A stretch of DNA of 40,912 nt from a virus, in the IMG/VR virus record IMGVR_UViG_3300024319_000578, positions 1-40,912 of that record, one strand, 5' to 3'. How positions within the stretch are numbered: position 1 is the first letter of the stretch; the number at the start of each line of letters is the position of its first letter. The notes under the pieces were generated by a model that had not been told where the DNA came from, made no database searches, and saw only the letters and a program-made list of their open reading frames with translations. A program made the translations under genes and the position numbers. Below, in pieces: positions 1-40,912 of the stretch.

Positions 1-1
1 T

Positions 2-3000
2 AATTTAACAGTAGAAGGAACTACTACAACTTTAGATACAGCTAACTTATTAGTAGAAGATAAGAATATAATTATCGGAAATGTATCTACACCTTCTGAT
101 ATAACAGCTGATGGTGGAGGTATAACTCTAAAAGGTGCAAGTGACTATACTATTAATTGGATAAATGCTAATGATAGGTGGGAATTTAATCAAGGAATAC
201 ATTCAACCGGAAATATAACAGGAGCTAATTTATCAGGAACTAACACAGGTGATAATTCCGCAAATACACATAGTAGTTTATTTATTGATCGAGGGAGTAT
301 AGACGTAACAACAACTACTGGCGGTAGTAATGCTGACCCATTTGATGATGCACATACAGAAACCCAGGTAGCAGAAAACGGAATGCGTACATTAAGTTAC
401 ACTGGTGCAAGTGCATTTATGTATACTTTCAATAACGGTGGAAGTGCTAGTGTTGTCCAAATAGGTGCCCATTACAATGGGGATGATTATTATTTAAGAA
501 CTAGGACTGATAGTTCGAACTGGCAAACCTGGAAAAAGATTAGAACTTTTGGTAATACCACAATACCTACAGATTTTGTATCTGCAGCAAATGGTGGAAC
601 TTTTGCCGATTCTATAAATGTTCATGGTAATATACTCCTAACAGGAGCAGCAACCGCTACAAACCAGGATAGAACGATTGATTTTACCGGGTTTGACAAA
701 GAAGGTACAACAGACTTTTCCGATAGAGCTTATATACGACATACTACTAATACAGGCGGTCATGTAGGATCTGTTTTAGTTATCAGTTCACAAAATGACT
801 CAGGAGACGGTATTGCGTTCCTTACTAATAGTTCCAGTGATTTAAAACATAACAATAATGTAATATGGACATCAGGAAATGATGGACCAACTTCTGGTTT
901 AGCTGCACAAACAGCAGCTACTGCTACTACTGCTACTACTGCTACTACTGCTGGATCAGCTGCTAAATTAACAGATGGGGGTGGATTAACTACCCAACCA
1001 GGCCAGAACAACCTAATACATACCGGTCAAATAAGCGCAGGAACAACAGGTTTATTTGCTACATCTGACAATTCCAATTCTGTAATCACTCTAAACAGGC
1101 ATTCCGGTAATTATGATAGTCAATTAGGATTCAGTTCTAATGGATATTTGTATTATAGAAAATTTTCAAACTCTACAGCATTTACAACCCAGGTATGGAA
1201 AGTATTAGCTTTTACCGATAGTGATATAACAGGAAACGCAGCAACAGTAACTACAAATGCTAATTTAACTGGACATATTACATCAGTAGGAAATGCAACA
1301 TCTTTAGGATCATTTACAACAGCACAATTAAATGCTGCAATTTCTGATGGTACAGTTCTAACTGCAGAAGCAGATACTTTAGATACTGTTGCCGACAGAG
1401 GTTCTAGTACAAATCAAACTATTAAATCTACAAATGGATTAGGTTTTAAAGTTGATTCTGGAGGATCTGCTAGAATCGAAATAGAAAACGGAGGAAGTAA
1501 TTGGGCATATTTAAGACTTAGAGATGACAGTACGGTATCATGGGATATCGCATCCTACAATGGTGGTAATCTAGAATGGAGACCTGCAGGTAGTTCTACT
1601 AATAGAATGACATATTCTTCTGCAGGGTTACTATCGGTACCTTCTATTACTACAACAGGAAATATACACCTAGACAGCGATTCAGCTCAACTCCAGTTAG
1701 GGGATGATAACGATATGCAAATATTCCATAACGGAGCAAATGGTGAAATAAAGACTGACACAGGCGATTTAATTATATCTTCTTCAGGTGCAATACACTT
1801 AGATTATGAAGGAACTAATTCATCAATAGAACTTAAGAATGCTGGAACTACTGTAGGTAAAATAAGCCTAGCTAGCCAAGACCTTAGATTTATATCCACA
1901 GTAAGTGATAGTGACATAATATTTAGGGGTAATGATAACGGAACATTCTTCTCTGCTTTCCTATTAGATATGTCAGATTCAGGAAAAGCCTATTTTTACG
2001 ACGATATTCAAGTTAGCGGTGGTGGTATACAGTTACTAGGTACCGGAAGAATTGAAGGTATTGATACTGTTACGGATGGAACAGATGCAGCTAATAAAAC
2101 CTACGTTGATAATGCTATAGCTGGCACACCGCAAGGTACCGTAACAGGAACAGGTGTTGACAATAGAATAGCTTTGTGGAACGGAACAAGTGCTATTGAT
2201 TCGAATGAAAATTTAAGTATTTCTGGCAACGATCTTGTAATAGGTACTCAAGCTGGAACCACAACATCAAGGTTACTACTATACGGAACTACAGCAAACA
2301 ACGGTGCTTCTAGTATAAAGACAACAAATGGTAATTTACATATTGACTCTGATGACGGTCACACGGTATATTTGAACTACTATACAGGAGGTTCTACTTC
2401 TACTATTATTGGAAATGGAAATACTGGTCCGTCTGGAACTTTTTTCCAAGCAAATGGAGATGTAACTGTTGGATCTAATTTAACCATATCTGAATACCTC
2501 TATCATGCAGGAGATACAGATACAAACTTACGATTCCAAAATAACGCTATTACACTAACAGCAGGAAGTAGAAGAGCAATCGATATAACCACAGCTGAAA
2601 CCGTAGTAAACGAAGCATCAGCTGATCATAACTTTAGAGTAGAATCCAACAACAACGTAAACATGTTATTTGTTGATGGAGGAAGTGATAGAGTCGGTAT
2701 AGGGATTGCTACACCACAGGAAAGACTAACTGTAGACGGAGGGAACATAGGATTAGGGTTAGGAGCTGAAGTTTACGGAATCATAGCACCGAATAATACC
2801 ACTTTTGGCTTAGATTTTATTATCGGAGATGGTGCTGTTGCTGCAGATACACCTATAATGTCCCTGAAGAGCAACGATGGAAGTCCTGGTGGTGGAGTTC
2901 AGATTTACTCATCTGGATCTACAGTTCTAGACATACAAGGTTCAAACGGCCAGCTATTCTCTATAACAGACGATTTAACCGGAGATCTATTTACAGTCTC

Positions 3001-4312
3001 TGATATATCAGGAGTACCAATATTTAACGTAAATGCTAGTGGTATATCTTACTTTGATGATAAAGTAGGTATAGGAGAGACTAGTCCTTCTCATAAATTA
3101 GACATAAATCAAGGAGAATTAAGGATATTTAATAACCAGCTAGACCCGAAGATAATCCTACAGGGCTCTGACATGAGCAGACGTTGGGTATTAAGCCAAG
3201 ATGAAGAAGATAATATAGGTAGTACAGGTTTCTATATAGCAGAAGGAACTAGTGTTGATGCAAATGATGCACTACTATACTTAACACCGTCCGGTAATTT
3301 AGGTATTGGAACGACTGGTCCTAGTTCTAAATTAGAAGTAAGTGGAGAAATTGACGCTGCTGGAGGTGATGGTTATAGAATAGAAGGTAATCCATGGGCA
3401 AATTGGTCCTCTAATTTACTTACTTTAGGTGATTGGGATGGTGAGGGTTATGCTACTCGTATTATGGGCAGTAATTCATCAGAAGTAATGAGAGTTACTG
3501 GTTATAATGTAGGGATAGGTACTACTAGTCCTTCAACCCTTTTACATACAAGAAAAGTAGGAAGTAGTACTACTCCAAATGAATTAAGAATTGAAAGTAT
3601 AACTTACAATGGGTATGGAGGGGAATCTAATATTAACCTATATACATCAACATACGGTAACCCAGGTATTTACTTTGGAAATCAAGCAGCAATAGCATCT
3701 CAACCTGCTAATATTAAGTATACTGGGTCCTCTAATTTACTTAATATAGAGACAAGTGGGGCATTTCAAATATCAAGGAGTGGTGTAACTAAGCAAGTAA
3801 TTACCAGTAATAAAACATACTTTATTAGTAATAACGTCGGAATTCATTCAACTGCACCTTCAACAGAACTTGAAGTAGGTGGAACTACTACAACAGAAAA
3901 TTTAGCATACACAAAACCAACAGCAGATAATCAATTTAGAGGAGAAATAGTAACATTTGGATCACAGTCAGGAATTGGACAAGGAGATATAGTAGCATAT
4001 AATAGCTCAGGCCAGTGGGTAAAAGCACAAGCTAATTCTGGTACAACTAGTAAAAACTTACTAGGAGTGGCAATGGGGACAACAGCAGCAGCAGGAATAC
4101 TACTAAGAGGATTTGTTAGAGATTCATCTTTTGGTAACCAAACACCTAGTAAAGGTCAACACCTATACCTAAGCACAAGTACTTCAGGAGATTACCAAAC
4201 AGCAGTTCCGTCTACTACAGGTCATATAGCTAGAATAATAGGATATTCAGTAGACCCTACAGTAGAAGAAATATATTTCTGTCCAGATAACACATTTGTA
4301 GAAATAGCATAG
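2..4312 (+). CDS. Giant tail fibre protein, 5' end outside the window (partial)
   Basis: The reading frame is open from base 2, so the ATG at 383 is internal and at least 1,436 residues are visible. The protein is rich in Gly, Thr, Ser and Asn and carries motifs typical of trimeric phage fibres. These are a GNAATVTTNANLTG-like segment, a DAANKTYVDNAI boundary motif near 2095, and five VGIGTTxPSxxLxVxG-type repeats starting at 2693, 3065, 3299, 3509 and 3836. The last ~140 residues (from about 3890) form a distinct domain (FRGEIVTFGSQSGIGQGDIV... to the end), possibly a terminal cap or assembly domain. It probably mediates adsorption and is followed by other adsorption or baseplate genes. No catalytic motif is seen. 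The tail-fibre assignment rests on repeat type and context; the receptor is unknown. Confidence 0.8.
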   Translation, partial: NLTVEGTTTTLDTANLLVEDKNIIIGNVSTPSDITADGGGITLKGASDYTINWINANDRWEFNQGIHSTGNITGANLSGTNTGDNSANTHSSLFIDRGSIDVTTTTGGSNADPFDDAHTETQVAENGMRTLSYTGASAFMYTFNNGGSASVVQIGAHYNGDDYYLRTRTDSSNWQTWKKIRTFGNTTIPTDFVSAANGGTFADSINVHGNILLTGAATATNQDRTIDFTGFDKEGTTDFSDRAYIRHTTNTGGHVGSVLVISSQNDSGDGIAFLTNSSSDLKHNNNVIWTSGNDGPTSGLAAQTAATATTATTATTAGSAAKLTDGGGLTTQPGQNNLIHTGQISAGTTGLFATSDNSNSVITLNRHSGNYDSQLGFSSNGYLYYRKFSNSTAFTTQVWKVLAFTDSDITGNAATVTTNANLTGHITSVGNATSLGSFTTAQLNAAISDGTVLTAEADTLDTVADRGSSTNQTIKSTNGLGFKVDSGGSARIEIENGGSNWAYLRLRDDSTVSWDIASYNGGNLEWRPAGSSTNRMTYSSAGLLSVPSITTTGNIHLDSDSAQLQLGDDNDMQIFHNGANGEIKTDTGDLIISSSGAIHLDYEGTNSSIELKNAGTTVGKISLASQDLRFISTVSDSDIIFRGNDNGTFFSAFLLDMSDSGKAYFYDDIQVSGGGIQLLGTGRIEGIDTVTDGTDAANKTYVDNAIAGTPQGTVTGTGVDNRIALWNGTSAIDSNENLSISGNDLVIGTQAGTTTSRLLLYGTTANNGASSIKTTNGNLHIDSDDGHTVYLNYYTGGSTSTIIGNGNTGPSGTFFQANGDVTVGSNLTISEYLYHAGDTDTNLRFQNNAITLTAGSRRAIDITTAETVVNEASADHNFRVESNNNVNMLFVDGGSDRVGIGIATPQERLTVDGGNIGLGLGAEVYGIIAPNNTTFGLDFIIGDGAVAADTPIMSLKSNDGSPGGGVQIYSSGSTVLDIQGSNGQLFSITDDLTGDLFTVSDISGVPIFNVNASGISYFDDKVGIGETSPSHKLDINQGELRIFNNQLDPKIILQGSDMSRRWVLSQDEEDNIGSTGFYIAEGTSVDANDALLYLTPSGNLGIGTTGPSSKLEVSGEIDAAGGDGYRIEGNPWANWSSNLLTLGDWDGEGYATRIMGSNSSEVMRVTGYNVGIGTTSPSTLLHTRKVGSSTTPNELRIESITYNGYGGESNINLYTSTYGNPGIYFGNQAAIASQPANIKYTGSSNLLNIETSGAFQISRSGVTKQVITSNKTYFISNNVGIHSTAPSTELEVGGTTTTENLAYTKPTADNQFRGEIVTFGSQSGIGQGDIVAYNSSGQWVKAQANSGTTSKNLLGVAMGTTAAAGILLRGFVRDSSFGNQTPSKGQHLYLSTSTSGDYQTAVPSTTGHIARIIGYSVDPTVEEIYFCPDNTFVEIA
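917..952 (+). repeat. Short tandem repeat in the tail fibre gene (9-bp unit)
   Basis: Three perfect copies of GCTACTACT (923-931, 932-940, 941-949) are flanked by partial units. They encode an Ala-Thr-Thr tract just before a GSAAKLT motif of the kind used as a joint in phage fibres. The unit is a multiple of three, so copy-number change would preserve the frame. Confidence 0.85.
2693..3874 (+). repeat. Five VGIGTTxPSxxLxV repeats within the tail fibre
   Basis: Degenerate protein repeats start at 2693 (VGIGIATPQERLTV), 3065 (VGIGETSPSHKLDI), 3299 (LGIGTTGPSSKLEV), 3509 (VGIGTTSPSTLLHT) and 3836 (VGIHSTAPSTELEV). Spacing varies from about 210 to 370 bp. DNA identity between copies is low, so these are old protein repeats. 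Similar motifs are common in fibre and head-spike proteins of aquatic phages. Confidence 0.8.
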
Positions 4313-4340
4313 ATATTCTAATATAAAGCATTAATCAAAC

Positions 4341-5123
4341 ATGGCAAGAGCGGATTATAAAGGTAGGTATAAAAGCGACTATAAAGAAAAAACAATGTCT
4401 TTCAATGAAAATAAGATAACTTTCGTTGATGGAGAAGAAACTTACAATGTAATGATGGACTGGGAAGAACCCATAATGAAGCAAGCTGCTGATTTTGTAA
4501 CAGCCGGTGGAAAAGCACAAACTATATTAGAGCTAGGATTCGGAATGGGAATATCAGCAGATTTAATACAAGGATACAAACCTGATTTACATACTATTAT
4601 TGAATACCATCCCGCAATAGCAGAAAGAGCTCAAGAATATGCCAATTTAAGAAATAAAGCTTATAGTAGAAGTAAAGAAACAGCACACAAAAGAGTAAAC
4701 GTTATTTCAGGTAAAGACTGGTATGTAGAATTTCAAAAAGATTTTGAAAAATCAGGACTAAGACAGTATCATGGTATTTTTATTGATACTTACAACGATA
4801 CTAACATGAAGAAACTGAAAAACTATATTACAAAGCTATTAGGACCTGGCGGTAGGATGACTTGGTGGAACCCTATGCAGGACTTACTTCCTACAGTAGA
4901 ACTACAAGAAAAAAGAGGTGTTACATATAAAAAAATAAGACTTAGTGAATTTGGAGTTAAGTCAATACCTGCTAATAAATACCATACAACTGATACCTAC
5001 TATATGCCTATATATACAAGAGAAGGAAAAAGAGAACCATACACACCAACTGCACCAGTAGAAGGTGGATACACACCAGCTCCTGGTCCTGGAGATGGCA
5101 TTGGAGTTATAGGTAAAGAATAG
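4341..5123 (+). CDS. SAM-dependent methyltransferase, GAMT/RMT2-like
   Basis: The 260-residue protein has a Rossmann methyltransferase core. Motif I is ILELGFGMG (residues 62-70), the acidic residue after strand 2 lies in IIEYH (86-90), then YHGIFIDTY (143-151) and GPGGRMTWWNP (168-178). The segment VMMDWEEPIMKQ ahead of motif I and the DTY motif resemble guanidinoacetate/arginine N-methyltransferases (GAMT, RMT2) more than DNA methylases; no DPPY/NPPY motif is present. The C-terminus (about 225-260) is a Pro/Gly-rich tail, unusual for a soluble enzyme. It lies between two adsorption genes, so it may modify a virion or host-surface component. The family is fairly sure; the substrate is unknown. 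An internal ATG at 4395 is a possible alternative start. Confidence 0.75.
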   Translation: MARADYKGRYKSDYKEKTMSFNENKITFVDGEETYNVMMDWEEPIMKQAADFVTAGGKAQTILELGFGMGISADLIQGYKPDLHTIIEYHPAIAERAQEYANLRNKAYSRSKETAHKRVNVISGKDWYVEFQKDFEKSGLRQYHGIFIDTYNDTNMKKLKNYITKLLGPGGRMTWWNPMQDLLPTVELQEKRGVTYKKIRLSEFGVKSIPANKYHTTDTYYMPIYTREGKREPYTPTAPVEGGYTPAPGPGDGIGVIGKE

Positions 5124-5141
5124 TAATTATAAACCAGAGTT

Positions 5142-6695
5142 ATGCCAACAATACCATCAAGTAAACAGTCAATAGACGGACTAGTAAGAAATCAACTAGA
5201 TACAACACTTTATACCTGGAGTGACGCTAGAGACGATACCACGGGTTCTTCAAGAATAGTTAACCCAACATCTATGTCCCCCGATGCCTATGAGCAAACA
5301 GTTAGAGGGCAAAACTGGGTAATAGAAAGATGTATGCTATCCTTTGACTTCTCAGGGGTATCGGGTACGATAACAAGTCTACATCTAAAACTTTACAAAA
5401 CATCCGGGTATACCAATTATAAGAATATAATAGCTGTAAAGAATACTAACACATGGGGTTCAGGTCTAACTGCACAATTAAGTACAAGTGATTATAATGT
5501 AGATTTCACTACACCCTATTCAGGTGTATTTAATATGGGACCTGGTGGAACAGGAACTGCAAAAACAATAGCCCTTAATAATGATGCTAAAACAGATGCT
5601 GTAGGAAATAGCAACTTTAATATAGGTTTATGCGACTATACTTTTGACTATTCGGACCAAGAACCCGGACTTACATTAGCAACTGTTTCTGATTTTTACT
5701 ACAACAACTCTTCCTACTACCCAAGGATTGAATATACTTTAGATACAGGTTTTGGGGAAATAGTAAACGGAGTAATAGCAGCTAATATGAATAAAATTCT
5801 AAATGTAGGAAGATTAAATGTAGAGAAAGTAATAGATACACCCTATACAGCAATACCATTTTGCAATCCTAATTGGGATATAGGGGACATCACCACCGGT
5901 GATTCTAAAGATATTACTTCATTTATAACCGGATCAGCAAATGGTGCACAAGTCCAACCGTACGTATCAGCAGGCGGTATGAGGATGTACATTCCTCAAT
6001 ACTCCAGTAAGAGAATTGTACAAATGAGTATAGCAACCGCTCATGATTTAACCTCTACAATTACAGCTGTTGGAGCAAGCCCATCACTAAGTAATTATTT
6101 TGCACTTTTTCAATTGGCTAATAATGGAGAGAAAGCTTATGTATCACATAATAATTCCAACAGTATTGTCGAATATAACCTTACGGCAGCCTGGGATATA
6201 ACTACTATGTCAACTAGTGGAACAACATTGAATTTAGTAATGCCTACCGGCGAATCCTTAAGAGCTTTTCACTTTAACTACTTTGGTACCCGTATTTATG
6301 CTGTAACATCTAAAACATCATCACCAACATCAGTAAGTGTATTTGAGATACCACTAAGTACTGGTTTTGATATATCAACTGCCGGTACTCCGACTATAAA
6401 CAATATAACTACTACAGGCCCGACCTCAATACCAAGAGCAATTTTACCGCTACATGACAACTATAATGATTACTACATAGTAAATGGCGCCGGCACCGAC
6501 GATACCCTATATGTAAACGGTGTTACAAACGCTAATTACGATTCGCAAGCAAATGTACCGGGATTAGAAGGATCTCTTGGCTCAACAATCGACGACTATT
6601 ACATATACTACGTTAAGAGAACTGGACTAACTAATAACTACACATGGACACTCCATCAACTAGATGTTAATATGAATTTCTGTAGTCTACCTTAA
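5142..6695 (+). CDS. Putative tail/adsorption protein with propeller-like repeats
   Basis: I do not recognise a named family. The N-terminal third (residues ~1-200) reads as a beta-rich module: an extended lead (YTWSDARDDTTGSSRIVNP) followed by a jelly-roll-like stretch (CMLSFDFSGVSGTITSLHLKLYKTS). The C-terminal half has repeated blade-like units of the type 'NGEKAYVSHNNSNSIVEYNLTAAWDITTMS' broken over residues ~330-350 and 'FGTRIYAVTS...VSVFEIPLSTGFDIST', which suggest a beta-propeller of YVTN-like character. No signal peptide or membrane segment is present. Its place after the long fibre and before the tail genes suggests a receptor-binding or baseplate-peripheral protein. Function is inferred from fold-like appearance and context only. 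Confidence 0.6.
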   Translation: MPTIPSSKQSIDGLVRNQLDTTLYTWSDARDDTTGSSRIVNPTSMSPDAYEQTVRGQNWVIERCMLSFDFSGVSGTITSLHLKLYKTSGYTNYKNIIAVKNTNTWGSGLTAQLSTSDYNVDFTTPYSGVFNMGPGGTGTAKTIALNNDAKTDAVGNSNFNIGLCDYTFDYSDQEPGLTLATVSDFYYNNSSYYPRIEYTLDTGFGEIVNGVIAANMNKILNVGRLNVEKVIDTPYTAIPFCNPNWDIGDITTGDSKDITSFITGSANGAQVQPYVSAGGMRMYIPQYSSKRIVQMSIATAHDLTSTITAVGASPSLSNYFALFQLANNGEKAYVSHNNSNSIVEYNLTAAWDITTMSTSGTTLNLVMPTGESLRAFHFNYFGTRIYAVTSKTSSPTSVSVFEIPLSTGFDISTAGTPTINNITTTGPTSIPRAILPLHDNYNDYYIVNGAGTDDTLYVNGVTNANYDSQANVPGLEGSLGSTIDDYYIYYVKRTGLTNNYTWTLHQLDVNMNFCSLP

Positions 6696-6709
6696 TAAAG
6701 TAGGTAAGG

Positions 6710-6739
6710 TTGGTAGTTAAAGTTATTTTACATATATTT
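6710..6739 (+). promoter_or_regulatory. Promoter, TTG-N20-TATATTT
   Basis: TTG at 6710-6712 and TATATTT at 6733-6739 are separated by exactly 20 bases. They lie upstream of the 113-residue protein gene, with about 46 bp to its ATG. The site is one of ten with the same architecture in the window and resembles the Bacteroidota -33/-7 promoter. Confidence 0.55.
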
Positions 6740-6785
6740 ATATAAAGAACAATAAACTAAAGTTCAACACTTAATAAAATAAAAT

Positions 6786-7127
6786 ATGAATACTTACAAT
6801 TGGGACTGTAAAACAGTAGATGTACATCCTTCCGAAGGAGGACAGACAAACGTTATTTATAACGTACATTGGAGAGTAACAGCAACATCTGATGCTGTAG
6901 ATGCAAACGACAACGCATTTAATGCAACTAGTATTGGTACACAAGCTCTACAATTTGACTCAGAAAACGACTTTACAGCATTTGACGATCTTACACACGC
7001 TACGATTATAGAATGGGTAAAAGCAGCAATGGGAGAAGAGCAAGTAAATGTAATCCAAGGAGGATTAGATTCACAAATCACAGAATTACAAACTCCAACT
7101 TCAGTTACTCTAGTAGTAGGAGAATAA
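6786..7127 (+). CDS. Small conserved-type phage protein of the tail module, function unknown
   Basis: The 113-residue acidic protein begins MNTYNWDCKTVDVHP and alternates short beta-like segments (VIYNVHWRVTATS) with an acidic stretch (DSENDFTAFDDLTHATIIEWVKAAMG). It ends in SVTLVVGE. No membrane segment, signal peptide or metal motif is visible. The layout resembles small beta-rich proteins that recur in aquatic myovirus structural regions, but I cannot name a family from memory with confidence. It has its own promoter and is separated from the next gene by another promoter, so it may be expressed independently of the sheath gene. Confidence 0.7.
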   Translation: MNTYNWDCKTVDVHPSEGGQTNVIYNVHWRVTATSDAVDANDNAFNATSIGTQALQFDSENDFTAFDDLTHATIIEWVKAAMGEEQVNVIQGGLDSQITELQTPTSVTLVVGE

Positions 7128-7160
7128 AAATAAAAAAAAACAAAATAAGTAAAATAAAAG

Positions 7161-7190
7161 TTGTAGAACTAGATATTAGTTCTTATATTA
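7161..7190 (+). promoter_or_regulatory. Promoter, TTG-N20-TATATTA, with spacer palindrome
   Basis: TTG at 7161-7163 and TATATTA at 7184-7190 are separated by 20 bases. The spacer is almost entirely a perfect inverted repeat, AGAACTA-GATAT-TAGTTCT (7165-7183). It lies 41 bp upstream of the coiled-coil protein gene. Confidence 0.6.
7165..7183. promoter_or_regulatory. Possible operator: perfect 7-bp inverted repeat between -33 and -7
   Basis: AGAACTA and TAGTTCT flank a 5-base centre and fill the spacer of the promoter. A dimeric repressor bound here would occlude RNA polymerase. There is no U-run after it, so a terminator reading is unlikely. Confidence 0.4.
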
Positions 7191-7231
7191 TATAATATAT
7201 ATAATTTAATCGATTAATTTAAAGTTAAAAA

Positions 7232-7519
7232 ATGGCAAATCAAAAGTTATCAAAAGAAGAGTTAGGAAAGATTGAAGAAATCCAAAAAAGAGTTCAAGCT
7301 GTAAAAGTTGAATTAGGAAACGTAGGCCTAGCAGAAATAGATTTAAAAACTCGTAAGGCTAACATCGAGCAGTACTTAACAGAAACACAAGAGCAAGAAT
7401 CTGCTGTAGTTAAGGAGTTAGAAGAAAAATACGGAAAAGGATCTATCGATTTACAGAATGGGGAATTCATTCCAACAGAAGAAGTAAAAGAAGAAGAAGT
7501 AGTAAAAGAAGTAAAGTAA
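7232..7519 (+). CDS. Small coiled-coil protein, function unknown
   Basis: The 95-residue protein is highly charged and predicted helical. Residues ~5-70 show heptad-like spacing (LSKEELGKIEEIQKRVQAVK, then a second helix with TRKANIEQYLTETQEQESAVV), giving a helical-hairpin or prefoldin-like outline. The C-terminus is a Glu/Val/Lys tail (EEVKEEEVVKEVK). No catalytic motif is visible. It lies directly upstream of the sheath gene and is followed by a hairpin terminator, so it forms its own short transcription unit. A scaffolding, chaperone or minor structural role is possible but not shown. Confidence 0.7.
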   Translation: MANQKLSKEELGKIEEIQKRVQAVKVELGNVGLAEIDLKTRKANIEQYLTETQEQESAVVKELEEKYGKGSIDLQNGEFIPTEEVKEEEVVKEVK

Positions 7520-7545
7520 ATTCATAAGTTTATTAAGATTATTAA

Positions 7546-7573
7546 GAGGGGGAGGTTTTGTACCTTCCCTTCC
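7546..7573 (+). terminator. Hairpin terminator candidate after the coiled-coil gene
   Basis: An 11-bp stem (7546-7556 with 7562-7572, two G-U pairs) closes a 5-base loop TTTGT. It is the most G/C-rich hairpin in the tail region. The 3' flank (CTATTTATATAC) is T/A-rich but lacks a clean U-run, so termination may be partial or factor-assisted. Confidence 0.5.
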
Positions 7574-7630
7574 TATTTATATACAAATAACTACCTGTAC
7601 ATTACAGGAACGGTTTACAAAATAAGCTGA

Positions 7631-7638
7631 TATTTATA
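7631..7638 (+). promoter_or_regulatory. Candidate late promoter element upstream of the tail sheath gene
   Basis: The TATTTATA octamer lies 28 bp before the sheath ATG. A second copy is at 7574-7581. No TTG is found at the -33 position, unlike the other promoter class. It is related to the 13-mer seen before the tube and tape-measure genes. Confidence 0.35.
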
Positions 7639-7666
7639 AAAGACATTTAAATAAACTTCATTAAAC

Positions 7667-9820
7667 ATGGCAGAAACAATTATCTCTCCAGGTGTATTCA
7701 CAAGAGAAAATGATATTTCATTTATTCAACCAGCCCCTGTAACAGCAGGAGCTGCAATTATCGGACCAGCAGTAAAAGGACCAGTAGAAATCCCAACATT
7801 AGTTACCTCTTATGGTGAGTATGTAAGGAAATTTGGTACTACTTTTGCATCAGGTTCGAACTCTTATGAATTCTTAACTTCTATCGCAGTTAAAAATTAT
7901 TTTCAACAAGGTGGTAACTCAGTATTAGTTTCTAGGGTAGTTACAGGATCATTCGATGCTGCTACATCGACTACTATTAGTAATACTACATCTACTACAG
8001 GTGTTGCAACAGCAACAGGATTCGTAGCTAGTTTTGCTCAAGCAGACGATACTCAACAGTATATTATTCAAGCACCAGACGGGACTGAATACAACTTTAC
8101 AGCAATTGTAGGAGATGTACCTGACGATATTCCATCGGCGAATCAATGGTACTTCTCTCCAGGAGCAGATGCTGACGAAACAGTAGACAACTTAGGAGCA
8201 GCAATCGATGGAGCCAATATAGCAGTAGTACATGGAGATAATGCAACATCAGACACACTACAACTAGACGGTAGAGTAGCAGGAATAGCAGCTAACGGAT
8301 ATATACTTAGAGTAGGAGATGCTGCTGGAAACGATCCTTCAGCAACTGCAGTAATAACTTTAGCAGGAGGTACAGAAACAACATCTACTACTACAAATTC
8401 ATTTATACTATCAACTTTAGGAGAAGGAACAATATATAATAATGCAACTAATGCTAATAATATCCCACAAAATTCTGATAGCTCACTAGTTAATGGTAGT
8501 TCGGATAACGTAAGATGGGAAATAAGTAACGTAAATAGCGATCTTGGAACATTTACATTAAGCATTCGTCAAGGAGATGATAGCTTAAAAAATAAAATTG
8601 TGCTAGAGACATTTAATAATGTATCTCTAGATCCTAATTCTCCTAACTATATAGAAAGTATTATAGGAAACCAACGTCAAGTATTATCAACAGACGGAGA
8701 TGGTTCAAAATACATTTCTACCCAAGGAGAATATGTTAATAAATCTAACTACGTAAGAGTACATTCAGTACCGGCACAAACATTAGATTACTTAGCAAAC
8801 GACGGAGTAACAATCAACACAGATTCACAAGGAGTAAGTTATGCTAGTTCTCTTCCAATAGCACAATCAGGATCATTCTTTGGAGCAACTGGAGGACATT
8901 TTGCTGCAGATAGACAAGCTAAATTTTTCGGTGACATAGACGGAATAGATACACAAGGTTTAACCGCAGATTGTTATTCCGATATTATATCAGTATTGGA
9001 AAACAGCGACGATTATATATTTAATATTATTTCAGCACCAGGATTAGCTTATAACTTAACCGGTCATGCTACAGAAATAGACAGTATTATATCTTTAGCA
9101 GAGACTAGAGGAGATTGTATATCAGTAGTTGATTTAGTAGATTATAGCGTAACAGGTGAAAGTACAGTAACAGGGCAAGCAACAGGACTTAACAGCTCTT
9201 ATGCAGCATCATACTGGCCATGGTTACAAACTAAATCTGCAACAGGAAGAAACGAATGGATTCCAGCATCAGTTGTAATACCAGGAGTATATGCTTTTAC
9301 AGATAATAGTTCAGCACCTTGGTTTGCACCAGCAGGATTAGTAAGAGGAGGAATTACAGGAGTAATACAAGCTCAAAAGAGATTAACAAGAACTCAGAGA
9401 GATACACTATACTCCAAAAAAGTTAACCCAATCGCTTCTTTCCCAGGACAAGGCATTTCAGTATTCGGTCAAAAAACTTTACAAACTAAAGCATCGTCTT
9501 TAGATAGAGTAAATGTAAGAAGATTGTTAATTGAATTGAAAAAGTTTATTGGCGATGAATCAAGAAACTTAGTATTCGAGCAAAACACATTAACAACTAG
9601 AAATAGATTCTTAGCTAGAGTTAATCCTTACTTAGAGTCAGTAGTACAGAGACAAGGTCTTTACGCTTATAGAGTAGTAATGGACGACACAAATAACACT
9701 GCAGACGTAGTAGACAGAAATCAACTTATAGGTCAAATCTTTATTCAACCAGCCAAGACTGCTGAATTCATAGTACTAGACTTTACAATTGAGCCAACAG
9801 GAGCAACTTTTGCAGGATAA
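7667..9820 (+). CDS. Contractile tail sheath protein (T4 gp18-like)
   Basis: The 717-residue protein has the classic sheath start, ISPGVFTRENDISFI, followed by AGAAIIGPAVKGPVEIPTLVTSYGEY. The central part (~residues 100-400) is a variable Thr/Asn/Ala-rich insertion, typical of the exposed domain. The C-terminal third holds the conserved sheath core, with VNPIASFPGQGISVFGQKTL, VNVRRLLIELKKFIG and a closing strand with FIVLDFTIEPTG. The length is close to T4 gp18 (659). Sheath subunits surround the tail tube and contract during infection. The tube gene follows directly, as in T4-like and other myoviruses. The sheath identity is secure. Confidence 0.97.
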   Translation: MAETIISPGVFTRENDISFIQPAPVTAGAAIIGPAVKGPVEIPTLVTSYGEYVRKFGTTFASGSNSYEFLTSIAVKNYFQQGGNSVLVSRVVTGSFDAATSTTISNTTSTTGVATATGFVASFAQADDTQQYIIQAPDGTEYNFTAIVGDVPDDIPSANQWYFSPGADADETVDNLGAAIDGANIAVVHGDNATSDTLQLDGRVAGIAANGYILRVGDAAGNDPSATAVITLAGGTETTSTTTNSFILSTLGEGTIYNNATNANNIPQNSDSSLVNGSSDNVRWEISNVNSDLGTFTLSIRQGDDSLKNKIVLETFNNVSLDPNSPNYIESIIGNQRQVLSTDGDGSKYISTQGEYVNKSNYVRVHSVPAQTLDYLANDGVTINTDSQGVSYASSLPIAQSGSFFGATGGHFAADRQAKFFGDIDGIDTQGLTADCYSDIISVLENSDDYIFNIISAPGLAYNLTGHATEIDSIISLAETRGDCISVVDLVDYSVTGESTVTGQATGLNSSYAASYWPWLQTKSATGRNEWIPASVVIPGVYAFTDNSSAPWFAPAGLVRGGITGVIQAQKRLTRTQRDTLYSKKVNPIASFPGQGISVFGQKTLQTKASSLDRVNVRRLLIELKKFIGDESRNLVFEQNTLTTRNRFLARVNPYLESVVQRQGLYAYRVVMDDTNNTADVVDRNQLIGQIFIQPAKTAEFIVLDFTIEPTGATFAG

Positions 9821-9833
9821 ATTTAAATTAAGA

Positions 9834-9846
9834 TATTTATAATAAA
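9834..9846 (+). promoter_or_regulatory. Candidate late promoter TATTTATAATAAA before the tail tube gene
   Basis: Exact 13-mer, ending 12 bp before the tube ATG. A TTG-N19-GATATTT arrangement (9810-9838) also overlaps it, so the site could alternatively belong to the other promoter class. Confidence 0.4.
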
Positions 9847-9858
9847 CAATAAATAAAA

Positions 9859-10344
9859 ATGGCAGTATTAGATCCAAACGAAATTATGTTTAGAGCCTTC
9901 GAACCGAAGGTACAGAATAGATTCATCATGTATATGGATAACATTCCATCATTCATGGTAAAAACAGTATCAGCTCCTTCGTTTGAAGATGGGGAAGTTG
10001 TACTAGACCACATCAACTCTTATCGTAAGATTAGAGGAAAGAGAATGTGGAATGATATGGATATGACATTATATGATCCAATTACACCTTCCGGAGCTCA
10101 AGCAGTAATGGAGTGGGCAAGACTATCTTACGAATCAGTAACAGGTCGTGCAGGATATTCAGACTTCTACAAAAAAGACTTAACACTTAATGTATTAGGT
10201 CCTGTAGGAGATGTAGTATCGGAATGGATTATTAAAGGTGCATTCATTAAAACTATGTCACAAGGAGACTTTGACTGGTCATCGCCTGAAGCAGTTGAAT
10301 TATCAATGACTGTAGCAATGGATTATTGCGTACTTAATTACTAA
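9859..10344 (+). CDS. Tail tube protein (T4 gp19-like)
   Basis: The 161-residue protein matches T4 gp19 (163 residues) in size and in landmarks. These are FEPKVQNRFIMYMDNIPSFMVKT near the N-terminus, then SYRKIRGKRMWNDMDMTLYDPI, and a C-terminal GDFDWSSPEAVELSMTVAMDYC. It forms the inner rigid tube through which DNA passes. It sits immediately downstream of the sheath gene and is followed by a convincing terminator, so sheath and tube make a high-expression pair. A TATTTATAATAAA element lies just before its start. The identification is firm. Confidence 0.95.
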   Translation: MAVLDPNEIMFRAFEPKVQNRFIMYMDNIPSFMVKTVSAPSFEDGEVVLDHINSYRKIRGKRMWNDMDMTLYDPITPSGAQAVMEWARLSYESVTGRAGYSDFYKKDLTLNVLGPVGDVVSEWIIKGAFIKTMSQGDFDWSSPEAVELSMTVAMDYCVLNY

Positions 10345-10363
10345 TACAAGCCTTAACATAGAT

Positions 10364-10397
10364 AAAAGCTCGATTAATTTCGGGCTTTTGTTGTTTT
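10364..10397 (+). terminator. Intrinsic terminator after the tail tube gene
   Basis: The arms AAAAGCTCG (10364... within 10365-10373 register) and CGGGCTTTT (10381-10389) form a 9-bp stem with one G-U pair and an ATTAATTT-type loop. A T-rich tract (GTTGTTTT) follows. Its tail overlaps the TTG of the next promoter. Confidence 0.75.
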
Positions 10398-10420
10398 AAA
10401 AAAGTATTCTTCGTATATTT
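10391..10420 (+). promoter_or_regulatory. Promoter, TTG-N20-TATATTT
   Basis: TTG at 10391-10393 and TATATTT at 10414-10420, spaced by 20 bases, lie 32 bp before the gp26-like gene. The site starts inside the T-rich tail of the preceding terminator, a compact terminator-promoter junction. Confidence 0.55.
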
Positions 10421-10452
10421 ATATTAAGAACTAGTTTTAATTAATAAAATTT

Positions 10453-11196
10453 ATGGAACAAACACAAAAATTCCCAACAGAGATAGTAGACCTACCTTCT
10501 ATGGGTAAACTCTACTCAAAAGAATCCCCATTATCTAGCGGTACAATAGAAATGAAGTATATGACTGCTAAAGAAGAGGATATACTAACTAATCAAAACT
10601 ATATTGAAAAAGGTATAGTAATTGATAAATTGCTTAAAGCTCTTATAGTGGATAAGACTATTAACTATAATGAATTATTAACTGGAGATAAAAATGCACT
10701 GCTGATAGCAGCACGTATTCTAGGTTACGGGAAGGATTACGAATTTAATTATAGCGGTACAGTAGAAAAAGTTGATTTATCTCTATTAGATAATAAAAAA
10801 CTACATCCAGATATCGAAAAAGCAACTGAAAATGCTTTCAACTTTACCTTACCAACTACAGGACACGTCATTACATTTAAACTTCTATCACATGGAGATG
10901 AATCAGCAATAGATCAAGAAGTAAAAGGACTTAAAAAAATTAATAAAGAATCATCAGCTGAATTATCTACTAGACTAAAGCATATGATAACAGCAATTAA
11001 CGGTGAAACAGAGAAAAAAACAGTTAGATCATTCGTTGATAACCAATTCTTAGCAAGAGACTCTAGAGCGTTTAGAAAGTACCTTAGAGACTTTCAACCA
11101 GATGTAGACATGACATTCTACCCAGAGAATGGTCCAGAAGGGGGGATAGATATCCCAATTGGGGTTAATTTTCTTTGGCCTGACGCCGTCGTATAG
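10453..11196 (+). CDS. Baseplate hub / tail assembly chaperone (T4 gp26-like)
   Basis: The 247-residue protein resembles the T4-family baseplate hub assembly protein. It has LPSMGKLYSKESPLSSGTIE at the N-terminus, then MKYMTAKEEDILTNQNYI, ARILGYGKDYEF, and a terminal GVNFLWPDAVV. Such proteins are needed for hub and tail assembly. The position just upstream of the tape-measure gene is where many tailed phages encode a tail-assembly chaperone pair related by ribosomal frameshifting (lambda G/GT type). The stop codon lies inside an overlapping +1-frame ORF that continues with conserved-looking sequence, so a longer fusion product is plausible. The family call is from memory of T4-like proteins. 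Confidence 0.7.
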   Translation: MEQTQKFPTEIVDLPSMGKLYSKESPLSSGTIEMKYMTAKEEDILTNQNYIEKGIVIDKLLKALIVDKTINYNELLTGDKNALLIAARILGYGKDYEFNYSGTVEKVDLSLLDNKKLHPDIEKATENAFNFTLPTTGHVITFKLLSHGDESAIDQEVKGLKKINKESSAELSTRLKHMITAINGETEKKTVRSFVDNQFLARDSRAFRKYLRDFQPDVDMTFYPENGPEGGIDIPIGVNFLWPDAVV

Positions 11197-11425
11197 ATTA
11201 TCCGTATTTACGCAAATTCATGAAATAGTATTCCACGGCAAAGGAGGGTTTGATTACGATACGGTATACAATATGCCTATATGGTTAAGAAACTTTACTT
11301 TTCAGAAAATGCAAGATCATTTCGAAAAAGAAAAAGCCGAATATGATAAAGTAAATAAGAAATCACAGACAATGAAAGGCGGTAAAATGAAGAAACCATC
11401 CTATAGCACAAAGGCTCGTAAATAA
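11159..11425 (+). CDS. Overlapping +1-frame ORF, probable frameshifted extension of the gp26-like protein
   Basis: This ORF overlaps the preceding gene by 38 bases in the +1 frame. As an independent gene its only early start is a TTG with no obvious translation signal. The first ~12 residues merely shadow the upstream gene; the real-looking part starts at YRLSVFTQIHEIVFHGKGGF and continues DTVYNMPIWLRNFTFQ, then a Lys/Glu-rich tail. A TAG at 11147-11149 bounds the open frame, so any shift must occur between 11150 and the upstream stop at 11194. Candidate slip sites are CTT-T at 11173-11176 and GTC-GTA before TAG. The tape-measure gene follows. Alternatively it is a separate small gene. The coding nature is fairly sure; the expression mode is inferred. 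Confidence 0.65.
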   Translation: MGLIFFGLTPSYRLSVFTQIHEIVFHGKGGFDYDTVYNMPIWLRNFTFQKMQDHFEKEKAEYDKVNKKSQTMKGGKMKKPSYSTKARK

Positions 11426-11435
11426 TGCGGGCCTT
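11411..11435 (+). terminator. Hairpin overlapping the stop codon of the +1-frame ORF
   Basis: AAGGCTCG (11411-11418) pairs with CGGGCCTT (11428-11435) with one G-U pair and a 9-base loop that contains the stop codon. The shape matches the hairpin after the tube gene, but no U-run follows. It could be an attenuator, a processing site or a weak terminator. Confidence 0.4.
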
Positions 11436-11438
11436 AAC

Positions 11439-11451
11439 TATTTATAATAAA
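11439..11451 (+). promoter_or_regulatory. Candidate late promoter TATTTATAATAAA before the tape-measure gene
   Basis: Exact 13-mer ending 12 bp before the tape-measure ATG, the same spacing as before the tube gene. There is no TTG at the expected -33 position. Confidence 0.45.
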
Positions 11452-11463
11452 CTCAATATATAA

Positions 11464-14400
11464 ATGGCTAACGGAAATAATGATCCAAATCTAGATCCTA
11501 GTAATTTTGCAAGGAATAGAGAAGAGGTAACTAAGCTAAGTGAACAGTATAACAAGTTTGCTCAAGAAGAAGCTAAGAACAACGCAACTTCTTTAGATAA
11601 CGCCCGTATACTTAATGCAGAACTTAGAGATATACTGGGAGTCAAGCAAAACTTAAATGATCAAGATAAGACTCTTAGAAATTTAGGAAATGAGATTGTT
11701 AAAGCAGCACAACAGAATGTAGTCGAGCTCGGTAATGCAGGAACTATAAACAGAGAAATCTCTAAAGCTAAATCACTTCAAAATAAGCTTATAACAGAGA
11801 TGACCTCAATGACAGGAACTCTCAGCGAACATCAACAGGATATAGCACTACAAATAGCACAAGCGTATAACACTCAACAAGGATTATCTGCAGAGCTAGC
11901 AACGGCAACTACAACCCAAGCAGAACAGTTAAAGATTGTTAGGGAGCTAGAAAGTAAAACTAAGTCTATCGGAGTACTTACAGAAGAAGAATCAACTAGA
12001 CTTAAAGAACAACTAGCTGTTCAGAAAAACATACTCGACGAAGCAAATAACAGAGTTACTCAAGCCAGAGAACTTGAAGAACATGGAGATAAAGTAATTG
12101 CAGACCTTCAAGAGTCACTTGGACTAGAAGGTAAAGTAAATTCTTCAAACGCTAATAAATTAGCTGCTACTATAGCAATGAGCAGAGCGACAGATGAGAA
12201 TTTAGCTACTCTTAGAGAAGAAGAAAAGATACAACGAGCTATAGAAGATAGAATGGGTGTTACCGGTGCGTTAGTAGAAGGTACGGGTGCATTGATGGAA
12301 AGACTAGGTATGAGATCCGGTATATTTCAACAAGCCATGAAAGATGCTTCTGCAAATATGAAAGAAATGGCCGAGGAATCGGAAAGAGTAGATCCAATAA
12401 CCGGTAAAATATCAAAGAACTTTTCTAAAATGGACATAATGATGAAAGGTCTCGGGACTTTAGCATCTGGATTTGGAAAGGCATTATTTGATCCTCTAAG
12501 TATGGGGTTAAAAATTCTATCTGTACTATCGGAAATAAATAAAGCATCAGTTGAATTTACAAGACTAACCGGACAAGCAGCTTATAAAATGTCAGGTGTA
12601 GCTACAGAAACTTCTACAGCAGTAGACCTGATGAAAGTAGCTGCTGAATATACTAAACAAACCGGTATAAACGCTGCTGCTATATTTACTCCTGAACAGT
12701 TAGGTCAAATAGCAGATGCAAAAGACCTACTAGGATTATCAGCTGAACAAGCTGGTAGTTTAGGTACTATGATGAAATTGACCGGACAAAGTGCTGATGA
12801 GTTTCAAGGTAGTGTATTTGATGGAGTACAAGCATTAAATGAATCCGCAGATGCAGCCATCGCACCTACTGTAGCACTTCAAGACGTATTAGGAGCATCT
12901 GACGATATTAAAGCATCACTAGGAGGGAATCCAGAAGCATTAGGTAAGGCAGCAGCAGCAGCTAGAAAACTAGGAATGGACTTAGGTAAAGTAAATGCTA
13001 TAGCAGACGGATTACTAGATTTTGAATCTTCTATTGAAAACGAATTAGAAGCACAGTTACTTACTGGTAAAAATATAAACTTAAATAAAGCTAGAGAATT
13101 AGCATTAAATAACGATTTAGAAGGAGTAGCAAATGAATTAGCTAATCAAGGAGCATCCGCAGCTGAATTCGCAAAAATGAACCGCATACAGCAACAAGCT
13201 ATGGCTAAGGCTATGGGAATGTCTAGAGAAGAATTAGCTAAAATGGTTCTAACAGAAAAAGCTATGGCTGATATGACAGATGAGCAAAAAGCCGCAGCTA
13301 GAGGAGTAACCTTAGAACAATCCAAACAAATGGACATTCAGGAGCGTATGAAAAAAGCAGCTTTCAAGTTAGCAGAAGCATTCGCACCTATACTAGAAGC
13401 TGTAGTTCCTATAGTAGAGTTATTAGGTAAAGCAGCTGGATTAATCTCTCCACTTACTCCTTACCTATTAGGTGCATACGGTGCAATAAAGTTAATGAAT
13501 GGAGGACTAACAAACATAGCTTCAGGATTTGGTTCAATAGTTAAAAATTCAATGAACTTTGTCAAGAATTTAAGTCCTAAGAATTTTAACTTTTCTGCAA
13601 TAGGGAAAGCATTCCAAACAGGCTTTGGAGATAAATCTAAAGTTGTATTCGATGAATCAGCAAAAAGATTTAGAGATTTAGGTTCTGGTAAATTTGTTTC
13701 TGCCGATAAAGCAAAAGAATTAGGAGCTAAGATGCCTGACAGTCTGAAGAAAACAGGAGATACAGTTGGAGACTTAGGAGATAAGACAAAAAATGTAAAG
13801 GCAGATTCCGGAGCAGGCATCAGAGGATTTCTTAAAGGACTAGGGGATGGATTAGCATCTATCGGTAGACAGATAGGCGATGTTATAAAAGGTTCTATAG
13901 CTATAGGAGTAGCAGGATTAGCTTTAGCCGGTTCATTCGCACTTGCTTTAAAAATGGTGAAAGATGTAGATCCGGCACAAATGCTTGCATTTGCAGGATC
14001 GTTAAGTATGTTAGGACTAACCTTAGCAGTATTAGGAAAAGTTGGAGGAAGTATAATCCAAGGAGCTTTAGCAATGGGAATATTAGGAGTTGCTTTAATA
14101 CCCGCAGCATATGGATTTAGCCTATTAAAAGATATTAACCCAGGACAGATGTTTGCATTTGCCGGTGCATTGACTTTATTAGGATTAGCTGCAGCAGGAT
14201 TAGGATTCTTATTTCCTTTCATAGCATCAGGAGCAGGAGCAATTGCACTATTAGGAGCATCATTAATTCCAGCCGCACTAGCATTTAAACTACTCGGGAA
14301 TACTCCTATTGATTCTATTATTTCGAAATTGACTGGATTAGCAGCAATAGCACCTCAACTCCTATTAGTAGGAGCAGGACTAATGGGAATAGCAGCAGGC

Positions 14401-14658
14401 TTAGGAATGATAGCAATTTCAGGAATAGCAGCAATACCGGCTCTAGCCGCCTTATCTGCTTTTGCTTTAGTAGCATCACCATTAGCAGCACTTGGAGGAT
14501 TATTTGGAGATGGTGACGAACAAGAGGATAATTCACTGGCAGAGATATCAACTAAACTAGATACTCTTATATCAGTCGTATCAGCAGGTGGGAATGTATA
14601 CTTAGACGGAGATAAAGTAGGAGAAGCACAAGTATTGGGAACATATAAACTTTCTTAA
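11464..14658 (+). CDS. Tail tape-measure protein
   Basis: The 1,064-residue protein has the tape-measure plan. Long Gln/Glu/Lys/Ala-rich helices with coiled-coil character occupy residues ~1-290. A mixed helical region with many Ala/Gly segments follows. Clustered hydrophobic segments lie in the C-terminal third (about 815-1020, for example GSIAIGVAGLALAGSFALAL and LLLVGAGLMGIAAGLGMIAI). The end has EISTKLDTLISVVSAG and a short VYLDGDKVG strand. Tape-measure proteins set tail length and are ejected ahead of DNA, often inserting in the host membrane. It is the longest complete gene in the tail module and follows the assembly-chaperone locus, as expected. No peptidase or lysozyme motif is seen in it; those activities are on the 973-residue hub protein. 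Confidence 0.85.
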   Translation: MANGNNDPNLDPSNFARNREEVTKLSEQYNKFAQEEAKNNATSLDNARILNAELRDILGVKQNLNDQDKTLRNLGNEIVKAAQQNVVELGNAGTINREISKAKSLQNKLITEMTSMTGTLSEHQQDIALQIAQAYNTQQGLSAELATATTTQAEQLKIVRELESKTKSIGVLTEEESTRLKEQLAVQKNILDEANNRVTQARELEEHGDKVIADLQESLGLEGKVNSSNANKLAATIAMSRATDENLATLREEEKIQRAIEDRMGVTGALVEGTGALMERLGMRSGIFQQAMKDASANMKEMAEESERVDPITGKISKNFSKMDIMMKGLGTLASGFGKALFDPLSMGLKILSVLSEINKASVEFTRLTGQAAYKMSGVATETSTAVDLMKVAAEYTKQTGINAAAIFTPEQLGQIADAKDLLGLSAEQAGSLGTMMKLTGQSADEFQGSVFDGVQALNESADAAIAPTVALQDVLGASDDIKASLGGNPEALGKAAAAARKLGMDLGKVNAIADGLLDFESSIENELEAQLLTGKNINLNKARELALNNDLEGVANELANQGASAAEFAKMNRIQQQAMAKAMGMSREELAKMVLTEKAMADMTDEQKAAARGVTLEQSKQMDIQERMKKAAFKLAEAFAPILEAVVPIVELLGKAAGLISPLTPYLLGAYGAIKLMNGGLTNIASGFGSIVKNSMNFVKNLSPKNFNFSAIGKAFQTGFGDKSKVVFDESAKRFRDLGSGKFVSADKAKELGAKMPDSLKKTGDTVGDLGDKTKNVKADSGAGIRGFLKGLGDGLASIGRQIGDVIKGSIAIGVAGLALAGSFALALKMVKDVDPAQMLAFAGSLSMLGLTLAVLGKVGGSIIQGALAMGILGVALIPAAYGFSLLKDINPGQMFAFAGALTLLGLAAAGLGFLFPFIASGAGAIALLGASLIPAALAFKLLGNTPIDSIISKLTGLAAIAPQLLLVGAGLMGIAAGLGMIAISGIAAIPALAALSAFALVASPLAALGGLFGDGDEQEDNSLAEISTKLDTLISVVSAGGNVYLDGDKVGEAQVLGTYKLS

Positions 14659-14662
14659 CTTC

Positions 14663-14675
14663 TATTTATAATAAA
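14663..14675 (+). promoter_or_regulatory. Candidate late promoter TATTTATAATAAA
   Basis: Third exact copy of the 13-mer, 20 bp before the ATG of the 69-residue gene and just after the tape-measure stop. No TTG occurs at 19-20 bp upstream spacing. Confidence 0.45.
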
Positions 14676-14695
14676 ATAAATTTAAATTAATAATT

Positions 14696-14905
14696 ATGGC
14701 TAAAGGAATAATAAACAATCAACTACCTAATTCAACACTAGGACTTAAAGGAGTGACTCCTCCACAGAGAGCAGGAGCTAAAGGTAAATCTAGACTACAT
14801 TATGAGTCTTCGATTAACAACAACCCAGAAATTGCACAGAGTCCATCAGGATTAGACCTTAACGGAGTAACACCGGACAAATATTCAGATAACCCTCCAG
14901 CATAA
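14696..14905 (+). CDS. Small tail-module protein, function unknown
   Basis: The 69-residue protein is rich in Pro, Asn, Gly and Ser and looks largely unstructured. It contains two similar phrases, STLGLKGVTPPQRAG and SGLDLNGVTPDKYSD, which resemble the degenerate repeats in the next, much larger baseplate protein. Only 4 bases separate its stop from that gene's ATG, so the two are very likely co-translated. It may be an extension or assembly partner of the large protein. No recognised domain. Confidence 0.65.
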   Translation: MAKGIINNQLPNSTLGLKGVTPPQRAGAKGKSRLHYESSINNNPEIAQSPSGLDLNGVTPDKYSDNPPA

Positions 14906-14909
14906 GCTT

Positions 14910-17273
14910 ATGCCAATTATAAGGAACCTTAAAAAAGACTTTGACGAAGGTCGTATGGATAGTTTACGTTCAGTTACTTATAGGGAAACTGGTACTGAGG
15001 CTCCTTATGTAACAAAGAATATAGGGAGCAAATCCGACGAAGTTACAAAAAGAATTGACGATCTTGCCCGTATGGGTAAAATGCTTATAAGCAAGCCAGG
15101 ACTTGAACACCTAGCAAAGGAAGGTATATTAAAGCAAGGAGAAATAACAGATAAGTTAAGGCAAAATGAAAAGTACAAAAACGGAACTGCTGTAGGTAAT
15201 TTTCTCAGAAGAGCAACAGGCACTGTAGAACACTTAGCTTTAGTCGCTGGCTCTACCTTAGCCCAGGTACCTGTTAATGGAACCGGAACACACTTTGTTA
15301 GAGGTTTTAATAAAGATACGTACTTACAAGAAAGTACATCATTTCCCGGGCCAGTAAACGGTTCTACCTATACTCTTGACGGACAAAAAGTACCAATGTC
15401 AAGCCTAAGCTCAGAATCTACCCTACCTACTTTAAATACAACTTCTTCTCCTGGAAATTTGGGAAAGTTAAATATAGGTATACAAGGAGATCTAGAACCG
15501 AGTTATGGACCTGCAGGAAAAGTAGTTGATAAGTACGGTTACGGAAACAACTTTACTGAGACTGATACAAGTCTAAATATAGAAAAAGCTTCTAGCGGAA
15601 CAGTTATAAATAATAAAACAGAAGGTTTAGAAAATTCTACTTTAACTAAAGGTACTTTAGGACGTACTAATAAAGGTGTAGTAGGGACTCTTGAATCTAA
15701 TTTTGATAGAAGTAACAAATATAGTAATACCAGTCCACTAACAGGAGTAGGAACTTTAGATAATGCTAATAATGTACAAAATGGAGTAAGTACTGCAAAA
15801 CCGCAAGACCTTACTAGAAATACAACAGCATCACCAGAAAGCTTAGGGGTATCTAATAAGAACGTTATAGGAGACATACCTGAGGAAGTAAATTCAAGCA
15901 ATTACCGCCCGGATACTCCTTATACAGAAACTGAGACAACTAACAATGCAATTGCTGTACGTACTGGAAACCCAGTTAACAACCCTAAAGGGGAAGGTGA
16001 ATTCAATCAAACGTTTGCAGTACAAACTACATCACTTGAAGGAGAATTCGGAATTAGCAATAAAAAGATTGAAGGAGATATAGCTCCATTAGAAAATACT
16101 AAAGCAACTAAATTCACAATAGGTGATTCTAAAACTAAATTAGGAACACAGGAAAATATATTAGCAGCACAACCAGGAGTTACAGGTAGTATTATAAAAA
16201 TACCACTTAAAGACTCCCCAACACCGGATGAGTTTGTGGATAATCAAATGTCTACACAACTATACTCATCAGGGAGTACATATACAGGAGAAACTGCTAA
16301 ACAGCATGTAGATATACTTAAACACGGAGATGGACTAAATGTAGGTATAGCAAATAGAGCTAATCTCAACGATGATACTATTGGCGGAACATCAAAACCA
16401 ATACCGGACAAGCTTAACTCCGACTCTGCAACTTATAGTCAACTAACTTCTTCTACAAAACTAAAAGATTTTAGAGAAACAGATGAATTTGGAGGTGGAA
16501 TAAGAAACACCTACTCCTTTGATTATAGTGATATAAAAATAAATAAAGAAAAAAGAGTAGGTCTAGGAAACCCAGGTAAAGCATCTAGAATAAGAACATC
16601 CTATACAATTTCAGACCCAGATACAGTAGATAAAATAAATGCATTAGATGTTAGTAAAAAACCTTTAGACGGAATAGAGGAAAACAGAGATTTAGTACAG
16701 TTAGAATTTCAGGTGATAACACCAGAAGAAACATACTATTTAGCTTTTAGAGCATTTCTTGATACCTTTGACGATAGTTTTAACGGTTCATGGAAATCAA
16801 GTAAATATCTAGGTAGAGCAGATAGTTTTTACACATACAGCGGATTTGAAAGAACTATAAATATAGGATTTAAAATAGCAGCACAGTCAAAAGACGAAAT
16901 GAAACCACTGTATAGAAAAGTTGCAACTTTAGCTTCTGTAACAGCACCTTCATACGGTACCGGTGGTAGATTTATGAGAGGTACTATAGCTAAGGTAACC
17001 GTAGGAGATTACATATACGAACAACCAGGTATAATAGAATCAGTTCAATACACATGGCAAAAAGACTACCCCTGGGAGATATCTTTTCAAAATCCGGAAG
17101 GAGAAGGAGGTAAAGATCAGATACTTCCTCATGTACTGGATGTATCATTATCATTTAAAGTAATACACGACTTCTTACCAGAAACAGGGTTAACACCATT
17201 TATAACAAATCACAGGCCAATAAAAAGTAATAAAGATACATATATTCCTTTAAAGAATGGACTTAAAGAGTAA
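14910..17273 (+). CDS. Baseplate protein with repetitive linker, possibly gp48/gp54-like tube initiator
   Basis: The 787-residue protein has a helical N-terminus (~1-110), a long Thr/Asn/Ser/Gly-rich middle (~120-530) with at least four degenerate repeats, and a folded C-terminal domain (~540-787). The C-terminal part has EFQVITPEETYYLAFRAFLD, YSGFERTINIGFKIAAQS, YGTGGRFMRGTIAKVTVGDY and YIYEQPGIIESVQYTWQKDY. That pattern resembles baseplate proteins that join the hub or tube to the wedges in myoviruses, but I cannot assign a T4 homologue firmly. A LysM-like gp53 homologue and hub proteins follow. It is a baseplate structural protein with good confidence; the exact role is unknown. Confidence 0.7.
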   Translation: MPIIRNLKKDFDEGRMDSLRSVTYRETGTEAPYVTKNIGSKSDEVTKRIDDLARMGKMLISKPGLEHLAKEGILKQGEITDKLRQNEKYKNGTAVGNFLRRATGTVEHLALVAGSTLAQVPVNGTGTHFVRGFNKDTYLQESTSFPGPVNGSTYTLDGQKVPMSSLSSESTLPTLNTTSSPGNLGKLNIGIQGDLEPSYGPAGKVVDKYGYGNNFTETDTSLNIEKASSGTVINNKTEGLENSTLTKGTLGRTNKGVVGTLESNFDRSNKYSNTSPLTGVGTLDNANNVQNGVSTAKPQDLTRNTTASPESLGVSNKNVIGDIPEEVNSSNYRPDTPYTETETTNNAIAVRTGNPVNNPKGEGEFNQTFAVQTTSLEGEFGISNKKIEGDIAPLENTKATKFTIGDSKTKLGTQENILAAQPGVTGSIIKIPLKDSPTPDEFVDNQMSTQLYSSGSTYTGETAKQHVDILKHGDGLNVGIANRANLNDDTIGGTSKPIPDKLNSDSATYSQLTSSTKLKDFRETDEFGGGIRNTYSFDYSDIKINKEKRVGLGNPGKASRIRTSYTISDPDTVDKINALDVSKKPLDGIEENRDLVQLEFQVITPEETYYLAFRAFLDTFDDSFNGSWKSSKYLGRADSFYTYSGFERTINIGFKIAAQSKDEMKPLYRKVATLASVTAPSYGTGGRFMRGTIAKVTVGDYIYEQPGIIESVQYTWQKDYPWEISFQNPEGEGGKDQILPHVLDVSLSFKVIHDFLPETGLTPFITNHRPIKSNKDTYIPLKNGLKE
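15436..16095 (+). repeat. Four degenerate protein repeats in the baseplate protein linker
   Basis: Related units occur at residue ~177 (SPGNLGKLNIGIQGDLE), ~243 (TKGTLGRTNKGVVGTLE), ~304 (SPESLGVSNKNVIGDIPE) and ~371 (SLEGEFGISNKKIEGDIAP). The core is LGxxNKxVxGDI with 61-67-residue spacing. DNA identity is low, so the repeats are ancient or constrained only at the protein level. Confidence 0.65.
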
Positions 17274-17290
17274 AAAAGTAGGTTTCTTAC

Positions 17291-17319
17291 TTGAAAGATA
17301 AAAAAAAATTCGTATATTA
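17291..17319 (+). promoter_or_regulatory. Promoter candidate, TTG-N19-TATATTA, nearly abutting the start codon
   Basis: TTG at 17291-17293 and TATATTA at 17313-17319 have a 19-base spacer. The ATG of the gp53-like gene begins only 4 bases after the -7 element, so a transcript started here would be leaderless or would serve only downstream genes. Confidence 0.45.
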
Positions 17320-17323
17320 AAAG

Positions 17324-17629
17324 ATGGGAAGAAGATTTAAAAAAATACCGGTTAGTAAAACAGTTGGAGGAACTACCTATAAAAGAAACGTAATATACCC
17401 GGAAATTCCCTTAAGTGAAAATGATGTATACGTGATAACTCAATACGGAGACAGGTATGATTCTCTAGCCCTTGAATTCTATAAAGACTCAGAACTATGG
17501 TGGATAATCTCTTCTGCTAATAATTACCAAAAAGGCTCGCTTAATGTAACACCTGGTGTACAGTTGAGAATACCTGCTGATAAAACCGCAGCTATACAGT
17601 TATATGAAGAAGTTAATAAAAATAGATAA
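17324..17629 (+). CDS. LysM-like baseplate wedge protein (T4 gp53 / tail protein X type)
   Basis: The 101-residue protein reads as a phage LysM-type module: YPEIPLSENDVYVITQYGDRYDSLA, then EFYKDSELWWIISSANNYQKG, and a closing PGVQLRIP. This is the signature of gp53-like baseplate proteins and of tail protein X. In T4 gp53 clamps wedge units together; LysM-like folds are also used to hold the baseplate to the tube. Its stop overlaps the next start by one base (TAATG), so the two are translationally coupled. Compared with T4 gp53 (about 196 residues) it is short and consists mostly of the LysM part. Confidence 0.75.
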   Translation: MGRRFKKIPVSKTVGGTTYKRNVIYPEIPLSENDVYVITQYGDRYDSLALEFYKDSELWWIISSANNYQKGSLNVTPGVQLRIPADKTAAIQLYEEVNKNR

Positions 17630-19176
17630 TGTCTAAAAAAGGAAAAGATAAACCTCAAGGTCAACCTCAAGAAGTTATTGGTGGAGGAATAGACGGAAGT
17701 GTGGTAGAACAGCTCATCGCACGGGAAAGTCTTATATCTTCTTCTAAGAGAGACAAAAACCACTTACTTTTCTTTAATAGTAATGGCGCCTGGGCAAGAA
17801 TAGTATCGAGTGTTAATACAATAACAAAAGCGGAGACAGAAGGATTAGCAACAGGTAAGAAGACGATTAAAGATGTAGTAGGTAGTAAAAATCTAGCTTA
17901 TAATAATGTCATTATGGGCGGCACTGTTAAACAAGGAACCGCTACACAGCCGACTTCAATCAACGGAGGAATTAATCAATCAAAACACAATCCTATAAAC
18001 ATAGACACGGATGGATATGTTTCTGCAGGAGATATAAAAGATAGTGCCTACCATAACTATGAAAGCTTAGGACACAGACCAACTCCAGGAATTAACTCTG
18101 TCTCTGTTAAATCTAAAGGTACTTACGGTAGTTTAAGAGAAGCAGAAGTAAATGTAACAGTATGGACATTAGAAGATTTAGAGATGATGCAAGCTCTATA
18201 CCTCAGACCTGGTTTTTCTATACTTTTAGAATGGGGACATTCTTTACAACTCGACAGTAAATCAGGAGAAGTAGTTAAAGATATACAGTTTTATAGAAAG
18301 TTTTTAAGAAATAAGATACCAAAAAAAACTATACAAAATGACTTAAAAGAACTATCCTTTGATTCTAGCTATAACTACGATTCAATGACAGGTTTCGTAT
18401 CTAATTTTAATTGGAGCTTTAGAGAAGATGGAGGTTATGATTGTATGATTAAAATAATATCTAAAGGAACAGTTCTTGAATCAATCGCTGTTACTTTCGA
18501 TACTTCAAACGTATATCCACCTGACCAACTCGATAAATGGAGTGAAGACAAAGGTAAAAAAGAAAGGAGATCTATATACCACAAGTTATTTGTAGAACTT
18601 GAACACTTAATCGGAGACCCTAACTCAGGTGTTCAGGAATTTAAACAAAATACAGTAGAATTTATAGATTCAATAGACGATGTAGGAACAGCAGTCCAAA
18701 TAGCACTAGCAACTGGAAATACTGATCTTCTAGCTACAGCTACAGCTACAGCAGTAGAAGAGTTTACCGAAATATTTACAGGAGATGATGAAAGAGCAAG
18801 AGAAGACCTAAACGATATTTCAACAACTACAGGTAGAGCACTACTGGAAGATGTTAATTTCAAAGCAAAATACGATAAAGTAATAAATGGAGGCAGTTTA
18901 GAGTATAGAAATTCATCTTATAATTGGACTAAAGATAAACCTTTATCTCAATACAATGAAGATAAGGTAGTACCTTACTTAAATGATAAATTTGGAATGT
19001 ACGGACTTAAGTTTACAAAAGCCGGCTGGGGAAATTACGTAAAAATAACTGTAGTAGGAGATGCATCAAGATCGGCGGAATTCGAGCTGAACACCTTAAC
19101 ACCTCAAGGGTCTAGGAAAGAGACGTATAATATAATGGATTTTATTGTAGAAAATGGTAAACTCCCTAGTAATTAA
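17629..19176 (+). CDS. Baseplate hub-type structural protein
   Basis: The 515-residue protein starts with a disordered Lys/Gln/Gly segment. It then has landmarks that suggest hub or gp27-like proteins of aquatic myoviruses: VKSKGTYGSLREAEVNVTVW, LYLRPGFSILLEWGHS (~190-207), YDSMTGFVSNFNWSFREDGG (~247-266) and CMIKIISKGTVLES. The C-terminal part (~330-515) is more charged, with an Ala/Thr-rich helix. No enzymatic motif is visible. The gene sits between the gp53-like gene and the 973-residue hydrolase-bearing hub protein, with a 1-base overlap on the left and 6 bases on the right. A direct partner role in the hub is the likeliest explanation. The match is by pattern, not by a confirmed family. 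Confidence 0.65.
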   Translation: MSKKGKDKPQGQPQEVIGGGIDGSVVEQLIARESLISSSKRDKNHLLFFNSNGAWARIVSSVNTITKAETEGLATGKKTIKDVVGSKNLAYNNVIMGGTVKQGTATQPTSINGGINQSKHNPINIDTDGYVSAGDIKDSAYHNYESLGHRPTPGINSVSVKSKGTYGSLREAEVNVTVWTLEDLEMMQALYLRPGFSILLEWGHSLQLDSKSGEVVKDIQFYRKFLRNKIPKKTIQNDLKELSFDSSYNYDSMTGFVSNFNWSFREDGGYDCMIKIISKGTVLESIAVTFDTSNVYPPDQLDKWSEDKGKKERRSIYHKLFVELEHLIGDPNSGVQEFKQNTVEFIDSIDDVGTAVQIALATGNTDLLATATATAVEEFTEIFTGDDERAREDLNDISTTTGRALLEDVNFKAKYDKVINGGSLEYRNSSYNWTKDKPLSQYNEDKVVPYLNDKFGMYGLKFTKAGWGNYVKITVVGDASRSAEFELNTLTPQGSRKETYNIMDFIVENGKLPSN

Positions 19177-19182
19177 TAATAT

Positions 19183-22104
19183 ATGGCTAGTAAATACACT
19201 GAACAAACATACAAGTACTTAGATACAACTCCTAAAGGAGGTCAAACTTTACCTCCTACAATGAAGCCAAACGCTACATATATTGCTAAATACCTAAAAT
19301 CACAAGGGTATACTAAAGCTGGAGCACAAGCAGTACTAGCTAACATAAAAAAAGAAAGTTACTTTAAACCAGCAATAGTTGAAGTTGGAGTAGGTGGAAA
19401 TTCTGAAATAGGTGGGAAAGGAGGAATCGGGTTAATTCAATGGACTGGTCAAGGAAAAAGAAGAAGAGGTAAATTAGAAAAAGCAGCAAATTTTGATAAA
19501 GAAGTTAGAGATAGTTTAGATTTTCAAACTAAGTACTTAGTAAGCGAAGTAAAAGGAAAACCTATTGCTAACATATTAAAATCAACTGCAAACCCAGTAG
19601 AAGCAACTTTAGAGCTTCTGTTTTTAGATATTCGACCACAATCTGCTATTAACGTAAAAAAAGCAATCAATAAAGGACTTGACCCAGCTAGTAAAGATAT
19701 TAAGAAAGTACAAAATAGGGTAAATGCTACATGGGCAGTTCAGAGTATAGTAGATGAAGTATGGGGAGGAACCGTAGAGGACTATCCTACAGGAACTACT
19801 CCAACTGAAAACGGAACAGGTAATAGTGCAAACAATACTTCGAACAACACTAGTAAACCAGACCCAGATAAAGTTAACCAAACTAGTGACAATAAGCAGA
19901 AATTACAAACACCTCCAGCTATAGATCAACTACCAATATATACTAAGGATAGTTTTATGAGATCTCAGGCACAGCATTTAAAAAATACAATAAATGGATT
20001 CGTTGCATTTAGGTTAAAGTCTATAGAAGAGAAAGATACAGGAGTATTCGATAATGATGATTTAAATGAATATTGGATACCTCTTTATGTTGTTTTAGAT
20101 ATATATAATCAATATGTTAGTTTAATAGATGCAACTGTAGAGCCAGAGAAGGGATCAAATACACCAGGTAGAAAATTAACTGAGTTTTACACCGGATACC
20201 AGGACATAGACGATACCAAACAAGCATATGAGAAAGAATGTAAATTTCTTACAAACAACTTGCATTTTTCAATCGATCCTATGGTGTGTGTATTACCTAA
20301 GCCTGTTCAAAATATCACAGTGTACGATTCTAAAAAACAACCAGTACTTTGGAGAGACCCTGTTGTAGGCTACGATACTACTTCTTATGCTCCAGGACTC
20401 ATATATAAAAACGGGTTTCACAAGAACGTTGTAGAAGCTCTACAGAGAGGATTAATGAGAGGGGAGACAGATGATATACTAAACATTCTAATTTCTTGCC
20501 AACTACTTCAAGAAGAGTTGGATAAAATAATCAGTAAGACAGAAGATTCTGACCAAAATGAAGGAAACGATATGGTGACTTTTATAAGGACTATATTGAA
20601 AGCATGTAATGAGGCTTTAGGTGGAATAAATGACCTAGATACAATATACGATGAACAGGACGATAGATTTTATATAGTAGACCGTAAAGTAACACCAGCA
20701 CTACGTAATATACTGCCAACCATTAGCCTTACAGGACTTAAATCAACAATTACAAACCTCAATATATCTAGTAAAATTAGTTCAAATATTGCTAGTATGG
20801 TATCTATAGCAGCTCAAGGAACTGGTGGACATACTAAAGATAATATAGCACCTTTATTAGAGTGGAATAGAGGTTTATTAGATAGACACATAAGACATAA
20901 ATCTCAAAAAAATACAGCCGATAACGGACAAGTTAAAGAGAATCGAGAAACACCAGAAGATAAGAGGTTAAAAAAATGGACTTTAGCATACCACGACTAC
21001 TGGGAAGAGCTTAACGGTAATTCTGGCTTTTGGGCAGATAACGGAGACTACGATAGCAAAGCAGTTGCTAATATAAAAGGGTACCATAAAGAGTGGTGTC
21101 AAAAGTGGGTAGTGGAAATGAAGAGTAAATCAAAAGAAGACCCAACACCAGCACCAGGTGTGATACCGGTTGAATTATCTTTTACAACTATGGGTATAGG
21201 AGGATTAAAGATAGGACAAGCATTTCTAGTAGAAGAAGGAGTACTACCTTTCCAATATTCAGAAAATTTTGGATTTATAATAACAGGACTCTCTCATAAC
21301 ATATCAGATGGTAAATGGACTACAGATGTAAAAACACAATTCTACTCAACTAAACCACCAACACAAGAAGAGATAGAATACTTTAACGAAAAACACAGCT
21401 CAGAAGCAGTACCTTATCAGAATAACAACTCATCATCACCAACATCAGGAGGAACTGCAGGTAGTGTAACTACGGCAGGAGCAACATTAGGTGAACAGGG
21501 AGAAATAGTCGTTGCTGATGGACAAGATCCTGCACCGATTATTAATCCTAATAAGATAGGAAGAAGATCTCCATATCATAATAAAGGACTAGCACCAGTT
21601 GTCGCAAATAAACCTCTAGTAAGAGAGTGGGGAAGTAAAGCAAGAACATACGGTAAATCTAACGTACTAAAAGGAGCTACAGACGGTATTTTTGCTCCTA
21701 TAGGTGGACCAGGTACCCCTGGAGCTTCATGGGGAAGTAGTAGCTCTTCAAATGTAAATGGATCATACTACCTTGAAACAAAAGCAGCAGCACAATTTGT
21801 TGGATGGTATAACGAAATGGTGACAGCAGGAATAAAATTTAGAGTAACGTCTGCTTTAAGGTTCGGGAGTAATGTCGGTGGAGGTGTACATGGTTATGGA
21901 CTTGCAGTTGATTTCGGCAATTTATGGAGATTAGTAGGAGGAGCAGAAACTAATATACCTAATAAAAACGCAAGAATTCAGAACCCAGTATGGAAGCAAA
22001 TGGCTGAAATAGGGGCTAAGTACGGCTGGTATAATCCTTGGAGATTATCTGATGGCGCAAGACAAGAAGAATTATGGCATTTTGAATACTGGGGTCCAGC
22101 ATAA
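19183..22104 (+). CDS. Baseplate hub protein with tail lysozyme and M15-type peptidase domains
   Basis: The 973-residue protein joins three parts. Residues ~30-195 form a phage tail lysozyme domain: AKYLKSQGYTKAGAQAVLAN, IKKES with probable catalytic Glu58, and GIGLIQWTG (81-89). After an Asn/Thr-rich linker, the middle (~245-740) is structural and ends in GLKIGQAFLVEEGVLPFQYS and a GFIITGLSHNISDGKW strand, hub-like in character. After a Ser/Thr/Gly linker, the C-terminus (~865-973) is a VanY/M15 D-Ala-D-Ala peptidase-like domain: FRVTSALRFG, HGYGLAVDF (His903, Asp910) and WHFEYW (His966), the usual zinc ligands. It therefore can attack both glycan and peptide of peptidoglycan during tail penetration. 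T4 gp5 carries only a lysozyme. Domain calls are strong; the exact bond cleaved is unknown. Confidence 0.85.
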   Translation: MASKYTEQTYKYLDTTPKGGQTLPPTMKPNATYIAKYLKSQGYTKAGAQAVLANIKKESYFKPAIVEVGVGGNSEIGGKGGIGLIQWTGQGKRRRGKLEKAANFDKEVRDSLDFQTKYLVSEVKGKPIANILKSTANPVEATLELLFLDIRPQSAINVKKAINKGLDPASKDIKKVQNRVNATWAVQSIVDEVWGGTVEDYPTGTTPTENGTGNSANNTSNNTSKPDPDKVNQTSDNKQKLQTPPAIDQLPIYTKDSFMRSQAQHLKNTINGFVAFRLKSIEEKDTGVFDNDDLNEYWIPLYVVLDIYNQYVSLIDATVEPEKGSNTPGRKLTEFYTGYQDIDDTKQAYEKECKFLTNNLHFSIDPMVCVLPKPVQNITVYDSKKQPVLWRDPVVGYDTTSYAPGLIYKNGFHKNVVEALQRGLMRGETDDILNILISCQLLQEELDKIISKTEDSDQNEGNDMVTFIRTILKACNEALGGINDLDTIYDEQDDRFYIVDRKVTPALRNILPTISLTGLKSTITNLNISSKISSNIASMVSIAAQGTGGHTKDNIAPLLEWNRGLLDRHIRHKSQKNTADNGQVKENRETPEDKRLKKWTLAYHDYWEELNGNSGFWADNGDYDSKAVANIKGYHKEWCQKWVVEMKSKSKEDPTPAPGVIPVELSFTTMGIGGLKIGQAFLVEEGVLPFQYSENFGFIITGLSHNISDGKWTTDVKTQFYSTKPPTQEEIEYFNEKHSSEAVPYQNNNSSSPTSGGTAGSVTTAGATLGEQGEIVVADGQDPAPIINPNKIGRRSPYHNKGLAPVVANKPLVREWGSKARTYGKSNVLKGATDGIFAPIGGPGTPGASWGSSSSSNVNGSYYLETKAAAQFVGWYNEMVTAGIKFRVTSALRFGSNVGGGVHGYGLAVDFGNLWRLVGGAETNIPNKNARIQNPVWKQMAEIGAKYGWYNPWRLSDGARQEELWHFEYWGPA

Positions 22105-22116
22105 AACTATATACAA

Positions 22117-22797
22117 ATGTATTTACCTAAATCACAATATAAATTAACTAAAGTTAAAGATATACCAAACGTAAAAGAGGTAGTTGACCGTTTAGGAAAC
22201 TTTATTAACTCAAATAAACAAGTAGTTCTAACGTCTTTTGGTACTATATTCGATAAAGCAGGAATAGATTTTGATAAAGGAGATTTTTCAAAAGCGATGG
22301 AGTTGTTTTCTACTGGAACAGCAGAAGATTCTGAATCTAGTGATAAACCTGGATATGAATTCGATAAAGAAAATCCAGAAATAAATTCATCTGTAAAATC
22401 ATTTTCTTTAAAACTTCCTCCTACATCAGACGATAGAAAGAGAGGAATAATGCAAAGATGTTTTTACTATAATAAATGTACAGGAAAAGCATCAGAAGTT
22501 TCAAAAGTACAACTAAAAAATTTAAATGTAAACAAAGACCTATGTACTGAATTAGCGATAGCTGACTGGTATATTAAAGGTTCTGCTAAAGATAGAACTG
22601 TAAACGGATATTTTTTAGAAGGTTTAGAGACCATTAACAGTAGAACAGTACAGGAACTTAAAAAAACTATTCCGGTAATAGAAGGACTTATTAAAAGTCC
22701 ATTAGAATACGTCGAAGATACATTTATACCTTCATCTAAGGAATACAAACCTCAGAAAAAAGACATTATTATACCTTCTCCAGGAAAAGAGTTGTAG
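22117..22797 (+). CDS. Hypothetical protein at the end of the tail module
   Basis: I do not recognise the family. The 226-residue protein has a Lys-rich helical N-terminus (KDIPNVKEVVDRLGNFINSN), an acidic Ser/Glu stretch around 70-95, and a compact middle with three cysteines (GIMQRCFYYNKCTGKA, KDLCTELAIADWYIKG). The C-terminus is Pro/Lys-rich (EYKPQKKDIIIPSPGKEL). It follows the hub protein by 12 bases and is the last gene before a promoter with a palindromic spacer, so it closes the tail operon. A minor virion or assembly role is inferred from position only. Confidence 0.65.
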   Translation: MYLPKSQYKLTKVKDIPNVKEVVDRLGNFINSNKQVVLTSFGTIFDKAGIDFDKGDFSKAMELFSTGTAEDSESSDKPGYEFDKENPEINSSVKSFSLKLPPTSDDRKRGIMQRCFYYNKCTGKASEVSKVQLKNLNVNKDLCTELAIADWYIKGSAKDRTVNGYFLEGLETINSRTVQELKKTIPVIEGLIKSPLEYVEDTFIPSSKEYKPQKKDIIIPSPGKEL

Positions 22798-22820
22798 ATA
22801 CGAAATATTTTCGTATATTA
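22792..22820 (+). promoter_or_regulatory. Promoter, TTG-N19-TATATTA, for the replication module
   Basis: TTG at 22792-22794 (partly in the previous stop region) and TATATTA at 22814-22820 have a 19-base spacer. It lies directly upstream of the polymerase gene. A perfect inverted repeat covers most of the spacer and the first bases of the -7 element. Confidence 0.6.
22798..22816. promoter_or_regulatory. Possible operator: perfect 8-bp inverted repeat in the polymerase promoter
   Basis: ATACGAAA and TTTCGTAT flank a TAT centre. The repeat spans the spacer into the -7 element and has no following U-run, so a repressor or activator site is more likely than a terminator. Confidence 0.45.
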
Positions 22821-22839
22821 TAATAAAGGTTACAAACAA

Positions 22840-24165
22840 GTGTTTTATATATTAGAATCAAAAGATCAAATTGACTGGTTAGAAAACCAAACTAATTCTC
22901 CTCTATATGTAGATGTAGTTAGTACAAATTTCTATTACCATTCTAAATTAACTTCAACAGTAGGAGTTTATATTAGAGTAGTAGGAGATAAACAAGGGTA
23001 CTTCATTCCTATCTCTCATAACGATGGATTAAATGTAGATAAAGAACGTATCTACAACATTCTTAAAAAAGCACAAACTCTTTACACACTAAACAAGAAA
23101 ACTCTTCTATATTACTTTAATTTACAGAGAGCTATAGATATATCTCTAGTTTATTCTATGAGTAATTATAAAAGATTAGAATACTCTACAACAAATACAA
23201 CTATAGACTGGTATTACCGAACACATAGTGAAAATCCCAACATAAATAGAATAATTCCCATAGTTAAACTCTATGAGAGATGCGAGAATATATTCAACCA
23301 AGTAGAGCAGTACCTGGAACTACCGATACCGGATGGATTTGACTTTTATAATAATATTACTACAAATGTATTTTATTTACTAGAACAGAACGGTGTAGGT
23401 ATACTATACGATAGCTTTAATGAATTATTTAAACCCAAGAATCCTCTCTTTAATACTGATAATAATACTGTTTATACCGAATACAACCTATACAATAGTA
23501 CATCCAGACCTACAAACACATTTAACTCTGTAAACTTTGCTGCTATACCTAAGACACCAGAACATAGACAGTGTTTTAAACCTCAGAATGACTTTTTTGT
23601 AGAGTTTGACTTCGATGGATACCATTTAAGGTTACTAGCAGAACAGTTAGATTACCCGTTGACTAATGAATCGGCTCATAAACAGTTAGCTAAACAGTAT
23701 TTCGGTAAGCAAGATATATCTGAAGAAGAGTACAATAGGGCAAAACAGATTAATTTTCATGCTATATACGGGAAGATACCGGAAGAGCATAAAAATCTTA
23801 AAATATTTAAAGAAGTACAGGAGTACATAGATGCCATGTGGAAGAGTTATACAGAAGCAGGGTATGTTTGGAATCCTCAATCAGGAAAAGCATTTACAAA
23901 CAAACTCCAAGATATGAACCCAGCAAAATTAATGAATTATATGATGCAATCGTTGGAGACTTCAAATAATATTACTATATTAAAAGATATACTAAAGTAT
24001 CTAAGAGATAAAAAATCATTTATAACGTTATACACTTATGATGCGATTTTATTCGATTTTAATAAAGAAGACGGTAAACAGACTTTATCAGAGATACAAA
24101 CAATAATGGAAAAACAGGGAAAATACCCGGTAAAATTTAAATATAGCACTAATTTAGTGTTATAA
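22840..24165 (+). CDS. Short, divergent family A DNA polymerase
   Basis: The 441-residue protein starts at a GTG. Residues ~1-120 look like a remnant of the 3'-5' exonuclease fold (SPLYVDVVSTNFYYHS, GYFIPISHNDG) but lack the DxE and other DEDD metal residues. The polymerase part has SRPTNTFNSVNFAAIPKT (the GRLSSxxPNLQNIP-like region), motif A as EFDFDGYHLRLLAEQL, motif B as KQINFHAIYG (K-x7-YG kept, the usual Gly changed to His) and motif C as YTYDAILFDF (the HDE triad reads YDA). The fingers are short compared with T7 or Pol I. It probably acts as the phage replicase or a repair polymerase, as no other polymerase is in view. SSB, UvsX, 5' nuclease and helicase genes follow. Confidence 0.8.
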   Translation: MFYILESKDQIDWLENQTNSPLYVDVVSTNFYYHSKLTSTVGVYIRVVGDKQGYFIPISHNDGLNVDKERIYNILKKAQTLYTLNKKTLLYYFNLQRAIDISLVYSMSNYKRLEYSTTNTTIDWYYRTHSENPNINRIIPIVKLYERCENIFNQVEQYLELPIPDGFDFYNNITTNVFYLLEQNGVGILYDSFNELFKPKNPLFNTDNNTVYTEYNLYNSTSRPTNTFNSVNFAAIPKTPEHRQCFKPQNDFFVEFDFDGYHLRLLAEQLDYPLTNESAHKQLAKQYFGKQDISEEEYNRAKQINFHAIYGKIPEEHKNLKIFKEVQEYIDAMWKSYTEAGYVWNPQSGKAFTNKLQDMNPAKLMNYMMQSLETSNNITILKDILKYLRDKKSFITLYTYDAILFDFNKEDGKQTLSEIQTIMEKQGKYPVKFKYSTNLVL

Positions 24166-24185
24166 ATCAGCACAACTATTTATAT

Positions 24186-24638
24186 ATGATAACAACAACT
24201 AAATCACCAAGGTTCGACTACGACATAGAACCTATTTTTACCAGCGACGATATGAGCAACAAGCTGTTTTGTACCTTTTCAACAGAAGAAGGACTTGAAG
24301 AGGTTTTAACCTCGATTCAAGATAGATACAAAATCATATATAATAAAATATTCGTACTGTATTCTAAAAGCCAAGATGAATATATGTGTACTTATAATGT
24401 AGATTTTGGAAATGTAGGAGCTTTTATAGATAACACTATATTAGTACACAGAAAGAAAGAAACTAATACTCTCTATACCATTAATGCTTTAAACACATTA
24501 ATTAAAGAACTTAACGGCGGTACGTTAGATACTAGCTATAGAATAAACTGGCCTGATTATCGCAATTGCGTACTTCTTACTAAAGGTCCAGAACTCAAAA
24601 GAGTGAACACAAAGTTATATAAAATTATTGAGCTATAG
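24186..24638 (+). CDS. Hypothetical protein between polymerase and SSB genes
   Basis: The 150-residue protein is not recognised. It is a compact alpha/beta sequence (FCTFSTEEGLEEVLTSIQDR, YKIIYNKIFVLYSKSQDEYM, CTYNVDFGNVG) with a conserved-looking C-terminus (RINWPDYRNCVLLTKGPELK). No metal-binding or nucleotide-binding motif is evident. Its stop codon overlaps a hairpin terminator, so it shares a transcript with the polymerase gene. The location suggests a replication accessory or regulator, but this is only positional. Confidence 0.65.
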   Translation: MITTTKSPRFDYDIEPIFTSDDMSNKLFCTFSTEEGLEEVLTSIQDRYKIIYNKIFVLYSKSQDEYMCTYNVDFGNVGAFIDNTILVHRKKETNTLYTINALNTLIKELNGGTLDTSYRINWPDYRNCVLLTKGPELKRVNTKLYKIIEL

Positions 24639-24656
24639 TTGGCTCTTTGATTTTTT
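24630..24656 (+). terminator. Intrinsic terminator overlapping the stop of the 150-residue gene
   Basis: GAGCTA (24630-24635) pairs with TGGCTC (24640-24645), one G-U pair, with a TAGT loop. TTTGATTTTTT follows. The stem is short, so efficiency may be moderate. Its right arm contains the TTG of the next promoter. Confidence 0.55.
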
Positions 24657-24668
24657 ATTCCTATATTA
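24639..24668 (+). promoter_or_regulatory. Promoter, TTG-N20-TATATTA, for ssb-uvsX-exonuclease-helicase
   Basis: TTG at 24639-24641 and TATATTA at 24662-24668 are separated by 20 bases. The SSB start codon lies 29 bp downstream, after a leader ending AAAATCAGTTATATG. Confidence 0.6.
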
Positions 24669-24697
24669 ATAATAAGTTATAATTTAAAATCAGTTAT

Positions 24698-25504
24698 ATG
24701 GATATCAATGCAATCCGCGCTAAATTAGATGCGCTAAACACAAATGGTCAGGAAAGAGAAAAGACTGACTACACAAAAATCTTTTGGAAACCAGAATTAG
24801 GTAAACAGACCGTACGTATAGTACCATCTGCTTTTGATCCTTCTTTTCCTTTCAAAGAACTTAAATTCCACTACGGAATTGGTAAATTTCCAATGATAGC
24901 ACTTTCCAATTTTGGTAAGCAAGACCCAATTGAGGAATTTGTTAAAGAGTTAAGGAAAACAAGCGATAAAGACAATTGGTCATTATCAGGTAAAATATCA
25001 CCTAAAACTCGTATCTTTGCTCCTGTAGTAGTTAGAGGAGAAGAGGATAAAGGAGTACGATTATGGGGATTCGGAGTAACAATCTACAAAGCATTACTTG
25101 CTTTAGCAGAAGATGAAGATATTGGAGACTTCACAGACGTACTAAACGGATGGGATATGGTAGTAGAACAACAAAAAGGTAATCCTTACCCTGAAACTAC
25201 TGTTAGAATTAAACCTAAACAGACTCCTTTATCAGATAATAACGATCATGTGGATTTATGGTTAAAATCACAACCTAATCCTTTAGAGGTACATACAGAG
25301 TATGATTACGAATTTATCAAAAAGAAACTTCAAGGTTATTTAGATCCAAATGCAGTAGAAGAGAGTAACGATACTACTAGTAATACTAAAGAAGATAAAC
25401 TGCCAGAAAGCTTAGGTCAACAAAAAACAGACTTTACTTTGGAAACAGCTACGGCTGGCAACAAAGACACAGTTAGTAAATTTGATGACTTATTTAACGA
25501 ATAG
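24698..25504 (+). CDS. Single-stranded DNA-binding protein (T4 gp32-like)
   Basis: The 268-residue protein has a helical N-terminus (MDINAIRAKLDAL), then the gp32-type core start DYTKIFWKPELGKQTVRIVPS, followed by FKELKFHYGIGKFPMIALSNFGKQDPI and RIFAPVVVRGEEDKGVRLWGF. The C-terminus is a low-complexity acidic tail ending SKFDDLFNE, the type of tail that recruits partner proteins. Unlike T4 gp32, no clear His-Cys zinc motif is seen. Two bases separate it from the UvsX-like gene, an arrangement consistent with its role in coating ssDNA during replication and recombination. Confidence 0.88.
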   Translation: MDINAIRAKLDALNTNGQEREKTDYTKIFWKPELGKQTVRIVPSAFDPSFPFKELKFHYGIGKFPMIALSNFGKQDPIEEFVKELRKTSDKDNWSLSGKISPKTRIFAPVVVRGEEDKGVRLWGFGVTIYKALLALAEDEDIGDFTDVLNGWDMVVEQQKGNPYPETTVRIKPKQTPLSDNNDHVDLWLKSQPNPLEVHTEYDYEFIKKKLQGYLDPNAVEESNDTTSNTKEDKLPESLGQQKTDFTLETATAGNKDTVSKFDDLFNE

Positions 25505-25506
25505 AA

Positions 25507-26580
25507 ATGGCAAAACAAAGCAAAGAGGTAAAAGCAGCCGCATCTGCGGCAGTCAAAAAGAGTTTCAATCTAGGTAATTTTAAGAAGAAGAAAGGATTTT
25601 CTAATGCTTCTGTAAAGTTTAAAGAACAGGGATGGATTCCCCTATCTAAAGCTTTTCAGGACATTACCTCTCTTCCAGGTATTCCTACAGGGCATATTAC
25701 ACTACTAAGAGGACATAGTGATACAGGTAAAACAACAGCTTTATTAGAAGCGGCAGTTAATGCTCAAAAAATGGGTGTACTACCGGTATTCATTATCTCG
25801 GAGATGAAATGGTCTTGGGAACATGCTAAAGAAATGGGACTTAAGTTTGAGGAAGTTAAAGATGATAACGGAAACGTTGTGGACTATGAAGGGCATTTTT
25901 TGTATGCTGATAGAGGTACATTAAATACTATTGAAGAAGTAGCAGTTTACATGGCTGACCTTATGGACGAACAGGCGAAAGGGAACTTACCTTACGATAT
26001 GTGTTTCTTCTGGGACTCTATCGGCTCTATTCCTTGTGATTTATCAGTACGTTCTAATAAAAACAATAATGAATGGAATGCAGGGGCAATGTCTACTCAA
26101 TTTGGTAATAACCTTAATCAGAAGATACTACTATCTAGAAAGGAAAACTCTCCGTATACTAACACACTGGTAGCTATTAATAAGGTATGGACTATGAAAC
26201 CTGAATCTCCAATGGGGCAACCTAAATTGCAGAATAAAGGAGGAATGTCTATGTGGTATGATTCTACCTTAGTTATAACTTTCGGGAATATTACTAACCC
26301 GGGTACATCTAAGATAAAGGCTATAAAAGACGGGCTTCAGGTAGAATTTGCTAAACGTACTAACGTTCAAGTAGAGAAAAACCATATCGGTGGTGTACAG
26401 TCTAGAGGAAGAGTAGTAATGACATCTCACGGGTTTATACCCGATGACAAGAGAGCTATTGATAAGTATAAAAACGAACATAAAGAACATTGGCTAAAAT
26501 TAGTTGGTAGTATAGATTTTGATTTAATTGAAGAAGGAGATTTAGAAGAAGAAGCTATCAAACCAAATATTTTAGATTAA
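25507..26580 (+). CDS. uvsX: UvsX/RecA-like recombinase
   Basis: The 357-residue protein has the RecA-type ATPase core: Walker A GHSDTGKTT (about residues 70-78), a strand ending FIISEMKWSWEHA, and Walker B CFFWDSIGSIP. A DNA-binding-loop region follows (SNKNNNEWNAGAMSTQFGNN). The N-terminus is Lys/Ala-rich and the C-terminus acidic (EEGDLEEEAIKPNILD). T4 UvsX is similar in size (391). It forms filaments on ssDNA for recombination-dependent replication and works with the SSB encoded just upstream. Its stop overlaps the next gene's ATG by one base (TAATG). Confidence 0.92.
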   Translation: MAKQSKEVKAAASAAVKKSFNLGNFKKKKGFSNASVKFKEQGWIPLSKAFQDITSLPGIPTGHITLLRGHSDTGKTTALLEAAVNAQKMGVLPVFIISEMKWSWEHAKEMGLKFEEVKDDNGNVVDYEGHFLYADRGTLNTIEEVAVYMADLMDEQAKGNLPYDMCFFWDSIGSIPCDLSVRSNKNNNEWNAGAMSTQFGNNLNQKILLSRKENSPYTNTLVAINKVWTMKPESPMGQPKLQNKGGMSMWYDSTLVITFGNITNPGTSKIKAIKDGLQVEFAKRTNVQVEKNHIGGVQSRGRVVMTSHGFIPDDKRAIDKYKNEHKEHWLKLVGSIDFDLIEEGDLEEEAIKPNILD

Positions 26581-27614
26581 TGAGCGATTATAGCAATATA
26601 CTTAACAATCTTAAAGAAACTCCACCCCGAGAATTGAACGACCACATTCTAGTGATCGATGCTATGAATATGTTAATTCGTAGTTTTTCTCTTCTCAAAG
26701 CAATGAACCCATCAGGCCATCATATCGGCGGTCTGGTTGGTTTTATGCGGTCTTTAGGATTTGTAACACGTACGTTTGACCCTACTAGGGTGATAGTAGT
26801 ATGGGACGGTAAAGGAGGTTCTGCAAATAGAAAGAATATAGATCCTAACTACAAAGCACAACGAGCTACTTCAAGGATTACTCATTGGGGATTATATGAT
26901 TCTAAAGCAGAAGAACAAGAAGCACTTATAGGACAGTTATTCAGAACACAAGATTATCTTGAATGCTTACCGGTACAGCAAATTAGTATGGAAAAACTTG
27001 AAGCTGATGATGTAATAGCGTATATAGCTAAAAGAGCATCAGTATCTAAAGTTAAAAAATGTACTATAGTTTCATCTGATAAAGATTTCCTACAATTAGT
27101 AGATGATACAGTTGAAGTATACGCTCCTATTAAGAAGAAGGTGTTTACGGAAGGGAATATATTCGACGAATTGAAGGTATTACCTGAAAATTATAACGTT
27201 GTAAAAGCGTTATTAGGAGATAACTCAGATAATTTAGCAGGTGTCAAAGGGTTGGGAATAAAAACTATAATATCAGAGTTTCCTGAATTAGTTGATAAAC
27301 CGAATATGACCCTCCAGTACGTTTATGATGTATGTGCAGCTAAATTAGAAGAAAAGAAATTTAAAAAGATCTTTCCTAAAATTATAACGGAATGGGATCG
27401 TGTAGAAACTAATTTTAAATTAATGGATTTACATGAAACTTCGTTGGATATTAAAGAAAAAGATCATATATTAAATATAATAAAGAGTGACATACCCAAT
27501 CTACAATCAGGGGCTTTTCTACATCTTTTAGATCAAGATAAGATCGAAGGGATTACTAAGAATACTGAAGGTTGGTTAGAGAACTTTAGAGGTTTAACGG
27601 TTATTAAAAAATAA
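26580..27614 (+). CDS. 5'-3' exonuclease / FEN-type nuclease (T4 RNase H-like)
   Basis: The 344-residue protein starts HILVIDAMNMLIRSFS, the first acidic site of the PIN-like/FEN fold. It then has VIVVWDGKGGSANRKNIDPNYKA, LEADDVIAYIAKRA (the acidic cluster), TIVSSDKDFLQLVDD, and a helix-hairpin-helix region GDNSDNLAGVKGLGIKT. These are the standard motifs of phage 5' nucleases that remove RNA primers and process flaps. It fills the 5' nuclease function that the short PolA lacks. It is translationally coupled to uvsX and precedes the helicase gene. Confidence 0.92.
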   Translation: MSDYSNILNNLKETPPRELNDHILVIDAMNMLIRSFSLLKAMNPSGHHIGGLVGFMRSLGFVTRTFDPTRVIVVWDGKGGSANRKNIDPNYKAQRATSRITHWGLYDSKAEEQEALIGQLFRTQDYLECLPVQQISMEKLEADDVIAYIAKRASVSKVKKCTIVSSDKDFLQLVDDTVEVYAPIKKKVFTEGNIFDELKVLPENYNVVKALLGDNSDNLAGVKGLGIKTIISEFPELVDKPNMTLQYVYDVCAAKLEEKKFKKIFPKIITEWDRVETNFKLMDLHETSLDIKEKDHILNIIKSDIPNLQSGAFLHLLDQDKIEGITKNTEGWLENFRGLTVIKK

Positions 27615-27621
27615 GTTATAG

Positions 27622-28968
27622 ATGACATTAAAAGCATTGAATCAGTATGGAAAAGGTTTCCAACTGAAGGTATTGGGCTCATTGCTAACAGACAAAAGTT
27701 TTCTTCTTAACGTCAGAGACGTACTTCAAGAAGATTATTTTGACTCAGACGCACACAAATGGATTATTAATCAGCTAGTAAACTACTTCGATAAGTACCA
27801 TACTACTGTAACTATGGATGTACTAAAGGTAGAGTTACAGAAAGTTGATAATGATATATTAAAAGTAGCATTAAAAGAAGAATTACGTAACTCCTATGAA
27901 GCATCTCAAGATGATTTAAACTACGTACAGGAAGAATTTACAACTTTCTGTAAGAATCAAGAGATGAAGCAAGCTATTCTTAACTCTACTGATTTACTTA
28001 AAGCAGGAGATTTTGACGGTATTAGAAACACCATAGAAACAGCTATGAAAGCTGGTATGGATAAAAATATCGGGCATGAATATAATAAGGACGTAGAATC
28101 TAGGTATAGGACAGATTACAGACCTACAATTCCTACTCCATGGCCAACTTTAAACGAAGGTATTCAAGGAGGATTTGGTCCTGGTGATTTAGCCATAGTA
28201 TTTGGTAATCCAGGAGGAGGTAAGAGTTGGACTTGTGTTGCAATGGCTGCTCATGCTGTCAAAATGGGGTATAAAGTAAACTACTATACATTAGAGCTAG
28301 GAGAAGACTACGTCGGTAAACGATTTGATTGCTACTTTACAGGGTACTCTATAGACGAAGTTAACAACCATAGAAAAGAGGTACAGAAGCACGTTGATAA
28401 TTTAAAAGGTAAACTTATAGTAAAGGAATATGCACCTAAAGGAGCGACAGTGAATACAATTAAATCCCATATACAAAAGTGTATTGACATGGAGCATAAA
28501 CCGGATTTAGTTGTTATAGATTATGTTGACTACTTAAGAGCACCTTCTAAAGGTAAATTCTCAGAACGTAAAGACGAAATAGATGATGTATTTATTGCTA
28601 CTAAGGGACTAGCTAAAGAACTTAAGATACCGGTTATAACACCTTCTCAAGTAAATAGAATGGGTGCTAAAGATTCGGTTATTGAAGGAGATAAAGCAGC
28701 AGGTTCTTATGATAAAATGATGGTAGCCGATATGTGCTTCTCTCTTTCCAGAATGAAAGAAGATAAAGTACTAGGAACCGGTAGATGGCATGTTATGAAA
28801 AATAGGTATGGACAAGACGGTATGACCTATAACTTAAAAATGGACACTAATAACGGTCGTATAGAATTCGAAGGTAAGGCAGATATCGATGAACACTTAA
28901 ATAACAACGATGGACCTACTTTTACGTTATCAAGAGAAAAAATGTCCGAACTTTTTGATAAAAAGTAA
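27622..28968 (+). CDS. Replicative DnaB-family helicase (T4 gp41-like)
   Basis: The 448-residue protein has an N-terminal helical domain (~1-160). The RecA-like motor follows: Walker A GNPGGGKSW (about residues 193-201), YTLELGEDYVGKRFDCYFTG, Walker B DLVVIDYVDYLRAP, and the PVITPSQVNRMGAKDSVIEG and SYDKMMVADMCFSLSR motifs. DnaB-type helicases are hexamers that unwind the fork 5' to 3'. No separate primase gene is seen in the window, and the protein has no zinc-finger/TOPRIM primase domain. It is the last gene before a strong terminator, closing the replication unit. Confidence 0.92.
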   Translation: MTLKALNQYGKGFQLKVLGSLLTDKSFLLNVRDVLQEDYFDSDAHKWIINQLVNYFDKYHTTVTMDVLKVELQKVDNDILKVALKEELRNSYEASQDDLNYVQEEFTTFCKNQEMKQAILNSTDLLKAGDFDGIRNTIETAMKAGMDKNIGHEYNKDVESRYRTDYRPTIPTPWPTLNEGIQGGFGPGDLAIVFGNPGGGKSWTCVAMAAHAVKMGYKVNYYTLELGEDYVGKRFDCYFTGYSIDEVNNHRKEVQKHVDNLKGKLIVKEYAPKGATVNTIKSHIQKCIDMEHKPDLVVIDYVDYLRAPSKGKFSERKDEIDDVFIATKGLAKELKIPVITPSQVNRMGAKDSVIEGDKAAGSYDKMMVADMCFSLSRMKEDKVLGTGRWHVMKNRYGQDGMTYNLKMDTNNGRIEFEGKADIDEHLNNNDGPTFTLSREKMSELFDKK

Positions 28969-28992
28969 AATATATATGCTATTTATGGAAAC

Positions 28993-29033
28993 ATCTCCAA
29001 TAGCTTATATAGCTTCCTCTGGAGATTTTTTTT
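28993..29033 (+). terminator. Strong intrinsic terminator after the helicase gene
   Basis: ATCTCCA (28993-28999) pairs with TGGAGAT (29020-29026) with a 20-base loop that can form a further small stem (ATAGCT/AGCT). Eight consecutive T residues (29026-29033) follow. This is the clearest intrinsic terminator in the window and separates replication from nucleotide-metabolism genes. Confidence 0.85.
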
Positions 29034-29061
29034 GTCTAATCAATTAATCTAAATTAAAAAA

Positions 29062-30045
29062 ATGAGTTTACTAAACGAACGCATAGTTTACAAACCTTTC
29101 GAATACCCAAAAGCATATGATTTTTGGCTTAAACAACAACAAGCTCACTGGCTACATACAGAAGTACCAATGTCACAAGATGTGACTGATTGGGCGAGTA
29201 ATTTAAAAGATCACGAAAAAAATGTGATTGGAGGAATCCTAAAAGGATTTGCTCAAACAGAAACAATAGTAAATGATTACTGGTCTACTCTAGTAACTAA
29301 ATGGTTTAGGAAGCCGGAAATAATAATGATGGGGACAACACTAGGTTCTAGTGAGACTATCCATGCAGAAGCTTACTCTTTATTGAATGAACAATTAGGA
29401 TTAGATAACTTTGCAGAGTTTTTAGAAGATGAAGCAACTATGGCTAAGATTGAAAACCTTATGGAAGTAAGGGATGGCCATGACGGTACACCAAACTGGC
29501 ATGATAGAGCAAAATCTTTAGCTATATTTTCTGCTTTTACCGAAGGAGTTAATTTATTCAGTTCATTTGCAGTCTTATTATCATTTAAAATGAGAAATAA
29601 ACTTAAAGGAGTAGGACAGATAGTAGAATGGTCTGTACGGGATGAGAGTTTACACTCTGATGCAGGGTGTTGGCTATTTAGAACATTAATGAAAGAACAT
29701 CCAGAATTTAAAACTCCGGAGTTAATAGCGGATATAGAATCAGCTGCAAAAGATGCTCTAAAGTTAGAGTTTGACTTTATTGATAAGATATTCGAAATGG
29801 GAGATTTAGAGAATTTAAAGAAAGGCGAGCTAAAGAACTTTATACGCCATAGGGTAAATACTAAGATGGCAGATTTAGACTTAAAACCAATTGTACCTTC
29901 TGAAGAAATAGATAAAGGAGCTTTAAAGACAATGAAATGGTTTGACGCAGTAATTGCAGGTAAGCAACATACGGATTTCTTTGCTAATAGAGTTACAAAC
30001 TATGCAAAAGGACATATGGAATGGGACGCAGCAACAATGTTTTAA
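29062..30045 (+). CDS. nrdB: Class I ribonucleotide reductase beta subunit (NrdB)
   Basis: The 327-residue ferritin-like protein carries a complete metal-ligand set: Glu67 (QTE), Glu98 and His101 (SSETIH), Glu161 (FTEGV), Glu195 and His198 (RDESLH). Tyr105 is at the radical-tyrosine position. The first ligand is Glu where E. coli NrdB has Asp84. From memory this set and numbering resemble subclass Id NrdB of Flavobacterium johnsoniae, a dimanganese enzyme. There is no N-terminal ATP-cone. It supplies the radical or oxidant to NrdA, encoded 11 bases downstream. The leader after the terminator ends ATCTAAATTAAAAAAATG, without a Shine-Dalgarno sequence. The NrdB call is certain; the metal subclass is inferred. 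Confidence 0.95.
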   Translation: MSLLNERIVYKPFEYPKAYDFWLKQQQAHWLHTEVPMSQDVTDWASNLKDHEKNVIGGILKGFAQTETIVNDYWSTLVTKWFRKPEIIMMGTTLGSSETIHAEAYSLLNEQLGLDNFAEFLEDEATMAKIENLMEVRDGHDGTPNWHDRAKSLAIFSAFTEGVNLFSSFAVLLSFKMRNKLKGVGQIVEWSVRDESLHSDAGCWLFRTLMKEHPEFKTPELIADIESAAKDALKLEFDFIDKIFEMGDLENLKKGELKNFIRHRVNTKMADLDLKPIVPSEEIDKGALKTMKWFDAVIAGKQHTDFFANRVTNYAKGHMEWDAATMF

Positions 30046-30056
30046 TAAAATAATTT

Positions 30057-31772
30057 ATGAGTACAATAGTAGATACTTCCAAATGGGAAGCAGGGAAAGA
30101 TTACCCAGAATGGATGAATGAAGTGTCATTAGCAACTATATCAAAAGGATATTTGTTGACAGATGAAACCCCTAAAAAAGCATACAGAAGAGTAGCAGAT
30201 ACAATTGCAAAAAGACTGGATAGACCAGATCTTGCTAATAAGTTTTTCCGCTATATGTGGAAAGGATGGCTAAACTTAGCCTCCCCTGTACTATCGAACA
30301 CCGGAACCGACCGAGGATTACCGATCTCATGTTTTGGAATTGATACGCCCGATTCAATTCGAGGTATTGGTTTAACCAATGCTGAACTAATGAGACTTAC
30401 CTCCCTCGGCGGTGGTGTCGGTATAGGGTTATCTCGTATTAGAGGTAGAGGAGAAGAAATCGGGAATGGAGATATGGGCCAATCAGAAGGAGTAATTCCA
30501 TGGGCTAAAATTTACGACTCTACAATATTAGCAACCAATCAAGGAGCAGTAAGAAGAGGTGCAGCATCAGTAAATTTGGATATAAATCACCCAGATATTA
30601 AAGAATACCTGCAGATACGAAGACCTAAAGGGGACCCTAACAGACAGTGTCTTAATCTACATCAATGTGTTGTAGTGGATGATGAATTTATGCAAAAATT
30701 AGAGCGTAGAGACCCTGAGGCTATGGGATTATGGGTAGAAATACTTAAATCTAGAGTAGAAACAGGAGAACCGTATATTATGTATAAGGACAATGTTAAT
30801 AATGACAATCCACCTGCTTATGTTAAGAATAACTTAGATGTAAGCATGACCAATATATGTTCTGAGATAACTTTACATACCGATGAAGAACACTCTTTTA
30901 TTTGCTGTTTATCGTCTGTTAATATTACTAAATGGCATGAATGGAAAAATACCGACTTAATAGAAACTTCAATATACTTTTTAGACGGAGTATTAGAAGA
31001 GTTTTTAGCTAAGACTTCAGGAAGAGATTCTTTAATTAGAGCTCATAGATCTGCTAAAAAAGGTAGAGCAATTGGATTAGGAGTATTAGGCTGGCATACA
31101 TTCTTGCAGAATGAGAGAATACCTTTTTCATCTATAGCTGCAACATCTTATACTCATCAGATTTTCTCTCAAATTAAGAACCAAGCAGAAGCAGCATCAA
31201 GAAAATTAGCAGATGAGTACGGAGAACCACTTTGGTGTAAAGGTACAGGTATGAGAAATACTCATTTAATGGCTATAGCACCGACTGTATCTAACAGTAC
31301 GATATCAGGAGGTGTATCAGCAGGAATCGAGCCAATACCAGCTAACGTATATACTTTTAATTCAGCAAAAGGAACTTTTATACGTAAAAACTCAGCATTA
31401 GAGAGTTACTTAGTAGATAGAGGCAGTAACACAGAAGAAGTATGGGATGCTATTATGAAAGATAGAGGTTCTGTTGCTAATCTACCGGAAGATATTATGC
31501 CATTAGAAGATAAACCTATATTCTTAACTTTTGCAGAAATAAATCAATTAGCACTAGTAGAACAGGCAGCAGTTAGGCAAAAATATATTGACCAAACACA
31601 GTCTTTAAATTTAGCTTTCGACCCAACAGATTCACCTAAATTTATTAACTTGGTACATCAAACTGCATGGAAGTTAGGAATTAAAACCCTATACTACTTA
31701 AGAACAGATTCAGTAATCAACGGAGATATAGGTTCTAGAACATCAGAAGACTGTTTAAGTTGTGATGGATAA
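30057..31772 (+). CDS. nrdA: Class I ribonucleotide reductase alpha subunit (NrdA), without ATP-cone
   Basis: The 571-residue catalytic subunit reduces ribonucleotides to deoxyribonucleotides. Landmarks are NLASPVLSNTGTDRGLPISC (redox Cys92), MTNICSEI (Asn266, Cys268, Glu270), CCLSSVN (Cys283/284), the phosphate loop APTVSNSTISGG, and LYYLRT (Tyr pair near the C-terminus). A C-terminal CLSC (Cys566, Cys569) accepts electrons from thioredoxin. The protein begins directly with the catalytic barrel region, so the ~90-residue ATP-cone of E. coli-type NrdA is absent, and NrdB has none either. dATP feedback inhibition is probably lost. It is co-transcribed with nrdB, and a thioredoxin gene lies nearby. 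Confidence 0.95.
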   Translation: MSTIVDTSKWEAGKDYPEWMNEVSLATISKGYLLTDETPKKAYRRVADTIAKRLDRPDLANKFFRYMWKGWLNLASPVLSNTGTDRGLPISCFGIDTPDSIRGIGLTNAELMRLTSLGGGVGIGLSRIRGRGEEIGNGDMGQSEGVIPWAKIYDSTILATNQGAVRRGAASVNLDINHPDIKEYLQIRRPKGDPNRQCLNLHQCVVVDDEFMQKLERRDPEAMGLWVEILKSRVETGEPYIMYKDNVNNDNPPAYVKNNLDVSMTNICSEITLHTDEEHSFICCLSSVNITKWHEWKNTDLIETSIYFLDGVLEEFLAKTSGRDSLIRAHRSAKKGRAIGLGVLGWHTFLQNERIPFSSIAATSYTHQIFSQIKNQAEAASRKLADEYGEPLWCKGTGMRNTHLMAIAPTVSNSTISGGVSAGIEPIPANVYTFNSAKGTFIRKNSALESYLVDRGSNTEEVWDAIMKDRGSVANLPEDIMPLEDKPIFLTFAEINQLALVEQAAVRQKYIDQTQSLNLAFDPTDSPKFINLVHQTAWKLGIKTLYYLRTDSVINGDIGSRTSEDCLSCDG

Positions 31773-31782
31773 AATATAATTT

Positions 31783-32196
31783 ATGATATATACAATTTTA
31801 ATAATACTTCTCCTAGTGAGCCTAGGAGGAGTTACTTTTCTCTACAAAAAAAAGATAGCAAATTTAAAAGCCGACTTTGAAAGAGAAAGAGCAGAGATAA
31901 GAAGAGATGCTAAAAAAAGATCAGGAGCTGTACAATGGGGTAAGACTATAGAACACTTCGTACCATTTATGTCTGACTTTCCAGTACCTCCAGAAGACTG
32001 TACGTTTTTAGGTATGCCTATAGATTATGTTGCTTTTAAAGATACGGGAAGTAAGAATAAATGCTCGGTTCATTTCGTAGAAGTAAAGAGCGGTAGTGCG
32101 TTCCTTATGGGAAAACAGAAAAATATAAAAAAGGCAATTGAAGAAGGTAGAGTGTTTTGGCATGAAATAGCTGTTGATGGAAATAGTGTAAAATAG
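31783..32196 (+). CDS. Membrane-anchored Holliday-junction-resolvase-related nuclease
   Basis: The 137-residue protein has an N-terminal membrane segment (IYTILIILLLVSLGGVTFLY) and a charged helix. A nuclease-like domain follows: SGAVQWGKTIEHFVPFM, GMPIDYVAF (acidic residue Asp) and HFVEVKSG (the ExK-type pair), then KKAIEEGRVFWHEI. This matches the predicted endonuclease family related to archaeal Holliday junction resolvases (COG4741/PF10107-like, from memory). It follows nrdA by 10 bases. It could process phage recombination intermediates or degrade host DNA at the membrane. Activity is untested; the family call is good. Confidence 0.75.
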   Translation: MIYTILIILLLVSLGGVTFLYKKKIANLKADFERERAEIRRDAKKRSGAVQWGKTIEHFVPFMSDFPVPPEDCTFLGMPIDYVAFKDTGSKNKCSVHFVEVKSGSAFLMGKQKNIKKAIEEGRVFWHEIAVDGNSVK

Positions 32197-32217
32197 TTGT
32201 TTTATACTGTTATTTTT
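32182..32217 (+). terminator. Intrinsic terminator spanning the stop codon of the nuclease gene
   Basis: A 12-bp stem with two G-U pairs (32182-32193 with 32200-32211) encloses a TAGTTG loop that contains the stop codon. ATTTTTC follows. The stem is A/T-rich. It overlaps the -33 region of the next promoter, so ending one transcript and starting the next are interlocked. Confidence 0.5.
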
Positions 32218-32226
32218 CTTATATTA
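32197..32226 (+). promoter_or_regulatory. Promoter, TTG-N20-TATATTA
   Basis: TTG at 32197-32199 and TATATTA at 32220-32226 have a 20-base spacer. It would drive the 43-residue gene, thioredoxin and the small genes after it. Confidence 0.6.
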
Positions 32227-32251
32227 TTATATAATCATAAATCAAAGTTAT

Positions 32252-32383
32252 ATGTCAAAAAATTCAACAAAGCAACTCTATACACAGACTATGGAATGGC
32301 TAAAAACTAGAGGAATCAAAACTTCAAACACTACAGCTAAAAAATCAAGATTTAACAACTATAAAGACAGAGGTAGAAAATGA
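32252..32383 (+). CDS. Small basic protein (43 residues), function unknown
   Basis: A short ORF fits exactly between the promoter and the thioredoxin gene. It starts MSKNSTKQLYTQTMEWLKTR after the recurrent leader AAATCAAAGTTATATG, and its stop overlaps the thioredoxin ATG in an ATGA junction. The protein is Lys/Arg/Ser/Thr-rich and may be DNA-binding or RNA-binding, but no domain is recognised. The promoter, leader and coupling support that it is translated. Confidence 0.6.
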   Translation: MSKNSTKQLYTQTMEWLKTRGIKTSNTTAKKSRFNNYKDRGRK

Positions 32384-32640
32384 TTAAAGTAATTAAATTT
32401 TATGCAGATTGGTGTGGACCTTGTAGAGTCTACGCTAAAACTTTTGATAAAGTATCAGAAGAGTTGAAAGACAAGTACGATTTTGTTAATATCAATGTTG
32501 AAACAGATACAACAGGATTAGCTGCAGAGTACAAAGTTAATGGAATACCTACAACTGTTGTTATAGACGGTGATAAGGTTAAATCAGAATCCGGAAGGAT
32601 GGATGAAAAAAGATTAAAAGCTTTCATAGGTAGTGAATAG
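32380..32640 (+). CDS. Thioredoxin
   Basis: The 86-residue thioredoxin-fold protein has the active site ADWCGPCRVY (Cys12 and Cys15), the central FVNINVETDTTGLAAEYKV and the cis-proline loop VNGIPTTVVI. It is shorter than E. coli thioredoxin (about 108), having lost part of the N-terminal strand-helix, as often in phage versions. The likely partner is the C-terminal CLSC of the phage NrdA. It is translationally coupled to the small ORF upstream (ATGA) and overlaps the next gene. Confidence 0.93.
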   Translation: MIKVIKFYADWCGPCRVYAKTFDKVSEELKDKYDFVNINVETDTTGLAAEYKVNGIPTTVVIDGDKVKSESGRMDEKRLKAFIGSE

Positions 32641-32977
32641 AAATATAGTTATAGCGTTTATACTTTTTATGATAGCCCAGGGTATGATTTGGTATCAGAC
32701 TAACTCTCAGTTTTTTAGTAGCTGGGTTAAGGAGAGACCACTTCTAATGGCTTGTTTAGGTATACCTATTAGCTACATTTTAATTTATGCATCAAGGTAC
32801 GTCGTAGCAGGATTCGATGGATTATTATGGCCCGGTAGATTAATAGGATTTTCTACAGGTATGATAATAATGGCGATCCTGACTTACGTTCACTTAGGAG
32901 AAGGCATCACAGTCAAAACAGGAGTTACACTATTACTTGCATTTATAATAGTAATGGTACAATTATATTGGAAATAA
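32633..32977 (+). CDS. Small integral membrane protein with about four transmembrane segments
   Basis: The start is a GTG inside the end of the thioredoxin gene. The 114-residue protein has hydrophobic segments near residues 4-20, 35-53, 64-83 and 93-112 (for example IVIAFILFMIAQGMIWY and VTLLLAFIIVMVQLYW). A loop with FDGLLWPGRLIGF separates the second and third. The size and four-helix plan recall small membrane proteins common in aquatic phages, but it is not a recognisable holin or exporter. It may act in lysis or in transport. Coding potential is good. Confidence 0.65.
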   Translation: MNRNIVIAFILFMIAQGMIWYQTNSQFFSSWVKERPLLMACLGIPISYILIYASRYVVAGFDGLLWPGRLIGFSTGMIIMAILTYVHLGEGITVKTGVTLLLAFIIVMVQLYWK

Positions 32978-32992
32978 AAATAAATTTAAGTT

Positions 32993-33298
32993 ATGTTAAG
33001 AAGACCAGATTCTATCCCCGCTGGGGACACAATTATTGAAGATTCGGTTATGGAACCGTTCTTTATCGCTAAATCAACTTCAGGAGGTTATACTTTATAC
33101 GAAAGAGTAATCAAAGGAGAAAATAACACACACTACATTAAAACCATATGCTACCCAGCAACTTTTAACCAAGCGCTGAAATCAGCCTGTAGAGAGTTAC
33201 TCAATAGTAAAAGTAAGCACTACGGGTCAATAAAAGAGTATATTAATGAGTGGAAAGTAATACAAGAGAGAATATCATCTTTTACAAATATAGATTAA
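32993..33298 (+). CDS. Hypothetical protein (101 residues)
   Basis: Not recognised. The protein has beta-rich first half (DSVMEPFFIAKSTSGGYTLY, ERVIKGENNTHYIKTICYPA) and a helical second half (NQALKSACRELLNS, GSIKEYINEWKVIQERIS). The leader ATAAATTTAAGTTATG matches that of several neighbours. It is followed after one base by the next small ORF. It looks like a compact soluble protein expressed with the thioredoxin operon. Confidence 0.65.
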   Translation: MLRRPDSIPAGDTIIEDSVMEPFFIAKSTSGGYTLYERVIKGENNTHYIKTICYPATFNQALKSACRELLNSKSKHYGSIKEYINEWKVIQERISSFTNID

Positions 33299-33299
33299 T

Positions 33300-33467
33300 A
33301 TGTCAGTTCCTATAGATATTTTTTATTGGAGAGTTGAAGTTGATGGAGAAGAGTGGATAGTAGATGGAAAAGAAATTAAAGAAGTAATTAGAAAAGTTTT
33401 AGCAGAGGAACCATCAGCAGAGATAGATTTAATAGAAAAAACAAATATAAGTAAAGTTGTATTTTAG
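33300..33467 (+). CDS. Hypothetical acidic protein (55 residues)
   Basis: A short ORF starts one base after the stop of the previous gene (TAA-T-ATG). The protein begins MSVPIDIFYWRVEVDGEEWI, with two or three beta-like strands followed by a charged helix (KEIKEVIRKVLAEEPSAEID). No family is recognised. It ends just before the queC promoter, and its last codons contain the TTG of that promoter. Tight packing and amphipathic structure support translation. Confidence 0.5.
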   Translation: MSVPIDIFYWRVEVDGEEWIVDGKEIKEVIRKVLAEEPSAEIDLIEKTNISKVVF

Positions 33468-33486
33468 TAATATTTTTAATATATTA
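33457..33486 (+). promoter_or_regulatory. Promoter, TTG-N20-TATATTA, for queC
   Basis: TTG at 33457-33459 and TATATTA at 33480-33486 have a 20-base spacer. The start codon of queC is 62 bp further on, a longer leader than for most genes in the window. Confidence 0.6.
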
Positions 33487-33500
33487 TAATTAACATTTTA

Positions 33501-33528
33501 GCGTTAGCCTATACGCGAAATACCTGGC
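33501..33528 (+). promoter_or_regulatory. Possible structured leader (hairpin/pseudoknot) upstream of queC
   Basis: GCGT (33501-33504) pairs with ACGC (33513-33516). The loop GCC (33507-33509) can pair with GGC (33526-33528), followed by an A-rich run, giving a compact H-type pseudoknot outline like small preQ1 riboswitches. It does not match the preQ1-I consensus I know, and the pseudoknot has only 3 bp. Location before a preQ0 synthesis gene is the main reason to list it. Confidence 0.25.
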
Positions 33529-33548
33529 AAAAATTAAATAAATAAATT

Positions 33549-34337
33549 ATGGCACATTGTGTAGTTAGTTTAAGTGGTGGAATGGATAGCAGCACCCTAT
33601 TGTTAAGAGCTATCGAAAAGTACGATACCGTAACTGGTATCTCATTTGACTACGGTCAAAAACATAGAGTTGAACTTGAAAGAGCTCAATCATTAATTAA
33701 TTACCTAGCAGATAAAGGTCACAAAGTAAATTATCGTCAAATTAAATTAGACGGATTAGTAGATTTACTAGATTCGGCTTTAACCGAAGGAGGTAAAGAT
33801 GTACCAGAAGGACATTATGAACAAGATAATATGAAAGAAACTGTTGTTCCTAATAGAAACAAAATGTTCGCTTCTATTACTCAAGCAGTAGCTTTGTCAG
33901 TAGCAAATAAAACAGGAGAACCTTGTGATATTGCTCTAGGTATACATGCTGGTGATCATGCAGTTTATCCTGATTGTAGACAAGAATTTAGAGATGCAGA
34001 TGATGCAGCTTTTAGAATTGGAAACTGGGATGCTGACAGAGTAGGGTACTTTACGCCTTATTTAGATACTGATAAATTAGGTATTTTAATAGACGGTGAA
34101 AAATTATGTGATGAACTTGGGATCAACTTTAATGAAGTTTATAAAAGAACAAACACATCGTATAAACCTTACCCAAGCGGTAACTCAGACTATAAATCTG
34201 CTTCTTCTGTAGAGAGAATTGAAGCATTTATCGCACTAGGGAGACCTGATCCAGTTCAATACGAAGATGAAACAGGAGAAGTTGGATATGAAGTTGCTAG
34301 AAAACACGTTGAAAACGTTTTATCTGCATATTTATAA
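33549..34337 (+). CDS. queC: QueC-like 7-cyano-7-deazaguanine (preQ0) synthase, zinc cysteines lost
   Basis: The 262-residue protein converts 7-carboxy-7-deazaguanine to preQ0 in family members. It has the PP-loop SGGMDSST (residues 9-16), FDYGQKHRVEL, VPNRNKMF, GIHAGDHAVYPDCRQEF and the terminal ERIEAFIALGRPDP. Canonical QueC has a zinc site in TxSCY and CGxCxSC. Here the same stretch reads TNTSY (201-205) and then DYKSASSVERIEAF, so all four cysteines are replaced by Ser or Asp. The ATP-binding half is intact. It may be a phage variant with a re-engineered structural site, or an altered activity. queD, queE, folE and a TGT-like gene follow within 7 kb. Confidence 0.9.
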   Translation: MAHCVVSLSGGMDSSTLLLRAIEKYDTVTGISFDYGQKHRVELERAQSLINYLADKGHKVNYRQIKLDGLVDLLDSALTEGGKDVPEGHYEQDNMKETVVPNRNKMFASITQAVALSVANKTGEPCDIALGIHAGDHAVYPDCRQEFRDADDAAFRIGNWDADRVGYFTPYLDTDKLGILIDGEKLCDELGINFNEVYKRTNTSYKPYPSGNSDYKSASSVERIEAFIALGRPDPVQYEDETGEVGYEVARKHVENVLSAYL

Positions 34338-34365
34338 GCTCATGTTAATTAATTAAGATAAAGTA

Positions 34366-34512
34366 ATGAGTACTACAAGCGATCAACAAAACGGTCAACC
34401 ACACACTAATGATACTAGAAATACTTTTAATAAAAGGGTAAGTAGGTACATTATGTTAGGCAGCACTAAAAAAGTACAATGGGACGGTAGAAGAAGAAAC
34501 CGTTCCATTTAA
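34366..34512 (+). CDS. Small basic protein (48 residues), function unknown
   Basis: A short ORF lies between queC and the 3D-domain gene. The N-terminal half is polar (MSTTSDQQNGQPHTNDTRN) and the C-terminal half basic (FNKRVSRYIMLGSTKKVQW, then an Arg-rich end). No domain is recognised. Spacing to both neighbours is short (28 and 15 bases) and the leader is A-rich. It may bind nucleic acid. Support is moderate because it rests on position and composition only. Confidence 0.5.
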   Translation: MSTTSDQQNGQPHTNDTRNTFNKRVSRYIMLGSTKKVQWDGRRRNRSI

Positions 34513-34527
34513 CTAAAATTAAGTTAT

Positions 34528-34869
34528 ATGAAATTATTTATTTTAGCTGTAACGACAGTATTGGCTACTATATACCATGCTGATCCAGCACAGACTAACG
34601 CAGACTATTTAACCACTGCTTCTCTTAAGAAAATAGATGAAAGTAATCCTGCAGGTCATAGGTGGATTGCTGTCTCTAGAGATTTAGAAAAACTAGGCTT
34701 TACTATGGGGACTAGGGTATGTATAGAAAATGCTGGAGAGATGGATGGTGAATGGACTATTGAAGATCGTATGAATAAGAGATGGACAAAACGTATTGAT
34801 TTTTTAGTAAATAAAAGTATGAAGTACGGTAAGTGGGGTAATGTTAAAATATATGTAATAGAAGAGTAA
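34528..34869 (+). CDS. Exported 3D-domain (double-psi beta-barrel) protein
   Basis: The 113-residue protein starts with a short signal-peptide-like hydrophobic run (KLFILAVTTVLATIYHA). It continues with the 3D-domain pattern: ADPAQTNADYLTT, RWIAVSRDLEKLGFTMGTRV, IENAGEMDGEWTIEDRMNKR and a final RIDFLV...KWGNVKIYVI. This fold occurs in MltA and RlpA-like peptidoglycan-active proteins; the Asp residues in EDRM and RIDF are the conserved ones. It could act on the cell wall in lysis or superinfection control. Its stop abuts the next ATG directly. Confidence 0.75.
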   Translation: MKLFILAVTTVLATIYHADPAQTNADYLTTASLKKIDESNPAGHRWIAVSRDLEKLGFTMGTRVCIENAGEMDGEWTIEDRMNKRWTKRIDFLVNKSMKYGKWGNVKIYVIEE

Positions 34870-35457
34870 ATGAAAAAAGGTACTAAACATCTTATCATAA
34901 TAGGACACCCAGACCAAAAATCATTCTGTTACAACGGCATTTATAAAACTATCATAAGACAGATGAATAAGTATAAATCGAACTATAAGGTTATTGATTT
35001 ATATGAAGATAAATTGCACAGAGATAAAGTAGACTTGATAAAAAACTATAAACAGTTAGTTACTTGGTCAACACATATGTACTTTGTTTCACCAGTTTGG
35101 TGGTTTAGGTTAACTCCTAAATTAGAAATGTTTTTTGATGAAGTATTCACACCAGGGTTTGCATATAAGTTTGTTCCAATAATTGGAAAGTATGCATACC
35201 CTAAACCGTTCTTCAGTAATAAGAAAGTAAGAACCTACATTACACACGGAGCTCCAAAGTTACCAGTTATTACCCTATACTTAAACTCTGTAAAGCTCAG
35301 ACTAGTTATGGGAGTATATACATTTGTATTTGGCTGGAACCTAAACAGGTGGACTAAGACAAAGCAATTCTGGTCTGTACCGTTTGTATCTAAAGAAAAA
35401 CGAAGTAAATACTTAAGAACAGTAAAAGAAGATATCAGAAAAGATTTAGGACTATGA
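34870..35457 (+). CDS. Flavodoxin-fold NAD(P)H oxidoreductase (Flavodoxin_2 / KefF-YwrO-like)
   Basis: The 195-residue protein starts LIIIGHPDQKSFCYNGI, the phosphate-binding motif of NQO1/KefF/YwrO-type flavoproteins. It contains THMYFVSPVWWFRLTPKLEM followed by FFDEVFTPGFAYKF, the FMN/FAD-binding and hydrophobic-pocket signature. A basic C-terminal region (NRWTKTKQFW) follows. Family members reduce quinones or regulate potassium efflux systems. In a phage it could support redox supply or protect the infected cell from stress; neither is shown. It overlaps the next gene by four bases (ATGA). Confidence 0.8.
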   Translation: MKKGTKHLIIIGHPDQKSFCYNGIYKTIIRQMNKYKSNYKVIDLYEDKLHRDKVDLIKNYKQLVTWSTHMYFVSPVWWFRLTPKLEMFFDEVFTPGFAYKFVPIIGKYAYPKPFFSNKKVRTYITHGAPKLPVITLYLNSVKLRLVMGVYTFVFGWNLNRWTKTKQFWSVPFVSKEKRSKYLRTVKEDIRKDLGL

Positions 35458-35726
35458 AAAAACTAAAAAAGAGTTACTGGAACTACTACCTTAGGAACAT
35501 GGTTAGAGATAGAAGACTGACCCCGGCCGAACGTTTAGGTACAAGAGTAGGGTATATGGGAGTTGGATTCTTAATAGCAGGACAATGGACACTAAATCCA
35601 GCTATGTATGTAATAGGTTTTGGATGTGTCTTAATACAGGTAGCAATTCGTAGACAGTGGAACTTAGTAGCTCTACAGTTAAACGGTTTAATTGCCTGGA
35701 CGATACATTTTATAAATTCGTTATAA
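35454..35726 (+). CDS. Small membrane protein with two to three transmembrane segments
   Basis: The 90-residue protein has a basic N-terminus (MKKLKKSYWNYYLRNMVRDR) and hydrophobic segments near residues 34-46, 49-63 and 72-88 (VGFLIAGQWTL, MYVIGFGCVLIQVAI, LQLNGLIAWTIHFINS). No known family is assigned. It is coupled to the oxidoreductase gene through an ATGA overlap, so the two may act together at the membrane. It is the last gene before a new promoter. Confidence 0.65.
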   Translation: MKKLKKSYWNYYLRNMVRDRRLTPAERLGTRVGYMGVGFLIAGQWTLNPAMYVIGFGCVLIQVAIRRQWNLVALQLNGLIAWTIHFINSL

Positions 35727-35742
35727 AAAAACGTATATTTAG

Positions 35743-35772
35743 TTGGATATAAGGAATATTCTGACTATATTA
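35743..35772 (+). promoter_or_regulatory. Promoter, TTG-N20-TATATTA, for the queD-queE segment
   Basis: TTG at 35743-35745 and TATATTA at 35766-35772 have a 20-base spacer that contains the palindrome GAATATTC (35754-35761). The 74-residue gene, queD and queE follow without another promoter of this type. Confidence 0.6.
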
Positions 35773-35820
35773 TATTATAGGTAATAATTAGTGTCGTAGC
35801 ACCACTTTAAAAACACACGT

Positions 35821-36045
35821 ATGAGAGAAGAAATACACAATGAGTTATGGGATAGAGAAAATAGAGACTCTATCAAAATCGACGGACAGAAGATACCTGA
35901 TCCGAAATTACACCAAAGAATATCTTTTATTAAATCAGCTATTAGAATGGGGGCATGTGCTTTCGGATTCTTTGGTATGTTTGAAGTAGGGTTTATTGGA
36001 CTATTTTTAGCAGAAATAGTTGGTATTGGTGAAGAATTAGTTTAA
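35821..36045 (+). CDS. Hypothetical protein with one membrane-associated segment
   Basis: The 74-residue protein has a charged N-terminal half (MREEIHNELWDRENRDSIKI) and a hydrophobic C-terminal half (MGACAFGFFGMFEVGFIGLF, then LAEIVGIGEELV) that could span or lie on a membrane. No family is recognised. It is the first gene after the promoter and ends 9 bases before queD, whose leader is AAATTAAAGTTATG. Function is unknown. Confidence 0.6.
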   Translation: MREEIHNELWDRENRDSIKIDGQKIPDPKLHQRISFIKSAIRMGACAFGFFGMFEVGFIGLFLAEIVGIGEELV

Positions 36046-36054
36046 ATTAAAGTT

Positions 36055-36519
36055 ATGGGAAAATTTCAATCAACAAAAGTATTTGACGGGTACTCTACTG
36101 TATTTCGTCAATGGAAAGCAACAACTACACATTGTTCAAAACTACACGGATATGGTGTATCATTTAAGATATGGTTCGAAGGAGAGTTAGATGAGAGAAA
36201 CTGGGTCTGGGATTTCGGAGGAATGAAAAGAGCTAAAGGAACTATAGAAAAGATGACACCTAAAGCATGGATGGACTATATGTTTGACCATACCTTTTTA
36301 GTAGCTGAAGACGATCCATTTAAGGAGTCTTTTATGCAAATGGATTTAGCTAAAGTAGCTCAAGTACGAATAGTTCCGGCAACAGGAGCAGAGAGCTTTG
36401 CTAAATTTATATACGAAAGTATAAATCCATTTATAGAAGAAGAAACCGGCGGTAGAGTTAAGATAACAAAAGTAGAATTTAGAGAACACGCTAAAAATAG
36501 TGCAATTTATGTCGCATAA
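36055..36519 (+). CDS. queD: QueD-like 6-carboxytetrahydropterin synthase
   Basis: The 154-residue T-fold protein corresponds to the second step of preQ0 synthesis. It retains the catalytic-type Cys27 and His31 in THCSKLHGYG, then WVWDFGGMK, FDHTFLV and PATGAESFAKFIYE (binding Glu). Typical QueD has FxAAH and LHGH zinc histidines; here the first site reads YSTVFRQW and the second LHGY, so two of the three usual zinc histidines are not at their normal positions. His26 might substitute. A similar HGY variant may be usual among phage QueD-like proteins. The gene overlaps queE by 11 bases. Confidence 0.82.
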   Translation: MGKFQSTKVFDGYSTVFRQWKATTTHCSKLHGYGVSFKIWFEGELDERNWVWDFGGMKRAKGTIEKMTPKAWMDYMFDHTFLVAEDDPFKESFMQMDLAKVAQVRIVPATGAESFAKFIYESINPFIEEETGGRVKITKVEFREHAKNSAIYVA

Positions 36520-37297
36520 ACAATTAAAAAGAATAGAGGATTACGATAAGAATCTGCCTATTGTAGAAATATACACAGCAGTACAATCAGAAGGATCAAG
36601 AGCTGGTTACCCAACAGTAGTAATTAGAACAACAGGATGTACACATAGATGTTATTTCGGTGAAGGAGGATGGTGCGATAGCTGGTATACAAGCATACAC
36701 CCAGAAAAAGGGCACTTTAACTTTAAAGATATTATTAAAGCATATGAAGATAATCCTCATATAAAAGAAATGATGTTAACTGGTGGTTCACCAACAATGC
36801 ATCCAGCCTTAGTAAACGAATTAACACACTTTGCACATGAAAACAATATATTCATTACTATTGAAACTGAGGGATCTCATTTTCTTCCTACCGATTATCC
36901 TATTAATTTGCTTAGCATTAGTCCTAAGTTTAGTAATAGTGTCCCCGTTGTTGGTGTTGAAACTCCTCAGGGATCCATTACAGACGAAAGAATGGTAAAA
37001 CGTCATAATAAGTTTAGACTTAATTACGAAGCAATAAAACAATCAATTGATTATCATTCTGATTACCATATTAAACCCGTATGGGACGGTAAAGATGAGG
37101 GAGCATTATCCGAGATTATGGAATGTATTGATACCTTAGAAGTACCTCAACATAAAGTTTGGTTTATGCCTGCCGGAGATTCTAGAGAAGCCCTATTCAA
37201 ATCTTATCCCGTATTATTTGATTGGGTAAGAGATAATGGATATAGAATGACTTGGAGACCTCATATCATCGCTTTTGAAGACCAACGTGAAGTATAG
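36509..37297 (+). CDS. queE: QueE-like 7-carboxy-7-deazaguanine synthase (radical SAM)
   Basis: I choose the ATG at 36509 (262 residues); a GTG at 36500 would add three residues. The enzyme contracts carboxytetrahydropterin to the 7-deazaguanine skeleton. The N-terminus has PIVEIYTAVQSEGSRAGYPT and VVIRTTGC. The cluster motif reads GCTHRCYFGEGGWCDSWYT: Cys44, Cys48 and Cys56, that is CX3CX7C. The usual radical SAM motif is CX3CX2C, so the FGEGG segment is an insertion before the conserved WCDxxYT. EMMLTGGSPTMHP (SAM-binding Gly-rich motif), ITIETEGS and SISPKF are also present. The stop codon shares a base with the next small ORF. The family is clear; the cluster spacing is unusual. Confidence 0.88.
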   Translation: MSHKQLKRIEDYDKNLPIVEIYTAVQSEGSRAGYPTVVIRTTGCTHRCYFGEGGWCDSWYTSIHPEKGHFNFKDIIKAYEDNPHIKEMMLTGGSPTMHPALVNELTHFAHENNIFITIETEGSHFLPTDYPINLLSISPKFSNSVPVVGVETPQGSITDERMVKRHNKFRLNYEAIKQSIDYHSDYHIKPVWDGKDEGALSEIMECIDTLEVPQHKVWFMPAGDSREALFKSYPVLFDWVRDNGYRMTWRPHIIAFEDQREV

Positions 37298-37431
37298 TGG
37301 ATAAAAAAGAGGCATTAGAAATATTAGAAAATATAGCAGAAAACATTAATACATGTTGTGCAATCACTATGGAACCAGATGACGTTTTAGTACTATGTGA
37401 TAAACTAAAAATATATATAGAGAATGATTAA
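37297..37431 (+). CDS. Small acidic helical protein (44 residues), GTG start
   Basis: The GTG shares one base with the queE stop, and the stop overlaps the next ORF by eight bases. The sequence MDKKEALEILENIAENINTC is amphipathic helical; three cysteines occur. No family is recognised. The continuous overlaps argue that it is translated as part of the queD-queE operon. Confidence 0.5.
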   Translation: MDKKEALEILENIAENINTCCAITMEPDDVLVLCDKLKIYIEND

Positions 37432-37723
37432 CTTAAAAGAATTAATAGAATCAGCAGGTCCAGGTAGACTAGATCATACGATTACTATAGAAGGAAGCCC
37501 AGTTTGGGACTATAAAATGGGAGACGTACATACTGTATTTCTTATATCAGAAGACCCTTGGGAAGGTGTAGAAGAAGAGTACGTAACTTTAAAAGAATTA
37601 AGAAAGTACATAGTAGACAGCTTCATACCTTTCGAATCAGTAAAATTTAAAACAGAAGCAGATAGAGAATTAATTAAAAGTTATAAATGGGAAGAAAAGC
37701 AATTAATTTTATCACATTACTAA
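37424..37723 (+). CDS. Hypothetical protein (99 residues)
   Basis: Not recognised. The protein has an N-terminal helix (MINLKELIESAG), beta-like stretches (HTITIEGSPVWDYKMGDVHT, VFLISEDPWEGVEEEYVTL) and a charged helical C-terminus. No cysteine or metal motif is visible. It overlaps both neighbours (8 bases on the left, 37 bases on the right), so it is embedded in a tightly packed operon. Confidence 0.6.
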   Translation: MINLKELIESAGPGRLDHTITIEGSPVWDYKMGDVHTVFLISEDPWEGVEEEYVTLKELRKYIVDSFIPFESVKFKTEADRELIKSYKWEEKQLILSHY

Positions 37724-38268
37724 TACTAATACCTTTTGTAAGTGTTAGTCAAGTAGTAGAAGTAGAAACAAAGATATACAAAGTATTATACGATCAAGAT
37801 TTAAAACAACCTCTTGAAGTTAGTTATACAGTACTATGTCCGAAAGGAGAAGCCGACAGAGCAGGAATGGATTTTAGAACTGTTCCTAATATAGTCACAT
37901 CCACACCAGAGGACTATTCTAATAATGTATGGGATAAAGGACATTTAGCTCCTGCAGCAGCATTTAGCTGTACTAAGGAGATGTTAAGAGAGACGTTTCT
38001 ATACTTTAACTGTGCTCTTCAACATGAAAGCTTAAATAGAGGGGTATGGAATAGGTTAGAACAATTCGAAAGAAGTCTAGCTAATTTTTATCAAGTTGAA
38101 GTAACGATAGAGGTGTTATTTGACGATAAGGTAAGAAGAGTTCCTACAGGAGCAGCAATACCTAAGGAATTTATAAAGACTATAAAATTCGGTGATAAGA
38201 ATTTAAAATTTAGATTTCCAAACTCTAATACATCAGGAACGGATTGGATTGATTACTTAATAGACTAA
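37687..38268 (+). CDS. Exported DNA/RNA non-specific endonuclease (NUC1/beta-beta-alpha-Me type)
   Basis: The 193-residue protein has a signal peptide (MGRKAINFITLLILIPFVSV, cleavage probably near SQ at 22-23). The nuclease domain has WDKGHLAPAAAF, equivalent to the DRGH active-site motif with catalytic His, and YFNCALQHESLNRGVWNRLE with the metal-binding Asn. This matches the secreted non-specific nuclease family (Serratia nuclease/NUC1). It is shorter than Serratia nuclease (about 245). It should act in the periplasm or outside, for example degrading competing or host DNA. The start overlaps the previous gene by 37 bases. Confidence 0.85.
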   Translation: MGRKAINFITLLILIPFVSVSQVVEVETKIYKVLYDQDLKQPLEVSYTVLCPKGEADRAGMDFRTVPNIVTSTPEDYSNNVWDKGHLAPAAAFSCTKEMLRETFLYFNCALQHESLNRGVWNRLEQFERSLANFYQVEVTIEVLFDDKVRRVPTGAAIPKEFIKTIKFGDKNLKFRFPNSNTSGTDWIDYLID

Positions 38269-38271
38269 AAA

Positions 38272-38442
38272 ATGACAGAGAAAGAATTTATTGACTGGAT
38301 AAGAGGTTATGTAGACGGAGTTCATACATACTCAGTTTCACCTAAGCAATGGCAATACCTAAAAGATAAAGTTAGGAGTATATCTACAGGCTCTACTAGA
38401 TACACTATAGATAGTGACAAATGGACAACTAACATAGCATGA
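38272..38442 (+). CDS. Hypothetical small protein (56 residues)
   Basis: A short ORF starts three bases after the nuclease stop and overlaps the phosphoribosyltransferase start in an ATGA junction. The protein begins MTEKEFIDWIRGYVDGVHTY and has an amphipathic helix plus a KQWQYLKDKVRSI helix. I know of no function. The helix pattern and coupling make it a likely real gene. Confidence 0.65.
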   Translation: MTEKEFIDWIRGYVDGVHTYSVSPKQWQYLKDKVRSISTGSTRYTIDSDKWTTNIA

Positions 38443-38849
38443 CAATGGAACCAAAGAAAATTTACATTACCTGGGAGAAGGTTAACGAACTATTGGATAA
38501 AGTATATGATCAATGCAAAGGGGAGATATCATTAGTAACAGGCGTACCTAGAGGAGGTACAATATTAGCAATACTATTTTCACATAGATTCAATATACAG
38601 TATACTCCTTATATGAGCAACCACTATCCTAGCATGCTTATCCTAGACGATATAGCAGATTCAGGAAAAACATTTCAAGACTTAGAAAAAGACTTTCCTA
38701 AACCTAAGTACGGAGCACTACATTACAAAAATATCTCAGTATTCGAACCCGACTACTATGCAGAGGAAATAGATGAAGATTATGGTTGGATAGTGTACCC
38801 TTGGGAGAAAAAAGATTCAAATACTATTCAAAATTATTTGGAGAATTAA
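38439..38849 (+). CDS. Phosphoribosyltransferase-like protein
   Basis: The 136-residue protein has a type I PRTase outline: TGVPRGGTILAILFSHRF near residues 33-52, then MLILDDIADSGKTF (the PRPP-binding loop, about 66-79), and the C-terminal hood IVYPWEKKDS typical of hypoxanthine/xanthine PRTases. It is shorter than bacterial Gpt (about 152) and lacks part of the flexible loop. It may salvage a purine, or handle a 7-deazapurine base given its neighbours; the latter is speculation. It is coupled to the upstream small ORF. Confidence 0.8.
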   Translation: MTMEPKKIYITWEKVNELLDKVYDQCKGEISLVTGVPRGGTILAILFSHRFNIQYTPYMSNHYPSMLILDDIADSGKTFQDLEKDFPKPKYGALHYKNISVFEPDYYAEEIDEDYGWIVYPWEKKDSNTIQNYLEN

Positions 38850-38867
38850 AATAAATTACTTATATTA
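38838..38867 (+). promoter_or_regulatory. Promoter, TTG-N20-TATATTA, for folE
   Basis: TTG at 38838-38840 (inside the end of the PRTase gene) and TATATTA at 38861-38867 have a 20-base spacer. folE starts 48 bp downstream. A 14-codon ORF starts at 38879 and overlaps the folE start. Confidence 0.6.
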
Positions 38868-38915
38868 TTATTATATTAATGAGTCGTAGAACCTCAAAAA
38901 AAACAATTAAAATTT

Positions 38916-39629
38916 ATGCCTAAAAAGTTTATAGACGGAACAGAATTAGTAAAAGCAGGATATGCAAACGGTATATCAAGCCAATTAGCAGAGAAGCAAA
39001 AAGCAGAAGGACCTGAAGCTAGGTTAACTGAACATGAGAAACAAGTAATTATAGAAAGAGCAGCAAATGCGTATGCAGATTTTCTAACTGCATTAGGATG
39101 TGATTATAAAGACGATCCTAATTCATCTGATACTCCTCATAGAGTAGCAAAAGCATACGTTAATGACTTATGGGCAGGAAGGTATAACCCTTTAGACCGT
39201 ATTACAGCATTTCCTTCTGATGGATACGATGGTATTGTACAGGAGAGTAATATCCCAGTAACTTCTATGTGTTCTCACCATCACCAAGCTATTAGAGGTA
39301 CAGTAAGTATAGCTTATATAGCTTCAGAAGACGGTAAAGTAGTAGGACTATCTAAGTTAAATAGAATAGTAGAGCAATTCGGTAGAAGAGGTGCAATACA
39401 AGAGCAACTAACTGTAGCGATACATAATGCTGTAGATAAGATATGTGAAGGTAATTTAGGAGTAGCAGTACAGGTAAATGCTACTCACGCATGTGTTTCA
39501 TGTAGAGGAGTTAAACATGGTGGAGCATCAATGCAAACAGCTAAATTAACAGGAGCATTTTTACACGAAGATTCAGCTAAAGCAGAATTTTATAAGAATA
39601 TAGAACTAGCTTCAATTTGTAAACATTAA
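38916..39629 (+). CDS. folE: GTP cyclohydrolase I (FolE)
   Basis: The 237-residue enzyme converts GTP to dihydroneopterin triphosphate, the entry step of preQ0 (and folate) synthesis. The motifs are DTPHRVAKAYV (72-82), SMCSHHHQAIRG with Cys119 and His121/122, VVGLSKLNRIVEQFGRR (142-158) and NATHACVSCRGVKHGG (His191, Cys193). These supply the zinc ligands and the substrate pocket. The Glu that normally follows the first Cys (CEHH) is Ser here. The extra N-terminal ~40 residues are common in bacterial forms. It lies downstream of the QueC/D/E genes with its own promoter and completes the route from GTP to preQ0. Confidence 0.95.
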   Translation: MPKKFIDGTELVKAGYANGISSQLAEKQKAEGPEARLTEHEKQVIIERAANAYADFLTALGCDYKDDPNSSDTPHRVAKAYVNDLWAGRYNPLDRITAFPSDGYDGIVQESNIPVTSMCSHHHQAIRGTVSIAYIASEDGKVVGLSKLNRIVEQFGRRGAIQEQLTVAIHNAVDKICEGNLGVAVQVNATHACVSCRGVKHGGASMQTAKLTGAFLHEDSAKAEFYKNIELASICKH

Positions 39630-39634
39630 AAACT

Positions 39635-40156
39635 ATGGAAGGAAAACAATTATCATTATTCCCTATACTAGATGCTATGTCTGAAAAAGACTATGTACCT
39701 TTTGTTAGTGAAGTAGAAACATTTAACAACACCTTTAATAAACCTAATAACTATGAACCTACTATACCGGCTAAGAAAGAGTGGCAATTCGTATATGACT
39801 TCATACTCGAAGAACTTGAAGAATATAGAGAAGCTTGCGAAAACGGGGACATTGTGGAAGTTTTGGACGCTTTGTGCGACATTGCTTATGTTTCCCTTGG
39901 GAACGGTACTATGCTACATGGCCTTAAGAATCAGATATGGCCAGCATATCAAGAGGTACAAGCAAGTAATATGTCGAAGGCTTGTAAAACTGAAGAAGAA
40001 GCCATACGCAGTGTCAGCAAAAGAACTCAGGAACAAGGTGAGGCCTGCCATTTTGAGAAGATTGATGAGGGACGGTATATTGTCTATAGAACACGTGACA
40101 AGAAGGTAATGAAAAGCATTAATTACTTCAGACCAAATTTAAAACAATTCTTTTAG
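39635..40156 (+). CDS. MazG-like nucleotide pyrophosphohydrolase
   Basis: The 173-residue protein has an all-alpha NTP-PPase outline: FILEELEEYREACENGDIVE (the EExxE helix, residues ~57-76) and VLDALCDIAYVSLGNGTMLH (the ExxD-like helix). The ending EVQASNMSKACKTEEEA is typical of phage MazG-like enzymes. These hydrolyse (d)NTPs, or act as house-cleaning enzymes. The stretch from about 39836 to 40105 has visibly higher G/C and different codon choice than its neighbours, while both ends look phage-like. This suggests a recombined segment. The start follows the folE stop by five bases. Confidence 0.8.
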   Translation: MEGKQLSLFPILDAMSEKDYVPFVSEVETFNNTFNKPNNYEPTIPAKKEWQFVYDFILEELEEYREACENGDIVEVLDALCDIAYVSLGNGTMLHGLKNQIWPAYQEVQASNMSKACKTEEEAIRSVSKRTQEQGEACHFEKIDEGRYIVYRTRDKKVMKSINYFRPNLKQFF

Positions 40157-40157
40157 T

Positions 40158-40343
40158 ATGGTCGATTTAACTAAACATAAGATATATGTAGATAGCCATA
40201 AAATGGATATGGTGCCACTATCTATAGCAATTAAAGCAGTTGAAGAAGCAAGCACACCGGAAGTAGAAAAATATGCAGAAGAATTTGAAAATGCAATGGC
40301 AGAATTACATAACTCAATAAAGGATATAAAATTAGATGATTAG
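40158..40343 (+). CDS. Hypothetical acidic protein (61 residues)
   Basis: The protein begins MVDLTKHKIYVDSHKMDMVP and continues with an acidic amphipathic helix (EVEKYAEEFENAMAELHNSI). No domain is recognised. It begins one base after the stop of the previous gene, and its stop overlaps the next gene's ATG. It is probably co-translated with the TGT-like gene. Confidence 0.6.
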   Translation: MVDLTKHKIYVDSHKMDMVPLSIAIKAVEEASTPEVEKYAEEFENAMAELHNSIKDIKLDD

Positions 40344-40912
40344 AATAGCTCATGAGAGTCCCAAAAGTATTTTCAACGATGTACAAAAGTATACAGATTA
40401 CGATTACGCATTAGTACACTTATTAGAAGAAGATAAGGAATATTTAGAACAGTTTAAGGAAGCAGTAAAAAAGGGTAGAGAAGTAATACTTGATAACTCT
40501 ATTTTTGAATTGGAAGAAGCATTCGATGCTGATAAATTTGCACATTGGATTAATGAACTAAGACCTACATGGTATATAGTCCCAGATGCCCTCGAAGATA
40601 CTAAAAAGACTATGAGTCAAATGGCAAGCTGGAATATGCATTACTCCGATTTAGTGCATGGAAAAAAGATAGGAGTAGTACAGGGCAAGACATATAAACA
40701 GATAGTAGCATGTTACGAGTACATGGATAAAATTGCTGATGTAGATATGATTGCAATATCGTTCGATTATTCGTATTATACAGACTCTATACCTCATCCT
40801 AACAAGTACGTTAGTTGGATGCTAGGACGTATTAAGCTACTAGGAGATTTAGTAAGAGACGGTATTATAAATGAAAATAAACCTCATCACTTACTAGGCT
40901 GTGGCTTACCTC
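40336..40912 (+). CDS. tRNA-guanine transglycosylase / DpdA-like protein (3' end outside the window)
   Basis: The frame is open from an ATG at 40336 to the last base: 192 codons, incomplete. Landmarks fall in the order known for TGT: VILDNSIFEL (compare TDSGGFQ, with the general-base Asp), WYIVPDALEDT, KIGVVQGKTYKQIV (compare GIVQGG), MIAISFDYSYY, and HHLLGCGLP (compare YLMGVGTP). The nucleophile region would lie beyond the edge. DpdA-type relatives of TGT in phages insert 7-deazaguanines into DNA. With queC, queD, queE and folE nearby, DNA modification is the best guess; tRNA modification is the alternative. It overlaps the preceding small gene by eight bases. Confidence 0.75.
   Translation, partial: MIRIAHESPKSIFNDVQKYTDYDYALVHLLEEDKEYLEQFKEAVKKGREVILDNSIFELEEAFDADKFAHWINELRPTWYIVPDALEDTKKTMSQMASWNMHYSDLVHGKKIGVVQGKTYKQIVACYEYMDKIADVDMIAISFDYSYYTDSIPHPNKYVSWMLGRIKLLGDLVRDGIINENKPHHLLGCGLP

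Follow-up and report, generated by a model that had tools for sequence, protein, structure and literature searches.

The window analyzed here, a 40,912-base virus record, covers the tail region of a T4-type myovirus. On its + strand, a tail sheath gene (7667 to 9820; PF04984, E 7e-14) and a tail tube gene (9859 to 10344; phrog_4542, E 3.4e-23) are followed by a gp26-like open reading frame of 247 residues, referred to as ORF1 (10453 to 11196), by an extension of ORF1 in the +1 frame, and by a long ORF of 1,064 residues (11464 to 14658). Domain and phrog profile searches returned no family match for the long ORF, which is probably the tape measure gene based on its position, its length, and its synteny with Flavobacterium phage immuto, where the syntenic gene is annotated as the tail tape measure protein. 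The order of sheath, tube, ORF1, extension, and long ORF is common to immuto, and ORF1 has the tail tube gene ahead of it and the probable tape measure gene behind it, the placement of lambda G/GT-type genes. Four exact + strand copies of TATTTATAWTAA (9834 to 9845, 10416 to 10427, 11439 to 11450, and 14663 to 14674) lie 13 to 25 nt 5' of the ATG of the tail-region genes at 9859, 10453, 11464, and 14696 and are possibly a late promoter; with one mismatch permitted, the motif is not more frequent than expected by chance.

ORF1 runs from the ATG at 10453 to the TAG at 11194 to 11196 and ends in GVNFLWPDAVV, as the original prediction had read it. It scores 23.5 bits against PF12322 (E 5.2e-5), just below the curated cutoff of 24.5, and matches phrog_150 (baseplate hub) with an E value of 2.8e-8; 26 of 30 aligned relatives match PF12322 at E<=0.01. 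Structures of ORF1 and the extension were predicted separately. The AF2 model of ORF1 (pLDDT 90) resembles the hub subunit of Bacillus phage SP-15 and T4-like hub assembly proteins in a viral library (E down to 1e-17). No solved structures matching by sequence were found, and a Foldseek search of the PDB with the model gave weak hits to the HK97 chaperone 2ob9 and YqbN 3klu (E about 2 to 3; target TM scores of 0.34 to 0.45). Because so many relatives match the profile and the predicted fold is shared with hub proteins of SP-15 and T4-like phages, remote homology of ORF1 to PF12322, the family of T4 gp26 and gp51, is well supported. The model of the extension is helical and of low confidence (pLDDT 61).

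The +1 frame, claimed to be open from 11150, is indeed open from there to 11422, with a TAA stop at 11423 to 11425. The extension itself (TAC-C; 11177 to 11425, + strand) comprises 82 codons, beginning with GLTPSYRLSVFTQIHEIVFHGKGG and ending in STKARK. Separate searches with each half recovered about 150 viral loci; the comparison set consisted of 113 nonredundant loci with both parts complete, and a contig in which ORF1 is broken upstream (L138) was set aside. The extension lies in the +1 frame in all 113 loci and overlaps ORF1 by 23 to 140 nt, and neither a fused nor a -1 arrangement occurs among them. Past the ORF1 stop, pN/pS is 0.16 in the +1 frame over 276 pairs, compared to 1.6 and 2.1 in the other two readings, with pN below pS in every pair. 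Substitutions at codon positions 1, 2, and 3 number 2,501, 1,695, and 7,311, the third position being the fastest. Judged by these patterns, the extension clearly codes for protein in the +1 frame under purifying selection. An overlapping second frame that is selected at the protein level and has no conserved start is what characterizes G/GT-type genes. The isolate genomes of immuto and Microcystis phage Mel-JY01 share the layout of the window. The public annotation of immuto gives the extension as a 36-residue hypothetical protein (L002:4854-4964) begun at an internal codon, and therefore loses its first half, the most conserved part. A terminator-like hairpin of 10 bp (11411 to 11435, + strand; about -14 kcal/mol by folding) overlaps the end of the extension, as had been noted.

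A few codons ahead of the ORF1 stop, the loci share a near-invariant sequence, TTT-YTT-TGG-CCT-GAC in the ORF1 frame; the conservation of a slippery site shortly before the first frame ends is a further G/GT-type trait. The window holds a single match, TTT-CTT-TGG-CCT-GAC (11170 to 11184, + strand), carried by TTTCTTTGGCCTGAC, and the CTT-T at 11173 that had been put forward as a slip candidate falls inside it. The first codon is TTT in 112 of the 113 loci; the second is CTT in 45, TTT in 67, and CTA in 1; the remaining three are TGG (113/113), CCT (112/113), and GAC (110/113). For comparison, in the background of ORF1, CTT accounts for 19.5% of Leu, CCT for 44% of Pro, and GAC for 25% of Asp codons. 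Clustering at 80% identity left 52 clusters, 17 with TTTCTT, 34 with TTTTTT, and 1 with TTCTTT. Not all of this constraint speaks for a signal. CCT and GAC are also set by the +1 reading GGC-CTG-AC and so demonstrate dual coding more than a signal, and since coding for W-P-D in one frame and G-L-T in the other could account for the conservation of TGG-CCT-GAC, that conservation does not independently prove one. The restriction of the second codon to CTT or TTT is explained by neither protein, and is what a P-site tRNA moving from YUU to UUU would need; CTT or TTT followed by T, which permits such YUU-U re-pairing, is present in 112 of 113 loci.

An exact scan of viral contigs for the 15-mer, which is independent of the proteins, gave 119 matches, 117 of them at the end of a gp26-like ORF and 113 with a recognizable +1 extension, and reached families more distant than the protein scans returned. 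The 15-base signature can thus locate this gene end in uncultured phages with almost no false matches. Upstream stops in the +1 frame and the ORF1 stops together confine the shift to -5 to +12 nt around YTT across the loci. The originally proposed interval of 11150 to 11196 does contain the site, and the homologues narrow it to about 11168 to 11184. The other proposed slip site, GTC-GTA-TAG at the stop, does not stand as a general site because its codons vary and are absent in many relatives. Two rare variants keep the +1 arrangement, namely, TTT-CTA-TGG (L034:1770-1793) and TTT-CTA-TTC in a huge-phage homologue (L004, near 4741). Neither can slip +1 at the second codon; for both, the slip may instead take place at TTT-C while CUA occupies the A site.

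We searched the neighborhood of the slip site for stimulators. In 50-nt windows that began 4, 8, and 12 nt beyond the first base of the slip codon, minimum free energy z-scores were about 0, and a weak RNA structure signal in a window starting 45 nt on (mean z of -1.46) received no support from RNAalifold with 66 sequences; no conserved stimulatory RNA structure emerged at the slip site. A GGGG upstream of the slip site is not conserved, and no conserved Shine-Dalgarno (SD)-like element was seen there. The A-site UGG is invariant, yet it is not a rare codon (11 per 1,000). An upstream CCC-AATT-GGG hairpin (11152 to 11165) was rejected as a product of Pro-Ile-Gly codons that is broken in relatives. 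The terminator-like hairpin lies over 230 nt downstream, too distant for a role in frameshifting.

Phase, selection, the absence of a start, the slip sequence, gene position, and gp26/gp51 homology all agree with the original prediction of a G/GT-type frameshift ahead of the tape measure gene. Sequence comparison leads us to conclude that a programmed +1 ribosomal frameshift very probably makes two tail-assembly chaperones from the ORF1 gene. Most ribosomes would terminate at the TAG at 11194 and release the short chaperone, TAC-N, of 247 residues. A minority would pause with the P-site tRNA on CUU (11173 to 11175) while UGG is awaited in the A site. A slip of one base at the putative CUU-U site (11173 to 11176, + strand) would place this tRNA on UUU, after which GGC would be read next and translation would continue to the TAA at 11423. 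With CTTT taken as one Leu step, the predicted product, TAC-NC (10453 to 11425, + strand), has 323 residues. If the two proteins act as lambda gpG/gpGT do, TAC-N would coat the tape measure protein encoded by the next gene, the C-terminal domain of TAC-NC would recruit tail tube subunits, and both would be absent from the virion. What the comparison shows is the constant phase, coding selection in both frames, the conserved slip sequence, the absence of a conserved start, and the family of ORF1; that the ribosome slips, in which direction, and how efficiently, as well as what the two proteins do, we infer. On this reading, a gene that in relatives is annotated as a baseplate hub subunit, with a truncated hypothetical protein beside it, gains both a function and a second product.

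The phase of the extension in 113 of 113 loci would equally result from a -2 slip, and the original prediction had left the choice between +1 and -2 open. A -2 frameshift is known from phage Mu (PMC5009743), and the TTTTTTT variants at 67 of the 113 loci would permit -2 re-pairing. In the CTT variants, including the window, however, a -2 slip would put the Leu tRNA on UUC, where it pairs poorly, which favors +1; a +1 move lands on UUU as in release factor 2, and the limitation of the Leu/Phe choice to CTT and TTT fits +1 re-pairing on YUU-U. We therefore consider a -2 slip unlikely. The seven consecutive T's of many relatives could also prompt the RNA polymerase rather than the ribosome to slip, yielding a mixed mRNA. 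The window and 44 other loci, though, read TTTCTTT, with T runs of at most 4, and their arrangement is unchanged; as 45 of 113 loci are without a seven-T run, we regard transcriptional slippage as very improbable.

The extension might instead be a separate small protein, begun inside ORF1 or by reinitiation after the ORF1 stop. The sole ATG, GTG, or TTG ahead of the slip in the window's +1 frame is a TTG at 11159, a column that is TTG in 46 of 113 loci, and in Pseudomonas phage Cygsa01 and huge phage LR756511 the stop is overlapped by an ATG that resembles a reinitiation site. The TTG nevertheless arises from Ile-Gly codons of ORF1, and at its column 22 loci have TAG and 23 have TCG. The extension had been said to have no credible start, and none is conserved: 40 of 113 loci are without any ATG, GTG, or TTG in the +1 frame between the upstream stop and the slip, and only 5 of the 73 loci that have an upstream start also have an SD-like sequence. 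In 34 loci there is no start upstream or within 15 codons past the slip, yet conserved residues begin immediately. A separate protein would also leave CTT/TTT at the slip codon unexplained. Own initiation is therefore quite improbable, owing to the 40 loci without an upstream start and the 45 in which the TTG column is a stop or TCG. That the halves are one broken gene, split by a sequencing error or decay, has nothing in its favor except the split itself; the split is common to 113 independent loci and to isolate genomes, which refutes the sequencing indel named as a caveat in the original prediction, and both halves are under selection, so that the probability of a broken gene is negligible. 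A +1 ribosomal slip remains the preferred reading.

Frameshifting is reportedly conserved in several T4-like groups, and the 2022 abstract of Vladimirov et al. is said to name genes 26 and 51. In the family tree, a -1/T4 clade separates from a clade holding the +1 members, each with support of 100/100. Behind a T-TTT-TTC, the relatives in S-RIM8, Aeromonas phage 65.2, and a Nitratidesulfovibrio phage possess a comparable -1-frame tail, and 75 of 76 further cyanophage-like loci have a matching -1 extension with T-TTT-TTC; a sister clade of cyanophages and others thus apparently extends gp26 at the same place by a -1 slip on T-TTT-TTC. The cyanophage-like gp26 genes with this ending and a -1 extension are L282, L283, L284, and L300 to L379. 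The -1 extension is annotated in S-RIM8 as a 45-residue baseplate hub assembly catalyst and is unannotated in Aeromonas phage 65.2. The original prediction asked whether homologues are fused in one frame; this is so in 0 of 113 loci, and T4 gp51, which like gp26 belongs to PF12322, has its extra tail in frame. By hhalign, the gp51 tail matches the -1 extensions (probability 97.7, E 1.6e-12), these match the window extension (probability 84, E 7e-6), and a direct comparison of the gp51 tail with the window extension gives a weak match (probability 47, E 2e-4). The extension is also in +1 in SP-15, Listeria LIS04, Streptococcus GXN1, and Rhodothermus RM378, the last of which retains TTT-TTT-TGG. 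In a mixed alignment of distant members, no segment was conserved strongly enough for a profile scan. In Cygsa01 (L285, around 3307) and LR756511 (L299, around 3269), a TAATG places an ATG over the gp26 stop before the extension, which suggests a third layout based on reinitiation.

The slip codon has a counterpart in release factor 2 (prfB), whose CUU-UGA-C uses the same CUU-U P-site codon and moves a Leu tRNA to UUU. The release factor 2 frameshift waits at a stop codon and has an SD-like element upstream, whereas the present site has UGG in the A site and showed no conserved SD-like element. Our most tentative proposal, which we regard as possible but doubtful, is that UUU-YUU-UGG-CCU-GAC is an undescribed stand-alone +1 cassette that functions at a sense codon and dispenses with a stop codon, an SD-like element, and RNA structure, that part of GGCCUGAC is signal and code at once, and that the chaperone frameshift of this family switched direction, between -1 and +1, at a single homologous T-rich site. 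The Kyanoviridae/T4-like -1 genes (S-RIM8 and Aeromonas phage 65.2) share the family, the position at the end of gp26, a related extension, and a T-rich slip site but use the -1 frame and T-TTT-TTC and form a separate, well-supported clade. As in lambda gpG/gpGT, the gene precedes the tape measure gene, and a short and a C-terminally extended form would arise by frameshifting near the end of the first frame; no sequence similarity to gpG/gpGT was detected, and the lambda shift is -1, whereas here it would occur at a Trp sense codon in the +1 (or -2) direction, within another conserved sequence. T4 shares PF12322 and the pairing of a short form, gp26, with a form bearing an extra C-terminal tail, gp51, but does so with two separate genes instead of one gene and a frameshift. 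Vladimirov, Gautam and Davidson (2022, Virology 566:9-15) are cited for identifying gp26 and gp51 as the tail-assembly chaperones of the T4-like group, and the citing papers describe one short and one longer fused copy in some T4-like phages and poly-T signals in T4-like TAC-N genes (PMC10885494, PMC12846349). Homologous chaperone genes would thus obtain their long product by a +1 slip, by a -1 slip, or, in T4, from a second gene, a natural comparison through which it can be tested directly how frameshift direction evolved.
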